Origin: Acidobacteriota bacterium
Lineage (GTDB): Bacteria; Acidobacteriota; Terriglobia; Terriglobales; Acidobacteriaceae
Reading direction: 5' to 3'
DNA: 64,000 bases
Assembly: GCA_021779935.1 (NCBI GenBank)
Contig: JAJXZT010000017.1
Location: 1 to 64,000 of the forward strand
Part shown: positions 1 through 64,000 of the stretch, in pieces
Layout of the letters: every line of letters starts with the position of its first letter
Numbering within the stretch: position 1 is the first letter of the stretch
Program-made: the position numbers and the translations under genes
Notes under the pieces: model-generated
The model's database searches: none
What the model saw: the letters and a program-made list of their open reading frames with translations, nothing else
Told to the model about the DNA's origin: nothing

Positions 1-269
1 TGTTGCCAACTCGGATGGAAATCACAGCCTACAATCATCATCGAAGGCTCCTTCCTTCCAGCGTCTTACTTCCACAACAAAGAAAGACTACCGGAACTCG
101 AAGTGAGCCTTCGCCCTTATCCAATCAGTCCAAGCTCCGATTGGGCGGGGGAGTTGCCTTTGTTTTTCACGCCGTCATTCTGAGTCGCTTCTTTTGCAAC
201 TCAGAATCTATACATTTTCCCTGCATCCACTAGAATGATCATGGTGTGCCTCTCACGGAGGTCCATACG

Positions 270-887
270 ATGAAGTTCCGCGTGTTGTGTCTCATCTCCT
301 TCTTTTTGTCCGCCGCGTACTGCTCTTACGCTCAAGACTACGTACCACCGCCCGTCGTCTTTCATCCGAACCAGCAGGTACGTATCAGGGACTTTTCTCC
401 TCACACGGCGCACTCCTCCGCCGCCGCGGCCGTGCTCGCCGCCGCTCTCGAAACCGTCTTTCACAATGAGCAGTTATGTTGCAGAAAGAATTCCGCGCTC
501 GAAGATCGTGTGCTGGCCTCGGTCTCCCTCTCGCTCCGCGACCTTGGCGGAAAACTTCAGGGGCGATGGACCTTGAGTAGTGGCCGTCCCATCATGCTCG
601 CCTCGGAATACCTCTCCCCTGCTTCCATCGGTCCTGAGCAGTTCATCGCTCCGCTCATGCACAACCAGCCGTACCTCATGCAATGGAACTCCCGACTCTT
701 TGTCGTGTACGGTGTCGTCTTCGACGAATCCATCTACTCCAGCGGTCAGCGGAACTACGTCATCCAGAAGCTCTTGCTCTTCGACCCGCAACATTCCGCC
801 GCGAACAACGAGATCACCTTCGACCGCCAGCACGATGACTGGAAGACTGTGCAGGGACTGCTGCTTCTCAAGGCGGCTCCGCAATAA
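270..887 (+). CDS. Secreted protein of unknown function
   Basis: A 205-residue protein. The start at 270 is chosen because a strong ribosome-binding site (CGGAGGT) lies just upstream and a classical signal peptide follows (Met-Lys-Phe-Arg, a hydrophobic stretch, then a likely cleavage near Ser-Tyr-Ala-Gln, residues 17-22). The mature part is a mixed alpha/beta sequence with a pair of cysteines (about residue 70) and no membrane segment. I recognise no family. It stands alone, convergent with the buk-ptb genes. Export to the periplasm is inferred; function is unknown. Confidence 0.72.
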   Translation: MKFRVLCLISFFLSAAYCSYAQDYVPPPVVFHPNQQVRIRDFSPHTAHSSAAAAVLAAALETVFHNEQLCCRKNSALEDRVLASVSLSLRDLGGKLQGRWTLSSGRPIMLASEYLSPASIGPEQFIAPLMHNQPYLMQWNSRLFVVYGVVFDESIYSSGQRNYVIQKLLLFDPQHSAANNEITFDRQHDDWKTVQGLLLLKAAPQ

Positions 888-932
888 AGTCGCGACGGCC
901 TCTTGGTTGGCTCATGCAGGCTTTAGACCGCT

Positions 933-1014
933 CAATCGTCAATCAGCAATCAGCGATCGACAATCCTGCTTATCCATTCGTCATTCGAAATTCGTACTTC
1001 GTACTTCCTGAAAT
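933..1014. repeat. Degenerate heptamer array (two blocks)
   Basis: Block 1 (933-964) reads in 7-bp steps: CAATCGT, CAATCAG, CAATCAG, CGATCGA, CAAT. It matches the 32-bp inverted repeat at 44428-44459 at 29 of 32 positions. Block 2 (about 972-1014) continues with a different 7-mer: CATTCGT, CATTCGA, AATTCGT, ACTTCGT, ACTTCCT. The intergenic space is otherwise featureless. Confidence 0.75.
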
Positions 1015-1141
1015 CTTGACCGCGCGCCGCCGCTCACGATCCTCAGCCATCCATCACACACTGTTTGCGCGAAATACACCGGCAGGTGAGCGCTCGGTTA
1101 CTAGCGACCGATACTCTTGAGTTACGGGAATTTTGCTCGAC

Positions 1142-2275
1142 TTACCACGTCGTGGCCGGTTCGTGGACGGGTTCCAGTTCCCTTGCCTGCTCTTCTCCGT
1201 GCAGCACGCGCAGCACTCCTTCTGCCAGCGCCTGCAACTCGTCTTCTCCCGGATACGCCTGCACGCGCGCGATCCATTGCGTCTGCCGCGTCAGCGCCGC
1301 TACCAGTTTCTCCGAGTGTGCCATGCCGCCCGTCAACAGGATTGCGTCCACCTTGCCTGCCAGCACCGCCGCCATAGCGCCGATTTCCTTCGCAATCTGG
1401 TACACCATTGCGTCGAACACCAGTGCCGCCTGCGCGTCGCCCTCGGCGATCCGGCGCTCTATCTCCACCAGGTCTTTGGTTCCCAGGTACGAGTAGAGTC
1501 CGCCCTCGCGGAACAGCATCGCTTCTACCTGCTTGTAGTTGTATTTTCCGCTGAAGCAAAGTTCCACCAGTTTCATCACCGGCACCGTGCCGGACCGCTC
1601 CGTGGAGAACGCACCCTCTTCGCGCGAGTTCGTTACGTCGATCATGCGGCCATCGCTGTGCGCGGAAACGGAAATCCCGCTGCCAACATGCGCCACGATG
1701 AGTTTCAACTCTTCATATCTGCGCCCCGCCTGTCGCGCATAGCGTTTGGCCACTGCCTTTGTGTTCAGCGCGTGTGAAAGACATTGGCGCTCCAGCGCGG
1801 CCAACCCCGAGAAGCGCGCGACCGGCGGCCATTCATCTACACTGACCGGATCGACCACGTATGCCTCCGCGCCCGCGTGCTTTGCGATGTCATGCGCCAG
1901 GTATGCGCCGAGGTTCGACGCATGCTCGCCGCGCTCCGCGCGTCGTAGCTCCGCCAGCATTTCGCCATTTACGAGATACGTTCCGCTGGCCAGCGGGCGC
2001 AGCAAGCCTCCTCGTCCGGCGACGGCGCTCAACTCCTGCACGTTGTGCCCTGCCGCTGCAAGTTCACTCTCTACTAAATGGCTGCGAAATTCCTGCTGCT
2101 CAAGAATTGGACGTCCCTTGAACTGCGCCATCTCTTCGTCCGAGTGGCGCAAGGTCTTCACCAGTTTTGCGCGTTCGTTCGCATAGAGAGCAAACTTCGT
2201 CGAAGTTGATCCGGGATTAATGACGAGGATTTTGAATTCAGCGGCGGGCAAAGACCACCCCCAGCGCCATGGCAT
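1142..2275 (-). CDS. buk: Butyrate kinase (acyl-phosphate kinase)
   Basis: Acetate/butyrate kinase superfamily (ASKHA fold). It converts an acyl phosphate plus ADP to acid plus ATP, or the reverse. The N-terminal phosphate-binding motif VINPGSTSTK is present, and the region HVGSGISVSAH...DVTNSREEGAFSTERSGTVP is typical of butyrate kinases rather than acetate kinases. Length (about 370 residues) is normal. The ATG at 2275 overlaps the end of ptb by 38 bp and has no clear ribosome-binding site. A TTG at 2251, just before the conserved core and preceded by a G-rich stretch, is an equally good start. With ptb it forms a two-gene unit for butyryl- or branched acyl-CoA energy conservation. Confidence 0.9.
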   Translation of the reverse strand: MPWRWGWSLPAAEFKILVINPGSTSTKFALYANERAKLVKTLRHSDEEMAQFKGRPILEQQEFRSHLVESELAAAGHNVQELSAVAGRGGLLRPLASGTYLVNGEMLAELRRAERGEHASNLGAYLAHDIAKHAGAEAYVVDPVSVDEWPPVARFSGLAALERQCLSHALNTKAVAKRYARQAGRRYEELKLIVAHVGSGISVSAHSDGRMIDVTNSREEGAFSTERSGTVPVMKLVELCFSGKYNYKQVEAMLFREGGLYSYLGTKDLVEIERRIAEGDAQAALVFDAMVYQIAKEIGAMAAVLAGKVDAILLTGGMAHSEKLVAALTRQTQWIARVQAYPGEDELQALAEGVLRVLHGEEQARELEPVHEPATTW

Positions 2276-3185
2276 TCACTTTGTCGTCGGCGCTCTCCAC
2301 GCGAGAAGGAATAAGGATCGGGATGCGCGCGCCAACCACCACATGCGCGCACTGCGAGCCGCCGAGATATTTGACGGCCTTGCCGAGCAGATTACCGGAC
2401 TCGATATTCGGCACGACCATGCAATCCGCATGGCCTGCTACCGCGCCGGTGATACCCTTGGCCCGGGCCGCCGATTCCAGCAGCGCATTGTCGAGCGCCA
2501 GCGGCCCGAACACATCTGCTTCGCCGAAATATCCGGCACTTCCCAGCTCCGTCAGCACTTTTGCATCCAGCGTGGACGGCACCGAGTCGGTGACGGCTTC
2601 GGTAGCGCTCATGATGGCCATGCGTGGCCGCTTGTGTCCGATGGCGTGCATCACCTCGATGGCGTTCTGCACGATTTGTTTTTTCTGTTCGAGCGTCGGA
2701 GCTACGTTCAGTCCTCCGTCTGTGATACCGACCAGTCGACGCTCTCCAGCGAGTGTGTCTTCATAAAGCAGCACGTCGCTTAGCAGTCGTCCGGTGCGCA
2801 GCCCGTTTTCCTTGTCGAGTACGGCCCGTAAAAGTTCATCCGTGCGCAGATGACCTTTGAGAAGAATGTCCGCCTGCCCGTCGCGCGCCATGCGCGCCGC
2901 AATCTTGGCGGCTTCGGAAGAATCCGTGGCGCTGACAAATTGCGCTCCATCCAGCAGGTTTCGCAAGCCATGTTCTTCGGCCTTACTGCGGATCCTTGTT
3001 TCGTCCCCAATCAGGATTGGCTGGGCGATTCCCAGTTCAAGTGCACCGGCTGCCGCCTGCAGTGCCACTTCGTCGTCCGCCACAACCACTGCAACGTGCT
3101 TCAATCCAACGCCGCGCGCTCGTAAGCGAAGTTCCTTGAAATCCTTTATCAATTCAGTTGTAGAAAGTACCGCCGTAGTTTGCAT
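2238..3185 (-). CDS. ptb: Phosphate butyryltransferase
   Basis: Phosphate acetyl/butyryltransferase family (PTA_PTB). It exchanges CoA for phosphate on butyryl-CoA or a similar acyl-CoA to give the acyl phosphate used by Buk. The start at 3185 follows a GAGGAA ribosome-binding site. Recognisable family stretches are ADDEVALQAA near residue 38, LLKGHLRTDELLRAVL (about 112-127) and the C-terminal DCMVVPNIESGNLLGKA with YLGGSQCAHVVVGARIPI. The 315-residue length fits. The acyl specificity cannot be read from the sequence. It is divergent from the MerR-type gene across about 320 bp. Confidence 0.9.
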   Translation of the reverse strand: MQTTAVLSTTELIKDFKELRLRARGVGLKHVAVVVADDEVALQAAAGALELGIAQPILIGDETRIRSKAEEHGLRNLLDGAQFVSATDSSEAAKIAARMARDGQADILLKGHLRTDELLRAVLDKENGLRTGRLLSDVLLYEDTLAGERRLVGITDGGLNVAPTLEQKKQIVQNAIEVMHAIGHKRPRMAIMSATEAVTDSVPSTLDAKVLTELGSAGYFGEADVFGPLALDNALLESAARAKGITGAVAGHADCMVVPNIESGNLLGKAVKYLGGSQCAHVVVGARIPILIPSRVESADDKVNAMALGVVFARR

Positions 3186-3444
3186 GGCAATTCCTCGCGC
3201 GAATAATCTCCGCCAAGCATGACCGGCGGCGTTGCCGCATGTCTGTGCCACAGGTCACTTCCGGAGAGTCGGCCTTCCTCCGTACGTTGCTGCTTCAAAG
3301 GTGAGTGAAATCTCGCTCGCCTGAGCGATTTTCCCCAAAAACTCTGCGTCATCATCCAGAAAATGGAATCCCCCAGAAGGGTAACTTGTTGAATTCATTG
3401 AATGTTCATCCGTCACAGCATTTGGGTCGTCGCTGGTAATAGAC

Positions 3445-3476
3445 TTGCACTCCCTGAGATAGAGAATTTCTTTATC
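3445..3476 (+). promoter_or_regulatory. Candidate MerR-type promoter with long spacer
   Basis: A -35-like TTGCAC (3445-3450) and a -10-like TTTATC (3471-3476) are separated by 20 bp. That is longer than the usual 17 bp, as is typical of promoters remodelled by MerR-family activators. It sits 30 bp upstream of the MerR-type gene, and the palindrome at 3456-3478 lies inside it. The rest of the 3186-3444 gap holds only a short hairpin, TCGCTC(GCCT)GAGCGA at 3313-3328. Confidence 0.45.
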
Positions 3477-3478
3477 TC
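3456..3478. promoter_or_regulatory. Palindromic operator, probable MerR-type binding site
   Basis: A 23-bp near-perfect palindrome: left arm GAGATAGAGAA, one central T, right arm TTCTTTATCTC (10 of 11 positions paired). It overlaps the long spacer and the -10 region of the regulator's promoter. Autoregulation is inferred from position; control of the divergent ptb-buk pair is possible. Confidence 0.55.
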
Positions 3479-3505
3479 GAAACTAGGCTCCAGATTGGAT
3501 CCGTC

Positions 3506-4003
3506 ATGAGTGTTGAACAATCCGCCCCCACCGTCGCGAACGGAAAAATTAAGATCGGCGCCGTCGCGAAACACTTTGGAATTTCCGTTGACCTTCTGCG
3601 CTTATATGAGCGCGAAGGCTTGATAATCCCGATCAAATCCTCAAAGGGCACGCGTTATTTCATGGAGAAGGACTACGAGTGGATCGGCACGCTTTTGCAT
3701 CTCGTGCGGGACGCTCGGCTGAACTTTGCCGGCATTCGTCACCTACTGGCACTGTTGCCCTGCTGGCAGATTCAAGGGTGCGGCTTTGAAAAAGATCGTA
3801 GCTGTCCCGTAACGGTGGACGGTGCGGCACCGTGCTGGACTAACCGCGAATGCTGTAAGTCCCAAATCCAGTGCTACGACTGTGCTGTTTATCGTTCTGC
3901 ACCCGCCTGCCAGAACCTGAAAGCGCTATTGGTAAAGAGCTCTGGCCTGCCGCGCAAGACGATGACGTCATCCAACCTGGAAGCAACGGCAGCGCATGAC
4001 TAA
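3506..4003 (+). CDS. MerR-family regulator with cysteine-rich C-terminal domain
   Basis: A 165-residue protein. Residues about 15-85 form a MerR winged helix-turn-helix: IGAVAKHFGISVDLLRLYEREGL, then the wing with KGTRYF, then an LNFAGIRHLLALL helix. The region from residue 88 on is packed with cysteines (LPCW, GCGF, RSCP, PCW, ECCK, QCYDC, ACQN; nine in about 50 residues). This suggests a metal- or Fe-S-binding sensor rather than the small-molecule pocket of classical MerR proteins. The gene is divergent from ptb-buk and has a palindrome in its own promoter. The ligand is unknown. The call to the MerR family is firm; the sensing role is inferred. Confidence 0.85.
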   Translation: MSVEQSAPTVANGKIKIGAVAKHFGISVDLLRLYEREGLIIPIKSSKGTRYFMEKDYEWIGTLLHLVRDARLNFAGIRHLLALLPCWQIQGCGFEKDRSCPVTVDGAAPCWTNRECCKSQIQCYDCAVYRSAPACQNLKALLVKSSGLPRKTMTSSNLEATAAHD

Positions 4004-4004
4004 A

Positions 4005-4032
4005 GGCCGGAGCGAGACTTCGCCGTCCGGCC
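4005..4032. terminator. Hairpin between convergent merR-like gene and phoU
   Basis: GGCCGGA pairs with TCCGGCC, with an inner GCGA(GACT)TCGC stem. It starts two bases after the regulator's stop codon. There is no long T tract, only CCTTTA on the minus strand, so it would be a weak bidirectional terminator. Confidence 0.5.
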
Positions 4033-4074
4033 AGTGAATAGGTCTGCAAACGAGGCCATTGGTTTCTTGAAGCG

Positions 4075-4764
4075 CTAGGAGGCGGTTTCGCCGGGCGCTT
4101 TGCCGCGATCTGCTCCGTGGCGCACGTCGGCGCCGCGCACCCAGAAGATCACGTCTTCGGCAATATTCGTTGCATGGTCAGCCACCCGTTCCAGGTTGCG
4201 GGTAACAAGCAACGCATCCAGGTACTGTTGGACGTGAGGCGCATCGTCCTTCATGTTGTGCACGAGCGTGACAAACGCTTCGTCCTTCATGCGGTCGACT
4301 ACGTTATCCATTTCGAGCACCGCCTGCGCAACCTCTGCGTTGGCGGTGAGGAAGGACTCGAGCGCCCTGCGCACCATGGTCGTGACGGCGGCGGTCATGC
4401 GCTGAATATCCACCGGGATATCGAGGCCCGGTTCGTGGAGCAGGTCGAGCACGCGCTGCGCGATATTCACCGCCTGGTCCCCGACGCGCTCCAGGTCGGC
4501 ATTGATCTTTAGCACGGCCAGGATGAAGCGAAGGTCCACCGCCATGGGCTGCTGCATGGCGAGCAGATCGACGGCCAGCTCATCAATCATCCGCTCGGCG
4601 TCGTTGATGGTCTTTTCGCGATCGAACACAACCTGGCAAAGCTTGGCATCGCGCTTCGCGTATGCGTCGCAGGCGGATTCCACCGCGCTCTCGGCCATGC
4701 CGCCCATTTCGAGCAGCTTGGTCCTTAACTCGTCGAGTCCTTGCTGAAAACGGCTCCGCATCAT
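4075..4764 (-). CDS. phoU: PhoU phosphate-signalling regulator
   Basis: A 229-residue PhoU protein: two three-helix bundles with the family's metal-binding E/D-rich motifs, [13 protein letters not shown] (about residues 91-103) and [16 protein letters not shown] (about 190-205). PhoU links the Pst transporter to the PhoR/PhoB pair and damps phosphate uptake when phosphate is plentiful. The start overlaps the pstB stop by four bases, so it is co-translated as the last gene of the pst unit. A second PhoU paralogue lies at 9988-10710. Confidence 0.95.
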
Positions 4765-5522
4765 CCGAACCTACCCGTAATGTAATCCTCCGTGCGTTTG
4801 TCGGACGGAGTCGTGAAGATCTTCTGTGTCTTGTCGAATTCGATCAGCTTGCCCATCAGGAAGAAGCCAGTATAGTCGGCGACACGGGCTGCCTGCTGCA
4901 TGTTGTGCGTCACGATCACGACAGTGTACTGCTCTTTCAACTGGAAGATAAGTTCCTCGATCTTTCCGGTCGAGATCGGATCGAGAGCGGACGCGGGTTC
5001 GTCCATTAGAAGGACTTCCGGTTCCACGGCCAGCGCGCGCGCGATACACAGTCGCTGCTGCTGTCCGCCGGAGAGGCTTGCTCCGGACTTCTTTTTGACG
5101 ACGTCCTTGACCTCGCCCCAGAGTGCGGCCATCCGCAACGAGCGCTCCACGATTACGTCCAGCCCCTTGCGATTGCGATAACCGTTGAGCTTCAGACCGG
5201 CGGCCACGTTGTCGTAGATGGACATGGTCGGAAACGGATTTGGTTTCTGGAAGACCATACCGATCCGCCTGCGAACGTCGACTGCGGCAGTGCCGGATCC
5301 ATATACGTCAATATCTCCGACCTGCACTTTGCCCTGCACGCGAGCGCCGGCGATGGTTTCGTGCATGCGGTTGAGGCAGCGAACGAACGTCGACTTGCCG
5401 CAACCGGACGGGCCAATGACGGCCGTCACGTGGTTCGGCTCTACATTCATCTGAATGTCCTGCAGGACCTGGGCTTTGCCAAACCAGGCATTCAGGTCGC
5501 GGACTTCAATTCCCACACCCAT
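4761..5522 (-). CDS. pstB: Phosphate ABC transporter ATP-binding protein
   Basis: A 253-residue ATPase of the high-affinity phosphate transporter. Walker A is [10 protein letters not shown], the signature is [16 protein letters not shown], and Walker B is [13 protein letters not shown], followed by VTHNMQQA. The ATG at 5522 is preferred because AAGGGAG lies ten bases upstream. The reading frame stays open to a TTG at 5561, which has no ribosome-binding site. It lies 48 bp after pstA and overlaps phoU. Confidence 0.96.
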
Positions 5523-5570
5523 GTTGAACGGGCTCCCTTGCGGCCAGCGCCGCGTTTCCAAACTTGACTG

Positions 5571-6434
5571 CTACGCCGAGTGCGACACCCGGTGGCGCGC
5601 GGCGATGACGCGAACGATGGACACCGCACCGACAATGATAGCGATGAGGACCAGTGCCCCGGCCCATGCCTGGCGATGCCATTCATCGAACGGCGAAATC
5701 GCGTAGACATAAATCTGCAGGGGAAGCGCGGCGGTCGGCTGATTTGGTTTCAGGCTCCAGTACTGGTTGCCGAAGGCCGTGAATAGCAGCGGTGCGGTTT
5801 CTCCTGCGATGCGCGCAAACGCCAGCATGACTCCCGTGATGACACCCGAGGTCGCCGTGCGCAGCGTGATGGAAAGCGTGGTGCGCCACTGCGGAATACC
5901 CAGTCCGAGCGCGGCCTCGCGTATCACGTTGGGCACCATCGCCAGCATCTCTTCTGTCGTGCGCGCAATCGTCGGAATCATCATGATGCCAAGCGCAACG
6001 CCTCCCGAAAACGCCGAGAAGTGTCCCTGCGGAATCACTACCAGGGCGTAGACGGCGATACCCATCACGATCGATGGAACTCCGTTGAGCACGTCGGCGG
6101 TAAATCTCACAACCTGTGCATAGCGGCTCTTGCCATACTCGGAGAGGTAGATGCCGGCGCCGATTCCGAGCGGGATTCCGATGGCGCTGGCAATCGCAAG
6201 AATCAGGCCGGAGCCAACGATGGCGTTCGCCATGCCTCCACCCGTTTCGCCAATTGGCTTGGGAGTATGCGTCAGAAAAGCCCAGTTGACTGAGCCCAGG
6301 CCCTTGTAGAGCAGGTATCCGAAGATGGCAAACAGCGGCGCCAGCACGAGCAACGATGCCATGGCCGCAGCCGCCGTGAACAGGTGATTGGTGAACCTGC
6401 GGCGTAATCCGAGCACACCCTTCGCGCTAAACAT
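5571..6434 (-). CDS. pstA: Phosphate ABC transporter permease PstA
   Basis: A 287-residue inner-membrane permease with six predicted membrane segments and the binding-protein-dependent permease loop (about MVPNVIREAALGLGIPQWRTTL). The start at 6434 overlaps the end of pstC by eight bases and has a GAGG ribosome-binding site. PstA pairs with PstC to form the channel energised by PstB. Confidence 0.95.
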   Translation of the reverse strand: MFSAKGVLGLRRRFTNHLFTAAAAMASLLVLAPLFAIFGYLLYKGLGSVNWAFLTHTPKPIGETGGGMANAIVGSGLILAIASAIGIPLGIGAGIYLSEYGKSRYAQVVRFTADVLNGVPSIVMGIAVYALVVIPQGHFSAFSGGVALGIMMIPTIARTTEEMLAMVPNVIREAALGLGIPQWRTTLSITLRTATSGVITGVMLAFARIAGETAPLLFTAFGNQYWSLKPNQPTAALPLQIYVYAISPFDEWHRQAWAGALVLIAIIVGAVSIVRVIAARHRVSHSA

Positions 6435-7512
6435 AGGACCTCGAAGGAGTGCCGCGAGTGATCGACCAGACCAGCAGGCGCGCACAGGCATTGACGATCA
6501 CGGTGACGATGAGCAGGGCCAGTCCGATTTCGACGAGCGCGCTCAGATAGAGATCGTCGGTTGCTTCGCTGAATTCGTTGGCGATCACGCTAGCCATGGT
6601 ATATCCGGGCGCGAATAGCGACTTGGCGACGGCAGGCCGGTTTCCGATCACCATGGTGACAGCCATCGTCTCTCCGATGGCTCGGCCCAGGCCAAGTATG
6701 ACGGCGCCGAAGATGCCGGCGCGAGCATTACGCAGCACGCCCATGCGGATCATCTCCCAGCGCGTGGCGCCCAGGGCAAGCACGCCTTCGCGCTGCTGCT
6801 GCGGCACCACCTGCATCACCTCGCGCGTGATGGAAGAGATGATGGGGATAATCATGATGGCAAGGATGACTCCGGCGGCCAGCATTCCAATGCCGTATGC
6901 CGGACCAGTGAACAGTCCTGTCCAGCCAAAGTACTTCCCCAGCCACGGCTCCACGTACTGCCGCAAAAGCGGAGCCAGAATGAATATGGCCCACAGTCCG
7001 TAGATGACGCTGGGAATCGCGGCCAGCAACTCCACCATGAAGGAGATGAATCCGCGCAAAGGGCGGGGGCACATTTCTGTAACGAAGACCGCTACACCGA
7101 CCGCCAGGGGAACTGCGATCACCAACGCGACCAGTGAAGAGAGCAGCGTGCCGAAGATAAACGGCCATGCGCCGAAGTCGCCCGAGACGGGGTCCCACGT
7201 GCTTCCCGTGAAGAACTTGAAACCGAATTGTTGCAACGAGAGTTTGGAGTGCAGCACCAACTGCACGAAGATGAGCACCATCACCGCCAGGACCGCCAAC
7301 GAACAGGCGAGCATGGCGTATTTGAAGGTGTGCTCGGCGAACTTGGTGCGCCAGTTTACCCGAAGCGCAATTCTGCGCTCGCGGCCGGAGACGGTTCGCG
7401 GCACCTCCTCGGATGAATCCTGCTGCGGTTTCTCCGGCTCTTCGCCCTGAGCTGGGGCAGTCACGATTCTCCGGGACAGCCCCGGTGTTGGGTTCGGAGT
7501 ACTGGAATCCAC
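6427..7512 (-). CDS. pstC: Phosphate ABC transporter permease PstC
   Basis: An inner-membrane permease with a cytoplasmic N-terminus of about 60 residues rich in Pro/Glu/Arg, then six membrane segments. The permease loop motif is VPQQQREGVLALGATRWEMIR. I place the start at a GTG (7512, 361 residues) because the upstream codons look non-coding, but the frame is open to 7617 and no strong ribosome-binding site decides it. About 200 bp separate it from the porin gene upstream on the same strand. Confidence 0.92.
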   Translation of the reverse strand: MDSSTPNPTPGLSRRIVTAPAQGEEPEKPQQDSSEEVPRTVSGRERRIALRVNWRTKFAEHTFKYAMLACSLAVLAVMVLIFVQLVLHSKLSLQQFGFKFFTGSTWDPVSGDFGAWPFIFGTLLSSLVALVIAVPLAVGVAVFVTEMCPRPLRGFISFMVELLAAIPSVIYGLWAIFILAPLLRQYVEPWLGKYFGWTGLFTGPAYGIGMLAAGVILAIMIIPIISSITREVMQVVPQQQREGVLALGATRWEMIRMGVLRNARAGIFGAVILGLGRAIGETMAVTMVIGNRPAVAKSLFAPGYTMASVIANEFSEATDDLYLSALVEIGLALLIVTVIVNACARLLVWSITRGTPSRSYV

Positions 7513-7710
7513 ACTTAGACGGTAGCAAAGGATTGTTACAGGACGATGAATGCAGGGTGAAGGGAAGGCGAAACGGGCAGTCTCAAGGACCAAAGGTGGA
7601 AAGCGAAAACGACGCAACCTGGTTGGGTCGCGCCGTGGCTGCTTCGTCGGGGGGCCAGGAGCGCGTTGGGTCGTTTAATCCGCCGCGCTCCCTTCAAGGA
7701 ATGCCTTCTG

Positions 7711-9423
7711 TCAGTAGTTAAACTGCATGTTGAGCATGATCGCGTTCGTGTTCTGTGGGACAGCGTTCGCGATACCGCTCGGATTTGCCGCCGCCAGCGA
7801 AGTGCTGAAGGTTGCGATCTGTGAGGCGGGCATCGTGAACTGGCCGTGCGTATATTTCAGGTTCTGGCTGTCGAGCGCGAATTCGAGGTGCTTGTTGTAC
7901 TTGTAACTGACACCGGCGACTATGCGCTGAAAGTCCAGTGGGTTCGTACCACTGATGTTGGTATTGGGCTGGAAATACTGGTACATACCAAACACCGTAT
8001 AGGGCGAAGTCTTGATTCGCGCATGTCCGAAGAAGTCAAACCCTTGCTGCCGAGTATGATCTCCGTTCAGAATCGCGCTGGAGAGTGCGCTGAATGTTGC
8101 GTACGAAGTAGGTCCGAGTCCGAATTGATCGGCAGGCCCCACGCCGGAGAACATGTTCCCTGTCCCGAAGGCGTTCCGTCCGAGATCATATTCACCCGCA
8201 ATTCCGTAGGCCTTGTTGAGAGTCTGGTAGTGCACTAGCAGTGCAAGCCGGTTTATAGGAGTGCTCTTTGTGTCGGGAGTCTTGGTGCTATAGCCGTAGT
8301 CCTCGAAGGCTGTCACACCAAAACCGCTACGATCTGAGGTCGTCCCGAAGGGATACCAGGTTAACCGGCCCATGAACTGCTTTTTGTCGTTCTGTTCGAT
8401 GGCATGGAAGCTTGCCGTGTTGAACACGCCCAAGTGGTAGTCAAGGTATTCTTTCCCGTTAAGCTCGATTGGGCCGTGCAGCGTAACACCCGTGTAGGTG
8501 GAGCTCAGGCTCAGATAGTTCCACGGAACCAGGCTCACAAACCGGTAGCCATAGAGCCCTTCTTCCCAGTCGATCAGAGGATTCGTCGTCTGGCCCAGCG
8601 TAAGCTTGTCCTTCTTGAAGGCTTTGGTACCACTGAACAGTGTGTTGAAGTCCACATATGCATACTTCAACCGGATCCCAAGGTTTCCGTTCGAACTGGA
8701 ACCGATGGCTGAACCCTTTCCCATGCTCTGGGCCGCGGATACATCCACTTGCCGATAGATGTTCGGCGTGAACCGCAGGGTGACGGCATCATTCGGCGTA
8801 TAGAAGAAGTTGATGTAAGCACGCGTGATGTCGAACGAGTTAAACCCGCCGTTCCCCGGCCCCGGTTGGTTGGCCTGCGTAAAGAACTGCGGACCGAACC
8901 CCGTGTTCTTGTAAAAGGCGTAGTCACCGTAGAACGTGCCGCCGATCTTGACCTTTCCGTGAGCCAGGTCGGAAAGCTTCGATTCCTTCGTCTCCACTTC
9001 GTTGGCGCGCTTCTGGGCGTCCTGCGCGGCTGCAGCCGTGTTGCTGACGGTCGTCTTCACGTCGGCCAGTTCACCCTGCATCCGGGAGACAACAGGCTTC
9101 TGCTCGTTGGCTGCATTCTGCGCCGCAACCGCCTTGTCTTGCGCCGCCTGGGCTGCGCTCTGCACCTCGCCGAGTTGCTGCTCACGCTGCTGCAACTGCT
9201 GGCGAAGCTGGTCGATCTGCTGTTGCTGCGCCTGGATCATATCCTTCAATTGTTCAAGATCCTGCGCAGTCACGGCTGGCTCTTCTTTCTTCCGCGCAAC
9301 GTGATGCCTGGTTTTCGCTGATGTTTTTCCGGAACCCTGGCCGTCGGCGGCAAAAGTGGCTTGTGATAGACACATGCCACTGACTGCGACAAAAGCAAGA
9401 GCCTTCTGTAGTGTTGCGTTCAT
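7711..9423 (-). CDS. Outer-membrane porin with periplasmic coiled coil, probably phosphate-related
   Basis: A 570-residue protein. The start at 9423 follows a GGGGAGA ribosome-binding site, then a signal peptide ending near TFAADG. Residues about 45-140 are a long Gln/Ala-rich coiled coil (QLRQQLQQREQQLGEVQ). The rest is an alternating beta-barrel sequence ending in MLNMQFNY, with a terminal aromatic residue as in outer-membrane barrels. The architecture resembles DcaP- or OprO/P-like porins. It lies between phoU2 and pstC on the same strand, where other genomes often place pstS. A role in phosphate or polyphosphate entry is inferred from context only. Confidence 0.85.
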   Translation of the reverse strand: MNATLQKALAFVAVSGMCLSQATFAADGQGSGKTSAKTRHHVARKKEEPAVTAQDLEQLKDMIQAQQQQIDQLRQQLQQREQQLGEVQSAAQAAQDKAVAAQNAANEQKPVVSRMQGELADVKTTVSNTAAAAQDAQKRANEVETKESKLSDLAHGKVKIGGTFYGDYAFYKNTGFGPQFFTQANQPGPGNGGFNSFDITRAYINFFYTPNDAVTLRFTPNIYRQVDVSAAQSMGKGSAIGSSSNGNLGIRLKYAYVDFNTLFSGTKAFKKDKLTLGQTTNPLIDWEEGLYGYRFVSLVPWNYLSLSSTYTGVTLHGPIELNGKEYLDYHLGVFNTASFHAIEQNDKKQFMGRLTWYPFGTTSDRSGFGVTAFEDYGYSTKTPDTKSTPINRLALLVHYQTLNKAYGIAGEYDLGRNAFGTGNMFSGVGPADQFGLGPTSYATFSALSSAILNGDHTRQQGFDFFGHARIKTSPYTVFGMYQYFQPNTNISGTNPLDFQRIVAGVSYKYNKHLEFALDSQNLKYTHGQFTMPASQIATFSTSLAAANPSGIANAVPQNTNAIMLNMQFNY

Positions 9424-9663
9424 TCGTTGTCTCCCCACTCGATGAAAAATTTGAAAAACGGACGCGTATCTCTCGTACGACGTACCCGTCCCGTTTGCTA
9501 TGGAACTGTCCCGATGGTTGCCGTTCCCGGCAAGCGCAACATGAGTCCACAAGTAAGTGATCGAGTACCGCCTGTCATGGAAAGTTCTTCCCAAACTTCC
9601 TCAGCCTTGGTTCCAAGTGTTCAATCTTGGTTCTACGCGGCGGCGATTACAACGCAGTTAACC

Positions 9664-9687
9664 AATTGTGAATTTCGCGTGACAATG
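9664..9687 (-). promoter_or_regulatory. Possible Pho box upstream of the porin gene
   Basis: On the minus strand TGTCAC and TTCACA place two TCAC cores exactly 11 bp apart, the spacing of PhoB direct repeats. It is about 240 bp upstream of the porin start, in a 564-bp gap (9424-9987) where I see no gene or RNA. Only one repeat pair is evident, so the call is weak. Confidence 0.3.
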
Positions 9688-9987
9688 GGCAACCATCACG
9701 CAGGCCATGCACATGAGAGCACCGGATGCGGAACGCATCTGGCGAATGGGCGGCAACTTAACAAGAAGAAATGACTGGAGGTCTGTAGGTATGGTGTTAC
9801 CCGCGCAAATCCGGTACAGCTTGTGCTATCCCGACAGACACACTCGTAATCAATAACGACACACGGACGTTAGAGGTGTTGCTGACAGGTATATCCACGC
9901 AGGTAAAGCATCGGTGGGTGGAATTATACCGGATCGTGTTCATGCAATTATTACAATTATGTGAAAAGCGAAGGCAAATCCGACGGG

Positions 9988-10710
9988 TTACGGTTCCTGT
10001 TTTCGCAGGTGATCCAGGAAGAGTTGTTCGATCGGGCGATCGTAACTGCGCAGCACGTGACGGACGGTACGCCCGCTGACGAGATGACAGACTTCTTCCG
10101 CCATGTTCTTGGCGTGGTCTCCGGCTCGCTCTATTTCCTGCGCCATGAAGAGCACATGGAAACTCTCCAGCCTGCGGTCACCGCTTGAGGGCTCAAGGTG
10201 GCGGAACATCATGACATTTCGGAGGCGGTCTAGTTCCGCATCGGCGCGAAGCACCGCAACCGCACGGTCGAGGTTGCGCGAACGGAAGGCCTCTTCCACG
10301 TCAGCCAGCATGCGCTCGAGCTGTGACGTCATCATCGTCAGGTCCTTGGCGTCCTGCACATCCATCTTCGATGCGGTGGTTTCGGCTCGATTGCAGAAAC
10401 CGAGCAGCAGGTCGCCAATGCGTTCCATGGAAATTGCGAACTTCATGCATGCAAGCAATTCGCGTGCTTCGGGTTCGGTCACCTTCGTGATGGTGGTCGT
10501 CACCAGGTCGTCGATATCGCGGTCAAGCGAGTCGAGTTGCTTTTCGCGTTCGCGGACGGTAGCCAGCACGGCGGCCGACGTCGTTGCAATGCCTTCCGCA
10601 GCGGCAGCCGCGGCCTGGCGAGTCACACTGAACGCTTCGTAGGTGAGTTCGACGAGGTGGGAGAACTCGGGTTTTACCGGCGATGAGGCGCTCATCGAGA
10701 TGATGGACAT
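9988..10710 (-). CDS. Second PhoU-domain protein
   Basis: A 240-residue PhoU-like protein, clearly paralogous to the product at 4075-4764 but divergent. It has the motifs SMERIGDLLLGFCN (about residues 90-103) and EIERAGDHAKNMAEEV (about 190-205). The N-terminal bundle is less acidic and carries the Ala-rich helix RQAAAAAAEGIATTSAAV. It lies between phoR and the porin, so it is probably part of the same regulon. The start is uncertain: ATG at 10710 or the Met five codons later. Confidence 0.88.
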   Translation of the reverse strand: MSIISMSASSPVKPEFSHLVELTYEAFSVTRQAAAAAAEGIATTSAAVLATVREREKQLDSLDRDIDDLVTTTITKVTEPEARELLACMKFAISMERIGDLLLGFCNRAETTASKMDVQDAKDLTMMTSQLERMLADVEEAFRSRNLDRAVAVLRADAELDRLRNVMMFRHLEPSSGDRRLESFHVLFMAQEIERAGDHAKNMAEEVCHLVSGRTVRHVLRSYDRPIEQLFLDHLRKQEP

Positions 10711-10853
10711 CCTTAAAAAAATGAGAGGCCGTTCTGCCTGCTGCGCAGCGGAACCGCCTGGCTACAGTACGCATCCGCCGACCCTTGTATCTTACGACCT
10801 CTCATCCCCCAATTGCATGATTTCTAAAGTAATTCGGGGTGATTACGTGATTG

Positions 10854-12593
10854 TTACGAGGCCGTCAAATTTCCGTGAACTCCGGTGCGGGCTTCCGGCA
10901 GAGTGAAGAAAAAAGTGCTTCCGTGATGGAGTTCGCTCTCCGCCCAGATCGTGCCTCCGTGGGCACGCACAATGTGCTTGGCAATCGCCAGGCCGAGGCC
11001 GGTTCCGCCGCTCTCCCGCGAGCGTGCCTTGTCCACCCGATAAAAGCGTTCGAAGAGGCGTGGCAGGTGTTCCGAGGCAATGCCTCCGCCGAAGTCGCGT
11101 ACATGGAATTGCACCGCGCCCTCGACATCTTCCGCTCCGATTTCGATCTTTCCGCTGCCGCTCGCGTACTTGCACGCGTTGTCGATCAGATTCGAAAAGA
11201 CCTGGAAGATCGCGTCTGGATCGGCGCTTACCAGCTTGAGTGCCTGGCTGTGCACCTCCATCGTCAGGCCGGACTCCATCTGCCGTTCGCGGAAATACTC
11301 CGTTGCGTCTTCGAGTAATTCCGCCGGGGAGAACGGCTGAAGATTCGGTTTCTTTTCGCCTGATTCGACCTTCGCGAGCACGAGCAGGTCTTCGGTCAGG
11401 CGCGCCATCCGCGAGGCATTCTTGCGAATGATCTCCAGGAAATCGCGGCTCGCTTCATCATTCGACGTTTCGGCCAGCGTCTCGGCGTAGCCCTGAATCG
11501 ACGTCAGCGGTGTGCGAAGCTCATGCGAAACGTTGGCAATGAAATCGCGCCGCGTCTTCTCTACCCGCTCAATCTCCGTCAGATCATGCAGCACTACCAC
11601 CGCGCCGCCGCCGGGCATGGGGGCTGCCGTGACGTTGAAAACCTTGCCGGGAGCGATTGACGTTGCGCGCGTGCTCTGCGGTTGGCTGGTCTGCAAGGCC
11701 AATTGCAGGGTTGAGAGAAAGTCCGGGTCGCGCACACTTTCCACCAGCGGCGATTGGCGACGAACTCCGGTGGCCACCAGGCGCTCCATCGGCTGGTTCG
11801 CCCATTGCACACGCCCATCGGGTGCAATCGCGATCACCGCCTCCTGCATGCCGTTCAGCACCGCCTCCAGTTCCCGGCGGCTGGTCTCGATCTGCTGGAA
11901 ACTCTCTTCCAGGCGGCGCGCCGTGCGATCAAGCGCGGTTGCCACCTGTCCGATTTCGTCCGTGACTTCCATGGGCAGACGGGCGGAGAGATCTCCCGAT
12001 TCGATCTGGCCGGCAAAGTTGAGGATTCTACGAAGACGCTGGCTGATTGTCTGGGCCGCCAGCAGCGCAATGAGAATTGCGATAACAACCGCAATGGCCG
12101 AGCCTTCAAGGATTGTCCGGCGCACGCGGCTTGTAGCGTCCGCAATCGCCTTCAGCGGATACGCCAACCGGACCGCACCTCCCGGCACCGGACGCGCCAT
12201 GTATAGAAAATCAATGCCGAGCGTGTGGCTATGGCGAATATCCATGCCCTCCTGTCCGCTCAGCGCCTTCAGGAACTCCGGCCGCGTGGCGTGGTTCTCC
12301 ATCTCGCCGGCGTTGGCGCCGGAGTCGGCAAGCACTTTTCCCGCGGACGTGATGATGGTGGCGCGTGCGCCGGCGGCGCGGCCCTCTTCATCGGCAATCT
12401 TCTGCATCGATTCGCCGCTGGCATTGCGGACGCGGCTGGCGAACATTGCCGTGCGCTGCCCGAGCGAAGTCTGAATCTCTTCGCGCAACGAACGTTCCCA
12501 TGCCTTGGTAACCGCGAAGTCGATGGTGAAGGTTGCCACGGCGATCACCAGTGCGAATGCGCCGAGCAACTTCACAAAAATGTGGCTTCTCAA
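10854..12593 (-). CDS. phoR: PhoR-type sensor histidine kinase
   Basis: A 579-residue membrane histidine kinase. Order: TM1 (about 9-28), periplasmic sensor domain, TM2 (about 160-180), HAMP (about 180-235), PAS (about 245-340), HisKA with the phosphorylated His in NVSHELRTPLTSIQGYAETL (about 360), then HATPase with NLIDNACKYA, DFGGGI and GGTGLGLAIAKHIV. The start is a TTG overlapping the phoB stop by four bases (TTGA), which implies translational coupling. The organisation and location match PhoR, which phosphorylates PhoB under phosphate limitation. Confidence 0.92.
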   Translation of the reverse strand: MRSHIFVKLLGAFALVIAVATFTIDFAVTKAWERSLREEIQTSLGQRTAMFASRVRNASGESMQKIADEEGRAAGARATIITSAGKVLADSGANAGEMENHATRPEFLKALSGQEGMDIRHSHTLGIDFLYMARPVPGGAVRLAYPLKAIADATSRVRRTILEGSAIAVVIAILIALLAAQTISQRLRRILNFAGQIESGDLSARLPMEVTDEIGQVATALDRTARRLEESFQQIETSRRELEAVLNGMQEAVIAIAPDGRVQWANQPMERLVATGVRRQSPLVESVRDPDFLSTLQLALQTSQPQSTRATSIAPGKVFNVTAAPMPGGGAVVVLHDLTEIERVEKTRRDFIANVSHELRTPLTSIQGYAETLAETSNDEASRDFLEIIRKNASRMARLTEDLLVLAKVESGEKKPNLQPFSPAELLEDATEYFRERQMESGLTMEVHSQALKLVSADPDAIFQVFSNLIDNACKYASGSGKIEIGAEDVEGAVQFHVRDFGGGIASEHLPRLFERFYRVDKARSRESGGTGLGLAIAKHIVRAHGGTIWAESELHHGSTFFFTLPEARTGVHGNLTAS

Positions 12594-13282
12594 CGAACGC
12601 CCTCGAACCGGTAGCCCGCGCCGCGAACCGTTCGCAGGTACTCGGGCTGCTCAGGATCTTTCTCAATTTTCTCGCGGATGCGGCGTACGTAAACGTCGAC
12701 CGAACGCGGCGTGACGTAAGCCGTATCTCGCCACACGGCGTCGAGCAGTTGGTCGCGCGTAAACACGCGTCCGGGATGGCGGGCAAAGTAGTCGAGCAGG
12801 CGGAACTCGGTCGCCGTGGTGGCCACTTCATTGCCGCGTACGCGAAGAATCATGGCGCCGCTATCGATCTCTATCTCGCCCGCGCGCACCACGTCGGGCG
12901 CCAGTGGACGCTCAAAACGGCGCAGCACGGCCTTGACGCGGGCCACGAGCTCCCGGGGACTAAACGGCTTGGTGATGTAGTCGTCGGCGCCCAGTTCAAG
13001 GCCAAGCACACGGTCAGGTTCGCCGCTTTTGGCAGTGAGGAAGATGACCGGCGTCATCGCCAGAACGGTGTTCTGCCGGATGCGGCGGCACAGTTCAAAA
13101 CCATCGCCTCCAGGCACCATGATGTCGAGCAGGAAAACGGCAGGTTTCTCGCGCTCAGCTTCCGCAATCACGAGATTGGTGGTTGCAAAAGCGCGGACCG
13201 TGTATCCGGCCGCTTCCAGGTGGTGACGAATCAACCGGGATATATCGGCTTCGTCTTCTACTACGAAGATGGTCGGCTTCAC
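12590..13282 (-). CDS. phoB: PhoB-type response regulator
   Basis: An OmpR/PhoB-family regulator of about 230 residues: receiver domain with acidic pocket (VEDEAD near the start), phospho-acceptor Asp in LLDIMVPGGDG, conserved Lys in FLTAKSG, then a winged-helix DNA-binding domain (FRLLDYFARHPGRVFTRDQLL...RSVDVYVRRIREKIE). Start: GTG at 13282 with GGTGGC just before it; the frame is open upstream to 13324. It is first in the phosphate island. Confidence 0.93.
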   Translation of the reverse strand: MKPTIFVVEDEADISRLIRHHLEAAGYTVRAFATTNLVIAEAEREKPAVFLLDIMVPGGDGFELCRRIRQNTVLAMTPVIFLTAKSGEPDRVLGLELGADDYITKPFSPRELVARVKAVLRRFERPLAPDVVRAGEIEIDSGAMILRVRGNEVATTATEFRLLDYFARHPGRVFTRDQLLDAVWRDTAYVTPRSVDVYVRRIREKIEKDPEQPEYLRTVRGAGYRFEGVR

Positions 13283-13621
13283 GCCACCATTGTAGCTGGA
13301 CACCGCAAGCGCCACACATCTCAAGTCGCGAATTCACCGGACTTTAACAGAGTCCGCAAAATGCCCGCTTTGGCATGACATGGCCGGCAAACACATCAAA
13401 TTCCTTGCATCTTCTACATGGCGAAACGAATCTGAAGTTTCACATCATATGTGTCCGCTGGGTGGCGGACAGATTCCTTGGAGATAAGTAGCGGCAGTCT
13501 GATCGACGTGGTGTCGTGCCGCAAGGCTCAACTCGCGGGAAATTCCTATCCCCGGAAACCCCGGGGTATTGTCGTCCCCTGATTACTGCTCAGTTCAGTG
13601 TGGTTTGCCGATTTCTACGGC
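13283..13621. other. Divergent promoter region phoB / VWFA-like gene
   Basis: About 340 bp without a gene. It contains a small palindrome CACAT(CAT)ATGTG at 13441-13453, a hairpin GTCCGC(TGGGTG)GCGGAC at 13453-13470 and a GC hairpin CCCCGG(AAACC)CCGGGG at 13550-13566 some 55 bp before the VWFA-like gene. No clear Pho box was found. Confidence 0.5.
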
Positions 13622-14638
13622 ATGATACGACATATGTGGTGGATTGGGGCAGTCGGGCTGTCATTGGGTATTTCTGTCTTTGGACAAGCTGGTAATCCGG
13701 TCGGCCGGCAGTATGCCTTGTTGAAACCTGTCGCCGGAGAACACCCGGTTGTCGAAGCTTCCGCTGAACGTGTGTTTACACTGCCGCCAACCAGGCAATC
13801 CGGCCTGCTCACGCTTCGCGCCGACGTTCGCGAGGTACAGCTCTTCTTCACCGCCAGCAATGCCCAGTCCCAATTCGTTTCCGGACTTCGCCCGGATGAC
13901 ATCACCATCCTCGATGACGGCATTCCCGCCACCATCACCGGATTCCAGCAAGAAAGCAATCTTCCCATCGAAGTTGGACTTTTGATGGATCTCAGCCGCT
14001 CGCTGCAGCGTCAGCGCCCCGCGGAACGAATGGCAGCCGAGGCTTTCCTGCGATCCTTGCTCTCCGGTCCGGATGATCGCGCGTTCGTCGTTGCTTTCAG
14101 CACAAAGATTCGCACCCTGCAGATGGCAACCAGCGACCATGCTCTCCTCGCGGCTTCCATCGAACGATCGCTCGACGCGGTGCCTTCGTCCGGATTGACT
14201 TCCCTCTTCGACGCGATTTGCGTCTCCGTGCAGCAAGGCTTTCCTGTACATGACGGTTCGCAGTCTCGCCGCCGTGCGTTGATCATCCTCAGCGATGGCG
14301 ACGACACCGACAGCGTCCATTCTCTTTCCGACGCAATCGCCGCGGCGCAGTCGTCTGGAATCGCCATCTATGGCATCGCCATCCAGAACCCGCGCAACAA
14401 CAATGGGGCTGGCGCCCTGCGTCAATTGGCACAGGCTACTGGCGGTCGTGTGTTCACCGTCTCGAAAAAACTGTCCGCAACCCAGGCGTTTGCGGTTATT
14501 CAGAATGAACTGCGTATGCAATATGGCGTCACCTTCCGACCCTCGCAAACTTCTCCCGGTTTTCATACCTTGCAAGTCATCCCCACTGAAAATCATGAAT
14601 TGAGTTTCCGCTTTCGCACGGCGTATAAAGTGAGGTAA
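13622..14638 (+). CDS. Secreted VWFA-like domain protein (acidobacterial type)
   Basis: A 338-residue protein with an N-terminal signal segment (MWWIGAVGLSLGISVFGQ). Residues about 65-110 form a beta domain of the type found before VWA domains in Acidobacteria (VQLFFTAS...GLRPDDITILDDG). From about 115 a von Willebrand A domain follows with a MIDAS-like motif VGLLMDLSRSLQRQ (DxSxS) and IILSDGDDTDS. A second in-frame start at 13598 is possible. It is probably extracytoplasmic; ligand and role are unknown. Confidence 0.85.
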   Translation: MIRHMWWIGAVGLSLGISVFGQAGNPVGRQYALLKPVAGEHPVVEASAERVFTLPPTRQSGLLTLRADVREVQLFFTASNAQSQFVSGLRPDDITILDDGIPATITGFQQESNLPIEVGLLMDLSRSLQRQRPAERMAAEAFLRSLLSGPDDRAFVVAFSTKIRTLQMATSDHALLAASIERSLDAVPSSGLTSLFDAICVSVQQGFPVHDGSQSRRRALIILSDGDDTDSVHSLSDAIAAAQSSGIAIYGIAIQNPRNNNGAGALRQLAQATGGRVFTVSKKLSATQAFAVIQNELRMQYGVTFRPSQTSPGFHTLQVIPTENHELSFRFRTAYKVR

Positions 14639-14736
14639 TGCGAGGAAAGTAGCGGCCTCCACCGAGGAGCTGGCTGACATAATCGATATTTGTCGATTTA
14701 TTCCGTGGCAATACGCCAATCGTCCACTGAAACAAC

Positions 14737-14760
14737 AAGAGGAGCCCGCAGGCTCCTCTT
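14737..14760. terminator. Bidirectional terminator
   Basis: Perfect 10-bp stem AAGAGGAGCC(CGCA)GGCTCCTCTT followed by TGATTTT, between the convergent VWFA-like and ctaF genes. Confidence 0.8.
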
Positions 14761-14789
14761 TGATTTTCGATACGGCTTTTTTGCCGGAC

Positions 14790-15080
14790 TTACCGTCCCA
14801 GCAGTCGTGTCATGAAGTCCGTCATCGTCAGCGTCAGCAGGATTCCCAGGAAGAACAGGGCGGTAATGATCACGACCTTGGTTATCTTGGGCAAGTGTCT
14901 CGCTTCCATAAAGAAGAGAACGACGAGCGAAGCCTTGCAGGTGGCGATAAACAGCGCCACGATGGCGTTGAACGGGCCGAGTTCGAGGAACGACGCGGCC
15001 GTGGTAATCGCCGTAAGGACCAGCAGCGCGAGCCATATACCAAAGAAGCTTTTGACGGTCGGTTGTGCGTGCTCAGACAT
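14790..15080 (-). CDS. ctaF: Cytochrome c oxidase subunit IV
   Basis: A 96-residue protein with three predicted membrane helices and the bacterial subunit IV pattern (FNAIVALFIATCKASLVVLFFMEARH). It is the last gene of the act-cta operon, 15 bp after ctaE. It supports assembly and stability of the caa3 oxidase. Confidence 0.88.
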   Translation of the reverse strand: MSEHAQPTVKSFFGIWLALLVLTAITTAASFLELGPFNAIVALFIATCKASLVVLFFMEARHLPKITKVVIITALFFLGILLTLTMTDFMTRLLGR

Positions 15081-15095
15081 TCTCGTTCGCTCCCT

Positions 15096-15782
15096 CTATT
15101 TATGCCTTATCAGGTAGAGCAGCGGGAACAGGTATATCCACACCACGTCCACGAAGTGCCAGTAAAGGCCGGTCATTTCTACCGGCGAGTTGTAATAGGG
15201 GCTGAAGTCGCCGCGCGCGTTCCGCACCAGCAGCCAGGTCAGCAATCCCACGCCTATGATCATGTGGATCGCGTGCAATCCAGTCATCGCGAAGTAGAGC
15301 GAGAAGAAGATCTCCACGTTCTTCGGACTGTACTGCAAGGACGCTCCGGGCTTTGGCGCTTCGAAGTGGAAGTTCGGGCCAGGAACCTCGTGGTTCACCC
15401 AGTGCTCGTGATATTCCACAGCCTTGATGCCAAGGAAGCCGAGGCCCAGCACGATTGTCAGGATCAGGAAAATCGCCGTGGCCTTGCGATTGCCCAGCTT
15501 GGCGAAATGCACGGCCAGCACCATCGTCAGCGAGCTGCAGATCAGCACCGCCGTGTTCGTGGTGCCGAGGTAGATGTTCATCCTCTCGCTGCCCGCCACC
15601 CATGCGGTGTAGTAGTCCAAGCGGTAGAGCAGGTAGGCGCAGAACATGCCGCCGAAGAACATGACTTCGGTGACCAGGAACAGCCACATCCCCAGTGTGG
15701 CGGTTTCCTTCTGTTGCTCCATGTCGGCAAAGTGATGCCGAAGATCGTGTGATGCGTGTTCCGCGGTGTGACTAGCTGGCAA
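15096..15782 (-). CDS. ctaE: Cytochrome c oxidase subunit III
   Basis: A heme-copper oxidase subunit III with seven predicted helices, including [21 protein letters not shown] and the C-terminal [19 protein letters not shown] place the start at a TTG (15782) because a perfect AGGAGG lies six bases before it, inside the end of ctaD. This gives 228 residues and an 11-bp overlap with ctaD. The frame is open upstream but would run deeper into ctaD. Confidence 0.93.
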
Positions 15783-17409
15783 CGGGAACCTCCTGTTGCT
15801 TGTCGATCTCATCGTAGTTGTACGCTTCCCAGGTCACGACCGGGGTCGTCTCGAAGTTCGATGTTGGCGGTGGCGACGAGGTCATCCATTCGAGACCGGC
15901 GGCGCGCCACGGGTTCGGTCCTGCGTCCTGTCCATACCGCAGCGACCATACGAAGTAAATCATCGGCAGTACGTAGCCGACAGCGAGCACCGATGCGCCC
16001 GCGGTCGAGAGCACGTTCAGCACCTGGAACTCCGGCGGATACGCGTGGTAGCGCCGCGGCATGCCCATGTATCCCAGAATGAATTGCGGGAAGAAGGTCA
16101 GGTTGAAGCCGACAAACGTCAGCAGCGCCGAGAGCTTCGCCCATCCCTCCGGATACATCTTGCCGGTAATCTTTGGCCACCAGAAGTGCAGTCCGCACAT
16201 GTAGGCCATTACCATGCCGCCGACCATGACGTAATGGAAGTGAGCCACCACGAAGTACGTGTCATGCACGTGTACGTCGATGCCCAGAGAGCCCAGGAAC
16301 AGACCCGTCATTCCGCCCATCGTGAACAGGCCGATGAAGCCGAAGGCATAGAGCATCGGGGTTTCAAAGCTGATCGAACCCTGGTACATCGTCGCAATCC
16401 AGTTGAAGACCTTGACGGCCGACGGGATGGCAACGAAAAACGTCAGTAGCGAAAAGACCATCGCAGCGTAAACCGAAATGCCGGCCACGAACATGTGATG
16501 TGCCCAGACGAGGAAGCCCAGCACCGCGATGCAGATCGACGCCAGCGCGACAAAGTCGTAACCGAAAACACGCTTGCGCGAGAAGCAGGTAACCACTTCG
16601 CTGATCACGCCCATGCCGGGCAGAATCATGATGTAGACGGCCGGATGCGAGTAGAACCAGAACAGGTGCTGGAACAGCAGCGGATCTCCGCCCAGTTGCG
16701 CGTTGAAAATTCCGAGGTGGAACAGCCGCTCCGCCGCCACCAGCAACAGCGTGATAGCCAGCACAGGCGTTCCCAGCACCATGATTACCGAAGTCGCGTA
16801 GTTGGACCAGATGAACAGCGGCAAACGGCGCCAGGTAAGCCCTGGAGCCCGCATGCGGTGTATGGTCACAATGAAGTTAATTCCCGTAAAGATCGACGAG
16901 AATCCCGCAATGAAGATGCCAACCGCCGCTGCAACCACGTTCGTGTTCGAGAAGGTGGTGGAGTAAGGCGTGTAGAACGTCCAGCCCGTGTCGACGCCGC
17001 CCGTGATGATGGCGTAGAGAACCCAGCCTCCACCCAGCATGTAGACGTACCAGCTCGCCAGGTTCAACTTCGGGAAGGCCAGGTCCTTGGCGCCGATCAT
17101 CATCGGTACCAGGAAATTGCCGAGCACAGTGGGCACTGCCGGAATCAGGAACAGAAACACCATGACGATGCCGTGCATCGTGAACAGCTTGTTATAGGTG
17201 TCCGACGTCACCAGGTCGCCAGCCGGGGTCAGCAATTCCAGGCGGATAAGCATGGCAAAGAATCCGCCCAGGAAAAAGAACATCGTGATCGAGATCAGGT
17301 AGAGCAGCGCGATGCGCTTATGGTCCGTTGTCAGGAGCCACGACTTGATCCCGTAATCCGCGTTCAGGTAATTCGTTTTTTCGTCTTGTGTAATTGCTGC
17401 GCTAGCCAT
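15772..17409 (-). CDS. ctaD: Cytochrome c oxidase subunit I (caa3, A2-type)
   Basis: A 545-residue catalytic subunit with about 12 membrane helices. Heme a ligand region: TMHGIVMVF. CuB and cross-link region: [18 protein letters not shown]. CuB His pair: VWAHHMF. Heme ligands: [14 protein letters not shown]. The helix-VI motif is YSHP, not the Glu-containing GHPE; this Tyr-Ser signature defines A2-type oxidases such as that of Rhodothermus marinus. It reduces O2 to water and pumps protons. Confidence 0.96.
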
Positions 17410-17424
17410 TGCTATTTTCCCCTG

Positions 17425-18447
17425 CTACTTTGCGCTCGGCGTCGCCTGCGAAGCTTCCGGCTTCGGGGGCACGGGATACGGTGCTTTTTCGGGGTTATTA
17501 ACCGGCATCGGCGGATTCGCCATGCCATTGCCAAGTCCTTTGATGTATGCGACCAGCGCCACCAGACCTTCCTCGTCTATCTGCCCCTGGAAGGTCGGCA
17601 TGATCGGTTTGAAGCCGCTCACTACCTTCGCTTCAGGATTGAGGATTGACTCCCGGATGTACGACTCGTCAGCAACCACCGTGCGCCCGTCGTCGAGCAG
17701 CACCGGCTTGCCGAAGATGCCAACCAGGTTCGGCCCGCGACCTTGTGAGTCGGAGCGGTGGCAGGTGGAGCATCCGTATTGCTGGAAATATTTCTCACCG
17801 GTCGAAGCCAGCGATCCATCGGTGCCTGTGGAGGCCCATTGCTGGTACGCGCCCGGGGTCATCACCACCACCCAACCCACCATCGAGGAGTGTGCGGTGC
17901 CGCAGTATTGGCTGCAGAAGAGGTGATACCTGCCGGGCTTGGTGGCGTGGAACCACGTCGATGTATATCGCCCCGGAAGCACATCTGCCTTAACTCGGAA
18001 AGCCGGTACAAAGAAGCTGTGGATCACGTCCTGCGAGGTCATGATCAGGCGAACGTCGCGCCCCTCGGGAACGTGCAGTTCGTCGATCTCGCGTTGCCCC
18101 TCGGTGTGCTCGAACTTCCACATCCACTGTTTGGCCACGACATAGACTTCCATGGAATCCTTCGGTGGACGCGTTTCGGTGAAGTAAATCGCCGCGCCCC
18201 ACACGAAGAAAATCATCGAAATGCCAAGCGGAATGATGGTCCACGTCAACTCCAGCGCGTTCGATCCATGGATCTGCTTCGCCACCGGATGCTTCTGCTT
18301 GCGGAAGCGAATGGCGAAGATCAGGATCAGGGCCGCGATCAGGATGGTAAAAAAGGCCGTGACCGCGACGAGGAGAAAATAGAGCGCGTCTACATGCCCC
18401 GCCAGCGTGGAAGCGCGCGCCGGAAATAGTGGTAAGTTCGACCACAT
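17425..18447 (-). CDS. ctaC: Cytochrome c oxidase subunit II with fused cytochrome c domain
   Basis: A 340-residue caa3-type subunit II. Two N-terminal helices (about 20-45 and 65-88) anchor a cupredoxin domain whose binuclear CuA ligands are visible in CSQYCGTAHSSM (Cys, Cys, His, Met) with an upstream His in VIHSFFVPAF. A C-terminal cytochrome c domain carries CSTCH (heme attachment) and a distal Met in IMPTFQG. The fused cytochrome takes electrons from the Act complex. There are 15 bp to ctaD. Confidence 0.96.
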   Translation of the reverse strand: MWSNLPLFPARASTLAGHVDALYFLLVAVTAFFTILIAALILIFAIRFRKQKHPVAKQIHGSNALELTWTIIPLGISMIFFVWGAAIYFTETRPPKDSMEVYVVAKQWMWKFEHTEGQREIDELHVPEGRDVRLIMTSQDVIHSFFVPAFRVKADVLPGRYTSTWFHATKPGRYHLFCSQYCGTAHSSMVGWVVVMTPGAYQQWASTGTDGSLASTGEKYFQQYGCSTCHRSDSQGRGPNLVGIFGKPVLLDDGRTVVADESYIRESILNPEAKVVSGFKPIMPTFQGQIDEEGLVALVAYIKGLGNGMANPPMPVNNPEKAPYPVPPKPEASQATPSAK

Positions 18448-18453
18448 ATCGAT

Positions 18454-19317
18454 TTAAGCCCGTCCTTGTCCGTTGTCGTGCTTCTCGCGACGGTACAGCA
18501 CCACAATGAGGCCGCCGAGAATGAGCATTGTCGCGCCGCCACCGATCCGCATCAGGTTCGTAACCACCAGGCCGTATCGCCCGGTCGTGGGATCGTAGCG
18601 GCAGCAGTAGAGCGTGACTACATCCGCGAGCGTGCCGATTTTGTTCTGCGAAGACTGAATGATTCCCAGGCGCAAATCCCGCGCCGAGTAGTCAATCCCG
18701 TAGTAGTACTGCGAAACCTTGCCCTGCGGCGTCGCCAGCACTATCCCAGCCGCGTGCGCAAAAGTATCGGTCTTCGGGTCATACGTGTAGTGCCAGCCGA
18801 TCGCATTTGCCAGCGCGTCGATCTCCGGCTTCTGTCCCGTCAGGAAGTGCCAACCCTTGGCCGCTTCCGGTCGTCCCAGCCTGCGGATGTACGTCGCTTT
18901 TTTCGCGGCAGCCAGTTCCGGCGTCTCGCGCGGATCAATGCTTACCGTGACAATCTCGTATTGCTTGCCGGGGGTGAAGCTCATCACCTTGGCGGTCGCC
19001 ACCAGGCCGTTCAGCACTTCACCGCAAAGCATCTGGCATTTGTAGTAAACAAGGTTCAGAATGACCGGCCGCCCGTCCGTGAAATAGTCGCCCAGGGTCA
19101 CGGTCTTGCCGTTCTCGTCCTTGAATTGCAAATTGAGCGGCACCTGCGCATTGAGCCGCTGATCGATTCCCACGTTCTTCAATTCCGGGGGCGTCGTCGT
19201 GCTCCCCATGGAGCTCGGACCCGGCGGCGTGAGCCCGGTGATCTGGACCGCCATTGCCGCGGAGGTAAGTATCGCCGTTACCGCAATTGCTGTTAAATAT
19301 GACCGCACGCTACGCAT
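18454..19317 (-). CDS. Sco1/SenC-family copper chaperone
   Basis: A 287-residue thioredoxin-fold protein with an N-terminal signal/anchor, the copper-binding CxxxC motif in YYKCQMLCGEV (about residues 90-100), the conserved metal-binding His in TFAHAAGIVL (about 190), and a C-terminal membrane helix (about 258-278, MLILGGLIVVLYRR). It probably delivers copper to the CuA site of CtaC, whose gene starts 6 bp downstream. The C-terminal TM is an addition to the core Sco fold, common in act operons. Confidence 0.9.
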   Translation of the reverse strand: MRSVRSYLTAIAVTAILTSAAMAVQITGLTPPGPSSMGSTTTPPELKNVGIDQRLNAQVPLNLQFKDENGKTVTLGDYFTDGRPVILNLVYYKCQMLCGEVLNGLVATAKVMSFTPGKQYEIVTVSIDPRETPELAAAKKATYIRRLGRPEAAKGWHFLTGQKPEIDALANAIGWHYTYDPKTDTFAHAAGIVLATPQGKVSQYYYGIDYSARDLRLGIIQSSQNKIGTLADVVTLYCCRYDPTTGRYGLVVTNLMRIGGGATMLILGGLIVVLYRREKHDNGQGRA

Positions 19318-19340
19318 TGAAAACTCTGTTTCTGCCGAAG

Positions 19341-19988
19341 CTACTTCTTGAGGCTCTCCGGCGTAGCCAGTTTTGATTCTTGCTTACTGTTGCTTGTTTG
19401 ACTGTCTCCGCTCGCATTCGCGGCCGGCACCTGTGACGCGTTGACTGCCGTGGCGTCATCTGTCTTTTGCACTTCGGCAAGGCCCATGAAGCCGGAGTCG
19501 GTTGGTACCACCATCGGATTCTTGTAGTCGCTCTCCGTGATTCCCGGCCGCGACGGGAGTCCGCGCTGCACCAGGATCTTCATCGCCTCTTCAATCGGAA
19601 TGTGAACCACGCCCGACTTGTCTTCCCACGGCTTTTCTTCCAGCACCTTCTCTTCGTTGAGGCGGAATTCAGTCGCGTCCTGCGGCTCAGTCACCTGCAA
19701 CCGCGGTGCCGGGAACTGCTCCACATTCACTCGCGTGTTCTGCAGAGGACTCGGCTGGGCGGGCGTGTGTTGCACCGCCATGGGACTGACCGGCGGTTCC
19801 ATCCGGTCAGACAGTTTGATGAAACCGTCGTACATGCCCCACACCACCAGATGGAACACGACACCCGAGAGCAGCAGGATGACAAAGAACGTCAGGATGC
19901 CGCGCGCGCTGAGATCGCTCTTCTCAAATGAGACGTCGAGATTGCGAGGCTCTTTCTTGTGATCGTCAAGCTGGTGATTAGTGTCCAT
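19341..19988 (-). CDS. One-TM protein of the act-cta operon
   Basis: A 215-residue protein with one membrane helix (about 32-55, LTFFVILLLSGVVFHLVVWG). A periplasmic part follows with PAPRLQVTEPQDATEFRLNEEKVL and VVHIPIEEAMKILVQRGLP, and a low-complexity Ser/Gln/Ala tail. The start overlaps the actF stop by 11 bp. Similar small proteins occur beside Alternative Complex III genes; an assembly or accessory-subunit role is inferred, not shown. Confidence 0.75.
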   Translation of the reverse strand: MDTNHQLDDHKKEPRNLDVSFEKSDLSARGILTFFVILLLSGVVFHLVVWGMYDGFIKLSDRMEPPVSPMAVQHTPAQPSPLQNTRVNVEQFPAPRLQVTEPQDATEFRLNEEKVLEEKPWEDKSGVVHIPIEEAMKILVQRGLPSRPGITESDYKNPMVVPTDSGFMGLAEVQKTDDATAVNASQVPAANASGDSQTSNSKQESKLATPESLKK

Positions 19989-21225
19989 GACCTGCCTCCC
20001 AGAGGCGCGCTAGTTGCGGTTCCGTGCGGACCAGCAGCGGACGCTTTGCCAGGAACCACATGAACACCGCTGTCCATAGGCCAATCAACGCAATCGGCGT
20101 CACGATATAGGTCCAGTGAATCGTCATCTGCGGGATGAAAACTCCACCCGGGTGGTGCAGTGCGTGCAGCGCCTGCTGCGGCGTCGGGTTCGGAATGATA
20201 AGCCAGAAGTTGTCGAGCAACCGGATAAAGAGAACCAGCAGCGCCACGGGAATCAGCTTCCTTGCGTCGCGCTTGATGTCGCGCGAGAGCAGCAGGACGA
20301 AGGGCAGCGCAAATTGCAGCGCCACCAGCAGGATCGCCGCGACTCCCCACGCGCCGCGTATGCGCGCCAGGTACCAGGTGATCTCATCCGGCAGGTTGCC
20401 CGCCCAGATGATGATCCACTGCGAGAACGAGAAGTATCCCCACACCATGGTCAGCGCGAAAATCAGCTTGCCGTAGTCGTGGAGCTTGTCGGCCTTCATC
20501 AGTTCGTTCATCGGAGCAACGCTCGAGAGCATGATGAGCACGATGGTCGCCATCGCGAAGCCTTGCAGCAGATGGTTGGCGATAAAGATGAAGCCGTAAA
20601 TTGTCGAATACCAGTTCGGGTCCATCGACATCACCCAGTCCACCGAAGCGAACGTGATGGTGAAGGCATAGATCAGCATTCCGGTGGCTGACCAGACCTT
20701 GAGCTTCTGCCAGATGGCCGGTGAAGCATCCGTGTCCTGCTTGTCGGAACCGCTTCCCAGTTTCCACGCCCACAGCATCCACAGCGCGAAGTAAATCACG
20801 GCCCGTATGATGAACCCGTGCGGGTTCAGCCAGCCAACCTTCATCGCGACGGTGGGATCGTGTGCGGCGATTTCCGGATTCATCCAGCTATACAGGCGCG
20901 TCATGCCCAACACGATTGGGATGAACAGCAATGCCAGGAACGGCAGTGTGCGCATCGCGGCTTCAAATACGCGACGGCCCAGCATCCACCAGTTGCCGCC
21001 CGTCATGTGTCCCACCATCAGCAGAGCCATGCCGCCCAGCGCCATGCCGAGACACCACATGTACCCGATAAGGTAGCCGCGCAGAAACTGATCGGTCGCC
21101 ATGTAAGCGCCGTAGATCGAGGGAATCGCGAAGACGATGCCGACGATCAGCGCCTTATTGCGAAATCCCGCCAGCGACGCCGGAGGCGCAAAGTCCTTTT
21201 TCGCGATGTCAACACTAGTGCTCAT
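19978..21225 (-). CDS. actF: Alternative Complex III subunit ActF
   Basis: A 415-residue NrfD-like integral membrane protein with about ten helices, e.g. ALIVGIVFAIPSIYGAYMAT and YLIGYMWCLGMALGGMALLMVGHMTGGNWW (about 50-80). ActF is a paralogue of ActC and forms the second quinol-side membrane subunit of the quinol:cytochrome c oxidoreductase. It overlaps actE by four bases (ATGA). Confidence 0.93.
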   Translation of the reverse strand: MSTSVDIAKKDFAPPASLAGFRNKALIVGIVFAIPSIYGAYMATDQFLRGYLIGYMWCLGMALGGMALLMVGHMTGGNWWMLGRRVFEAAMRTLPFLALLFIPIVLGMTRLYSWMNPEIAAHDPTVAMKVGWLNPHGFIIRAVIYFALWMLWAWKLGSGSDKQDTDASPAIWQKLKVWSATGMLIYAFTITFASVDWVMSMDPNWYSTIYGFIFIANHLLQGFAMATIVLIMLSSVAPMNELMKADKLHDYGKLIFALTMVWGYFSFSQWIIIWAGNLPDEITWYLARIRGAWGVAAILLVALQFALPFVLLLSRDIKRDARKLIPVALLVLFIRLLDNFWLIIPNPTPQQALHALHHPGGVFIPQMTIHWTYIVTPIALIGLWTAVFMWFLAKRPLLVRTEPQLARLWEAGHGH

Positions 21226-21926
21226 TTCGCTACGTTCCCTCCCGCGACGTTGGTCGGGGTGATGCCGTCTGGGGTGATGTCATGCGGCTCGGAGCCCGGC
21301 AGATTCACGTTAGGCGGGTTGCTTGAAATCTTCGTTCCCGGCGGAAGATCGCTGGCCTTTGCATCCTGGCTGAACTGCAGCGCACGGATGTACGCGATGA
21401 TTGCCCACCGGTCCTTCACTGGGATCTGCGACGAGTAATCCGCCATCGCGCCAAAACCGTTGCTGATGACGTCATAGAAATGACCAACCGGCGCGTTCCG
21501 CAGACGATCGATGTGATAGGAAGGCGGCGCCTTGAAGCCGCGCTGCACCACGATTCCATTGCCGTCGCCGGTGCGCCCGTGGCACGGCGCGCAGTAAACG
21601 TTGAATCGTTCGCGGCCGCGCTCCATCACCTGCTCGGTGACGGGAAACGGAAAGTCTGTTCCCGGCTTGCCGTTGATCATGCCGGTATAGAGGTACGTAT
21701 CCGCTTCCAACTGGCCGCGTGCCACGGTTCCCTCAACCAGTGGACGGGCTGAACGGTGGTCGGAGAAGAAATTGCTCTCGCGCAGCGGCGTGTACTTCGG
21801 CTGCACGTGCATGTCGAGGCGAACACCGCAACCGCCAAGCGCGAGCGTTGCCGCCACCAGGGCGCCTGCCGCCATCAGGCGAAAAGCGCTGCGGGAAATC
21901 ATGGGATGGAGATCGGCGCGTGTCAT
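21222..21926 (-). CDS. actE: Alternative Complex III monoheme cytochrome c, ActE
   Basis: A cytochrome c of about 234 residues with a lipoprotein signal: hydrophobic stretch then LALGGC (lipobox Cys about residue 34). Heme attachment is at CAPCH in RFNVYCAPCHGRTGDGNG; a candidate distal Met lies in NGFGAMADYSSQIP. Start ATG at 21926 with GGAGGT upstream; a second Met eight codons later is possible. It is membrane-anchored in the periplasm and passes electrons toward the caa3 oxidase. Confidence 0.93.
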   Translation of the reverse strand: MTRADLHPMISRSAFRLMAAGALVAATLALGGCGVRLDMHVQPKYTPLRESNFFSDHRSARPLVEGTVARGQLEADTYLYTGMINGKPGTDFPFPVTEQVMERGRERFNVYCAPCHGRTGDGNGIVVQRGFKAPPSYHIDRLRNAPVGHFYDVISNGFGAMADYSSQIPVKDRWAIIAYIRALQFSQDAKASDLPPGTKISSNPPNVNLPGSEPHDITPDGITPTNVAGGNVAK

Positions 21927-21928
21927 CG

Positions 21929-22465
21929 TTAGTCGGCGACCTCCGATACGTCTCGCGGATTGAAGGATTCCATGAATCGTTGTGTCTGAATGCGGTCGAA
22001 CTGCGGATCGGCCGCTTCGATGCAAAGGAAGAAACGGTCCTTGGTGGCCGCGGAAAAACGCGGATTATTGAACACGGGGTGATACGGCTGCGGCAGCCCG
22101 TTGAGGCCAAGCATTCCAACCACGGCCGCAATGCCTGCAAAGAGAATCGTCAACTCGAATGTCGGCACGATGAACGCCGGCCACGAATGCAGCGGGCGTC
22201 CGCCGATGTTCAGCGGGTAGCTGAAGACGTTGATCCAGTACTGCAACAGGTACGCGAACGTTCCGCCGAGGATGCCGCCGCAGAGCACAACCAGCGGCAC
22301 GCGAGTCTTGTGGAACCCGATTGCATCGGCCGCTTCTTCCAGCGGGTAGGGTGAATAAGCATCCATCCTGCGATAACCCGCCGCGTAGCTCGCCTTGCAG
22401 GCTTGCACCAGGTCGGTCGGGTTATCGAACTCGGCCATCAACCCGTACAGAGGAGCTTCAGTCAT
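21929..22465 (-). CDS. actD: Alternative Complex III subunit ActD
   Basis: A 178-residue DUF3341-family membrane protein: N-terminal alpha/beta domain (LYGLMAEFDNPTDLVQACKASYAAGYRRMDAYSPYPLEE pattern, residues 5-45) then two membrane helices (about 60-82 and 98-122). It overlaps the end of actC by eight bases. ActD packs against ActC and ActF in the complex. Confidence 0.92.
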   Translation of the reverse strand: MTEAPLYGLMAEFDNPTDLVQACKASYAAGYRRMDAYSPYPLEEAADAIGFHKTRVPLVVLCGGILGGTFAYLLQYWINVFSYPLNIGGRPLHSWPAFIVPTFELTILFAGIAAVVGMLGLNGLPQPYHPVFNNPRFSAATKDRFFLCIEAADPQFDRIQTQRFMESFNPRDVSEVAD

Positions 22466-23870
22466 GAGCGGCCACCTCCTCCTGCACCTTGGACTCGGGA
22501 AGCATCGTGCGCATTTCGAAGATCGTGATACTCGGCATCACGCGGACGAACAGCAGCATGGCCGTAAAGAACAGGCCAAGTGTCCCGAGGAATGTCATGT
22601 AGTCCCACCTCGTCGCCGTATACGTGCCCCACGAAGACGGCAGGAAGTCGCGCGTCAGGCTGACGACGACAATCACGAAACGCTCCAGCCACATGCCCAC
22701 CAGCACCACCACCGACACCATGAACAGCATCGGCGGGCTCATCCGCACCTTGCGGAACCACAGCAACTGCGGAATCAGAATGTTGAACAGAATCAGCAGC
22801 ACATATGCCCAGCTCATCGGTCCCGTTGCGCGGTTCAGGAACATGAAGCGTTCCCAGAAGTTGCCGCTATAGTATGCAAAGAACGCTTCCATGCTGTAAC
22901 CGTAGGCCACGATCAGTCCGGTCGCCAGCATCACCTTCGCCGAGTTGTCCAGGTGGCGAAGCGTGATCATGTCTTCCACGCCGTAGAACTTGCGGATCGG
23001 AATAGCCAGCACCAGCACCATCGCAAAACCGGAATAAATGGCGCCGGCGACGAAGTACGGCGGGAAAATCGTGGTGTGCCAACCGGGCACGATGGCGATT
23101 GCGAAGTCGAAGGACACCACCGTGTGCACGGAAAGCACCAGCGGTGTCGCCAATCCGGCGAGGAGCAGGTACGCGCTCTCGTAACGCTTCCAGTGGCGGG
23201 CGGAACCGCGCCAGCCCATCGAGAGCAGTCCATAAATTCGCTTTGTCCAGGGATTCTTTGCCTGGTCGCGGAAGGTCGCTAGATCGGGGATCAACCCGAT
23301 GAACCAGAACAACGCCGAGATCGTCGCGTAGGTCGAGACCGCGAAAACGTCCCACACCAGCGGGCTGCGGAACTGCGGCCACACACCCATCGAACTCGGG
23401 TACGGAAAGAGCCAATACGCTAACCACGGACGGCCAGTGTGGATCAGTGGGAACATGCCGGCGCAAGCCACGGCGAACAGCGTCATCGCTTCAGCGAAGC
23501 GATTGATCGAGTTGCGCCAGTTTTGCTTGAGCAGCAGCAGAATGGCCGAGATCAGCGTGCCCGCGTGGCCAATGCCGACCCACCACACGAAGTTGATGAT
23601 CGCGAAGCCCCAGCCAACTGGAATATTGATGCCCCAGATGCCGACGCCCTTGAAAAACAGGTAGCCGACCGCCAGCACCAGCATGTTCAGCATGGTGAAC
23701 GCGATCACGAAGCCGCCCAACCAGCCCAGCGTCATCGGGCGCCGCAGCACGATCGCCGTGATCTTGTCGGTGACCGTACCCATCGTGTGCCCCGGTCCAA
23801 GGACAGCCGGTTGATCGGGCAGGAGCCGTTCTAGCACTGGGGTTGCATTGCTCTCTGGACTCGTTTCCAT
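22458..23870 (-). CDS. actC: Alternative Complex III subunit ActC (NrfD-like)
   Basis: A 470-residue polysulfide-reductase NrfD-like membrane protein with about ten helices. It has the quinol-site region NFVWWVGIGHAGTLISAILLL (about 92-112), with the conserved His, and MFPLIHTGRPWLAYWL (about 138-155). It is the main quinol-oxidising membrane subunit of Act. It lies 6 bp after actB and overlaps actD. Confidence 0.95.
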   Translation of the reverse strand: METSPESNATPVLERLLPDQPAVLGPGHTMGTVTDKITAIVLRRPMTLGWLGGFVIAFTMLNMLVLAVGYLFFKGVGIWGINIPVGWGFAIINFVWWVGIGHAGTLISAILLLLKQNWRNSINRFAEAMTLFAVACAGMFPLIHTGRPWLAYWLFPYPSSMGVWPQFRSPLVWDVFAVSTYATISALFWFIGLIPDLATFRDQAKNPWTKRIYGLLSMGWRGSARHWKRYESAYLLLAGLATPLVLSVHTVVSFDFAIAIVPGWHTTIFPPYFVAGAIYSGFAMVLVLAIPIRKFYGVEDMITLRHLDNSAKVMLATGLIVAYGYSMEAFFAYYSGNFWERFMFLNRATGPMSWAYVLLILFNILIPQLLWFRKVRMSPPMLFMVSVVVLVGMWLERFVIVVVSLTRDFLPSSWGTYTATRWDYMTFLGTLGLFFTAMLLFVRVMPSITIFEMRTMLPESKVQEEVAAHD

Positions 23871-23876
23871 GATTCC

Positions 23877-26800
23877 TTACGACTCCAACTCGGGGTTCGG
23901 ATTGCGAACCGCTGCCAGGTACGTCGTTCTCGGACGCGTATTGAGGTCTTCCAGCAATCCGTAATTGCGCTGGGTCGCCTTCAACTTCGCAACGCGGCTC
24001 GTCGGGTCATTGAGATCGCCAAACACGATTGCGTCCGCCGGACATGCCTGCTGACACGCGGTAAGAATTTCGCCGTCGCGTACCTTCCGGTTCTCTTCCT
24101 CGGCACGGATGCGTCCATGCGTGATGCGCTGGATGCAATATGAGCACTTCTCCATCACGCCGCGGCTGCGCACCGTGACGTCGGGATTGCGCGTGAACTT
24201 GAGTTGCGGCGTGTCCCAGTCGGAGAACAGCAGGAAGTTGAAGCGACGAACTTTGTACGGACAGTTGTTCGAGCAGTAGCGGGTACCCACGCAGCGGTTG
24301 TAGACCATGTCATTCAGTCCTTCGCTGCTGTGATTCGTCGCACCCACCGGGCAAACCACTTCGCATGGCGCGTTCTCGCACTGCTGGCACGGGACCGGCT
24401 GGAAGTAGGTCTTCGGATTTTCCGGATCGCCCTCGTGGTAGTTATCCACGCGTAGCCAGTTCATGATGCGGCCGCGCTTGACCTGCATCTTGCCGACCAC
24501 GGCGATGTTATTCTCCGACTGGCAGGCCACCGTACAGGTCTTGCAGCCAATACAGGAGTTCAGGTCGATCGTCATGCCCCACTTGTATTCGTTGTACGTG
24601 TAGGGCTCGTAGAGCGTCAGACCCGGCGGCGGCGCTTCCACCATCTCGTGCGCAAAGCCGGGGTCTTTCATGAACTCTTCCAGCGTCGCCTCGCGAACGA
24701 TCGCGCGCCCCTCCATCGCCTGATGGCCTTCCGGCGCGGCCAATCCGTAATGCTCGCCCGTGTTCTTGATCTTGAGTCCGTCGGTGAACCACTGCGATTG
24801 CGACGTGCGAATCTTGTAACCACTGAAGCCCTGTCCGTCGCCAACGCGTCCGGCCTTCGTGCGACCGTAGCCAAGGAACACCGTCGCTGAATCGTCCGGT
24901 TGGCCGGGCTGGAGCCAGATCGCGCCCTTGACCTTGCGGCCGTTGACGTTCAACTCCACCAGGTCTTCCGCCTTCAGGCCCAGCTTCTTGCCCGTGTTCA
25001 CGCTGATCAGCACTGGGTTGTCCCAGCAGATCTGCGTCATCGGCTTCACCATTTCCTGCAGCCAGCCGTTGTTCGCAAAGCGCCCGTCGTAGATCGAGGG
25101 ATCGCGGCGGAAGAATACTTCCATCCCGCTTGCGTTCTGCGGTTGCGCCGGAGGAATGCTTCCCTTCGCCGAAACGGTCTTGACCGGAAGCGCAGTGCCC
25201 GCAACAAATCCGTCGTGCAACCCTTTGCGCCACCAGCCTTCGAAATCAGTCCCCTTGTATTGCGACTTCCAGTAGCCCTGCACCACTCCGTAATCCGTGA
25301 AGTCGATCTTGCCGTTTACCAGCAGGCCGTTAAACACCGCCAGCAGTTCGTGTTCGCTGTGCCCGCCATAGAGCGGCGCAATCAGCGGCTGAATCAGGCT
25401 GATCGTTCCGTCAAAGCTGCGCGCATCGCCCCAGTGCTCCAGGAAGTGCGTCGCGTTCACGTGCCAGTGGCAGTACTGCGCGGTCTCGTCCTGGAAGAGC
25501 CCGTGGTGAATGCGAAGCGCCACCTTCTGCATCGCGTCGTAGAAATCGATATCGGCTGGCGCGTCATAGACCGGGTTCACGCCGATCATCACCAGCATCT
25601 CGACCTTGCCGGCATACATTTCGCCGGCCAGTTCCTTCAACTGGTCAACCTTGCTCGCCGTGTTCACTTCCACCGGATCGGTGTAGCTCACCGTTTGCCC
25701 CACCGCGCCCAGCGCCTGGTTCATCGCGTGCGCCAGGGCATGAACCGCGGGAGGCTGACAATCGCCAACCACCACCAGTGCTTTGCCGCGATTTGCCAGA
25801 AGATCTTTCACTGCGGCTGCGGCAACTTTCTGCTGCTCCCCGCTGAGGCTTCCGCCCGCTCCCGCGATTCCAAGCTGCGTAGCGACTGCGCGCGCGAAGT
25901 TTTCCACCTGGCTGGCCTTCATCGGCAAGCGATGATCAGCCTTGGCTGCCGTGTTCGTCGGTACGCTCTCCGCCATGTAGAAGCGGAGCATCTCTTCCCT
26001 CAGTTCGGGACGGCGGCGTCCCGCAAACTGCCGGGCGTAGAGATGGAAACCGGGGAATCCACTGGATAGAAAATCGCCATCGAGCGAGAGCACAACCTTC
26101 GCGTTCGAGAAGTTGTATTGCGTCTCCACCGGCTGGCCGAAAGCCATCTGCGCGCCCGCGTAAACGTTGTCGCGGCCGAGCGGCTCCCACTGGTACCACT
26201 TGGAATTCGGATAGTTCTTCTTGATGTCCGCCATCTGCGCCGCAATACTCGGCGAGCTCGTGGTGCCGCTCAGGAATCGCAGCCCTGCCCCACCGCTGCT
26301 CTTCTGCGCCGCAAGCTGCGGCCGAATCGCATCCTGGAAACTGCCCCAGCTCGACACTTCACCGAGGTACGTCGGGTTCTGCGAGCGATCGGGATCGAAC
26401 ATCGTGAGAATGCTGGCCTGCGAGAAGACGTCCGTGCCGCCCAGCGTCGCCGGATGCTGCGGGTTGCCCTCGATCTTTGTCGGGCGGCCCTCGTGGCTTT
26501 CCACCAGCAGCGGAATGGCATACGCACCCAGCGGCATCGCCGTCGCAAAGAACAGCGGCTTGCCCAGCGTGATGTCCTGCGGTTGCCGCACGTAAGGAAC
26601 GATCGGTTGCAGCGGCATCTTGGTGCAGGCGCTCAACCCGGCCAGCGCCATCGAGGCGCCCATGATCTTCAGAAAATTGCGCCGGGAATTGTCGTCCGTC
26701 CACTCGGATGCGTGCCGCGGAAATTCCCGATGCAGCATCTCCTCGAACTCGGGGGTTTGTGCCAGCTCATCCAGGGTTCGCCAATACCGTGGGCCCCGCG

Positions 26801-26897
26801 CTTCGGTCAGTTTTTCCCTGACCTCCGCAAGCTCAAGCTTGCCCTTCTTGCCCGGACAAACGTCTTCGCTTTTCTTCTTGCTGCTCTCGTTGTCCAT
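23877..26897 (-). CDS. actB: Alternative Complex III iron-sulfur subunit ActB
   Basis: A 1006-residue fusion. The N-terminal two thirds resemble a molybdopterin oxidoreductase without cofactor ligands. The C-terminal third (about 770-980) is a four-cluster ferredoxin domain with CIGCKTCTVACQ, CQQCENAPCEVVCP, CVGTRYCSNNCP and CSYCIQRI...CQQACP. Residues 72-91 carry a twin-arginine signal (SRRNFLKIMG) that runs into a lipobox (LSAC, Cys91), so the protein is probably Tat-exported and lipidated. It carries electrons from ActC to the hemes of ActA/ActE. Confidence 0.95.
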   Translation of the reverse strand: MDNESSKKKSEDVCPGKKGKLELAEVREKLTEARGPRYWRTLDELAQTPEFEEMLHREFPRHASEWTDDNSRRNFLKIMGASMALAGLSACTKMPLQPIVPYVRQPQDITLGKPLFFATAMPLGAYAIPLLVESHEGRPTKIEGNPQHPATLGGTDVFSQASILTMFDPDRSQNPTYLGEVSSWGSFQDAIRPQLAAQKSSGGAGLRFLSGTTSSPSIAAQMADIKKNYPNSKWYQWEPLGRDNVYAGAQMAFGQPVETQYNFSNAKVVLSLDGDFLSSGFPGFHLYARQFAGRRRPELREEMLRFYMAESVPTNTAAKADHRLPMKASQVENFARAVATQLGIAGAGGSLSGEQQKVAAAAVKDLLANRGKALVVVGDCQPPAVHALAHAMNQALGAVGQTVSYTDPVEVNTASKVDQLKELAGEMYAGKVEMLVMIGVNPVYDAPADIDFYDAMQKVALRIHHGLFQDETAQYCHWHVNATHFLEHWGDARSFDGTISLIQPLIAPLYGGHSEHELLAVFNGLLVNGKIDFTDYGVVQGYWKSQYKGTDFEGWWRKGLHDGFVAGTALPVKTVSAKGSIPPAQPQNASGMEVFFRRDPSIYDGRFANNGWLQEMVKPMTQICWDNPVLISVNTGKKLGLKAEDLVELNVNGRKVKGAIWLQPGQPDDSATVFLGYGRTKAGRVGDGQGFSGYKIRTSQSQWFTDGLKIKNTGEHYGLAAPEGHQAMEGRAIVREATLEEFMKDPGFAHEMVEAPPPGLTLYEPYTYNEYKWGMTIDLNSCIGCKTCTVACQSENNIAVVGKMQVKRGRIMNWLRVDNYHEGDPENPKTYFQPVPCQQCENAPCEVVCPVGATNHSSEGLNDMVYNRCVGTRYCSNNCPYKVRRFNFLLFSDWDTPQLKFTRNPDVTVRSRGVMEKCSYCIQRITHGRIRAEEENRKVRDGEILTACQQACPADAIVFGDLNDPTSRVAKLKATQRNYGLLEDLNTRPRTTYLAAVRNPNPELES

Positions 26898-26976
26898 TTG
26901 CTTCTTCTTTGTTCCGCCCGTCAGTTTCGTTTAAACGCTTCAAGCCACCCGGCTGCCCATCGCGCTTGCTTTGTCG

Positions 26977-27717
26977 CTAGCGGTGGCAGGTGCTGCAACT
27001 CGTGATGTCGCGTACCGACCGGACATGCTTCACCTTCACCAGGTACGCACCCAGCGCATCCTGGCTCGTAAAACTCTGCCCATCTGGAAGCACCACGGGA
27101 TGCTCCGCCGTCGGCTGCTGATACGTCATGTTGAACACCTGGTCGTCCATCGTGTGCGGATCTTTCGGATCTTCCTTGACCCGGTGCGGCCGCAAGTACT
27201 TCCCGGGATCGCGATGGCAGTTCAGGCACCATTCCATCTGCATCGACGCATACGCATATGTCAGCGGCATCTTGTCCACCGGCCCGTGACATGTGTTGCA
27301 GCCAATGCCCTTGTTGATGTGAATGCTGTGGTCGAAGTAGACAAAGTCCGGAAGGTTGTCGACGCGCGTCCAGATCAGCGACTTGCCCGTACGGTAGCTC
27401 TCGCGTACCGGCGCCAGCATCGGAGCGTTTGTCCAGATCTGCGAGTGGCAGTTCATGCACGTCTTCGTCGGAGGTATGCCCGCAAATCCCGAGGTCTCCA
27501 CTGACGTGTGACAGTATCGGCAATCCAGACCGACGCCACTCACGTGGTGCAGGTGACTGAAGGGCACCGGCTGCGACCTCGCAACACCGGCATAGGTGTA
27601 ATAGGGCGAACGCTGCAACTCCAGCCCTGCCCAGAGCAACCCGCCGATCAGCAGTATGGCTGCAATGATCGAGGCCTTCGCAATCGTGTTGGCACTTCTA
27701 TGGAAGATTTGGGCCAT
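26977..27717 (-). CDS. actA: Alternative Complex III pentaheme cytochrome c, ActA
   Basis: A multiheme cytochrome of about 246 residues, anchored by one N-terminal helix (ASIIAAILLIGGLLWAGLEL). Five CxxCH sites are visible: CRYCH, CMNCH, CNTCH, CLNCH and the terminal CSTCH two residues from the end. Start ATG at 27717 (GGATGG upstream); in-frame Mets at 27729 and 27762 are alternatives. It is the first gene of the act-cta operon. Confidence 0.94.
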   Translation of the reverse strand: MAQIFHRSANTIAKASIIAAILLIGGLLWAGLELQRSPYYTYAGVARSQPVPFSHLHHVSGVGLDCRYCHTSVETSGFAGIPPTKTCMNCHSQIWTNAPMLAPVRESYRTGKSLIWTRVDNLPDFVYFDHSIHINKGIGCNTCHGPVDKMPLTYAYASMQMEWCLNCHRDPGKYLRPHRVKEDPKDPHTMDDQVFNMTYQQPTAEHPVVLPDGQSFTSQDALGAYLVKVKHVRSVRDITSCSTCHR

Positions 27718-28457
27718 GTATGAAGCCATCCATTGGCCAACGGCACGCATGCATCCCCACATGCCACCGCGGCCCCCTCAATTGGGTTCTTCTTTGGCAG
27801 TCGGCCAGCATGGTCGCCTTCGCAACACGCTTGCCGCACAGCACCTGCCAACGGCATCTTTCCTGCTCTACGTTTCGCTCGAACAGACCGGCACCCGTCT
27901 CATCAATCTGACCCGCCCGGCCAGTGAAACTTATGCCTTAATACGTTGCGGCTGTGATCATTGAACCAGCGATATGTGACCCGCGTCACGGGAACGAGTG
28001 ATTATAACAGGAGCCTTGGCCTCGCCAATACCTTCTCTGTGAATTCCTGTGGACTGCGAACGACGATAACGCTGGACCCCGCACCAAATGCGGGTTTTAA
28101 TTCACACACACCCGTAAAAAATTTATATCGTGATCCGATATATTATCCAGTCCACTGGATGGAGCCATCCCTCTCCATCCTCGGACCGCCATCGCATCAC
28201 CCCGCTGAACCCTCGCCAAAGGCAGGAACCACGCGGCTTTCGCGTAATCCACTCTCCCGCCACCGGCAATCATCAGGCACAGCGTTCCCAATTGCTCACT
28301 TGGATTGCGTGACACCGCAACTTTGATTCACAAAAACATGAATATAGTTTCAATCTGGATCAAGTGATCTAGATCTGCGTACTTCATCGTCACTTCGCGC
28401 CGAATTTCTGGCACCTACCGGGGGTTCTTTCGAGGAATACGCGGAAGCGAACGAGCA
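27718..28457. other. Long intergenic region upstream of the act-cta operon
   Basis: About 740 bp. The only long reading frame (27961-28326, plus strand) lacks a ribosome-binding site and coding character. The operon promoter must lie here. GTGACCCGCGTCAC (27975-27988) is a short palindrome, and an AT-rich patch lies near 28117-28145. I see no RNA gene. Confidence 0.5.
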
Positions 28458-28522
28458 GAAAAAAAGAAAGGTGCATGTGCCTCGCCGGGCGGCGATCGGC
28501 AAATGCGCCTCTCTGCACCTTT
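28458..28522 (-). terminator. Terminator of the TonB-C gene
   Basis: Outer arms AAAGGTGCA (28467-28475) and TGCACCTTT (28514-28522) enclose a GC-rich inner sequence. Read on the minus strand the stem is followed by TTTCTTTTTTTC. Confidence 0.7.
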
Positions 28523-28549
28523 ACGCCAACATGCGTGCGTCAGTTGCCG

Positions 28550-28948
28550 CTACGATGGCGGCAGATTGAAGTCGAGCTTGACATCCATACGCACCGCAAC
28601 CGGTTGGTCGTCCTTCGTCGCCGGCTTGTACCGCCACATCTTCACTGCCACCAGAGCGCTCTGATCGAGTTCCGGATCAAGGCTCTTGACCACCTTCGCA
28701 GAGGTGACGTCGCCCTTGGTATCTACCACGATGCTGACCACCACCGTACCCTCGATCTTTTTCTTCTTCGCGTTCTCCGTGTATGTTGGCATCGCCACTT
28801 CCAGCAGCTTGGGCGGTGTAATTTCGTCGGTGAGTTCGAGCGGCTTCGTGTTGTCCTTCTGCGACTGTCCGGTGTCTTGTGCCATCACGATCCCGGCTCC
28901 CAGCATGAGCAACGCGGCCGCGAAAATCGCCAGCAATGCTCGTCTCAT
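28550..28948 (-). CDS. Small secreted TonB C-terminal-domain protein
   Basis: A 132-residue protein with a signal peptide (AIFAAALLMLGAGIVMAQ) and a single TonB-like C-terminal domain (about 50-132). The domain shows GTVVVSIVVDTKGDVTSAKVVKSLDPELDQSALVAV (as a pattern) and WRYKPATKDDQPVAVRM. Start ATG at 28948 after AAAGGAG. It lacks the N-terminal membrane anchor and Pro-rich arm of energy-transducing TonB, so it is probably a periplasmic relative. Three other proteins in this window share the domain. Confidence 0.82.
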   Translation of the reverse strand: MRRALLAIFAAALLMLGAGIVMAQDTGQSQKDNTKPLELTDEITPPKLLEVAMPTYTENAKKKKIEGTVVVSIVVDTKGDVTSAKVVKSLDPELDQSALVAVKMWRYKPATKDDQPVAVRMDVKLDFNLPPS

Positions 28949-29091
28949 CGTTTCGCGCTCCTTTCCCGCGAACACCTCCGCACCTGCGAACCGCGCGGGA
29001 AGTTCGCTATAGGAAAATGCTAGCCCCGTAAAAATCGCCGCGAAGTGACGGGCGTCACGTGATCGGCGCTCATGCGCCCGCATGGAAATTG

Positions 29092-29161
29092 AACGGCATC
29101 AATCCCAAAAGGAAATGCGTGGCCGGAGCCACGCATTTCATCGAGCTAACGGATGCCGTTC
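29092..29161 (-). terminator. Nested double inverted repeat, terminator of the aldehyde dehydrogenase gene
   Basis: Inner perfect 11-bp stem AAATGCGTGGC(CGGA)GCCACGCATTT at 29113-29138; outer perfect 10-bp arms GAACGGCATC (29092-29101) and GATGCCGTTC (29152-29161), the latter overlapping the stop codon. On the minus strand the inner stem is followed by CCTTTTGGG. Confidence 0.7.
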
Positions 29162-30615
29162 TACCGCAGGTTCATCACCAGCAGTTTGCGCTCGGTCATT
29201 TCTTCAATCGCATAGCGCAATCCCTCGCGCCCCATGCCCGAGTTTTTCACACCGCCGTAGGGCATGTGGTCGATGCGGAACGTTGGCACTTCGCCGATGA
29301 TCACGCCTCCCACCTCCAGCGTTTCGTATGCCTGGAAAATGCGCTGCACGTCGCGCGTAAAAACGCCCGACTGCAACCCATATGGCGAGTCGTTGACCCT
29401 GCGCAGCACCTCGTCGAACTCATCGTAGGGCTCCACTGTCACCAGCGGAGCGAACGCTTCCGCGCAGTTCACGCGCTGCGTTGGCTGCGTATGCGTCAGC
29501 ACCGTCGGTTCCAGCACCGCTCCCTTGCGATGGCCGCCGCACAAAATTTCCGCTCCTGCCGCCGCCGCTTCCTGTATCCAGCTCTCTGCGCGCTTCGCGT
29601 CGGCCTCGCGAATCATCGGTCCGACATCCGTGGCATCGTCGCTGGGGTCGCCAACCTTGAGCGCCTGCACGCCCGGCACCAGGTATTCGAGGAACTTCCC
29701 ATAGACGCTGCGCTGCACCAGGATTCTCTGGACCGAGATGCAGCTCTGCCCCGCGTATGCAAAACCGCCGAGCACGCACCGCGCCGCGGCATATTCCAGG
29801 TCGGCGTCGCTGTGAATGATGCAGCTCGCGTTCCCGCCGAGTTCGAGCGTCACCCGCTTCTTCCCCGCGCGCCGCTTCAGCTCCCATCCCACTGCGTCGC
29901 TGCCCGTAAAGCTCAACATCTTCATGCGATCGTCTTCCACCAGCAGCGCCGCGTCTTCATTGGCGAGCGGAAGAATGCTGACGCCCTCGGCCGGCCAGCC
30001 ACACTTCTCTACTAGTTCCGCCAGCAGTATGGACGATACCGGCGCCTGGGGCGCGGGCTTCACCACCACCGGACATCCCGCCGCCATCGCCGAAGCCACT
30101 TTGTGCACCACCAGGTTGATCGGGAAATTGAATGGCGTAATCGCCGTCAGCGGGCCCACCGGGAAACGGCGCACCATTCCCCATCGTCCGCGCGTCGACT
30201 CCAGCAGGTCCAGCGGCAGCACTTCACCGTTGATCCGCGTCGTCTCTTCCGCTGCGATATCCAGCACGAACAACGCGCGTTCCACTTCTCCGCGCGCTGT
30301 TTTCATCGGCTTGCCCACTTCGCGGCTCACTGTCCGCGCAAACTCTTCCTTGCGTTCCTCCAGCAATTTCCGCATGGCGAGCAGGGCCTGTTGACGATCG
30401 TACGACGACAGTTTGCGCGTGACCTCGAACGCGCGCACCGCCGCTGCGATTGCTTCTTCCGCGTGTTTGCGTTCTCCCATGGAGACTCGCGCCACCAGCG
30501 AGTCGTCATAGGGCGCACGGATTTCCACGTGATGTTCGCCTTCGGTCCATTTACCTGCCAGGTAAAACGGCCGGATGTCGTTCGTATTTGCGTTCATCAT
30601 TGCAGTGTAAGCCAT
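29161..30615 (-). CDS. NAD(P)-dependent aldehyde dehydrogenase
   Basis: A 484-residue aldehyde dehydrogenase superfamily enzyme that oxidises an aldehyde to its acid. The catalytic Cys lies in GQSCISVQRI (about 289) and the general-base Glu in VTLELGGNASCII (about 254). Coenzyme motifs TPFNFPINL and FTGSDAVGW are present. The C-terminal EEMTERKLLVMNL is typical of the lactaldehyde/non-phosphorylating GAPDH-like branch. The substrate cannot be assigned. Three Met codons near the N-terminus (30615, 30600, 30597) are possible starts. Confidence 0.9.
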   Translation of the reverse strand: MAYTAMMNANTNDIRPFYLAGKWTEGEHHVEIRAPYDDSLVARVSMGERKHAEEAIAAAVRAFEVTRKLSSYDRQQALLAMRKLLEERKEEFARTVSREVGKPMKTARGEVERALFVLDIAAEETTRINGEVLPLDLLESTRGRWGMVRRFPVGPLTAITPFNFPINLVVHKVASAMAAGCPVVVKPAPQAPVSSILLAELVEKCGWPAEGVSILPLANEDAALLVEDDRMKMLSFTGSDAVGWELKRRAGKKRVTLELGGNASCIIHSDADLEYAAARCVLGGFAYAGQSCISVQRILVQRSVYGKFLEYLVPGVQALKVGDPSDDATDVGPMIREADAKRAESWIQEAAAAGAEILCGGHRKGAVLEPTVLTHTQPTQRVNCAEAFAPLVTVEPYDEFDEVLRRVNDSPYGLQSGVFTRDVQRIFQAYETLEVGGVIIGEVPTFRIDHMPYGGVKNSGMGREGLRYAIEEMTERKLLVMNLR

Positions 30616-30629
30616 TCTGTAAAATGAAA

Positions 30630-30665
30630 AACCCGAAACCGCACGCTCCTGTGCGGTTCCGGGTT
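30630..30665 (-). terminator. Terminator of the DUF3857-TPR gene
   Basis: Stem AACCCG + AACCGCAC, loop GCTCCT, GTGCGGTT + CGGGTT. On the minus strand TTTTTCATTTT follows. It separates the TPR gene from the aldehyde dehydrogenase gene 15-30 bp further on. Confidence 0.8.
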
Positions 30666-30688
30666 CAAGGATGAATCACACCGTTGGT

Positions 30689-33600
30689 CTACTGCGTGTC
30701 CTTCTCCAGTTTCTTCACGTCGGCATACGAAGCCGTAATCAGGTCCGCATCCGAGGGGAACAACACGACCGAGCAGCCATCGGCCTTCGTGCACAGCAGC
30801 ACTCCCTTACGCGCCATGCGCACCGCGTCGCCGTTTGGAAACAGTACCGGGTAGTGCAGCGCTTTCAACTCCGGCACCCGCGGCGCGAACTCGTCCTTGC
30901 CCGTTGTCAGCTTCAGGTTCAGTACGTCGCCCTTGGAGTCGAACACGACGACGAACTCCGCGTTGCCGTCCACCGTGCTCGGCCCGAGTTTGATCGTGCG
31001 CTCCGAGTCCAGCAGTCCAGCCTTCGACGCCACGAACTTGTCGATGTCCGTTCCCGGCGGCAGCAACGCCTGCAACCTGCCTCGCGTCTCCGGCACGCTT
31101 CCGCGCGCCGCCAGCGCCTCTGCGTACATCTGGATGGCCTTCTGTTTGTCGCCGCGTTTTTCATAGAGCTGTCCAAGATGGTCTCCCACCTCGCCCTGCT
31201 GTGTCTGGTTCCATGCCGCAGCCAGGTACTTCTGCGCCCTGTCGAGTTGTCCTTCGTGGAAGTACACCCAGCCTGCCGTGTCCCAGTAGGTAGCCAGCGC
31301 CGCGCTTGTCGCCAGCGCCGTGTAGCTGTCCTGGTCAATGGAGAGATTGCGCAGCAGCGTCTCCGTGCTTGACACTGCCGACTCCGCATACTGCTCGGCG
31401 CGCGGCAGGTTCTGGTTCGCCTCGGCCAGCACGTACGCCACGTTGTTCCACATCGTCGGCTCCGGAGCCTTCTCCACTGCCTTCTCGAACTGCGCCATCG
31501 CCTTGTCAGTCTCGCCAGTCTTCAGATAAGCCTCGCCCAGCAACTGCATCGTGTACGGATTATCCGGCGTAATGCTGACTGCCTTCTCCAGTTCGGGCAC
31601 GGCCTTCGCATATTCGTGACGCCGCTCAAACAACTGTCCAAGGTTTGCGTGGGCATACTGGTCCAGCGGATTCACTTCGAGTTGTTTGCGGTAATACTGC
31701 TCCGCCAGATCGAACTTCTGTTCCAGTTCGTAAACATGGCCCAGGTTGTTATACGCGTACTCATCGTACGGATTGATCTCGATCGCCTTCTTCAGCGCTG
31801 TTTCCGCGCGATCCAGTTGCAGCATGGCCATGTACGCGCGGCCAAGGTTGTTCCACGCCGTCTTGTTCTTCGGATCAAGTTGCGTGATCCGCTCGTAGAG
31901 TTCGGCGGCCAGCTTGAACTTCCTCGCGTTAAACGCAGTCCAGGCCGCTTCGTCGAGTTCCGCCGGCTTTGCCTGCGCAGGAGGCTTCGCAGCGTCCGCT
32001 CCGCTCACTTCCACGCGAAGCATCTGTGCGTTGTCTGATGCAATGATGCGTGACAGCGCCGCCAGGTCGTCGGCGCGCGAACTCGGCAGCTCCGGCACTT
32101 TCGTCGTCAGCACGCGTTCCGCCGTCAGCACTCCATTCTCGAACGACGAAGTCGCCTCGTACTCCGCGTAGTCGCGTTTCACCGTGACTGGCATCGGGAG
32201 AGTGATTTTGAACTTCGCCGGAATTTCAATCTTCGCGATCCCTGTGGCTACCTGTGGTGCCCCGAGCTTGATCGGCTCCGTGTCGTCCGGGTCAGCGGTG
32301 GGCAGGTACGCGTTCGGAATGGGTAGCTTTACCTTCGACTCCTTGCCGGACCAGTCGAAGAAATTCGGAACGGAAATGTCGTACTCAAGCTTGAATGGCG
32401 TCGAGGTATCCGTGATGGGGCTCGTCTTGATGTTGCTGATCGTGCCCTCCAGTCCCTCCGTCGTGGAAACGTACTGTACGAAATCCTTGTAGCTCGATTC
32501 CGGAATGCTGCGGAACGCCGAACGCATCAGCAGTTCCTGGTCGCCGCGGCTGATGCGCGTCACATGTGCCTGAAGTGTCCCGAGTTCGCTCACCTTCCCG
32601 TCAATTTCGAATTTGGTAAACGACTTGAACGGAATGTCGATCGGCGTACGCACGATCTTCCCTGTGCCGTCCGGTTCCACTTGCAGCGCCAGCTTGTTGC
32701 GGATCGGCAACGCCAGCATTCCCATCGGCGCCACCTCGGTCGTCGTATCCATCCAGATCGTCTGATCGCCCAGCTTAAGGTTGCCGATCACGTGATCGAA
32801 CTGTGAAGGCGATGGCACGTCGACATCAAGTTTGTGTTGCGAGTGAATCAGTACGGTGTTCAGGTGATAGCCAATCGCCTGCAGCAGCGCGGCCAGCAGC
32901 GTGTGTTTGTCCTTGCAGTCGCCGTACTCGTTGTTCAATACGTCCGTGGCAAAATGCGGCTGATACCGTCCCAGTCCCAGCGAGAGACTCACGTAGCGGT
33001 AGTTCTTCGCGACGTAGTCATACAGCGCTTGTATCTTCTCGATCGGCGTGGCCTTGTCCTTCGTAAGTTCCAGCGCCTTCGCCGTGATCTCCGGCGTGGG
33101 CGCGCGACGGTCCTTCTCCAGACCCCAGTACCACTTCGCCACCGCATTCCACGAATCGAAGGTCGTCAACTGGACGGAAGCAGGCTCGTCCCGCTTCTTG
33201 TGCGGACGCTTCGATCCTGTAACCTGCTTCTCTCTCTCCTGGTCTTCTTTCTGCTGCCGCGTAATCAGGTTCTGGTAGTTCCACGTATAGATCCGGCGGT
33301 CGCCTTTCTCAGTCGTGGTGTAGTTACCGAACTGCGGCTGCGTCTTCAGAATGATCTTGCGTTTCTTGGGGACGTTGACGATCAACTGCTCGTTCAGAAT
33401 GATCACGTCGTCGTCGAAGTAGTGCTCCATCCAGAACTCGCCGGGAGCCAGCGCCGTGTGCGTGATCGTCTGGGTCTCGTATTCCAGCACGTCGCCCGGG
33501 CGCAATCCGGGCACTGCCAGGTGCTTCTCGTGATAGTCGGTGTACATCGGCGCCACGCGCGCCACTTCGCCCGTAATGTCCTGCACCGCCGACGTGTCGG

Positions 33601-33970
33601 CTGCGATCACTTTGCCGTCCGGCTTGATCACGTGGACGTAGTCAATCTTCAGGTCCTGGTTGGCCGAGTTATATCCAAAGCGCAACTGGCCGAGCTGTTG
33701 CACTCCGGCCTCGCTCTGCACTTTGATCTTCATCTGGTCGGTGCGTGTACCCGTCCCGTCGTTATTAAACGAGTAGGCGTTGGTCATCTGCTGGATGACG
33801 AACGGCTGGTCGGAGTAATCCTTGGGAGCCGTGGGCGCGTTCGCAGCCTGTGGCGCCGGCTCGGGAGCTCCAGCACCCTCCCCCGGAGCCGATGGAAGCT
33901 CCTGGGCAAACATGGTGAATGACGCGGCAAGGACGAGGGCGATAAGAGCGAGCAACCATTTACGAGACAT
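30689..33970 (-). CDS. DUF3857 / transglutaminase-like / TPR secreted protein
   Basis: A 1093-residue exported protein. Signal peptide WLLALIALVLAASFTMFAQ; DUF3857-like beta domain (about 40-250); transglutaminase-like core (about 290-430) with the Cys in LNNEYGDCKDKHTLLAALLQ and a following His/Asp region; second beta domain (about 450-640). Then at least six TPR repeats (about 690-960: KNKTAWNNLGRAYMAMLQ, YDEYAYNNLGHVYELEQ, LDQYAHANLGQLFERRH) and a small C-terminal beta domain. The start at 33970 is chosen for the signal peptide. Probably a periplasmic or surface peptidase-like or scaffold protein; the role is unknown. Confidence 0.87.
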   Translation of the reverse strand: MSRKWLLALIALVLAASFTMFAQELPSAPGEGAGAPEPAPQAANAPTAPKDYSDQPFVIQQMTNAYSFNNDGTGTRTDQMKIKVQSEAGVQQLGQLRFGYNSANQDLKIDYVHVIKPDGKVIAADTSAVQDITGEVARVAPMYTDYHEKHLAVPGLRPGDVLEYETQTITHTALAPGEFWMEHYFDDDVIILNEQLIVNVPKKRKIILKTQPQFGNYTTTEKGDRRIYTWNYQNLITRQQKEDQEREKQVTGSKRPHKKRDEPASVQLTTFDSWNAVAKWYWGLEKDRRAPTPEITAKALELTKDKATPIEKIQALYDYVAKNYRYVSLSLGLGRYQPHFATDVLNNEYGDCKDKHTLLAALLQAIGYHLNTVLIHSQHKLDVDVPSPSQFDHVIGNLKLGDQTIWMDTTTEVAPMGMLALPIRNKLALQVEPDGTGKIVRTPIDIPFKSFTKFEIDGKVSELGTLQAHVTRISRGDQELLMRSAFRSIPESSYKDFVQYVSTTEGLEGTISNIKTSPITDTSTPFKLEYDISVPNFFDWSGKESKVKLPIPNAYLPTADPDDTEPIKLGAPQVATGIAKIEIPAKFKITLPMPVTVKRDYAEYEATSSFENGVLTAERVLTTKVPELPSSRADDLAALSRIIASDNAQMLRVEVSGADAAKPPAQAKPAELDEAAWTAFNARKFKLAAELYERITQLDPKNKTAWNNLGRAYMAMLQLDRAETALKKAIEINPYDEYAYNNLGHVYELEQKFDLAEQYYRKQLEVNPLDQYAHANLGQLFERRHEYAKAVPELEKAVSITPDNPYTMQLLGEAYLKTGETDKAMAQFEKAVEKAPEPTMWNNVAYVLAEANQNLPRAEQYAESAVSSTETLLRNLSIDQDSYTALATSAALATYWDTAGWVYFHEGQLDRAQKYLAAAWNQTQQGEVGDHLGQLYEKRGDKQKAIQMYAEALAARGSVPETRGRLQALLPPGTDIDKFVASKAGLLDSERTIKLGPSTVDGNAEFVVVFDSKGDVLNLKLTTGKDEFAPRVPELKALHYPVLFPNGDAVRMARKGVLLCTKADGCSVVLFPSDADLITASYADVKKLEKDTQ

Positions 33971-34105
33971 GTCCCGGTATTCGTACCCTTTCCACATAGG
34001 GCTGTGCAAGCCAAAACATTGCCGGAACGCAATCGTCCGGGAGGTATGCAAACGTCAGCTCCGGGCGCTTCCGCCGGGTCGCCGTCGCATCTGCGTTGCG
34101 AAAAT

Positions 34106-34127
34106 GGCGGCCGGAACTCCGGCCGCC
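34106..34127 (-). terminator. Terminator of the ADP-forming acyl-CoA synthetase gene
   Basis: Perfect 10-bp stem GGCGGCCGGA(AC)TCCGGCCGCC, followed on the minus strand by ATTTTCG. Confidence 0.7.
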
Positions 34128-34159
34128 GTAGGTCTACTAGATTACCTGAAACACTAGTG

Positions 34160-36907
34160 CTAAAGCATTAGCTCCGCTTCCACCAGGTTGTCCTCAAGGT
34201 CCGGTACTGTGATCTTGAACCCCAGCTTCGAGCAGATGGCGCGCATCTCGCGGTTTTCGCCGAGCATGTTCGAGTGAACTTTACGCAGCTTCTCCGCCCG
34301 CGCAATCTCCAGCAGCCGGCGATAGAGTTCCCCGCCGATTCCCTTGCCCTGGAATTCGTCGCGCACCAGCGCTGCCAGTTCCGCCTCGTTGCGTCCGTGC
34401 AGTTTGCTCATGCGGCCCACTGCCACGATCTCCGGCTTGCCTTCCACGTTCGTGCGCTCCACCACCAGTGCCATCTCGCGGTTGTAGTCGATAAAACAGA
34501 TGCGCGTCAGGCGCTCATGTGCCGTACGCTGTGTCAGCTTCAGCGGTTGGAAATACCGCAGATAGACCGTGCGCTCCGAGAGTTTCGCGTGGAAATCGAT
34601 CATCAGAGGCTCGTCTTCCGGACGAATCGGCCGGATCACGACCTTCTCGCCGTCCTTCAGCTTCCAACCCTGCACATATTGCGTCGGATACGGACGAATC
34701 GCCGACTTCGGCAGCCGGTCTTCCGTCATCTCCGGTCCGTGCACCACCACTCGCGCATCCAGAGCCAGCAGCCGATCCGACGATACCAGCAGCGGATTGA
34801 TGTCGATTTCCTTGATCCACGGGTTCTCGACCACCAGTTCGCTGAATCGCACCATCAGGTCTTCCAGCGCCGCCAGGTCCACCGGCTTCCGTCCGCGGAC
34901 ACCCTTCAGCGCCTTGTAGATCTTCGTCTGCTCCATCATGCGGCGCGCCAGGGTCGTATTCAGCGGCGGCAGTGCCAGCGCCTTGTCCTTGAAAACCTCC
35001 ACCAGTTGTCCGCCCGTGCCGAACAGCAGCACCGGCCCGAACTGCGAATCCAGGCTGGCCCCGAGGATGATCTCGTAGCCGTCCAGCTTCGCCATCGGCT
35101 GCACCGTCACGCCGTTGAAGTGCTCCGCTGCGGCCTTCTCCGCCACCGACTTCTTGATCTCCGCGAACGCCTGCTTAACCGCCGCTGCGTCGCGCAGGTT
35201 CAGCACCACTCCACCCACGTCCGTCTTGTGCGTAATCGTCAGCGAGTGCAGCTTCAACACCACCGGGTAACCGAGCTTCTCCGCCTGCTTCACCGCCTCC
35301 GCCTCCGTTTCGGCGATCTCCGTCGCCGTAATCGGAATGCCATAGGCTTCCAGCAGCTTCTTCGATTCGTACTCGGTCAGAATCGTCCGTCCCGACTTGC
35401 GCACCGTCTCGATGATCTCCGCAGCGCGCTTGCGATCCGGGCCGTGATCCCCCGTCATCAGCGAAGGCGTCTCATACAGCCCCTTCAGGTTGTACGAGTA
35501 CTGCCACATGTAGTTGAACGCGCGAACCGCAGTATCCGGGAAAGCGAAACTTGGCATGCCGACCTGGTTCAGGATGTCTTCTCCAGCGGCCACTGTGGTT
35601 CCGCCCATCCAGCTCGCCAGCACCGGCTTGCCCAGCGTATTCGCGTAAGGCTTCAGGTGCTCGGCGATGAGCGTCGGATTGGTCATGCCCTGCGGCGTCA
35701 TCACAATCAGCATCCCGTCGATGCTCGGGTCTTTTGCCGCAATCTCCAGCGACTTCGAGTAGCGTTCCGGTTCCGCATCGCCCAGGATGTCCACCGGATT
35801 GTTATGGCTCCATGCCGACGGCAGAATCTTGTCGAACTCCGCCATCGTCTCTTCCGAAAGTTCCGCCAGTTCGCCGCCGCCCTGGATCAACGCATCCGTT
35901 GCCAGCACGCCGGGACCGCCCGCGTTGGTCACGATGCACAACCGGTTGCCCTTCGGACGCGGCTGTTTCGCCAGCACTTCGCTCATGTAGAAAATGTCGG
36001 CAATGGAATTGACCCGCAGTACGCCCACGCGACGGAACGCTGCGTCCAGCACGTCGTCGCTGCCCGTCAGCGAGCCCGTGTGTGAAGCCGCCGCCTTGGC
36101 CGCCGCCGCCGTCCGCCCCGCTTTGATGACGATGATCGGCTTATTCAGCGAAACTTCTCGCGCCGCAGAGAGGAATGCCCTCGCGTCGCCAATCGATTCC
36201 ATGTAGATCACAATCGACTGCGTGCGGTGATCGTTGCCGAAGTAGTCGATCAGGTCGCCCCAGTTGACGTCCAGCATCGATCCAATCGACACGAACGAGC
36301 TGAAACCAACGTTCTCCTTCAGGCTCCAGTCCAGCACGGCCGTGCACAGCGCGCCGCTCTGGCTGATAAACGCCACGTTCCCCGGGCGCGCAATCGTCGA
36401 TGCAAATGTCGCGTTGAAGCCCTGTACCGGGTTCATCACACCAAGGCAGTTTGGCCCGATCATGCGCATGCGGCCTTCAATCGCCTGCATCACTTCCGTT
36501 TCCAGTTGCTTGCCGCGCTCTCCCGTTTCCTTGAAGCCCGCCGAGATGATGATGCCGCCCTCGATGCCAATCTCCACGGCATCGCGCATGATCCCCGGCA
36601 CCGTTTCTGCCGGAGTCGTTACCACTACCAGGTCAGGAACTTCCGGCAGGGTCTTCAAATCAGGATAGGTTTTGATGCCTAGAATGTTCGGCCGCTTCGG
36701 GTTCACCGGGTAGATGGTTCCACCGAACGGACTGCTCATCAGGTTCCACAGAACGTTGCGGCCAACGCTGCCGGCACGCTCTGAGGCGCCTACCAGCGCC
36801 ACGCTCTGCGGCTTGAAAATTGGATCTAGGGGGTGACGGTCCGCGCGCAATACGTCATGCGCCGGATCGGCCTTCGGCCGGGTCGGTACTTTGCTGATTA
36901 CGCTCAT
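34160..36907 (-). CDS. ADP-forming acyl-CoA synthetase fused to a GNAT acetyltransferase
   Basis: A 915-residue fusion. CoA-binding Rossmann domain (about 30-160, [18 protein letters not shown]), succinyl-CoA-synthetase-like domain with the phospho-His in [14 protein letters not shown] (about 265), ATP-grasp beta domain (about 505-715, [19 protein letters not shown]), and a C-terminal GNAT domain (about 750-900, [25 protein letters not shown]). The synthetase part makes acetyl-CoA from acetate or the reverse with ATP gain. The GNAT part matches the protein-acetyltransferase Pat architecture (lysine acetylation of metabolic enzymes). Start supported by AGGTGAGC. Confidence 0.93.
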
Positions 36908-37192
36908 GAATGCTCACCTTGCTATGACGATATAAATACGGTGCTGCTTTATGTTTGCTGGCTTCGTCCGGCACGGTTCGCGCACCGGTCTTGGCGCCAA
37001 CATTCCATTCTTCCAGCCCGCGCGCGGAAGCGACAGCCTATGTAGCACATCGGAATGTGATCCAGCACCATACCCCCACGTGCGTTTTGCACCAAGGTAC
37101 TCTTCTTTCCGTCCGCCTGAAAGCCAGTCCTTGCGCCCCGAACCGCACAACTCTGCCGCAGTCCACTTGCCCCTTGTCTCTATAATGTCCGG
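36908..37192. other. Divergent intergenic region
   Basis: 285 bp between divergent genes. No repeat, RNA or clear promoter pair recognised. Confidence 0.4.
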
Positions 37193-38224
37193 ATGATCGT
37201 CCGATCCCGCGCACTACTCACGTTCGTCCTGCTGCTCGCAGCCACCGCCGCCTTTGCCCAGCAGCCGTCAGCCAACTCTCCGGAACCGGCCGCGAAGGAA
37301 CCGTTGGCTCTGACCGTTAAGATACGTGCGCCCTTCACCTTTGTTGCCTATGGAGACCTGCGCGAGGCTCCTCCCACCAACACCACGGCCACCGACCCAG
37401 TCCGCCGTCAGGCCATTATCGATGCCATTGCCGCTGCCAGGCCCGCGTTCGTCGAGGTCGGCGGTGATCTCGTCGCGAAGGGCGATGAGGAAGTGGATTG
37501 GCAGCAGTGGGAGAAGGAAACAGCGGTCATCCGCAACCACGGCATCCCCATCTTCCCTGCCATCGGCAACCACGAGCTGTATAAGGATTCACAACAGGGG
37601 CTCGCCAACTACTTCCAGGCTTTCCCGTTCCTCAAGGACAACCGTTACTACTCCGTGCGCGCCGCCAACACCATTACTTTTGTCCTCGACAGCGCTCTGG
37701 ACGAAACCAACGGCCCCCAGGGAACCTGGCTCCAGCAGCAGTTCCAGAAACTTCCGCCCGACATCGATTTCGTCTTCGTCCTCCTCCACCACCCGCCTTA
37801 CACGCATTCGCAGAATCGCGCTCCCGGCGGCGGACACGGCGCTCGCCCTAACGAAATTGCGCTTGCCCATTGGCTTGAAGCGCAGCAGAAATCCATGCGT
37901 GCAAAAATCGTCGTCATCGCCGGCCACGTCCACAATTACGAGCGCTACTCTCACGGCGGGGTGACCTACATCGTCAGCGGTGGCGGTGGCGCAACGCCCT
38001 ACAACATCCCTCGCGAGCCCGGCGACGCTTATCGCCAACCCGGCCCCACCTATCACTATTGCCTCATTAAGATCTTCCACCGCCGGATGACCCTCGAAAT
38101 GAAGCGGCTCGACATGGTGGACGGCAAGGCCCTCTGGAACACCGGCGACTCCGTCACGCTAACCGTCGCGCCCCCGATTCGCCCAAAGAAGGCAAACAAG
38201 CCCGCTCCCCGTATCGTTCGTTGA
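37193..38224 (+). CDS. Secreted calcineurin-type metallophosphoesterase
   Basis: A 343-residue protein with a signal peptide (LLTFVLLLAATAAFAQQ). Metal-site motifs in order: VAYGDLR (about 50), VEVGGDLVAKGD (about 87), IGNHELY (about 125), LLHHPPYTH (about 200), IAGHVHNYERYSHGG (about 245). The first motif lacks the usual DxH. Purple-acid-phosphatase-like proteins share the GNHE and GHxHxYER pattern. It is probably a periplasmic phosphomonoesterase; the substrate is unknown. Confidence 0.88.
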   Translation: MIVRSRALLTFVLLLAATAAFAQQPSANSPEPAAKEPLALTVKIRAPFTFVAYGDLREAPPTNTTATDPVRRQAIIDAIAAARPAFVEVGGDLVAKGDEEVDWQQWEKETAVIRNHGIPIFPAIGNHELYKDSQQGLANYFQAFPFLKDNRYYSVRAANTITFVLDSALDETNGPQGTWLQQQFQKLPPDIDFVFVLLHHPPYTHSQNRAPGGGHGARPNEIALAHWLEAQQKSMRAKIVVIAGHVHNYERYSHGGVTYIVSGGGGATPYNIPREPGDAYRQPGPTYHYCLIKIFHRRMTLEMKRLDMVDGKALWNTGDSVTLTVAPPIRPKKANKPAPRIVR

Positions 38225-38244
38225 TGTTCCGCTCCAAGCCAAAG

Positions 38245-38272
38245 AAAAGGCGCCCCTTGCGGGACGCCTTTT
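38245..38272. terminator. Bidirectional terminator
   Basis: AAAAGGCGCCCC(TTGC)GGGACGCCTTTT, one mismatch, between the convergent metallophosphoesterase and cold-shock genes. Confidence 0.8.
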
Positions 38273-38298
38273 GAACTTGGTCTTGCGGACCGATTCGA

Positions 38299-38499
38299 TT
38301 ACAGGGGGTGTACGTTCTCCGCCTGCAAACCCTTCTGGCCCTTCACCACGTCAAACTCGACGCGCTGACCTTCCTGCAGACTGCGGAAGCCCTTCGACTG
38401 AATCGCGGTGTGGTGGACGAAAACGTCCTCACCGCTCTCGCGGCTGATAAAGCCAAAGCCCTTCGCATCGTTGAACCACTTCACTGTGCCTTGTTCCAT
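38299..38499 (-). CDS. cspA: Cold-shock domain protein
   Basis: A 66-residue CspA-family OB-fold protein with both RNA-binding motifs, KGFGFI (RNP1) and VFVHH (RNP2). Start ATG at 38499; the frame is open for 39 codons further, but the upstream part is not conserved CSD sequence. It binds single-stranded RNA/DNA and melts mRNA structure. The particular csp paralogue cannot be told. Confidence 0.95.
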
Positions 38500-38640
38500 T
38501 GTGTTGCTTCTTTCTCGTGTTGGTGTTGAATTTACGTTGATATGGTTCGGAGTGTTACGTGAGGCAGGTGCAAGCGGTGACGCGAGATCTGCTGCAGGTG
38601 TTTCCGCCGAATTCAATCGAACGTAGTACGACTATATCAG
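38500..38640 (-). promoter_or_regulatory. Probable long 5' leader and promoter of the cold-shock gene
   Basis: A -10-like TATAGT (minus strand, 38631-38636) would give a leader of about 125 nt before the csp start, the arrangement usual for cold-shock mRNAs. No good -35 is visible. The rest of the gap to 38837 holds nothing I recognise. Confidence 0.3.
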
Positions 38641-38837
38641 AAAATAGCACTCTAGTCTGTTTTCTGGATTAAAAATTCCCGGATTGTCCCTACCCCTCTC
38701 ATTTAGCCCGACTTGGAACCCCTCCCTGCCTGTCTGCGGCTTCCGGTTCCGCGCCCCCATTTGCTGACTTGGTACCAGTAGTCTTAGCCCTCTTCCGCTC
38801 TTGACCCCTGCAAAATGTGCCGTTACCTTGTTGCCTG

Positions 38838-39101
38838 ATGAGCATTCGTACGCGCTCGCTTCTCATTGCCGTGATTGCCATTGCCGTTCTGGGGCTCCTG
38901 TTGGCCTCGGGATTCGGGACGGTTGCGTCTCTTTCCCAGACCACGCAGGTGATCGTCCTCATTTACGCCCTGGCAATTGCCGCCGCAAGCGCCACTGTGC
39001 TCCACTGCCGCCTCTCCACGGACAACTTCTCTCTTGCTGGTTCATCCCCAGATGTCCTCGTAGCTGGCGCAGGTCTTTTGTCTCGGCCATTTCTCTGCTG
39101 A
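38838..39101 (+). CDS. Possible small membrane protein
   Basis: 87 codons from ATG 38838. Two hydrophobic stretches (LLIAVIAIAVLGLLLASGFG and VIVLIYALAIAAASATVL) are compatible with a two-helix membrane protein, but the C-terminal part is non-descript and there is no clear ribosome-binding site. It precedes the M23 peptidase gene by 68 bp on the same strand. It may be spurious. Confidence 0.4.
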   Translation: MSIRTRSLLIAVIAIAVLGLLLASGFGTVASLSQTTQVIVLIYALAIAAASATVLHCRLSTDNFSLAGSSPDVLVAGAGLLSRPFLC

Positions 39102-39169
39102 TCAGGCCCCTTACGCATCGTCGTTTTGTTTCGGCCCTGAACAGCAATCCACCCCCAGGATGAGTAGAT

Positions 39170-40423
39170 ATGGCCCGTAAATTCCCCCAGTTGTTGATCG
39201 CAAGTCTCGTCATCATCGTTTTGGCTGTCTGCGCGTTTTTCGCCCTCAGGCATCCATCATCGTCCGCGCAGCCATCCGCCGCTTCCGCCACGCCGGTCGC
39301 TCCTCCGCCCTCGCCCATCACCCACAAGGAAGTGGTCTTCCGCGAGCGCGACACCCTCGCCGCGGCGCTCGTCCGCAGCGGACTCGACAGCGCCACCGTC
39401 AACGGCATCATCCAGAGTTTCAAGGGCGCCTTCGACTCCCGGCAGTTCCGCTCCGAAGCGCATCTCGACCTCACTTACGACGGCGCGGCCCTTAAGCAGC
39501 TCGACTACCGCATCGATCCCGCCCATCAGCTCAAGACCATCGTCACTCCCACCGGCTTCACCACGTCCGTTGCCTCCATTCCCAGCAAAACCGAACTTGT
39601 CGCCGTGACCGGCACGGTCCATAGCTCGCTGATTCAGGCCGTGGAGGATTCGGGGGAGAACGTGGATCTGGCCCTGCGGCTCGCCGACATCTTCGCTTGG
39701 GATCTCGACTTCTTCACCGATCCCCAACCCGGCGACCGTTTCCATGTCCTCGTCGAGAAGACGACCTACGCCAACTGGCCCGGCGCAACTTACGGGAGGG
39801 TCCTCGCCGCCACGTATAACAACGAGGGCCACCGCTACCAGGCCTTCCTCTTCAAGGGACACGACACCAGCAGCTATTACGACTACAGCGGCAAGTCGCT
39901 GAAGGCGGCCTTCCTGCACTCGCCCCTTAAGTTCACTGCGCGCATCAGCTCACACTTCAGTTGGCATCGATATCATCCCATTCTGAGGATCTACCGCCCG
40001 CATCTCGGCACCGATTACGCGGCCCCCATCGGCTCGCCCGTGCAGGCCATTGCCGCCGGAACCGTCATTCTCTCCGCTTGGTCGGGCGAAGGCGGCAACA
40101 CCATCGAGATCCGCCACAGCAACGGCTACATCTCTTATTACATGCACCTCTCGCGCCGCCTCGTTCGCCGGGGAGCCCATGTGGACCAGGGACAGCGCAT
40201 CGGACTTGTCGGCATGACCGGCCTCGCCACCGGCCCGCATCTTGACTTCCGCCTCAGGCAACACGGCCAGTTCGTTAACTTTGAGCATCTCAAGATTCCC
40301 CGAGCCTCGGCCATACACACCGCCGATCTTGGTAACTTCGAGCAGCTTCGCGACCACTACCTGGGCATGCTGAACACAACCATGAACGCCTCGAACGCAC
40401 CCTCGCCGGGTGGAGGCAATTAG
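39170..40423 (+). CDS. M23-family murein endopeptidase (LytM/NlpD-like)
   Basis: A 417-residue protein with an N-terminal membrane anchor or signal (LLIASLVIIVLAVCAFFAL), an OapA/LysM-like middle region (FRERDTLAAALVRSGLDSATV) and a C-terminal peptidase M23 domain (about 265-375). Zinc ligands are visible: HLGTDYAAP (His, Asp) and GPHLDFRL (His), plus YYMHLSRR. It cleaves peptidoglycan cross-bridges in the periplasm. Confidence 0.92.
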   Translation: MARKFPQLLIASLVIIVLAVCAFFALRHPSSSAQPSAASATPVAPPPSPITHKEVVFRERDTLAAALVRSGLDSATVNGIIQSFKGAFDSRQFRSEAHLDLTYDGAALKQLDYRIDPAHQLKTIVTPTGFTTSVASIPSKTELVAVTGTVHSSLIQAVEDSGENVDLALRLADIFAWDLDFFTDPQPGDRFHVLVEKTTYANWPGATYGRVLAATYNNEGHRYQAFLFKGHDTSSYYDYSGKSLKAAFLHSPLKFTARISSHFSWHRYHPILRIYRPHLGTDYAAPIGSPVQAIAAGTVILSAWSGEGGNTIEIRHSNGYISYYMHLSRRLVRRGAHVDQGQRIGLVGMTGLATGPHLDFRLRQHGQFVNFEHLKIPRASAIHTADLGNFEQLRDHYLGMLNTTMNASNAPSPGGGN

Positions 40424-40567
40424 TCCGTTCCCGCCCAAATCCGGCCTTCCCATGCAAATGCCTCGCATCGGCGACAGCCTGTGACAGGCACGGTGATGCT
40501 ACAATCAGTTGTCACGGACGTTCCCAGCCGTACAACTCACGACGGACAATTCGCCTTGGCTCAGAGC

Positions 40568-41605
40568 ATGGAAGAAACGCACATTACCTACGCCGATGCC
40601 GGTGTAGACATCGAACGCGCCAATCGCACTAAGCAGCGCATCAAGTATCTGGCCCATCGTACGTTTAACAAGAGCGTTCTGAGCGAGATTGGCGGATTCG
40701 GCGGCTTGTTTCAGGTCGATAAGAAAAAGTTCGCGGACCCCGTGCTCGTCTCCAGCGTGGACGGTGTAGGCACCAAGCTGAAGATCGCCTTCGAGATGAG
40801 CCTCCACCACACCGTCGGCGGCGACCTCGTCAACCATTGCGTCAACGACATCGCCGTGCAGGGCGCAACCCCGCTCTTCTTTATGGATTACCTCGCCGTC
40901 GGCAAGCTCGACGCCGAAGTGGCCGAGAAAATCGTCAGCGGAGTTGCCGAAGCCTGCAAACACAACGGTTGCGCGCTCATCGGTGGCGAAACCGCCGAAA
41001 TGCCCGGCTTCTATCCCAATGGCGAATATGACCTCGCGGGATTCATCGTCGGCGCCGTTGATCGCGAAAAAATCGTCACCGGCAAAAACGTCCAGGTCGG
41101 CGACGTCCTCATCGGACTGCCCTCCAACGGCCTCCACACCAATGGCTATTCCCTCGCCCGCAAGCTCCTCTTCGACACCGCCGGCTACTCTGCCGATACC
41201 TATGTCAACGAGATCAAGGGCAAGGTGGGCAACGAGCTGATGAAGCAGCACAAGAGCTACTGGCCCGTCGTGCGACGCCTTGTTGAAGGCGATGCCGTCA
41301 ACGCCATGGCTCACATCACCGGCGGCGGCATCACGGAAAACCTGCCGCGCGTCCTGCCCAAGGGCCTCGGAGCCGTGGTGGAAATGGGAACCTGGCCCGT
41401 GCTTCCCATCTTCGAGCACATGCAGAAGATCGGAAACATCGAGCACGCCGAAATGATGCGCACCTTCAATATGGGCATCGGCATGGTGCTGGTCATCCCG
41501 GCCAAGAAGTTCAAGAAGGTCCAGACCATCCTCGACCGCGCCGGCGAAAAAGGCTTCACCATCGGCCGCATCGTCAAGGGCGACCGCAAAGTCCAGTACT
41601 CGTAG
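40568..41605 (+). CDS. purM: Phosphoribosylformylglycinamidine cyclo-ligase
   Basis: A 345-residue AIR synthetase, step 5 of de novo purine synthesis (FGAM + ATP to AIR). Motifs: TYADAGVDIERAN, GGFGGLFQVD, SSVDGVGTKLKIA, GGETAEMPGFY and GGGITENLPRVLP. Start at 40568 begins the conserved part; the frame extends 29 codons upstream. purN follows after a repeat-bearing gap of 167 bp. Confidence 0.96.
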   Translation: MEETHITYADAGVDIERANRTKQRIKYLAHRTFNKSVLSEIGGFGGLFQVDKKKFADPVLVSSVDGVGTKLKIAFEMSLHHTVGGDLVNHCVNDIAVQGATPLFFMDYLAVGKLDAEVAEKIVSGVAEACKHNGCALIGGETAEMPGFYPNGEYDLAGFIVGAVDREKIVTGKNVQVGDVLIGLPSNGLHTNGYSLARKLLFDTAGYSADTYVNEIKGKVGNELMKQHKSYWPVVRRLVEGDAVNAMAHITGGGITENLPRVLPKGLGAVVEMGTWPVLPIFEHMQKIGNIEHAEMMRTFNMGIGMVLVIPAKKFKKVQTILDRAGEKGFTIGRIVKGDRKVQYS

Positions 41606-41638
41606 CCTCCCGGCGATCAATTGCTTTCCAGCGGGGTG

Positions 41639-41676
41639 CCCCACGTTCGCGCCCCGCTGTTGGGCGATAACGTGGG
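41639..41676 (+). repeat. GTGCCC-type palindrome, copy 1
   Basis: CCCCACGTT ... AACGTGGG arms with an inner CGCCC/GGGCG stem and loop CGCTGTT. It is preceded by GTG and lies 34 bp after purM. A heptamer array follows directly. Confidence 0.8.
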
Positions 41677-41740
41677 ACTCGTCATTCATACTTCGTCCTT
41701 CGTACTTTCTTAAATCCGGCAATCCGAAAATTCGCCCATC
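41677..41740. repeat. Degenerate 7/8-bp-period array
   Basis: Steps such as CGTCATT, CATACTT, CGTCCTT, CGTACTT, followed by 8-bp steps AATCCGGC, AATCCGAA, AATTCGCC. It adjoins palindrome copy 1. Confidence 0.6.
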
Positions 41741-41772
41741 CCCTCCTCGCCGCTGTGTTTCAATAGTCTTTA

Positions 41773-42405
41773 ATGAATGCTCCCCAGCCCATTTCGTCCT
41801 CCCGCAATCTTGGCATCCTCATCTCCGGACGCGGCTCCAACTTCGTTGCCATTGCCGACAACATCTCCGCCGGACGCCTCCATGCGCGCATCTCCATCGT
41901 CATCAGCAACCGCTCCGACGCTCCCGGCATTGAGGCCGCCCGCCAGCGCGGCTTGAACGTTGTCGTCATCCCCAGCAAGGGACGCACGCGCGAGGATCAC
42001 GACCGCGAAGTCGTCTCCGCGCTCAAGGAAGCCCGCGCCGATGTCGTCGTGCTCGCCGGGTACATGCGCCTGCTTTCGCCGTGGTTCATTCAGCAGTTCC
42101 CGCACCGCATCCTCAACATTCACCCCTCGCTGCTGCCCTCTTTCCCCGGCCTCGACGCCCAGAAGCAGGCCTTCGACTACGGCGTCAAGGTCAGCGGATG
42201 CACCGTGCACTTCGTCGACGAGCACCTCGATCACGGCGCCATCGTCGTGCAGCGCACCGTGCCCGTCCTGCCCGACGACGACGATCACTCCCTCGCCGAC
42301 CGCATCCTCCAGCAGGAGCACCAGGCCTACAGCGAAGCCATTCGAATTGTTTTGGATGGAAACTACGAGATCATCGGACGGCGCGTAGTCGCCAAAACTC
42401 ATTAG
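41773..42405 (+). CDS. purN: Phosphoribosylglycinamide formyltransferase
   Basis: A 210-residue GAR transformylase, purine step 3, using 10-formyl-tetrahydrofolate. Motifs: ISGRGSNFVAI (phosphate loop), catalytic Asn-His in ILNIHPSLLPSFPG, and the Asp in GCTVHFVDEHLDHGAIV. It is downstream of purM on the same strand, probably a pur unit. Confidence 0.95.
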   Translation: MNAPQPISSSRNLGILISGRGSNFVAIADNISAGRLHARISIVISNRSDAPGIEAARQRGLNVVVIPSKGRTREDHDREVVSALKEARADVVVLAGYMRLLSPWFIQQFPHRILNIHPSLLPSFPGLDAQKQAFDYGVKVSGCTVHFVDEHLDHGAIVVQRTVPVLPDDDDHSLADRILQQEHQAYSEAIRIVLDGNYEIIGRRVVAKTH

Positions 42406-42440
42406 GGCAGGTTCAAAACACTCAATTTCTTGTCTGTCTC

Positions 42441-42490
42441 TAATCGGCGGCAATTCGGTTTTTCCGATTCTCCGATTTGCCGTTTCGCCT
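42441..42490. repeat. Degenerate 8-bp-period array between convergent genes
   Basis: Steps TTTCCGAT, TCTCCGAT, TTGCCGTT, TCGCCTTT, with a small ATTCGG/CCGATT hairpin. It lies between purN and the gene at 42492. Confidence 0.5.
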
Positions 42491-42491
42491 T

Positions 42492-42800
42492 TCAGTAGTT
42501 CACTTCGAAATCCAGCCTTAGATACTCCAGCGCTTCTTTCACCCGCTTGACGATCACCGCGTACTCATCGATCGACAGCGGATCGTCCGACTCTGCCCAG
42601 TACTCCGGACGCGGCGTCACCCACAGCGCGAAGTTCGGCCCGCCGCAGCATCCAATCGCGATGGAAAAATCCACGTGGCGTTCACCTTCCGTGTAGCGCA
42701 CGCAATCCACTTTCTCGACCCGCACTTCGTACCCGTCACCCCGGACGGTCCGTTCATCCGTCTGCATCAACATGCCAAATCTGCTCTTAGTGCCGGCCAT
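42492..42800 (-). CDS. Small protein of unknown function
   Basis: A 102-residue soluble protein with an adjacent Cys pair in SIAIGCCGGPNFALWVTPRPEYW and a C-terminal helix (DEYAVIVKRVKEALEYLRLDFE pattern). Start ATG at 42800, 12 bp after the preceding gene's stop, or Mets at 42773/42767. It is probably co-transcribed with the secreted protein upstream. I recognise no family. Confidence 0.7.
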   Translation of the reverse strand: MAGTKSRFGMLMQTDERTVRGDGYEVRVEKVDCVRYTEGERHVDFSIAIGCCGGPNFALWVTPRPEYWAESDDPLSIDEYAVIVKRVKEALEYLRLDFEVNY

Positions 42801-42812
42801 TTGCGCGGCGAT

Positions 42813-43511
42813 TTACTTCTTATCATTGATCCGCAACACGCACCACCGTGCCTCGTCCTTCCCCGCGTCTATTTCCACTTCTTTTGCTTCCGTCGCAAAG
42901 ACGCTTCCGGCGGCCAGATGTTGCTTTTTCCCGCCAAAGTTTCCGTCCAGATCGGTGAGCGCGATAAAGACCATATAATCCTTGCCCTTGGGCGAAAAAT
43001 ACGTGCTGTCCAGCGACCCGCCGGGATTCATCCCGTTCCATTGCGCCGTCACATAGCCGTTGGTAAAAAACGTTGCCGACTCGCCAATCTTCATTCCCCC
43101 GACGGTGATGTCCCGCGCGCAGATCAGTGGCGGCGCGCATGGCTTCATGGGCACGTTCCATCGCTTCAGCAATTCAATTGCAATGACCTTTGCCGGTACC
43201 GGGCCGTTGTTCACCACCTGGACCATCGTCGGCGCGGTGAGGAATTGCATGTTCCCCTCCAACAGGTCCAGCGTCTGGTGATTTGAAGCCGACAGCAGCA
43301 CACTGCCTGCCGCATCCACAATCACCACGTCGTTTTGCAGCATGGGCCTATAGGCATGGCCTTTCGACGGTAAATCCACCGTCGACACCCGCACATATTT
43401 CGTTGTGACTCCTGTCGTCCAGTCTTGCGGCGGAGTTGTTTGCTGCGTCTGTTGAGCGGCAACAGGAATCATGGTGGCCATTAAAAATGCCAGGGAAAGA
43501 CCAATGCGCAC
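42813..43511 (-). CDS. Secreted protein of unknown function
   Basis: A 232-residue protein from a GTG start (43511) with AGG nearby; signal peptide IGLSLAFLMATMIPVAAQ. The mature part is beta-rich, with a Cys pair region (KPCAPPLICARDITVGG), an NGYVTAQWNGMNPGG segment and a C-terminal Cys (ARWCVLRI). Export is likely; function is unknown. It is divergent from dut. Confidence 0.75.
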   Translation of the reverse strand: MRIGLSLAFLMATMIPVAAQQTQQTTPPQDWTTGVTTKYVRVSTVDLPSKGHAYRPMLQNDVVIVDAAGSVLLSASNHQTLDLLEGNMQFLTAPTMVQVVNNGPVPAKVIAIELLKRWNVPMKPCAPPLICARDITVGGMKIGESATFFTNGYVTAQWNGMNPGGSLDSTYFSPKGKDYMVFIALTDLDGNFGGKKQHLAAGSVFATEAKEVEIDAGKDEARWCVLRINDKK

Positions 43512-43588
43512 ACTGCACCTCAGACAAATCTCTTGGATGCGAGTATAAGCTCTCCGCGTCTTCGCCTCCGGTGCTTTATATTGCGGAC

Positions 43589-44023
43589 ATGCTGAAAGTA
43601 AAATTGCTCCGCCCTGAAGCCAAGGCTCCCACCATCGCCCATCCCGGCGAAGACCTCGGCTACGACCTCTACGCATCTGAAAGCGTCACCATCCCCGCGC
43701 GCGGCATGGCTATCGTTCCCACTGCCATCGCCATTGAACTCACCAGCGCCTCGGGAGAACCCATGGGTGCGCTTCTTCGCGACCGTTCCTCCATGGCTTC
43801 CCGCCGCCTCGCCCTCACCGCCGGAGTCATCGACGCCGGTTATCGTGGCGAAATCCGCGTCGTCATGGAGAACCTCGGTGACGCGCCCGCCGAAATTCAT
43901 GCCGGCGACAAACTCGCCAACATGATCCCCTACCCCGTCTTAACCACGCCCGTCGAAGTCGTCTCCGACCTTTCCGAAACCCGCCGCAACGAGGGAGGCT
44001 TTGGATCGAGCGGGAGAAGATAG
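43589..44023 (+). CDS. dut: dUTP diphosphatase
   Basis: A 144-residue trimeric dUTPase that hydrolyses dUTP to dUMP and PPi. Conserved motifs: AHPGEDLGYDLYA (I), RDRSSMASR (II), LTAGVIDAGYRGEI (III, catalytic Asp, Tyr), DKLANMIP (IV) and the C-terminal GGFGSSGR (V). Start ATG at 43589. The 32-bp inverted repeat begins six bases after its stop. Confidence 0.96.
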   Translation: MLKVKLLRPEAKAPTIAHPGEDLGYDLYASESVTIPARGMAIVPTAIAIELTSASGEPMGALLRDRSSMASRRLALTAGVIDAGYRGEIRVVMENLGDAPAEIHAGDKLANMIPYPVLTTPVEVVSDLSETRRNEGGFGSSGRR

Positions 44024-44028
44024 AAATC

Positions 44029-44060
44029 ATTGACGATTGCTGATTTCTGATTGACGATTG
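44029..44060 (-). repeat. Left 32-bp inverted repeat (heptameric)
   Basis: Reverse complement of the right repeat. It is built of 7-bp steps (on the minus strand CAATCGT, CAATCAG, AAATCAG, CAATCGT, CAAT). Confidence 0.9.
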
Positions 44061-44077
44061 AGGACCTATGAATGCGG

Positions 44078-44480
44078 ATGAACAAAGATAAGGACAAAGC
44101 AGTTCGCCATTCGCATTGTGAAACTATTCCGGTCACTTCCCCGGACTGCCGAGGCGCAGGTCGTTGGCAAGCAACTGCTCAGAAGCGCGACTTCGGTGGC
44201 TGCAAACTACCGCGCCGCGTGTAGGGCCCGGTCTAAGCAGGAGTTCATTTCGAAAGTCGGCATCGTAATTGAGGAGGCTGATGAGTCAGTCTTCTGGATT
44301 GAGCTAATGGCCGACACCGGAATTCTCCCGGCAAACCGTCTTGAGGCACTGGTGCAGGAGGCGCGCGAACTTTTGGCTATCTTTGCAGCCTCGCAGCTTA
44401 CCGCCAAACGGCGCGTTAACGCGCCGCCAATCGTCAATCAGAAATCAGCAATCGTCAATTCCTCCCGACTCTCCTTATAA
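44078..44480 (+). pseudogene. S23/IVP-like four-helix-bundle protein, apparent 5' frameshift
   Basis: The intact frame (from GTG 44118) encodes the family core: KLFRSLPRTAEAQ, QLLRSATSVAANYRAACRAR, FISKVGIVIEEADES, FWIELMADTGI. Family members normally begin with a K-Q-F-A-x-R-I-V-K-L-F stretch. Those codons (QFAIRIVKLF) are present from 44100, but the only upstream ATG (44078, reading MNKDKDK) is one base out of frame; removing one base near 44099 restores it. The C-terminal end runs through the right inverted repeat. Such proteins are encoded by intervening sequences of 23S rRNA genes and as free-standing genes. It may be a decayed gene, a sequencing error or a GTG-started short form. Confidence 0.65.
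44428..44459 (+). repeat. Right 32-bp inverted repeat (heptameric)
   Basis: Steps CAATCGT, CAATCAG, AAATCAG, CAATCGT, CAAT. It ends 29 bp before the tyrS start, so it may lie in the tyrS leader. Confidence 0.9.
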
Positions 44481-44488
44481 TCGATATC

Positions 44489-45733
44489 ATGTCTGCGTTT
44501 CCGCCCGTCGACGTCCAGCTTTCCTACCTCCGCAAGGGCTCGTTTGAAATCATTCGCGAAGCCGATTTGCGGGAGCGCCTGGAACAATCTTTCAAGAGCG
44601 GCAAGCCGATGCGCGTCAAGGCCGGCTTTGATCCCACGGCGCCCGACCTTCATCTCGGACACACCGTGCTCATCCGCAAGCTCAAGCACTTCCAGGACAT
44701 GGGTCACACCGTCATCTTCCTCATCGGTGACGCCACCGGCCTCATCGGCGACCCCACGGGCCGCAACGCCACCCGCCCGCCGCTCTCGCGCGAGCAGCTC
44801 GAAAAAAACGCCGAGACCTACAAGGCCCAGGTCTTCAAGATCCTCGATCCGGCAAAGACCGAAATCCGCTACAACAGCGAGTGGCTGCACGCTCTCGGCT
44901 TTGAAGGCATCATCCGCCTCGCCGCGAAATACACCGTCTCGCAGCTTCTCGAGCGCGAGGACTTCCACAAGCGCTTCTCCGAAGAGAAGCCCATCTCCGT
45001 GCACGAGCTTCTCTACCCGCTCGCGCAGGGTTACGACTCCGTCGCCTTGCAGGCCGACGTCGAACTCGGCGGCACCGACCAGAAGTTCAACCTCCTCGTC
45101 GGACGCGAGCTCCAGCGCCACGACGGTCTCCCGCCGCAAATCGTCCTCACCATGCCGCTGCTGGAAGGTCTCGACGGCGTGCAGAAGATGTCGAAGTCTT
45201 ACGGCAACTACGTCGGCATCACCGAGACTCCGCAGGAGATGTTCGGCAAGCTTATGTCGATCTCCGACGAGCTCATGTGGCGTTACTACGAGTTGCTCAC
45301 CGACCTCACCACGCAGCAGATCGGCGACCTCCAGCACCAGGCACAGGAAGGCCGCCTCCATCCCATGCGCGCCAAGATGGACCTCGCCAAGCGCATCATC
45401 GCCGACTTCCACACTGCCGCGGAAGCCGCCCAGGCCGAGGAAAACTGGAGCAAGCAGTTTCAGAAGGATGAAGTGCCGGAAGATTTGGAAGAGGTCCACA
45501 TCGCCGCCGCCGAGTTGGGAGCCGGAGCCGATGGCGAGCAGAAGATGAAGCTCGACAAGATTCTCGCCAAGGCCGGCCTCGCCGAATCCGCTTCAGACGC
45601 GCAACGCAAGATCAAGGCCGGCTCCGTCAGGATCGATGGTGAAGCGCACAAGGAGCTTTACATCACGCTTCACCTGCCCGCCGCTCTCATCATCCGCGTC
45701 GGACGCGCCATGAAGAAGGTGCATCTCGCGTAG
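44489..45733 (+). CDS. tyrS: Tyrosyl-tRNA synthetase
   Basis: A 414-residue class I synthetase charging tRNA-Tyr. HIGH-type motif in [15 protein letters not shown] (about residues 51-65), tyrosine-site [16 protein letters not shown] loop in [12 protein letters not shown] (about 232), and a C-terminal S4 RNA-binding domain ([20 protein letters not shown]). Length is normal for the 400-residue TyrS branch. Confidence 0.96.
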
Positions 45734-45841
45734 CGAGAGGAATCAGGGAGAAGGTCGCGGCAGTAATGTCTTCGGCCTTCCCTCGTTTCTCTCTTTTCAC
45801 TTTCCACGTTTCACTTCCTCCCTCCCCATTCGTCCTTTGCG

Positions 45842-45920
45842 TTTTCAAATTCGAAAATTCGGCAATACGAAAATTTGAAAATTTTTTCCAATCGTCAATC
45901 AGCAATCAACCATCTACAAT
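45842..45920. repeat. Octamer/heptamer array with inverted repeat
   Basis: TTTTCAAATT (45842-45851) and AATTTGAAAA (45872-45881) are perfect complements enclosing 8-bp steps TTCGAAAA, TTCGGCAA, TACGAAAA. A solo 32-bp copy follows at 45889-45920 (27 of 32 identical to 44428-44459). Upstream, from about 45783, a C/T-rich 7-bp periodic stretch (TTTTCAC, TTTCCAC, GTTTCAC) fills the rest of the tyrS-dagK gap. Confidence 0.65.
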
Positions 45921-45927
45921 CTCTTCT

Positions 45928-46941
45928 GTGCGCGCGGCTGCCATCCTTCACCCCTACACCAAAGACAAGGTTCTCGAACCCTTTCGCGATCCACGCGTAA
46001 ACATCTTCCGTGGCAACGATCTTGAGCATGGAGACCTGCCGCACGTCGCGCTCGTTTTCGGCGGCGACGGCAGTGTGCATCGCTTGTTGGGTCCGCTCGC
46101 CGGTTCGGAAACTCCGCTCCTCATCGTTCCCACCGGCAGCGGCAACGACTTCGCCCATGCCGTCGGTATTCGTTCCGTCGCCGACTCCGTTCGCGCCTGG
46201 CAACGCTACCTCGACCGTGGCGACAACGTGCATTCCATCGATCTTGGCGTTCTCTCCGCCCTTGAAGATGTCACCGCGCAGCTTGATCGCTCCGGGACGC
46301 CCGTGCCCGGCGAGACGTTTGCCTCCGAAGACGGCAGCTTCCCGAAACCCGAATCGCGTCTCGGCCCCACCATCATGCGCCAGCATCTTCATCATCTTTA
46401 CGAGCAGGTGCGGGAGGAACGGCAGATATATTTCTGCTGCATCGCCGGCGTCGGGTTGGATGCCGAGGCCAACGCCCGCGCCAATCGAATGTCTTCCTGG
46501 ATGCGCGGCAATGGCGGATACATCGTCTCCGCGCTGCGTGCCCTTTGGTCGCATACGCCCAGCGAGGTCAACGTCGAGTGGTGGAACCAGCGCGAAGATA
46601 CTTCCGGTTCGTTCGACGACACGCCTGCTCTTCTCGTCGCCTTCGGCAACGCCCCCAACTACGGCAACGGGATGCGCATGTTGCCGCGTGCCCGTCTCGA
46701 CGACGGCCTTCTCGATCTCTGCTTCGTGCGCTCTGTGCCCAAACTCAAGGTGCTGGCCCTCTTCCACACCATCTTTTCCGGAAATCACCTGGGCATCCGG
46801 GAAGTGGAGTATCAGCAAGTCACCCGGCTGCGCGTCGCGCCCACTGAGCCCATGCCGATTTACGCCGATGGCGAATACTGTGGCGCCACCCCGGTCGACG
46901 TTTCCGTATTTCCGGGGGCTCTTCGACTTATCCTCCCCTAG
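45928..46941 (+). CDS. Diacylglycerol/lipid kinase family protein
   Basis: A 337-residue protein from a GTG start immediately after the repeat; the open frame upstream is repeat sequence. DAGK catalytic domain: FGGDGSVHRLLGPLAG (GGDG motif, about residue 45), IVPTGSGNDFAHAVGIRS, then the C-terminal beta-sandwich with NAPNYGNGMRMLPRARLDDGLLDLC pattern and a final YADGE. It phosphorylates diacylglycerol or a related lipid alcohol. The exact substrate is unknown. Confidence 0.88.
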   Translation: MRAAAILHPYTKDKVLEPFRDPRVNIFRGNDLEHGDLPHVALVFGGDGSVHRLLGPLAGSETPLLIVPTGSGNDFAHAVGIRSVADSVRAWQRYLDRGDNVHSIDLGVLSALEDVTAQLDRSGTPVPGETFASEDGSFPKPESRLGPTIMRQHLHHLYEQVREERQIYFCCIAGVGLDAEANARANRMSSWMRGNGGYIVSALRALWSHTPSEVNVEWWNQREDTSGSFDDTPALLVAFGNAPNYGNGMRMLPRARLDDGLLDLCFVRSVPKLKVLALFHTIFSGNHLGIREVEYQQVTRLRVAPTEPMPIYADGEYCGATPVDVSVFPGALRLILP

Positions 46942-47133
46942 GGTGATTGCCAAACCACTTTTCGGACGTCTAAAAGGTAGGCTGCGGCGCTATTTGCTGT
47001 TCGTCACATGTCGATATTGGCTTGTCCCGGCAAGGAACCCGCTAAGCCCTTTAAAATGAGAACGTCCTTTTCGTCGCAGGAGTTTTTCTGAAACTTTTTC
47101 CTGCGGCAGAGGTCTATACTTAAGCGAAAGACA

Positions 47134-48045
47134 ATGTCGACATCTGGCGTTCCAAACCCGCAGCCGGCTCCGGCCACAACGGCACCGGCTCCTGTCCCCG
47201 TGACCCCGGCTCATGACATTTTGCCAACTCTCTTTGGCGAAGGTTATGACATCTACCAGGTCCGCAGGGGATCCTTTGTCATCGGGTTTCTGTTGGAACT
47301 CCTCTTCATCGTAGTCATGGTGTGGGTCGGAACCTGGACATGGGAGCATCGCGACCAGGTCCAGCAAATGGTCAACAGTACTGTCATCGACATCAGCCCT
47401 TACGTCCTGCCTACTTCGAAGGATGAGGCTGGCGGCGGTGGCGGCGGTGGCGACCGCGATAAGCTCATGGCTTCCAAGGGCGCGCTGCCCAAGACCTCCA
47501 TGCAGCAGATCACGCCGCCCGCAGTGGTCATTCGCAACAACGACCCTAAACTCCCCGTGGAACCTACCGTAATCGTTCCTCCGCAGATCAAGCTGCCCAC
47601 GGGCAGCCAGGTCGGCGACCCGCTCGCCAACGTGCTCGGCCCGGCTTCCAATGGAACCGGCAGTGGCAGCGGCATTGGCTCGGGTAGTGGCGGTGGCGTT
47701 GGCTCCGGACACGGTGCCGGTGTCGGTCCCGGCTTCGGTGGTGGAATCGGTGGCGGAATCTTCCGCGTTGGCGGCGGCGTCAGCGCCCCCAAGGCAATCT
47801 ACGCGCCCGATCCTGAGTACTCCGAAGAAGCGCGCAAAGCCAAGTGGCAGGGAACGGTTGTGCTCTGGGTCGTGGTGGGAGCCGATGGCCGCCCGCACGA
47901 TATCAAGGTGCAGCGTTCGCTCGGCCTCGGTCTCGATGAGAAGGCCGTCGAAGCCGTCAAGCAGTGGAAGTTCGAACCCGCGCGCAAGGACGGCCAACCC
48001 GTCGCCGTGCAGATCAACGTTGAAGTCAACTTCCGCCTCTACTGA
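47134..48045 (+). CDS. TonB-family protein with Gly-rich linker
   Basis: A 303-residue protein. Pro/Ala-rich N-terminus, one membrane helix (about 47-68, FVIGFLLELLFIVVMVWVGTW), periplasmic region, a Gly/Ser-rich linker (about 170-215, no Pro-Lys arm), and a C-terminal TonB-like domain (about 220-303) with APDPEYSEEARKAKWQGTVVLWV and WKFEPARKDGQPVAVQINVEV. Topology fits energy-transducing TonB, but the Gly linker replaces the rigid Pro-rich spacer. No ExbB/ExbD or TonB-dependent receptor is nearby. Confidence 0.85.
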   Translation: MSTSGVPNPQPAPATTAPAPVPVTPAHDILPTLFGEGYDIYQVRRGSFVIGFLLELLFIVVMVWVGTWTWEHRDQVQQMVNSTVIDISPYVLPTSKDEAGGGGGGGDRDKLMASKGALPKTSMQQITPPAVVIRNNDPKLPVEPTVIVPPQIKLPTGSQVGDPLANVLGPASNGTGSGSGIGSGSGGGVGSGHGAGVGPGFGGGIGGGIFRVGGGVSAPKAIYAPDPEYSEEARKAKWQGTVVLWVVVGADGRPHDIKVQRSLGLGLDEKAVEAVKQWKFEPARKDGQPVAVQINVEVNFRLY

Positions 48046-48064
48046 CGCACATCAACAACTTTTA

Positions 48065-48098
48065 AAAAGCGCGAGTCCGACTCGCGCTTTTCTGTTTT
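48065..48098 (+). terminator. Strong Rho-independent terminator
   Basis: Perfect 12-bp stem AAAAGCGCGAGT(CCG)ACTCGCGCTTTT then CTGTTTTT, 19 bp after the TonB-family gene. Confidence 0.9.
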
Positions 48099-48115
48099 TG
48101 CGCGAGTGCCCTGCA

Positions 48116-48145
48116 TTCGTGTCCCGTTGTTGGACGATAACCCGG
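48116..48145 (+). repeat. GTGCCC-type palindrome, degenerate copy
   Basis: GTGCCC followed by a decayed stem, then TTCGTGTCC (CGTTGTT) GGACGATAA and CCCGGG. The loop and inner stem match copy 1; the outer arms no longer pair well. Confidence 0.5.
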
Positions 48146-48153
48146 GAAAGTCA

Positions 48154-48459
48154 CTAACTGCGACGCAGCTTGTGTGACAGTGGAGCCACTTTCTTCTTTG
48201 CTTCGCTAGCCAGGTCGGCGCCGCGCTCCCATAGTTCTTCCGCCTGTTCGGTCGCCTGCTCGGTCCACTCGCCCACCGCGTCACGCGCATCCTCATATTT
48301 CCGCCGGATACTCTTGCGCATCTGCGGTCCGCTCTTTGGAGTCAGCAGCATCGCCAGCAGTGCGCCCACTCCCATCCCCACCAGCAGGAAACTGATCGCA
48401 GTAACCGCATTGTCTTTGATCGTGTAACGGTATTCGCCGGTCGTGATGTCGTCTTTCAT
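48154..48459 (-). CDS. YtxH-like envelope protein
   Basis: A 101-residue protein with one membrane helix (about 19-40, AISFLLVGMGVGALLAMLLTP) followed directly by PKSGPQMRKSIRRK and a long charged amphipathic helix, the layout of YtxH/general-stress membrane proteins. The start is preceded by AACGAGG. Function is unknown. Confidence 0.82.
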   Translation of the reverse strand: MKDDITTGEYRYTIKDNAVTAISFLLVGMGVGALLAMLLTPKSGPQMRKSIRRKYEDARDAVGEWTEQATEQAEELWERGADLASEAKKKVAPLSHKLRRS

Positions 48460-48796
48460 GGTAGACCTCGTTTTTTTATCTTAACCCCGCGACGCCAGCC
48501 TTGGCCGCATTCTCCCTTTGTCCACCTTCCGGCTTTGGGCCACGGGGCGTTTCCCAAATGCGAAGCCACAAGGTAAAATCAAGTGTTCGTCCCGCCCTGC
48601 CGGAATCCCCAGCGGACTTTGCCTCCGGAACCTGCCTGCGCAGATGTCCGGCACTCTGTTCGCCGATGGAATCGGACTGCGGCACGGAAGCGCTTGCCGT
48701 TCGGCGATCGAGCCAGTCATAGTGCCCTCAGGCGCTACGGGAGCGTGAGTCCCCGCTCGCAAGCGGAATTGATTTCAGAAGGAGCACTCTTCACCC
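48460..48796. other. Intergenic region upstream of efp
   Basis: 337 bp without a supported gene. It must hold the divergent promoters for the YtxH-like gene and efp. AGAAGGAG at about 48777-48784 is the efp ribosome-binding site. No known leader RNA recognised. Confidence 0.4.
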
Positions 48797-49357
48797 ATGG
48801 CAATTAATGCCACTCAACTTCGTCCCGGCATGGTCATTAAGCACAACAACGAGTTGCATTCGGTGTTCAGCGTCGAGCACCGCACCCCGGGCAACCTCCG
48901 CGCCTTCATTCAGGCCAAGCTGCGCAACCTGCGCACCGGAGCCATGTTCGAGCACCGCTTCCGTTCGCCTGACTCCATCGAGAAGATCACCGTCGATGAG
49001 GTAAAGATGGAGTTTCTCTACAACGATGGCGATGACTATTACTTCATGGACACCAACACCTACGAGCAAACGCCGCTCAAGCGCGACACTCTCGGTGACT
49101 CCGTCGAATACCTCACGGCCAACCTGCAGATCACCGTTGAATTCTTTGATGGCAAGGCCGTAGGCATCGAGTTGCCTCAAACCGTCGAATTGACTGTTAT
49201 CGAGACCGAGCCCGGCCTGAAGTCCGCCACCGCCAGCAGCGTCACCAAGCCGGCCAAGTGCGAAACCGGGCTCATCGTGCAGGTCCCGCCCTTCGTCAAC
49301 GAGGGCGACAAGATCAAGGTAGACACCTCCGAAGGCGCCTACCTCAGCCGGGCCTAG
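48797..49357 (+). CDS. efp: Elongation factor P
   Basis: A 186-residue three-domain EF-P that relieves ribosome stalling at proline runs. KOW-like N-domain (LRPGMVIKHNNELHSV), OB domain (FLYNDGDDYYFMDTNTYEQ) and C-terminal OB (VPPFVNEGDKIKVDTSEGAYLSR). The loop that reaches the peptidyl-transferase centre reads RTPGNLRAF: Asn33 occupies the place of the modified Lys (E. coli Lys34) or Arg, so the known lysyl, rhamnosyl or 5-aminopentanol modification cannot occur at that site. Confidence 0.95.
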   Translation: MAINATQLRPGMVIKHNNELHSVFSVEHRTPGNLRAFIQAKLRNLRTGAMFEHRFRSPDSIEKITVDEVKMEFLYNDGDDYYFMDTNTYEQTPLKRDTLGDSVEYLTANLQITVEFFDGKAVGIELPQTVELTVIETEPGLKSATASSVTKPAKCETGLIVQVPPFVNEGDKIKVDTSEGAYLSRA

Positions 49358-49364
49358 TATTGTT

Positions 49365-49427
49365 GAATTGCGAATGACGATTGCCACGCAGCAGTACATT
49401 CGTCATTCGTAATTCGTACTTTGTTCT
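49365..49427. repeat. Heptamer array with inverted repeat
   Basis: 49365-49380 and 49400-49415 are inverted repeats (15 of 16 paired; core AATTGCGAATGACG against CGTCATTCGTAATT). The right side is a clean 7-bp array: CATTCGT, CATTCGT, AATTCGT, ACTTTGT. It lies between efp and the acylphosphatase gene, like an emptied version of the 44029-44459 unit. Confidence 0.65.
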
Positions 49428-49718
49428 ATGCCTTCTCCCGTCCAAACCCGTCGCTACGTCATCACCGGACGCGTGCAGGGTGTCGGCTTCCGCTGGTTCG
49501 TCGAGCGCGAAGCCCACATCCTCGGCATCGCCGGCTGGGTGCGTAATCGTTATGACGGCGCGGTGGAAGTCCTGGCCGCCGGCACCAACCAGCAACTCCA
49601 TGCGCTCTACGGCAAGCTGCGGGAAGGGCCGCGTGCCGCGCGTGTTGACAACGTCGAAGTCGACGAAGCGGCCCCGCTCAACGATCTCAAAACATTTCGC
49701 ATTGAAGGAGCCTGGTAG
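49428..49718 (+). CDS. acyP: Acylphosphatase
   Basis: A 96-residue acylphosphatase that hydrolyses the carboxyl-phosphate bond of acyl phosphates. Catalytic Arg in GRVQGVGFRWFVEREA (residues 13-28) and catalytic Asn in GWVRNRYDGAVEV (about 43). Normal length. Confidence 0.95.
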   Translation: MPSPVQTRRYVITGRVQGVGFRWFVEREAHILGIAGWVRNRYDGAVEVLAAGTNQQLHALYGKLREGPRAARVDNVEVDEAAPLNDLKTFRIEGAW

Positions 49719-49742
49719 CGAACCCGTTTCGCGAACTTTCTT

Positions 49743-50270
49743 ATGACCTGCGACGCCCTCAAACAACTCATCCGCGAGATTCCCGACTACCCGAAACCGG
49801 GCATCCTCTTTTACGACATCACCACGCTCATCAAGGACCGCGTCGGCTTTGCCCGCGTCATCGATCAGATGACCGCGCCCTACATCAATAAGAACATTGA
49901 CCTTGTTCTCGGCATCGAGGCCCGCGGCTTCATCTTCGGCCCCGCCCTCGCCTATCGTCTCAACACCGGCTTCATCCCCGTGCGCAAGCCCAAGAAGCTC
50001 CCCGGCGAAACCGTCAAGTGGACCTACGATCTCGAGTACGGCACCGACACCTTGGAGATTCACAAGGACGCCATCAAGCCCGGCCAGCGCGTCCTCATCG
50101 TCGACGACCTGCTCGCCACCGGCGGCACCGCCCAGGCTTGCGGAGCGCTCGCCAAGTCGCTCGGCGCGGAAATCTGCGGCCTCGGCTTCGTCGTGGAACT
50201 CACCTTCCTCAACGGCCGCCAGAAGCTCGTCCCCTACGACGTCTTCTCGCTCTTGCAGTACGACAAGTAA
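49743..50270 (+). CDS. apt: Adenine phosphoribosyltransferase
   Basis: A 175-residue purine salvage enzyme (adenine + PRPP to AMP). The PRPP-binding motif is [17 protein letters not shown] (about residues 117-133); the family motifs [12 protein letters not shown]-like and [14 protein letters not shown] are present. It lies 24 bp after the acylphosphatase gene and ends at a terminator. Confidence 0.96.
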
Positions 50271-50289
50271 GCGGCACTTCGTATATCAT

Positions 50290-50318
50290 GCCCCCGGGTT
50301 TATCTTCCGGGGGCTTTT
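50290..50318 (+). terminator. Terminator of apt
   Basis: Perfect stem GCCCCCGG(GTTTATCTT)CCGGGGGC followed by TTTT, ending one base before the next start codon. Confidence 0.8.
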
Positions 50319-50319
50319 C

Positions 50320-51342
50320 ATGCGGCAGAGTTTGCTCTCCACGGCACTTCTTTTCGCGTTAACCTTCTCTTCCACTGCAGCGTTCGGCAAAACTCCTCAG
50401 ATCGACTCCAAGGCGTGGCTCAAAGACACTGCGTCCGCCACTTCCCTCGCCAGTCCCGGCCAGAAGCCTTTCGAACTGCTCATCCGCTTCACCACTCCAG
50501 GCCTGAAGGGCGAAACCTTTACTGGCACCTATCACTACCAGTGGATCAATCCGTCAAAATGGCGGGAAGAAACAACCATCGCCAACTTCCAGGAGCTACG
50601 TATCGGCGGCGAGCAGAAATTCTGGGTACTTTCCAACATGTCTACCCAACCCATTGCCGTCTATCAACTACAAAGCATGCTTGATGTTCTTTTGCACGGA
50701 CTACCCGGCACTGCATCACTGAAGCCTGCCAAAAGCTTCTCCCGGAAAATCGATGGGCTCACCGCCGAGTGTCTTCTGCTCAAGGACAAGTACGAGAAGC
50801 TCACGGTCTGCCGCGATCCCAAGACGCACGCTCTCCTGCAATTTATCCCGAAGTTTTCCGACAGGCTCGTCGTTGAGGGTGTCAAAACTCCTCGGACCGA
50901 GTACCTCTCCTATTCGGTGTTTGATGGCAGGCAGTTTCCTCGTGAGCTGAAATATTGGGACGGAAGCTCTCCGCGAGTTGATGCCATCGTGGAAAAACTT
51001 CAACCGCTGGGCCGCGTCAACAGCTCTCTCTTTGTACCTCCGTCCGATGCGCATGAGGTGAGCGGTTGTGGCGGCGTTTTGACTCCGCCGCAGGCCGTGG
51101 AAGCGCCCGATCCCACTCCTCCTGACGGCGTTCGTCTTCCGATGAACCTCACGACAGTGCTCGAGGTGCTTGTCGGTACAGACGGGAAAGTTTACGATCC
51201 CATCGTCCAAGGTTCAGCAGGAAAGAAATTCGACCGAGAGGCATTGCGCACAGCCCTGCAGTGGCGATTTCGTCCGGCAACCTGCGACGGACAACCGGTC
51301 GCTGTGCACATTGACATCCAAATGCATCTGCTTACCAGATGA
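50320..51342 (+). CDS. Secreted protein with C-terminal TonB-like domain (paralogue 1)
   Basis: A 340-residue protein with signal peptide (LLSTALLFALTFSSTAAFGK). A large beta domain of lipoprotein-carrier-like pattern (FTGTYHYQWINPSKWREE...GEQKFWVLSNM), then a C-terminal TonB-like domain (about 250-340) with VVEVLVGTDGKV-like strands and WRFRPATCDGQPVAVHIDI. The start overlaps the tail of the apt terminator. It is paralogous in layout to the next gene. Confidence 0.78.
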   Translation: MRQSLLSTALLFALTFSSTAAFGKTPQIDSKAWLKDTASATSLASPGQKPFELLIRFTTPGLKGETFTGTYHYQWINPSKWREETTIANFQELRIGGEQKFWVLSNMSTQPIAVYQLQSMLDVLLHGLPGTASLKPAKSFSRKIDGLTAECLLLKDKYEKLTVCRDPKTHALLQFIPKFSDRLVVEGVKTPRTEYLSYSVFDGRQFPRELKYWDGSSPRVDAIVEKLQPLGRVNSSLFVPPSDAHEVSGCGGVLTPPQAVEAPDPTPPDGVRLPMNLTTVLEVLVGTDGKVYDPIVQGSAGKKFDREALRTALQWRFRPATCDGQPVAVHIDIQMHLLTR

Positions 51343-51403
51343 CTCACACGTTCGAGTCTCTCAATCGATTGACAATGCGTGTTAGACTTCCGTCCTCGAA
51401 ACT

Positions 51404-52393
51404 ATGACCCGTCGCCATCTCATCGTTTTCGTGCTCTTCGCCACCTCCTGCGCTTCGGCCTCCAATCCCAAGCTCACCCAAGCCGACGCCCTCATCCAGC
51501 GCGCCATTGCTCACTCCGACTGGCGCGCCTCCGGCCCGCTCTCCGTCTCGGGCAAGGTTGTGCTCGAATCCATCAACGGCAGCCCTACGGTTCTCTATAA
51601 ACTATTGTGGAAGTCTCCCCGGGAGTGGAGCGATTCAATTTCAGCACCAGGCTACGGAGAACTGCGTGTTGGACTTGGAGACAAGCTCGTCATCAAGCGT
51701 TCCATGCCGTCTACCCCCGGAATCTTTCTCGAGATGTATTCCGCTCTCAATCCACAGCGCATCTGGTACGGCATCTCGAATCGCATTGCCACGCGAGTAC
51801 AAAGCAGGACGATCGCTGGCAAACAGGCAACTTGCGTTAGCTATGCGGAGAACATGGGACCCAATCCGACCGGCAAAGTGGCCGAGTTCTGTGCTGATCC
51901 GGCTACTTCTGATCTGTTGTACGCAAGTGGCGGCGTGGGCGATGTGGGCTACTCAAACTTCACTACCATCAATGGTCATGCGTTCCCGAAGAAGATCAAG
52001 GTCGTGACGGACGGGCACCCGGCAATCACCATTGCGCTCTCCGCAAAACCAGCAGAATCCCCCGCGCCAATCTCTGCGCCTGCAGGTGCAGCTGTTTCCG
52101 TCAACTGTCCGGCGGCTGACTTTCGGGAACCTGTGCTGTTGCGGCAACAACGCCCCTACTATCCCGGAGGAGCTCTTATGCTCCGCGAGCAAGGAACTTC
52201 CGGCTATGCAGTCCTCATCACCCCTGAGGGACGCGTACAAATTGAATCCCTGACCGTCTCTGCCGGGCGGCTTCTTGATGACGCCACCGGAAGTGCTCTG
52301 GAGAAGTGGCACTACTTCCCCGCGACTTGCGACGGAAAGCCCATCGGCCGCGAAACCGTCGTGGACGTTCATTTCGAGATCCGCGATCACTAG
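51404..52393 (+). CDS. Secreted protein with C-terminal TonB-like domain (paralogue 2)
   Basis: A 329-residue protein with signal peptide (HLIVFVLFATSCASASN). The layout matches the preceding gene: WKSPREWSDSISAPGYGELRVG corresponds to WINPSKWREETTIANFQELRIGG there, and the C-terminus has WHYFPATCDGKPIG. Duplication is likely. It contains paired cysteines (TCVSYAEN...EFCADP; NCPAAD; TCDG). Role unknown; possibly lipid or envelope handling. Confidence 0.77.
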   Translation: MTRRHLIVFVLFATSCASASNPKLTQADALIQRAIAHSDWRASGPLSVSGKVVLESINGSPTVLYKLLWKSPREWSDSISAPGYGELRVGLGDKLVIKRSMPSTPGIFLEMYSALNPQRIWYGISNRIATRVQSRTIAGKQATCVSYAENMGPNPTGKVAEFCADPATSDLLYASGGVGDVGYSNFTTINGHAFPKKIKVVTDGHPAITIALSAKPAESPAPISAPAGAAVSVNCPAADFREPVLLRQQRPYYPGGALMLREQGTSGYAVLITPEGRVQIESLTVSAGRLLDDATGSALEKWHYFPATCDGKPIGRETVVDVHFEIRDH

Positions 52394-52500
52394 CTCCCCT
52401 GTTTACATCCCCTCTTCCCCCGCACTACACTTGTCGAACGAAAATCCCGCCCCTTGCGGCCTGCGTTCTCGTCGCTTCGGGTGTCCCCAAGGATTGTGGC

Positions 52501-54294
52501 GTGAAAGCTTCCCGCACCCCTCCGGCCGTTCCGCCGACTCAGCAGCGCGGTGATTACGTCACTTCGCTTGCCAGTGCTGTCTGGCGGTTGGGCCAGCACC
52601 AGTCTGTCGAAGACCTTGTCGCCGATGTCACTGCCGGCCTCTTCTCCGGCTTTGACGCCTCGCGCGCCGAGCTCTGGCTCTGGGACGACGGCGGCAACTC
52701 CGGCTACCTCACCGACGAAGCCGGCGCTGAAATCGCTCACCGCCACGACTATCTTCTGATCAACGAAGGCCCCATCGGCACCTCTGTCGCCTCGCGCGAA
52801 GCCGTCTTCAATCAGAGCGTCGATCTTCTCGATCTCGTGCGCAAGAGCGCGCTCACCCACTTCAGTGCCTTTCCGCTCGCCGCGCATCACCGCGTCACCG
52901 GAGTCCTCGTTGCCTACTCCTCCGGTCCTGCCTCCGCCGATCTCCTCAAGTGGTGGAAGATGTATGCCGACGTTGCCGCTCTTGCCGCGCAGCGTGTCCT
53001 CAACGCCACCGAGAGCCATCGCCAGATCCAGCAGCTCTCCCTGCTCTTTGAAGCCACGCGCCTGCTCAACTCCACCCTCGATCTCGCCGAACTCCTCGAC
53101 CTCATCCTGCGCATTGCCAAGACCGAGGTGAAGGCCGACCGCGGCACCGTCTTCCTCGCTGACATGAAGCGCCGCGAACTCTGGTCCATCGTCGCCCAGG
53201 GGCTCGACAGCCAGGAAATCCGCGTCCCTTTCGGCAAGGGCGTCGCCGGACACGTCGCCGAAAACGGCGAAGCCATCAACGTCGAGGATGCCTACACGCT
53301 TCCGTTTTTCGACCAGAGCTTCGATCAGAAGTTCGGCTATCGCACCACTTCGCTGCTCTGCCTGCCCATCCGTCATCACTCCAACGAAATCGTCGGCGTC
53401 ATCCAGTTGCTCAACCACGCCGGCGGACGCTTCTCTGCCGATGATCAGGCATTCCTCACCAAGCTCAGCGGACACATGGCCATGGCGCTTGAGAACGCCC
53501 GTCTCCATCACGAAGCGCTTGAAAAGCAGCGCATGGAGCGCGACCTCACCGTCGCCCGCCAGATCCAGCGCAGCCTCATCCCCGAAACTCCGCCCACGCT
53601 TCACGGTTACGACATCGCTGTCACCTACGAACCCTGCTTCGAGTGCGGCGGCGACTACTACGACTTCCTCTCGCTCGGTCCGCAGACCATGCTTGTCGTC
53701 ATCGCCGATGTCGAGGGCAAGGGCGTCGCCTCGGCCATGGTCATGAGCAACCTCCAGGCCACCCTGCGCGCGCTCTGCATGCACCTCCACTCGCTCGAAG
53801 TCCTCATGCTGTCGTTGAACGAAATGATCTACAACGACACCAAGAGCCAGAAGTACCTGAGCTGTTTCGTCGGACTCATCGATACTCGCCGCAACGGTCT
53901 CCACTACATCAACGGCGGCCACTGCCCGCCCTTCCTCATCAACGCTGCGGACGGTTCGTTCACCCTGCTCGACAAGGGCGGCACCGTCGTCGGACTCTTC
54001 CCCGACTCCGAGTACGAACGCGGCACGCTCCAGATGAATCCCGGCGACATCCTCGTCTGCTCCACCGACGGCATCACCGAAGCCTGCAACGTGCAGGAAG
54101 AGGAACTCGGCCCCGAGGGACTCGCCGCGCTCATCAACAAATACCGCGATCTCTCCGCCCAGGAAATCGTCGACCGCGTCCTTGTCGAGGTCAACGAGTT
54201 CTCCAAGGACGGCCCCCTCATCGACGACAAAGTCCTCATGGTCATCAAGGTCACCAACGGCGGCCTCTGGGAACAAGCAACAAAGAAATCCTGA
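52501..54294 (+). CDS. GAF-GAF-PP2C protein serine phosphatase (RsbU-like)
   Basis: A 597-residue cytosolic regulator from GTG 52501 (the upstream open frame looks non-coding). GAF-like domain 1 (about 20-165), GAF domain 2 (about 185-340, FGKGVAGHVAENGEAINVEDAY), helical linker with EKQRMERDLTVARQIQRSLIP (about 345-365), and a PP2C/SpoIIE domain (about 375-590) with the metal-binding Asps in GGDYYDF, VIADVEGKG and STDGITEA. It probably dephosphorylates an anti-sigma-factor antagonist in a partner-switching pathway; no partner is encoded nearby. Confidence 0.9.
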   Translation: MKASRTPPAVPPTQQRGDYVTSLASAVWRLGQHQSVEDLVADVTAGLFSGFDASRAELWLWDDGGNSGYLTDEAGAEIAHRHDYLLINEGPIGTSVASREAVFNQSVDLLDLVRKSALTHFSAFPLAAHHRVTGVLVAYSSGPASADLLKWWKMYADVAALAAQRVLNATESHRQIQQLSLLFEATRLLNSTLDLAELLDLILRIAKTEVKADRGTVFLADMKRRELWSIVAQGLDSQEIRVPFGKGVAGHVAENGEAINVEDAYTLPFFDQSFDQKFGYRTTSLLCLPIRHHSNEIVGVIQLLNHAGGRFSADDQAFLTKLSGHMAMALENARLHHEALEKQRMERDLTVARQIQRSLIPETPPTLHGYDIAVTYEPCFECGGDYYDFLSLGPQTMLVVIADVEGKGVASAMVMSNLQATLRALCMHLHSLEVLMLSLNEMIYNDTKSQKYLSCFVGLIDTRRNGLHYINGGHCPPFLINAADGSFTLLDKGGTVVGLFPDSEYERGTLQMNPGDILVCSTDGITEACNVQEEELGPEGLAALINKYRDLSAQEIVDRVLVEVNEFSKDGPLIDDKVLMVIKVTNGGLWEQATKKS

Positions 54295-54314
54295 TAAGTG
54301 AAAATTTCGGGTGG

Positions 54315-54343
54315 CCCATGCGAGCCGACTTTGCTCGCATGGG
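54315..54343 (+). repeat. GTG(G)CCC-type palindrome in the 54.3-kb cluster, copy A
   Basis: CCCATGCGAG(CCGACTTTG)CTCGCATGGG, preceded by GTGG and followed by ATCG. It is 20 bp after the phosphatase gene; no T tract. Confidence 0.75.
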
Positions 54344-54358
54344 ATCGAATTCTTCGTG

Positions 54359-54396
54359 CCCTACCCTTGTCGCCCGCTGTTGGCGACAGGGTGGGG
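54359..54396 (+). repeat. GTGCCC-type palindrome, copy B
   Basis: CCCTACCC-T-TGTCGC, loop CCGCTGTTG, GCGACA-GGGTGGGG, followed by TCGTT. Confidence 0.85.
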
Positions 54397-54418
54397 TCGT
54401 TCGCTTTTGTATTTCTTC

Positions 54419-54445
54419 TCGAAACTTGACACTTGAAACTCGAAG
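54419..54445. repeat. Heptamer array
   Basis: Steps TCGAAAC, TTGACAC, TTGAAAC, TCGAAG. Confidence 0.65.
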
Positions 54446-54459
54446 CCGTCGTCGGGGTG

Positions 54460-54485
54460 CCCCGTCCTAACTTGTTAGGGCGGGG
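54460..54485 (+). repeat. GTGCCC-type palindrome, copy C
   Basis: CCCCGTCCTAAC(TT)GTTAGGGCGGGG with one G-T pair, preceded by GTG and followed by TCGTT. Its arms differ completely from copies B and D. Confidence 0.85.
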
Positions 54486-54524
54486 TCGTTGCTCTTGCAG
54501 TTGTCGTTGCTCTTGCCTTTCTTC

Positions 54525-54557
54525 TCGACACTCGAAACGTGAAACTCGAAACTTTGT
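54525..54557. repeat. Heptamer array
   Basis: Steps TCGACAC, TCGAAAC, GTGAAAC, TCGAAAC, TTTGTTC. Confidence 0.7.
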
Positions 54558-54565
54558 TCTTTGTG

Positions 54566-54603
54566 CCCTACCCTTGTCGCGCGCCGTTCGCGACAGGGTG
54601 GGG
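54566..54603 (+). repeat. GTGCCC-type palindrome, copy D
   Basis: CCCTACCC-T-TGTCGCG, loop CGCCGTT, CGCGACA-GGGTGGGG, followed by TCGTT. It is like copy B but with the inner stem extended by one matched base pair. Confidence 0.85.
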
Positions 54604-54631
54604 TCGTTGATTTTGTTACCGTATTCCCTGA

Positions 54632-54659
54632 CGACGGACGGCCAACGACCGACGACGTT
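54632..54659. repeat. Heptamer array
   Basis: Steps CGACGGA, CGGCCAA, CGACCGA, CGACGTT. Confidence 0.6.
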
Positions 54660-54666
54660 ACGGGTG

Positions 54667-54705
54667 CCCCGCGTTCGCGCCCCGCTGTTAGGCGATAACG
54701 TGGGG
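54667..54705 (+). repeat. GTGCCC-type palindrome, copy E
   Basis: CCCCGCGTT ... AACGTGGGG with an inner CGCC/GGCG stem and loop CCGCTGTTA. Closely related to copy 1 at 41639. Confidence 0.8.
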
Positions 54706-54733
54706 ACTTGGCTACACAACTCCTAAGCGCGGT

Positions 54734-54973
54734 TCATCCCTTGCGCACAAAATGCTTTTCGAATAATTCGCGGGAGCGCCTTACGCCTTCTTCGGTCAGA
54801 ACCACCGACTTCGCCCTGCCTTTGGGATCGGAGATATATCCCTTCTCGTGCAGCCGATCCATAGCATCCCAGTCATGACCTTTCCATGCCCGCTTTCCTG
54901 GCGGATCGTCATGCGTCGTCAAAAACAACAGAGCCAAGACCAGCTCATCGACTTTGTCCCGGTTGTATTCCAT
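54734..54973 (-). CDS. Small DUF6429-like protein
   Basis: A 79-residue protein from ATG 54973, preceded by a strong AAAGGAGG site. Sequence pattern MEYNRDKVDELVLALLFLT, GHDWDAMDRLHEKGYISDP, KSVVLTEEG. The winged-helix-like look (small, helical, with a basic beta turn) and the pattern match what I know as the DUF6429 family. Function is unknown. It lies directly beside the palindrome cluster. Confidence 0.8.
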   Translation of the reverse strand: MEYNRDKVDELVLALLFLTTHDDPPGKRAWKGHDWDAMDRLHEKGYISDPKGRAKSVVLTEEGVRRSRELFEKHFVRKG

Positions 54974-55173
54974 GCTGCCTCCTTTCAACCGCAGAATTTC
55001 GCCGTAATCTTAGCACTGCGCGTCTCTGTCTCACTGGCGCAATCTTCCCGGGATGGTCATATTCACCCGCAGGTATTCATGCAGGCCCAGTCGCCTTCAA
55101 CTGGGCGGCTCCAGGTGCAAGCAGACTGAGTTTGGGATAGTACACGGAACAAATGTCTTCACAGATTGACGGG

Positions 55174-55578
55174 TTAATCTCTCGAATTCTCGATGTGTTG
55201 GAGGATTCTGTCCAGTTGAGTTTGGATTGTTTCGACTTGGTTCTGGATTGTTTCGATATCCCGCATTCGATCCTTCTTCGCATCTTCCACTCGAATGTTG
55301 AGTGCCGACAAATCTTCTTGAACCCACGCAATCGCGATGAAAATCGCTACCACTACTGCAGTGGACACCACATCCCGCCAGAATTTGGACATGAGGGCGA
55401 TGCCGACACCGGCAGTCAAAATTGCTATCAAAAAACCACCAAAAGCAGCAATCCCTGCCCGAGCGGCAGCAGCCCCACTGCCGGACGATCTACCTCGGGC
55501 CTTGAGGCACACACCAGCACTTACGAATGCGCAAAGTAGCCATGCCCACCACGGAATTGTCGACAGTTCTGAGAACAC
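55174..55578 (-). CDS. Small membrane protein with C-terminal coiled coil
   Basis: A 134-residue protein: three hydrophobic segments (about 8-25, 42-62, 70-86) then a charged heptad region (VEDAKKDRMRDIETIQNQVETIQTQLD pattern, about 96-130). No family recognised. It is first of three minus-strand unknown genes on a less GC-rich stretch bounded by palindromes. Confidence 0.6.
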   Translation of the reverse strand: MFSELSTIPWWAWLLCAFVSAGVCLKARGRSSGSGAAAARAGIAAFGGFLIAILTAGVGIALMSKFWRDVVSTAVVVAIFIAIAWVQEDLSALNIRVEDAKKDRMRDIETIQNQVETIQTQLDRILQHIENSRD

Positions 55579-55623
55579 GGCGGGATTGTAGCACTTACTA
55601 CATAAGAAAACCCCATCCGCCTG

Positions 55624-56145
55624 TTACAGGACGTTGGGAGCCTTCACCTTTTGCCATTCAGATCCTAATACTTGTTGGCCCCGCTGCATCATAGTGGCGT
55701 ATGCACGAGACAGCTGTTCTTGATCTTCCTCTTCACAGGCCTCGATCATTTCTTTGATACTCTTCAAAAGAGCATCGTGTAGCTCCTCACCTGGATGCAG
55801 CAGCAGCTCAATCTCGTCTTGCAGAAGAAACGCTCGCCGCCTGTCCTCGGTACTTGCTTTCCTCTCCTTTTGCTCCCCAACTGGTTGGCCATAATCCCAC
55901 GCGATGCTGCTAATCTCCGCCAGTTTCTCTCGAAGACTGCTGATCCAGGCTTCTCGTAGCGGCGCCACAATCTGCTTGCTGACAAGCAGACTCTGAACTT
56001 CAAGTTGACGTTGAGTGCTTCTGATAGTGACTATCGGGCCGATGACCGCCGAAGCCAGGGCGGTGAGTGCAGACACAAAAGCCGACCACCCCGCGACTTG
56101 GTCAAAGCGACTCGAAACAAACGTTGTGATGCATGAATTGATCAA
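55624..56145 (-). CDS. One-TM protein of unknown function
   Basis: A 173-residue protein: one hydrophobic helix near the N-terminus (about 20-42, WSAFVSALTALASAVIGPIV) followed by a long helical, acidic cytoplasmic part (EMIEACEEEDQEQLSRAYATM). It resembles small phage- or island-associated membrane proteins in layout, but I recognise no family. Confidence 0.6.
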   Translation of the reverse strand: MINSCITTFVSSRFDQVAGWSAFVSALTALASAVIGPIVTIRSTQRQLEVQSLLVSKQIVAPLREAWISSLREKLAEISSIAWDYGQPVGEQKERKASTEDRRRAFLLQDEIELLLHPGEELHDALLKSIKEMIEACEEEDQEQLSRAYATMMQRGQQVLGSEWQKVKAPNVL

Positions 56146-56237
56146 GTGCGGCTCCTAGAGTTACATGTTTGTTGACGTTGCTCGAAGTTTCTTTAGCGTG
56201 GCGCGGTCAACTATTTCGATCTTCCACACCACTGACT

Positions 56238-56672
56238 TCAGGAACGATAATGTTGCTTATATTCTTGGAGATACTCTTCCAGCTTTTCCACGATTTTTTG
56301 TGCCAAAGCTACCGGCAGCATCGGTTTTTCTGCGCCGTCGATGCGCCACCATATCGTCCCTTGGCTATGGACCGGGGTTACCTTCCAGGCTGCTGGAGCA
56401 AATTTCTTAAAATGATTAAGAAGCTCAAAATTCGCAGAGCCCGCCATGGCGTTCAAACGCTCGAACCAAACTTCGAGGTACAGCGTGCTGACAATAAATC
56501 GAGCCTGCACTTGTGCATGCAAATCAATTAAGAATAGCGCATTGATTCCGTTCCACCGCAGACGCTTCGCAGGATCACTAGGATCGGATTCATAGGTACG
56601 CGCCAAATCTTGCACAAATGGCCTCAATTGTGCCCAAGCCTGGTCAACATTTATAGCTTGAAAAGTTGACAT
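56238..56672 (-). CDS. Soluble protein of unknown function
   Basis: A 144-residue soluble, Trp- and Phe-rich protein (WAQLRPFVQDLARTYESDPSDP...LYLEVWFERLNAMAG...GTIWWRIDGAEKP). No signal peptide or membrane segment, no family recognised. Last of the three island genes in position, first in transcription order. Confidence 0.6.
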   Translation of the reverse strand: MSTFQAINVDQAWAQLRPFVQDLARTYESDPSDPAKRLRWNGINALFLIDLHAQVQARFIVSTLYLEVWFERLNAMAGSANFELLNHFKKFAPAAWKVTPVHSQGTIWWRIDGAEKPMLPVALAQKIVEKLEEYLQEYKQHYRS

Positions 56673-56810
56673 ACTTTGCCTTCAACTTAAAACTAATCGA
56701 CTCATTTTCCTGGCCCCGACCGAATCTTGCATCAATCGCCTTCTATTCTCCTAATTTAGATGTGATTTTTCTTCAAGACTCTGCGCCCGGTGTGCACGCG
56801 CAACCAACTG

Positions 56811-56849
56811 CCCCACGTTCACGGCCCTCTTTTGGCCGATAACGTGGGG
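56811..56849 (+). repeat. GTGCCC-type palindrome, 56.8-kb copy
   Basis: CCCCACGTT ... AACGTGGGG arms with an inner GGCC/GGCC stem (loop CTCTTTT), preceded by CTG. Confidence 0.8.
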
Positions 56850-56855
56850 AGCGTG

Positions 56856-56904
56856 TCTTTTCTCGAAACTCGAAACCTGAAATTCGAAACTTTCTTGTCA
56901 AGCC
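56856..56904. repeat. Heptamer array beside the 56.8-kb palindrome
   Basis: Steps TCGAAAC, TCGAAAC, CTGAAAT, TCGAAAC, TTTC; same order (palindrome then array) as at 41.6 kb. Confidence 0.7.
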
Positions 56905-56983
56905 CCCCCATGGCATAACTCGTAGCAAACAAACCAAATCCCGTTGGTCTTTTTCCCTGTTCAATTTGCTATTCTGGATATAG

Positions 56984-57017
56984 AGGGATTCGCCGTCCGG
57001 CGAGTCCCTGTTCTTTT
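56984..57017 (+). terminator. Orphan terminator-like hairpin, possible small RNA end
   Basis: AGGGATTCGCC(GTCC)GGCGAGTCCCT, one G-T pair, followed by GTTCTTTT. No plus-strand gene ends nearby (the last is at 54294), so it may end an unannotated RNA. The rest of 56673-57164 is repeats and an AT-rich stretch (57030-57150). Confidence 0.45.
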
Positions 57018-57164
57018 GCAATCGATGCGATGGGGCGGATTAGCAGTCCTCGCAAATATTTGAAAACACAGGCAGTTTAACCCCATGTCTTTTCAATTAT
57101 TTAACGAGAAAATCGTCCAGATATTTGATTTAAAAGGATTTAAAAATAGGGGGGGTGGGGGCTG

Positions 57165-57434
57165 TTACGCGTGACTCGCGACTTCCGTCACGATCAGTTC
57201 CTTGTCCTTGCCGATGTAGCTCTTGCGATGGAACCAGTCTTCCATCCGCTCCTTCAGCAACTCGAGCGGGACGCGCGTGCCGATTTCGATCAGTCCGTCG
57301 GCCACTGGAAGCGTGTCATCGAAGACCGGATCGTTGGTGAAGTTGCGCATGGCAAAGTTGTCGATCCAGTGCAGCGGAGCGGCGACGCGTTGGCCGTTGT
57401 CTTCGTATTCCACGCGAATCTTGCGAGAGAACAT
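57165..57434 (-). CDS. Small protein of unknown function
   Basis: An 89-residue acidic/basic mixed protein (SRKIRVEYEDNGQRV, HWIDNFAMRNFTNDPVFDDTLP, RMEDWFHRKSYIGKDKELIV). No signal or membrane segment, no family recognised. It starts about 100 bp downstream of the pckA stop on the same strand, so possibly read through from it. Confidence 0.65.
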   Translation of the reverse strand: MFSRKIRVEYEDNGQRVAAPLHWIDNFAMRNFTNDPVFDDTLPVADGLIEIGTRVPLELLKERMEDWFHRKSYIGKDKELIVTEVASHA

Positions 57435-57536
57435 GATGGTCGTTGCTCATTAGTATAAATCGGCGCACACAACAAAGCGCCACTGCCTTCGCAGCGGCGC
57501 TTGTCGAAACCTCCGGCACTTCCGAAACCTTCGAAA

Positions 57537-59120
57537 CTATTTTTTATGCGGTTTCGGACCTGCGTCGCGAACTTCCGGCGGAACGTCGAACTTCTTGATG
57601 TTGTTCTCGAACAGTTCCGTCAGATGCGCGGCCGTTTTGTCGTAATCGTCCTTGTCCTTCCAGGAGTTGCGCGGCATCAGCACTTCGTCCGGAACTCCCG
57701 GAACGTGCTTCGGAACGCGCAATCCAAACGCCGGATCTTCGACGAACTCGGCATTGCGCAAGCTGCCGTCAACTGCGGCCGTCACCATCGCACGCGTGTG
57801 AGGAATGTCCATGCGCTTGCCGACGCCGTACTTTCCGCCTTGCCAACCCGTATTGACCAGCCAGACTTCGGCGTTGTGTTCCGCCATCCGCTGCCGCAGC
57901 AACTCGGCGTAAACCTTGGGAGCGCGCAGCATGAACGGTGCGCCGAAACAGGTCGAGAACGTCGCCTGCGGTTCGGTGACACCGGCTTCCGTGCCCGCAA
58001 CCTTGGCCGTGTAACCGCTGACGAAGTGGTACATCGCCTGCTCGGGCGTGAGCTTCGCGATCGGAGGCAGTACGCCAAACGCGTCTGCCGTAAGGAAGAC
58101 GACCGTCTTCGGATGGCCGCCAACACCGGGAATGACTGCGCCGTCGATGTACTCGACGGGATAGTTCGCGCGAGTGTTCTCGGTGATGCTGCCGTCGTCG
58201 TAATCGGGCAGGCGTGTCGCGGGATCGATCACAACGTTCTCCAGCACCGAACCGAAGTGCAGCGAGTTGTAAATCTGCGGCTCCGTCTTGGGCGAGAGCT
58301 TGATGCACTTGGCATAGCATCCGCCTTCGAAGTTGAAGATGCCCTTGTCGCTCCAGCCGTGCTCGTCGTCGCCGATGAGCGCGCGGTTGGGATCGGCCGA
58401 GAGGGTCGTTTTCCCTGTGCCGGAGAGTCCGAAGAAGAGCGCGGTTTCGCCGTTCTTATCGACGTTGGCCGAGCAGTGCATCGGGAAGACGTTGCGTGCG
58501 GGGAGCAGATAGTTGAGCGTCGAGAAGATCGACTTCTTCATCTCGCCCGCGTAACCGCTGCCAACCACGAGGATGGTTCGGCGGGAGAACGAAACGCCGA
58601 TGAAGACTTCCGAGCGCGTCCCGTCGGTCTTGGGGTCGAGCTTGAGTCCGGGAACGGCGATCACCGTGAACCCTGGTTCGAAGCCAGCTAGTTCCTCTTT
58701 CTTGGGACGGAGAAACTGCTGGTAGACGAACATGTTGTGCCAGGCCATTTCGTTCACAAAGCGAACGTTAAGGCGATAAGTTGGATCGGCGCCGGCAAAG
58801 AGATCCTGAACAAAAATTTCCTTGCCCTTCAAGTATTGGATGGCTTTGTCGTAGATCTTGTCGAACTGTTCTTCGGAGGTCGGAAGGTTGATGTCGTTCC
58901 AGTCGACGTGCGCTGCAGCGTCGTCTTTCACAATGAAGCGGTCCTTCGGGGAGCGGCCCGTGCGCGAACCGGTCTTGCAAACCAGTGCGCCCTTGTGGGC
59001 CAGCGTGCCTTCGCCGCGGCGGATTGCGAACTCGACGAGTTCGGCGGGTGTCAGGTTGCGATGAACTTTCTCCCCACGGATCAGATCTGCCAGATCGGGG
59101 GCATGGGTAGCGGTGGACAT
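57537..59120 (-). CDS. pckA: Phosphoenolpyruvate carboxykinase (ATP)
   Basis: A 527-residue ATP-type PEPCK that converts oxaloacetate + ATP to PEP + CO2 in gluconeogenesis. Oxaloacetate site KTGSRTGRSPKDRF (about 48-61), P-loop GLSGTGKTTLSADP (about 235-248), metal/adenine region LIGDDEHGW. Start ATG at 59120 with AAGGAG upstream; the open frame runs 59 codons further without a site. Confidence 0.96.
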   Translation of the reverse strand: MSTATHAPDLADLIRGEKVHRNLTPAELVEFAIRRGEGTLAHKGALVCKTGSRTGRSPKDRFIVKDDAAAHVDWNDINLPTSEEQFDKIYDKAIQYLKGKEIFVQDLFAGADPTYRLNVRFVNEMAWHNMFVYQQFLRPKKEELAGFEPGFTVIAVPGLKLDPKTDGTRSEVFIGVSFSRRTILVVGSGYAGEMKKSIFSTLNYLLPARNVFPMHCSANVDKNGETALFFGLSGTGKTTLSADPNRALIGDDEHGWSDKGIFNFEGGCYAKCIKLSPKTEPQIYNSLHFGSVLENVVIDPATRLPDYDDGSITENTRANYPVEYIDGAVIPGVGGHPKTVVFLTADAFGVLPPIAKLTPEQAMYHFVSGYTAKVAGTEAGVTEPQATFSTCFGAPFMLRAPKVYAELLRQRMAEHNAEVWLVNTGWQGGKYGVGKRMDIPHTRAMVTAAVDGSLRNAEFVEDPAFGLRVPKHVPGVPDEVLMPRNSWKDKDDYDKTAAHLTELFENNIKKFDVPPEVRDAGPKPHKK

Positions 59121-59331
59121 AAAAGGGCTCTCCTTCCAGCAGCCACTTGTGAGTGGCAAATCACTATCAAACCGCCGGCAGACCTCCGGCGGCCCTTGAG
59201 GGTCCACCGGGAATTCTGCTGGCGTAAACCGCACCGCGTACACGCGGCTGGAAGCGTCACAATTACAATCCGCAACGCCCCGGCGGAATACATCCATCGA
59301 AACAACCCCGGAAATTCCGGGTAAAAAACAA

Positions 59332-59356
59332 TGTCTCCGGCACTAGGCCGGAGACA
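59332..59356 (-). terminator. Terminator of the 59.4-kb gene
   Basis: TGTCTCCGGC(ACTAG)GCCGGAGACA; on the minus strand TTGTTTTTTAC follows. It lies upstream of pckA, insulating it. Confidence 0.85.
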
Positions 59357-59369
59357 GGGATTATGGAAT

Positions 59370-59723
59370 CTACGGCTTCATTGTCGCGGCTTCCTGCAAT
59401 ACCGCGTCGAGGTGTTCGAGCGTTTCCGGCACGGTGAGCGTGTACATTTCGCGTCCGCTCTCCTCGCCGTTTTCAATAATTGTTTTCAGGTAATGTCCGG
59501 CGGTCTGGACCGCAAGCGGATCGTTAATGATCTTCCCGGTCTGCTTTTGATATTCAACCCAGGCCGGATGCGGCAGGGCAATCCATACACCGCGATTGTT
59601 AACCGTGAACTTAACGTCAACCGCGTCGGCATGACGGGTTGCAATGGCTACCACGACGGCCTGATAAGAGCACTGTACCTCTTGGCCTGTCCAACGATCT
59701 TTTGCGCGAAATTCTTCGTACAT
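59370..59723 (-). CDS. Small protein of unknown function
   Basis: A 117-residue cytosolic protein: beta-strand start (YEEFRAKDRWTGQEVQCSYQAVVVAIATRHADAVDVKF pattern), ALPHPAWVEYQKQTG and a helical C-terminus (LEHLDAVLQEAATM). Start ATG at 59723 is the first Met of the compact domain; 13 upstream codons are open. No family recognised. It is followed by a terminator. Confidence 0.68.
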   Translation of the reverse strand: MYEEFRAKDRWTGQEVQCSYQAVVVAIATRHADAVDVKFTVNNRGVWIALPHPAWVEYQKQTGKIINDPLAVQTAGHYLKTIIENGEESGREMYTLTVPETLEHLDAVLQEAATMKP

Positions 59724-59907
59724 GACTTTAGAACTATAAGCCACCGGTCGAGAGCCGGGCAAATTTTCGGGAACCAGAGAACAATGCGGGACGTTTCAAG
59801 CTAATAGCCTGCCACAACACCTCGGCCATTGCATGAAAACAGGTTCATGAACCCAAACTTTAACTGACGAGGGCTTCAATGGCTATGCTCGGCTACAATC
59901 GATAACG

Positions 59908-60963
59908 GTGAAACATCACGGCAAAATAGTGAAAAATCTCCGTCCGTCCTCGAAGACGGCACAAGAGTGGACTACCGCCGAAGAGATTCAGCAGGGGTTT
60001 CGCGCGGCCAACGGGTTGGGTGGCTTGACCAGTGGACTGAAGAACTCCGCGCTCAAGACGCAGCGCGCCAAGCGAGACCGGGCGCGCCGCACTCCCTCCC
60101 CGCAAGTTGGCGAGCTAAACGTGTTGCGTGCGCAGAACCTCGGCGACATTCCCTGGTTGATCCACGGATTCAGCACGCGACAGGGCGGTGTCAGCAAGGA
60201 ATACGGCGGAGGGCAACTGAATCTCGGCTACACGCAGGAGGACTCGCGGGCAGCAGTCAACAGCAATCGTGAATTACTGGAGCGCGCGGTTGGAGCGCTC
60301 GACAATAAAGGCAAACCGTGGCCGCTGGTAAACCTGCACCAGATACATTCGTCCATCATCCATCGTGTGCGCCGGGGCGAAGCAACGCCAAAGGCTGGCG
60401 ACGGACTGATCACGAATACGCCGGGAGTGTTATTGGCGGTGAAGGTGGCGGATTGTCTGCCGGTCATCGTAGTCGATCGCAGGCGCAAGGCGGTGGGAGT
60501 TTTTCACGCGGGTTGGCGCGGAACAACGAAGCGGATTGTTGAGAAGGGTGTGGGCGAAATGCGCAGGCAATTCGGCTCGGATCCGAGAGACGTGCTGGCC
60601 GCTATTGGCCCTGGCATCGGCAAGTGCTGCTATGAGATTGGGGAGGAAGTGGAGAGCGAGTTCGACTCGCAATTCGCATACTCGAAAGAGCTGTTCGAAG
60701 ACTTCTTCGATTCGTGGTCGCTACACACAAAGTATCCGCTGCTGTTCATGAATCAGCGCGCGCCCGGGCACGGAGAACCCGCGCTGTCGCGGCATCTTGA
60801 CCTGGTGAAGGCGAACCGCTTGCAACTGCGCGACGCGGGTGTGCCTGAAAAAAATATTGTCTCGCTCGACCGCTGCACCGCATGCGAAACCAACTTGTTT
60901 TTCTCCTATCGCAAAGAACGCGTCAGTGGACGAATGATGGCCGTGGCGGGCATTCGAAAGTAA
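59908..60963 (+). CDS. pgeF: PgeF/YfiH-type multicopper-oxidoreductase-like peptidoglycan editing factor
   Basis: A 351-residue protein; the family core starts near residue 75 (WLIHGFSTRQGGVS). Active-site residues: His in HQIHSS, Cys in VADCLPVIVVD and His in GVFHAGWRGTTKRI, plus GPGIGKCCYEIG. Family members act as purine nucleoside phosphorylase/adenosine deaminase and remove misincorporated residues from peptidoglycan precursors. The basic N-terminal extension of about 70 residues is unusual. The GTG start (59908) is uncertain and a later start is possible. Confidence 0.88.
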   Translation: MKHHGKIVKNLRPSSKTAQEWTTAEEIQQGFRAANGLGGLTSGLKNSALKTQRAKRDRARRTPSPQVGELNVLRAQNLGDIPWLIHGFSTRQGGVSKEYGGGQLNLGYTQEDSRAAVNSNRELLERAVGALDNKGKPWPLVNLHQIHSSIIHRVRRGEATPKAGDGLITNTPGVLLAVKVADCLPVIVVDRRRKAVGVFHAGWRGTTKRIVEKGVGEMRRQFGSDPRDVLAAIGPGIGKCCYEIGEEVESEFDSQFAYSKELFEDFFDSWSLHTKYPLLFMNQRAPGHGEPALSRHLDLVKANRLQLRDAGVPEKNIVSLDRCTACETNLFFSYRKERVSGRMMAVAGIRK

Positions 60964-60984
60964 AAATCGCGGGAGTTTTCTCTT

Positions 60985-61017
60985 AAAGGCCTGGGCGAAA
61001 AGCTCGGGCCTTTCTTC
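60985..61017 (+). terminator. Terminator of pgeF
   Basis: AAAGGCC (60985-60991) pairs with GGCCTTT (61007-61013), inner GGC/GCT, followed by CTTCT; about 22 bp after the stop. Confidence 0.7.
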
Positions 61018-61098
61018 TGGTTGCGATTCGCGGCACTTCGTCGTAAAGTTTTCAGCACTCGTGTGGGGTGTCACACAATAAGGACGTCGGGAGAGCCC

Positions 61099-62145
61099 GT
61101 GAACATACGGCTGTGGTATGCGCGGAAGCGAACTGCGCTCTTTTTCTTGTTGCCGGCTGCCGTCCTGGCGGGAGTTGTTGCGTGGTGGGCTCAGACACGC
61201 GTCCGCGCCGACGAACCTGCGGCGGCAAACACCGTGGAAGGTATTGCCTGCCTCGGCAGAATCGAGCCGCTCGACGGAGTGTTGCGCGTCGCTGCTCCTT
61301 ACTACTCGGCCGGTCCCGCGATTGTCGTGGAACTGCACGTTCACGAAGGCGACTCGGTGAAGCGTGGTGAAATCCTCGCCGTCCTCGACAGCCATCAACC
61401 CATGGAGGCCGCTCGCGAGCAGGCCGTCTCCAAAGTGCGCGTTGCCGAAACTCGCCTGGCACAGGTCAAGGCCGGAGCTAAGGCCGGAGACATCGCTTCG
61501 CAGGCCGCGGAGTTGCAGCGCGCAGAAGCGGCACTTGTGCTGGCGAAGAATGACTACGACCGCAACCGCGCACTCTATGCGGCTGGCGTGATTTCGAAAT
61601 CGCAATTGGATGAGCAACACGCAACGTGGCAGGAAAGCGTAAAGGCCGTTCAGTCAGCCAGGGAGCGGCTGAATAGCGTCTCCGAGGTTCGTGACACGGA
61701 TGTGCGCGCCGCCGAGGCCGACGTTGCATCGGCGAAGGCTGACCTGGCGCGTGCGGATTCGGAGTTGGCGAATACGGTCGTGCGCGCCCCGTTTTCCGGG
61801 ACCGTCTACAAGATTTATGCATATCCGGGTGCGGAGACAGGAACCGACGGCATTCTCGACCTGGGCCGCACCGGACAGATGCGGGTCATCGCGGAGGTCT
61901 ATGAGACGGACATCACCCGGGTTCGCCTGGGACAACGGGCAAGCATCTCGTCTCCGGCGCTGAGCCGCCCGGTGGAAGGAACGGTGGAGCGGATCGAAAG
62001 CGAAGTCGCCAAGAATTCCATCCTGCCCGGCGACCCTACGGAGTTCGCGGAAGCGCGCATCGTACGGGTCCATATACGTCCTGACAACAACGATGCCCTG
62101 CGGTCTCTGGCGCGGGCAACGGTCTCCGTGGTGATACATCCATGA
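61099..62145 (+). CDS. devB: DevB-type ABC exporter membrane-fusion protein
   Basis: A 348-residue HlyD/DevB-family periplasmic adaptor. GTG start after GGGAGAG. N-terminal membrane anchor (TALFFLLPAAVLAGVVAWWA), lipoyl half-motifs (VVELHVHEGDSVKRGEILAVLDSH; APFSGTVYKIYAYPGAETG), coiled-coil hairpin (about 110-215) and a beta domain (ISSPALSRPVEGTVERIES). It joins the DevC/DevA pump to an outer-membrane channel. The stop overlaps devC by four bases. Confidence 0.9.
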   Translation: MNIRLWYARKRTALFFLLPAAVLAGVVAWWAQTRVRADEPAAANTVEGIACLGRIEPLDGVLRVAAPYYSAGPAIVVELHVHEGDSVKRGEILAVLDSHQPMEAAREQAVSKVRVAETRLAQVKAGAKAGDIASQAAELQRAEAALVLAKNDYDRNRALYAAGVISKSQLDEQHATWQESVKAVQSARERLNSVSEVRDTDVRAAEADVASAKADLARADSELANTVVRAPFSGTVYKIYAYPGAETGTDGILDLGRTGQMRVIAEVYETDITRVRLGQRASISSPALSRPVEGTVERIESEVAKNSILPGDPTEFAEARIVRVHIRPDNNDALRSLARATVSVVIHP

Positions 62146-63299
62146 AAATGAATGTATTCCGGCTCGCATGGCTACAGATCAGCAGCGACCGGGGAAGGTT
62201 CGCTGCCGCTGTTGCCGGCGTTAGCTTCGCGGTGGTGCTGGTATTGGTGCAGCTTGGCCTCCGGCAGGCATTGTTCGCCAGCGTGGAGGGCCTGCCGAAC
62301 GCGATGCAAGCGGGCCTTGTACTGGTGAGCCCCGTGTTCCAGAACCTGGCAACGGCAGGAACGTTTACGCAGCGCAGGCTCTACCAGGCATTGGGCGATC
62401 CCGACGTGGCATCGGTCGTGCCGATGTACATTCGCGTGACGCCTATCAAGAATCCCGTCACGGGTCAGCAGCGCGACATTTTCGTCATCGCGTTTCCGCC
62501 CGAGCGTGGCGTGCTCAACCTGCCCGAAGTGGACGCGCAAATTGACAAACTGAAACTGCCTGATCGCGCCCTGTTTGACCGCCTTTCACGCAGGGAGTTT
62601 GGCCCCTACGTCGAGCTCCTGCAAAAGGGTCCCGAGGTGCGGACGGAAATCGAAACCCAGCCCGTTTATGTCGCCGGCTTGTTCACGCTCGGCACATCGT
62701 TTGCTGCCGACGGAAATCTGGTCACCAGCGACTTGAGTTTTTTACACTTCCTTCCCGACCGCAAATGGGGTTCCATCAACGTGGGCCTGATTCGCCTTCG
62801 CCCTCACGCCGACGTGCGCACGGTACAGGCAAGGCTCGCGCATTACCTGCCCGGCGACGTGCAGGTGCTGACGAAAAAAGAGTTTGTCGCACGCGAGCAC
62901 GATTACTGGGACCGCTCCACGCCGATCGGATTCGTATTTCAGCTCGGCGTTGTCATGGGATTGATCGTGGGGGGCGTGATCGTCTACCAGATTCTCTACA
63001 CGGACGTCAGCGAGCATCTGCCCGACTACGCAACGTTGAAGGCGATTGGATATCGCGATCGCTTCCTCTTTCTGCTGGTCATGCGACAGTCGCTGATCCT
63101 CTCCATCTGCGGCTTCGTGCCGGGAGTGATCATTGCCCAGATCACCTACGCAGTGACACGTGCCGCAACGCACCTTCCCGTCGCGACAAGTGCCGTGCGC
63201 CTTGTGGCGGTCTATGCGCTAACACTGGCAATGTGCGCGGGCGCGGGAACGTTTGCGATGCTCAAGGTGCGCTCAGCCGACCCGGCGGAGGTCTTCTGA
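62142..63299 (+). CDS. devC: DevC-type ABC exporter permease
   Basis: A 385-residue FtsX/MacB-type permease: TM1 (about 18-38, RFAAAVAGVSFAVVLVLVQLGL), large extracytoplasmic domain (about 45-255), then three helices (about 262-285, 315-340, 350-375). The topology and the AHYLPGDVQVLTKKEF region match DevC. It couples to DevA and DevB for export of a lipid or glycolipid in cyanobacteria; the substrate here is unknown. Confidence 0.9.
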   Translation: MKMNVFRLAWLQISSDRGRFAAAVAGVSFAVVLVLVQLGLRQALFASVEGLPNAMQAGLVLVSPVFQNLATAGTFTQRRLYQALGDPDVASVVPMYIRVTPIKNPVTGQQRDIFVIAFPPERGVLNLPEVDAQIDKLKLPDRALFDRLSRREFGPYVELLQKGPEVRTEIETQPVYVAGLFTLGTSFAADGNLVTSDLSFLHFLPDRKWGSINVGLIRLRPHADVRTVQARLAHYLPGDVQVLTKKEFVAREHDYWDRSTPIGFVFQLGVVMGLIVGGVIVYQILYTDVSEHLPDYATLKAIGYRDRFLFLLVMRQSLILSICGFVPGVIIAQITYAVTRAATHLPVATSAVRLVAVYALTLAMCAGAGTFAMLKVRSADPAEVF

Positions 63300-64000
63300 T
63301 GGAACCGGTCATCAGCGTACGCGGGCTCAACCACTTCTACGGCGACGGCGGCTCACGCAAGCAGGTGCTGTACGACGTTGAGTTGGAAGTGAAGCCCGGA
63401 AAGATCCTGATTCTCACTGGACCTTCCGGCTCGGGCAAAACTACGCTGCTCACGCTGATTGGCGGGTTACGTTCGGTGGAGGATGGCGAGGTCCATGTGC
63501 TCGGCCATACTATGCGCGAATCGCGTTCTCCGTCGGCATATGCTGTGCGCGAACAGATCGGCTTCATCTTCCAGCACAGCAACCTGTTGCAAGCGCTGAG
63601 AGCGTGCGAAAACGTGCAGATGTCAGTGGGCACTGCCGGCAACCTGCCTGATGACAGCCGTTCGCAGGCAGTCGAGATGCTGGAGGCAGTCGGCCTGGGA
63701 CATCGTGTGGACTATCCGGTGGGCTTGCTTTCCGGCGGCGAGCGACAGCGTGTGGCGGTGGCGAGGGCACTGGTGCGAAAACCAAAAATTGTTCTGGCCG
63801 ATGAACCCACGGCGGCTCTCGACCGCAAGTCCGGTCGAGACGTAGTGGAGTTGTTACAATCCCTGGCCCGCAGACAGAACTGCGCAGTACTGCTGGTGAC
63901 GCACGACAACCGCATTCTTGATATCGCCGACGAAATCGTGGCCATGGAGGACGGACGAATCACGCCCGTGGCAGCCGGACTGGCCGCCCACTCGGGACGC
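63299..64000 (+). CDS. devA: DevA-type ABC exporter ATPase (cut by window end)
   Basis: 234 codons are visible; the gene continues past the window. The ATG overlaps the devC stop by one base (TGATG). Walker A LTGPSGSGKTTLL, Q-loop FIFQHSNLL, signature LLSGGERQRVAVARAL, Walker B KIVLADEPTAALD, H-loop VTHDNRI. LolD/DevA-like subfamily. With devB and devC it forms a complete tripartite-exporter core. Confidence 0.92.
   Translation, partial: MEPVISVRGLNHFYGDGGSRKQVLYDVELEVKPGKILILTGPSGSGKTTLLTLIGGLRSVEDGEVHVLGHTMRESRSPSAYAVREQIGFIFQHSNLLQALRACENVQMSVGTAGNLPDDSRSQAVEMLEAVGLGHRVDYPVGLLSGGERQRVAVARALVRKPKIVLADEPTAALDRKSGRDVVELLQSLARRQNCAVLLVTHDNRILDIADEIVAMEDGRITPVAAGLAAHSGR

Follow-up and report, generated by a model that had tools for sequence, protein, structure and literature searches.

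The locus described here raises the question of why a gene of the S23/IVP family, the family encoded by intervening sequences (IVSs) of 23S rRNA genes, lies between two protein-coding genes, framed by perfect inverted repeats. It is found in a 64,000-nucleotide stretch of acidobacterial DNA (the window), part of a genome of 4.49 Mb in 72 contigs, with dut (dUTPase) upstream and tyrS (tyrosyl-tRNA synthetase) downstream. S23/IVP proteins are widespread and structurally solved, and we know of no function for them. Our answer is that this unit of 431 bp represents a single copy of a small mobile element that is widespread in bacteria. Its parts, and two related repeats in the window, are as follows.

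44029..44060, + strand: left arm, five cores at a 7-nt pitch (ATTG acg ATTG ctg ATTT ctg ATTG acg ATTG), recognized as a perfect inverted repeat with the same architecture in 110 of 114 S23 genes of the bacterial family.
44428..44459, − strand: right arm, the exact reverse complement of the left arm.
44094..44381, + strand: S23/IVP domain of group B ('KQFAIRIVKL' type) in the open frame 44082-44480, matching PF05635 with 61 bits on the genome.
933..964, − strand: gene-less solo array of five cores, belonging to the same family.
About 45889..45920, − strand: another solo array of five cores from this family, located downstream of tyrS.

The two ends are each 32 nt long, 100% complementary and separated by 367 nt, which confirms the exact inverted ends that a first-pass annotation had reported around an S23/IVP gene between dut and tyrS. 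That annotation described them as perfect inverted repeats; the inversion is indeed exact, but the periodicity had been missed, the ends being arrays of cores, usually five. In the window element the pattern is (ATTGNNN)4ATTG, with one core being ATTT, giving five cores of 4 nt, one every 7 nt. The exact 32-bp repeat occurs in this pair alone, and a search of the genome for further copies found six more sites within 3 mismatches; the chance expectation for the 19-nt core of the repeat, allowing ≤3 mismatches, is 0.01 per window. Related ends had also been seen standing alone elsewhere in the window, where solo copies lie at the two places listed above. Folding of the 431-nt RNA, which the same annotation had proposed, gave a perfect 32-bp terminal stem (z = −7.3). 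We also noted a promoter-like site just upstream of tyrS (44452-44481), with TATAAT and a −35-like TCGTCA, the latter supplied by the right arm.

The open reading frame 44118-44480 matched PF05635 with 52.5 bits (cut-off 33.8), which places it in the S23/IVP family, and its closest solved structure is PDB 2rld (E=7e-17; five chains). The copy itself looks frameshifted. The frame that carries the domain (44082-44480) has no ATG, and its sole listed in-frame start, the GTG at 44118, lies within the domain. The ATG at 44068, upstream of the domain, is off-frame and translates as MNADEQR followed by a stop. At the other end, the frame reads through the whole right arm before it meets a stop codon at 44480. 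Judging from these frames, the window copy is probably damaged by a frameshift near the N-terminus, which itself may be an assembly error.

The same arrangement recurs widely. The window's genome has five PF05635 genes, all of which, by inspection, have inverted quasi-periodic flanks of differing motifs, one of the five loci (L011) being too diverged for scoring. S23 genes were present in 86 of the 120 genomes of the window's acidobacterial family, with up to 11 per genome. Inverted arms were found at 110 of the 114 unique S23 loci with full flanks in this family, as compared with 2.8% when flanks of different loci were swapped and 1.7% at other positions in the same loci; the median element, measured from arm to arm, is 474 bp. 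In a scan of public genomes, 73% of 79 usable loci (Bacteroidota, Chloroflexota, Planctomycetota, Proteobacteria, Clostridia, Fibrobacter, Cyanobacteria, CPR bacteria and others, including a few from Acidobacteria) had inverted arms (controls 2–3%), clear arms being missing at 21 of the 79 by the score used. All six plasmid loci that we opened, five cyanobacterial and one from Riemerella, had arms. None of the fetched loci placed S23 inside 23S rRNA in a search by short rRNA signatures, and no phage record gave an S23 match.

Comparison of orthologous sites showed that the arms and the gene are gained or lost as a single unit. For two species of one genus, both S23 sites in a 12.5-kb stretch were element-free in the sister species, and one of the two empty alleles carried a solo array of another motif. 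On its plasmid, Calothrix NIES-22 carries the element in an operon, where it separates an integrase gene from the following ORF; the counterparts of this operon in Tolypothrix, Aulosira, Nostoc carneum, Nodularia and Anabaena have a spacer of 3 nt there and lack arms. The nrdA/nrdB spacer provided another filled and empty pair. The window site itself is not occupied in every relative, as dut and tyrS are neighbours in genome G015 with no element between them. About ten target bases differ between filled and empty sites, and no clean target-site duplication was evident at the window, cyanobacterial plasmid and nrdAB sites, where the relatives compared are just 76–92% identical. The unit thus combines terminal inverted repeats with presence and absence at orthologous sites, as insertion sequences and MITEs do, and the element-free sites, together with the further arm copies in the genome, support the first-pass proposal of a small mobile element akin to rRNA intervening sequences; neither of the two outcomes named in the first pass as speaking against it, conservation at this site in all relatives or a lack of further repeat copies in the genome, was observed.

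The spacer upstream of tyrS holds S23 elements or solo arrays in several genera: an S23 gene in G024 (L023/L091) and, degraded, in G009 (L036), as well as L029 in G006. We rejected a single ancestral insertion upstream of tyrS, the G024 and G009 proteins not being the nearest relatives of the window protein and their arms being different. From the sequences, independent insertions at a favoured spot appear more likely (branch support is weak).

Within arms of the family, identity was 0.57 at a lag of 7 nt and 0.19–0.28 at other lags, and the periodic tract at pitch 7 was most often 30–31 nt, corresponding to four full units and a terminal core. Among 308 arms, five cores were scored in 149 (48%), four in 58 (19%) and six in 39 (13%), and some arrays were longer; five is therefore the modal number, with roughly half of the arms scoring differently. 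Pitches other than 7 are confined to a minority of elements (13 at pitch 8, four at pitch 9 and one at pitch 6). Median aligned arm length was 27, 30, 36 and 40.5 nt at pitch 6, 7, 8 and 9, respectively (p=0.004 for 8 versus 7). Arm length rises with pitch, and it thus appears to be the number of units, rather than the length of the arm, that is conserved, the samples at pitches 6 and 9 being very small. Solo arrays in the window's genome, collected with a three-core search pattern, had exactly five cores and sharp ends at 13 of 17 places, and in pitch-8 solo arrays, collected with a five-core pattern, a sixth core was mostly absent. The sole solved S23 structures, 2gsc and 2rld, have five chains each, and S23 of Xanthomonas is a toroidal homopentamer (PMC4990558). 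We infer, as the simplest reading, one core per S23 protomer.

The arm motif tracks the S23 lineage and not the host genome. Arms of group A are AG-based, while those of group B are ATT-based, and the subgroup of the protein was predicted from the arms in 107 of 110 cases in a leave-one-genome-out scheme, with a balanced accuracy of 0.96 versus ≤0.81 when labels were shuffled within genomes. Across genomes in group A, protein identity correlated with arm similarity (rho 0.29; the maximum of 500 permutations was 0.08). Arm similarity was no greater within the same genome (0.256) than between different genomes (0.269). The polarity of the arms is also fixed: read inward, group A arms contained TCAG 91 times and CTGA 3 times. 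Neither this coupling nor the occurrence of the same architecture around S23 genes across bacteria had been noticed in the first pass. In close orthologous pairs the dN/dS of S23 was 0.04–0.15, indicative of purifying selection, and therefore the protein is used; at fixed sites, such selection could alternatively be caused by a host function rather than by mobility.

Solo arrays, counted by pattern searches, co-occurred with S23 genes. Four-core ATTG arrays of pitch 7 were found in 11 of 16 S23-bearing and 0 of 12 S23-less genomes (Fisher p=0.00025), and five-core ATT arrays of pitch 8 in 12 of 16 and 1 of 12 (p=0.0006); these genomes are related, and both p values overstate independence. The spacers of the solo ATTG arrays often match local group B arms. 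As predicted, pitch-8 solo arrays were plentiful in G107 and G024. Contrary to a further prediction, however, they were not restricted to genomes whose S23 arms have this pitch, being found in G000, G124, G070, G120 and G064 as well. Pitch-8 solo arrays thus occur in genomes with pitch-7 S23 arms, and therefore solo arrays match the local S23 genes partially, some solo families being now without a matching S23 gene. Tight inverted pairs of solo arrays with a short spacer and no S23, forming MITE-like hairpins, were seen at L317 (G107:C14:145112-145187), G124:C11:380188-380261 and G001:C5:100779-100852. An octad repeat family (ATTTTCGA type) adjoins several solo ATTG arrays in the window's genome (L266, L279, L313), and G107, a genome rich in pitch-8 arrays, has ATTGAATC octad microsatellites of >100 bp (C45:286128-286278 and C123:7641-7755).

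Six things are shown by these data: the architecture itself, five as the modal number of cores, insertion of arms and gene as a unit, arm motifs coupled to S23 lineage, solo arrays that accompany S23 genes, and purifying selection on S23. Taking them together, we consider it probable that the small mobile element consists of an S23/IVP gene and two inverted arms that serve as recognition sites of its own S23 homopentameric ring. The ring would bind the arms of its own element, most simply with one core per protomer (five-to-five). With less certainty, S23 may act in trans, via host machinery, to spread both the element and solo arms, an idea prompted by the lack of any transposase, reverse transcriptase or RAYT that occurs consistently. 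Within a transcript, the arms can pair into a stem of ~30 bp that, by analogy with what is documented for rRNA-borne IVSs, could let RNase III excise the element from the RNA; the 32-bp terminal stem of the window RNA would be such a substrate. Excision of this kind would make insertions into operons tolerable. The wider proposal, that these are a distinct class of transposase-less elements in which a pentameric ring reads five cores, one per subunit, in arms and solo copies and drives their spread, and from which IVSs and many heptamer families originate, we put forward tentatively, as a possibility short of an even chance.

Several other explanations have to be weighed. One is a mover that acts in trans, either a RAYT (Y1) transposase or a reverse transcriptase, in the manner of REP/REPIN or diversity-generating retroelements, and the first-pass annotation, which noted correctly that no transposase is present, had counted movement in trans, through RNA or by the S23-like protein among the options. 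S23 is the sole gene between the arms of the window element, which contains no transposase of the kind that defines an insertion sequence, and other elements of the family are too short for a second gene. Y1_Tnp genes were present in 17 of 18 tested family genomes, including G000, and were more numerous in S23-rich genomes, and Avd, a relative of S23, works with a reverse transcriptase (PMC10053308). However, searches with PF01797 found nothing in Brevundimonas SH203, where S23 is clearly flanked by arms, or in Maribacter (borderline arms), which led us to reject RAYT as an obligate partner. Likewise, PF00078 had no match in the S23-rich genomes G024, G007, G090, G120 and G079, which speaks against a reverse transcriptase acting in trans; in G000 the PF00078 matches lie on other contigs (C12, C13), none beside the element as in a diversity-generating retroelement. 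We therefore consider a mover of either type very unlikely and, of the options named at the outset, favour S23 itself as the candidate. It is also quite unlikely that the arms act at the RNA level alone, as a stem cut by RNase III in the manner of an IVS, with S23 as a passenger or in an unrelated role. The terminal stem of the window RNA is in line with this reading, as are, in the Coxiella IVS, an inverted-repeat stem and heptamer repeats where RNase III cuts (PMC4990558). Pairing, however, does not account for the periodicity, nor for the way the motif tracks the protein lineage, and solo arrays without a pairing partner still keep five cores and sharp ends. Moreover, orthologous copies retain the arm motif and not its exact complementarity, the left and right arms of one element diverge as much as the left arms of orthologues, and mismatches between the left and right arms are free of G-U bias on the coding strand (104 versus 104). 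With neither wobble asymmetry nor concerted left-right change in orthologues, we rejected RNA pairing as the force that maintains the arms; these patterns are more in keeping with a protein-binding site than with an RNA stem kept by selection.

Protein binding would also be expected if S23 were an autoregulator or host regulator and the arms its operators, their dispersal having another cause. The coupling of protein to motif and the purifying selection at fixed sites agree with this, and an unidentified global regulator was proposed for paired five-heptad sites in Geobacter (PMC2700814). We nevertheless regard it as unlikely, given that whole units insert at unrelated sites and are patchy between species, and that solo arrays follow S23-bearing genomes. 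Finally, the arrays could be independent simple-sequence or G-quadruplex repeats, between or into which S23 elements merely insert. Heptamer arrays do occur without S23 in many genomes, with a G-quadruplex account in Xanthomonas and Nostoc (PMC4692102), and one empty site holds a solo array of another motif. On the other hand, the motif follows the S23 lineage and not the genome, the empty cyanobacterial operon sites have no arms, group B arms are ATTG-based and have the same unit number without G-tracts, and the tested arrays are nearly absent from S23-less genomes, so that this explanation is highly improbable.

The preferred reading, that the arms are recognition sites of the S23 ring, would bear on bacterial intergenic heptamer repeats, which have until now been interpreted as regulator sites, G-quadruplexes or simple repeats. 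If true, they are recognition arms of S23 elements, and rRNA IVSs are copies that landed in rRNA. The tie between S23 and repeats gives one testable account for a protein family without known function and for common bacterial repeats, and five cores facing a pentameric ring make a sharp and cheap prediction for binding. Two known systems are analogous. In REP/REPIN systems a RAYT master gene lies between short repeats and solo satellite repeats are dispersed; here, in contrast, a Y1 transposase is not consistently present and the arms are periodic five-core arrays. In TRAP, the ring protein of trp gene attenuation, each of eleven subunits reads one evenly spaced short repeat; the analogy extends to a ring reading repeats, and TRAP is not a mobile element.

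Closer relatives come from protein families and repeats already described. Avd of diversity-generating retroelements belongs to a homologous four-helix-bundle family (PMC10053308), whereas the window element has no adjacent reverse transcriptase. The class 3 paired sites of Geobacter metallireducens consist, like the arms, of five tandem heptanucleotides on opposite strands; they were assigned to an unidentified global regulator (IHF/HU), and S23 is unmentioned (PMC2700814). The GGGAATC-type heptamers of Xanthomonas and Nostoc are intergenic 7-nt repeats with a preference for four full units and many inverted pairs (70 in Xanthomonas, whose S23 is the solved pentamer); they were assigned to G-quadruplexes, again without mention of S23 (PMC4692102), while the arrays here are often not G-rich. 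Literature searches among openly accessible journal papers turned up none that connects S23 to heptamer arms other than in rRNA. In a survey of CRISPR systems, a figure legend names '23S rRNA IVP' among CRISPR-linked proteins (PMC10910872), where heptamer arrays near S23 might have been mistaken for CRISPR repeats.

The closest known system is the 23S rRNA IVS itself, and the kinship proposed in the first pass is supported. In Coxiella burnetii the IVS combines an S23 ORF with an inverted-repeat stem of 28 bp, and tandem heptamers lie at its RNase III site (PMC4990558), so that both kinds of element share an S23/IVP gene in the loop between complementary ends, a length of about 430 nt, an inverted-repeat stem of ~30 bp and tandem heptamers beside the ORF. 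The five-core arms and the link between motif and protein are not described in that paper. The window element differs in lying between protein genes, in the dut/tyrS spacer rather than inside an rRNA gene, and such elements are many per genome, with solo arms dispersed. Because of this location, and because no transposase was found, we describe the element as a broader relative of IVS elements, a member of neither the IVSs nor the insertion sequences; on the best reading, 23S rRNA intervening sequences are special cases of it.

Follow-up and report, generated by a model that had tools for sequence, protein, structure and literature searches.

The window analysed here, a 64,000-nucleotide stretch of acidobacterial DNA, contains, downstream of a phosphatase-like gene that ends at position 54294, a cluster of five short hairpins (A to E), all of them on the plus strand and with the starts of B, C, D and E spaced by 101, 106 and 101 bp (Table 1). 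A reading of this DNA made from the sequence only had described five self-complementary elements with constant ends, different arms and, in several cases, a common type of loop, and all five are present. Their ends, however, are near-constant rather than constant, as hairpin A starts with GTGGCCC instead of GTGCCC and ends in GGGATCG, hairpin E ends in GGGGACTT, the GGGGTCG end is limited to B, C and D, and the CGCTGTT/CGCCGTT-type loop is limited to B, D and E. As single-stranded DNA, each of hairpins A to D folds better than all 200 of its dinucleotide shuffles (z −3.8 to −4.7), while the fold of E is weaker (z −1.5), with 15 of the 200 shuffles equal or better. Integron attC sites were considered and rejected as an identity, since in and around the five copies the motif RYYYAAC does not occur and GTTRRRY occurs as one stray.

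Table 1. Hairpins, accompanying tracts and cognate transposase genes. Positions are those of the window unless a contig is given; scores are in bits against covariance model R1, and z refers to the fold as single-stranded DNA.
Feature	Position	Strand	R1 score	z	Arms and remarks
REP copy A	54311..54347	+	36.4	−4.1	ATGCAAGC/ATGCGAGC; head GTGG, end GGGATC
REP copy B	54356..54401	+	69.2	−4.7	ACCCTTGTCGC; cognate RAYT P0003 (contig C63); identical arms beside RAYT L015/L164
CTYGAAA tract, degenerate	54420..54446
REP copy C	54457..54490	+	41.7	−3.8	GTCCTAGC/GTCCTAAC; cognate RAYT P0001; arm type also beside RAYT L013
CTYGAAA tract, degenerate	54526..54552
REP copy D	54563..54608	+	69.6	−4.5	ACCCTTGTCGC, as copy B; loop differs from B
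Period-7 tract, degenerate	54633..54658				ACGACGG ACGGCCA ACGACCG ACGACGT; between copies D and E
REP copy E	54664..54706	+	42.7	−1.5	ACGTT/AACGT
Further dispersed REP copy	41633..41682	+	33.7		E family
Further dispersed REP copy	56810..56850	+	29.3		E family
Weak REP-like match	48103..48151	+	22.1		E 0.009
RAYT P0001	C15:107529-108095				flank arms GTCCTAGC; on the contig of the hairpins, outside the window
RAYT P0002					flank arms TTCAAGC
RAYT P0003	contig C63				flank arms ACCCTTGTCGC or ACCCTTCTCGC

The five hairpins belong to a large family that is dispersed through the genome. The pattern GTGCCCN{20,45}GGGGTCGTT gave 11 genome matches versus none for its reversed control, and covariance model R1, which was built from 20 copies, found at least 146 matches (lowest E-value 2e-15) in the genome of 4.49 Mb, a count that is a lower bound because scoring covered 150 of 2066 first-look candidates. 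Over the window and 40 further stretches (835 kb) there were 161 matches at E ≤ 0.1, although these stretches were sampled around matches, and so were picked for containing hits, and the counts are clustered. Only two of the copies analysed lie inside a predicted gene; gene prediction relied on a simple hexamer-based script, which is adequate for direction and not for exact starts. That the arms vary and yet stay complementary, as had been claimed, was borne out in three sets of sequences. Cells in which both sides of a pair have changed number 30 in the 20 copies (9.0 ± 2.2 after shuffling) and 244 in 148 distinct rows from the source genome (75 in the control), and 141 distinct rows from the transposase loci of other genomes described below likewise have more covariation than controls made by shuffling and by sliding. 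The compensatory variation is therefore real and it is the fold that is conserved, but much of the variation separates arm families that are each tied to their own transposase and does not reflect selection on a single host RNA.

The sequence-only reading had recognised no named family, but the hairpins do fit a named kind, REP elements and their associated RAYT transposases. The genome contains five Y1_Tnp genes, four of which score above the NCBIfam REP_Tyr_transpos cut-off and one of which is of the plain IS200 type. Three of the four RAYT-scoring genes (P0001, P0002 and P0003) have cognate hairpins on both sides. These three score 103–121 bits against NF047646 (cut-off 80) and lie below the IS200 cut-off of 55, their HVH and Y...NP motifs are invariant, their identity to the first of them is 58%, and P0003 aligns with E. 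coli TnpAREP (PDB 4er8). The other two Y1 genes, one RAYT-like (L016, G000 C3:33207-33485) and one IS200-like (L012, G000 C4:38624-38944), had no hairpins of the family beside them that were detected by the scans used.

Among the 141 dispersed copies in the aligned set, P0003-type arms are carried by 58, P0001-type arms by 16 and P0002-type arms by another 16, and 8 have no family assignment. The E family, with 29 copies, and the A family, with 14, are those for which no RAYT was found in the genome; a RAYT with E-type arms occurs in Ca. Angelobacter RYN_9 (L109). The A and F families have a GTGG head and most other families a GTGC head, and with regard to the canonical GT[AG]G, GTAG is absent from the 5′ foot and is found directly 3′ of the stem in many copies. 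In one TTCAAGC-type REP (L155:346-444, G000 contig C13) the loop contains a second, unrelated hairpin that looks perfect (TGTCTAGTCCCAAGACA...), as if another element had been inserted there.

The association between hairpins and transposases extends to other genomes. When GTDB genomes were scanned with the RAYT alignment, 80 loci were retained, all of them labelled as Acidobacteria, Terriglobia or members thereof, in which the typical unit is REP(+)-RAYT-REP(−), with the plus repeat ∼40–80 bp before the gene and the minus repeat overlapping its 3′ end or located just after it. In the 78 usable RAYT ORFs, model-detected repeats were present upstream of 38, downstream of 41 and on both sides of 32, repeats in the wrong orientation were rare (2 upstream and 7 downstream), and about half of the ORFs lacked a model-detected repeat on one side or the other. 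The core arms of the two repeats of one RAYT have a similarity of 0.79 versus 0.29 between loci, and the distance between REPs tracks the distance between the proteins (Mantel rho 0.62, p ≤ 0.0005, permuted maximum 0.40, n = 30). The arms thus co-diverge with the transposase, which makes them look like RAYT-specific recognition sequences, and such a role has been reported for the repeats of Stenotrophomonas (PMC2817692). Relatives with few or no R1 matches can still carry RAYTs, perhaps because R1 is tuned to the source genome. In one relative (G015), near-equal RAYT matches occupy equal positions at two contig ends (C31:7-504 and C55:7-504), suggesting a multicopy RAYT in that relative, and this is unusual for RAYTs.

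Wobble pairs indicate which strand folds, since G.T on one strand is A.C on the other. At well-paired stem positions, G.T was counted 281 times versus 3 for A.C in the RAYT-locus set and 200 versus 18 times in the own-genome set, where the alignments were fitted to the pairing model and the cells count sequences, not events. Conservation therefore applies to the fold of the strand that carries the GTG head 5′ (the head-5′ strand), and as DNA this strand is also the stabler of the two by a small margin (median difference −0.9 kcal/mol). One alternative is that the hairpins act at the RNA level, as intrinsic terminators, 3′ mRNA stabilisers or regulatory hairpins under selection in the transcript, as might be expected of G+C-rich hairpins that are in many cases followed by T-rich DNA and that are found mostly between co-directional (80 copies) or convergent genes (42) and rarely between divergent ones (10). 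However, gene direction is ignored by the copies between co-directional genes, 43 of which are oriented with transcription and 37 against it, and an intrinsic terminator, which needs to be oriented with the upstream gene, was rejected on this basis. The corresponding figures are 15:14 in Acidobacterium sp. S8 and 17:7 in Occallatibacter savannae. In addition, Rfam covariance models gave no match to positions 54000-55000 up to E 1, and the arms follow the transposase, not the adjoining gene. A strand-specific fold that is indifferent to gene direction points to folded single-stranded DNA, and an RNA-level function is very improbable. Hence, of the proposal that selection acts on folded RNA or DNA, the conserved fold is upheld and the RNA side is not.

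Copies on any one contig are nearly all on one strand. In most 20 kb stretches the sign of the G-C skew is equal in plus-strand genes, minus-strand genes and intergenic DNA, and so mainly reflects the replication strand, and relative to this skew 134 of the 141 dispersed copies (134:7) are opposite the G-rich strand. By intergenic skew, 34 stretches agree with the bias and 5 disagree. Without the copies that adjoin a decayed RAYT fragment on contig C3, the bias is 131 of 137 (131:6); the exception there is explained by a decaying REP-RAYT-REP unit. At this site (L147, G000 contig C3:35797-37707), RAYT fragments corresponding to profile positions 111-180 and 141-177 are located between oppositely oriented REPs. 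Among these mostly draft genomes the bias is 41:1 in O. savannae and 50:7 in Acidobacterium sp. S8, and it is 11:2 versus the local skew in sampled stretches of the single-contig genome of KBS 146, which had looked unbiased from its match list and whose skew changes sign several times along the chromosome. By comparison, E. coli K-12, sampled as six stretches of 50 kb, has 66 REP heads that are split 34:32, and REP neighbours in those stretches are inverted in 40 cases and direct in none. Neighbours within 300 bp in the acidobacterial set, with RAYT-flanking copies left out, are direct in 38 cases and inverted in none, and the clusters were thus rejected as BIME- or REPIN-type inverted pairs.

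The G-rich strand is usually the leading strand. Both rpoB and rplB are on the G-rich strand in the source genome, as is rpoB in O. savannae and KBS 146, while rpoB of Acidobacterium sp. S8 adjoins a skew switch, and dnaA, considered as an origin marker, is on a 34 kb contig whose G-C skew does not flip. From the positions of rpoB and rplB we infer that the G-rich strand is also the leading strand here, and if this is the case, the head-5′ strand belongs to the leading-strand template and is identical in sequence to the nascent lagging strand.

Such a polarity might in principle reflect selection rather than insertion. If the hairpins were polar chromosome-architecture signals of the KOPS/AIMS type, maintained in the terminus-ward direction, the strong replication-strand polarity seen in four genomes would be expected, but this is improbable given that each arm family matches a transposase, that a common signal is confined to the ends, the arms being different within a genome and from one genome to another, and that the bias is equal for all arm families. 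Similarly, insertion might occur in both orientations and be followed by biased loss, whereby the stabler hairpin on the lagging-strand template is deleted faster. The slightly greater stability of the head-5′ strand is consistent with this, as the surviving orientation places the weaker fold on what is probably the lagging-strand template. Yet the bias is 66:2 where both strands fold within 1 kcal/mol of each other and 6:0 where the reverse strand folds more stably, and E. coli REPs are unbiased, so that biased loss has a very low probability as the cause.

The low-complexity tracts that accompany many copies were also considered. The source genome has an excess of TTTTGC and CTYGAAA tracts on the 3′ side of the copies, in the strand that carries the copy. 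The degenerate heptamer tracts (CTYGAAA)n are found in the hairpin cluster (Table 1) and in own-genome stretches L127-L166, and CTYGAAACTYGA is on the C-rich strand at 43:0 near REPs and at 36:3 away from them. Tracts of TTTTGC/TTTTGA come after the GGGG(T)[AC]GTT end in several arm families (e.g., L127, L130, and L149) and are missing from the A family and from RAYT-flanking copies. T-rich or heptamer tails of this type might indicate a short reverse-transcribed element that is inserted at the replication fork in the manner of some retroelements. However, no CTYGAAA heptamer tracts were found in the stretches of three other genomes, which are equally biased and essentially free of tracts, and copies lacking a CTYGAAA/TTTTGC tract within 400 nt are still biased by 32:3, and the tracts were accordingly rejected as the cause of the bias. 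As the arms are already explained by their coupling to RAYTs, a reverse-transcribed origin is extremely unlikely.

We therefore favor, with a probability of about 0.8, the explanation that the five hairpins are REP elements that are recognised by RAYTs, that fold as the head-5′ strand and that were inserted singly with a polarity relative to the replication fork, the copies having most likely been spread by the matching RAYTs. According to this model, REPs would be short mobile repeats that are non-autonomous and function in single-stranded DNA form, and each arm family would be recognised by its own RAYT, an HUH/Y1 tyrosine transposase whose gene is situated between two inverted cognate repeats. 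The constant ends (GGGTG[CG]CC head and GGGG foot) may serve as shared recognition or processing signals, the self-complementary variable arms would give the enzyme its specificity and change jointly with it, and the head-5′ strand would be the one whose fold is functional. Dispersed copies would be inserted as single units with their polarity fixed relative to the fork, which would place the copies of one replichore on a common strand and make direct arrays of clusters such as A to E. The cutting and joining are presumably performed by the RAYT, and the bias probably arises at insertion and not by later selection.

Several observations do not fit this explanation easily. Most copies have a GTGC head versus the canonical GT[AG]G, the A and E families have no RAYT in the genome, and, if the G-rich strand is leading, the head-5′ strand is on the other template from the one that the simplest IS608-like model would predict. 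Because IS608 acts on the lagging-strand template (PMC6006769), either the active strand would be the complement, which the G.T/A.C wobble asymmetry disfavors, or the repeat would be joined into the nascent lagging strand. We put forward the latter tentatively, as a rather unlikely but specific mechanism in which the nascent lagging strand receives REPs as single-stranded head-5′ units, with a polarity opposite to that of IS608, for example at Okazaki-fragment gaps where a free 3′ end would attack the RAYT-bound repeat. This would explain the presence of the folded strand on the C-rich strand, the single directional copies and the direct clusters.

A REP population that is ∼95% strand-polar, independent of genes and of hairpin stability, suggests that the spread of REPs is tied to the replication fork, and a polarity that is seen in four Terriglobia genomes and is absent from the E. 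coli stretches provides a clue to how REPs are copied. The dissemination of REPs has been described as poorly understood, while cleavage by RAYTs is known in vitro (PMC8266576). The acidobacterial system makes it possible to test which strand is active, what the mobile unit is and which side of the fork is involved, and its matched RAYT/arm pairs are a set from which hairpin specificity might be decoded.

Among the closest known systems are the REPtrons, the combinations of REPs with a RAYT/TnpAREP in enterobacteria, Pseudomonas and Stenotrophomonas (PMC2817692, PMC6006769, PMC8266576). Like the elements described here, these are short imperfect palindromes that carry a head on the 5′ side and conserved irregularities in the stem and that have numerous intergenic copies; in both, a RAYT lies between inverted copies, each RAYT has one arm family, and repeat and transposase co-diverge. 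They differ in that the head here is mostly GTGC, the copies are single and directional and form direct clusters instead of inverted pairs, and there is a strong replication-strand bias, of which there was none in the E. coli stretches tested. REPINs and BIMEs are likewise dispersed REP populations thought to be moved by RAYTs, but their unit is the inverted pair (PMC3116915), an arrangement opposite to that of the direct neighbours found here. A literature search, made mostly outside subscription papers, returned no report of a replication-strand bias of REPs, and the nearest precedent found for the polarity is Pseudomonas fluorescens SBW25, in which tandem arrays of REPs are forward on one side of the chromosome and reverse on the other (PMC3116915). 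The IS200/IS605 elements (IS608, ISDra2) share HUH/Y1 enzymes, folded single-stranded DNA and a link to the lagging strand (PMC6006769), whereas P0001-P0003 score below the IS200 cut-off and above the RAYT cut-off, and the polarity of the folded strand appears to be opposite to that of IS608, provided that the G-rich strand is leading.

In Acidobacteria themselves, RAYT-like transposases with inverted-repeat flanks, termed TIRYTs and TIRtrons, were described in Koribacter, Terriglobus, Acidobacterium and Granulicella (Di Nocera et al., 2013; PMC3733652). Their flanks were classed as long terminal inverted repeats with no relation to GTAG REPs, and one of them is a repeated family in Koribacter versatilis (PMC3733652). 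Compared by description, the flanks reported here are likely to be identical with those repeats, and the differences are that they are self-folding REPs with at least 146 dispersed copies, several cognate families per genome and a polarity. What appears to be new, then, is that acidobacterial RAYTs are flanked by self-folding REPs that have many dispersed copies and several cognate families in one genome, and that these copies occur in direct arrays with a strong replication polarity.
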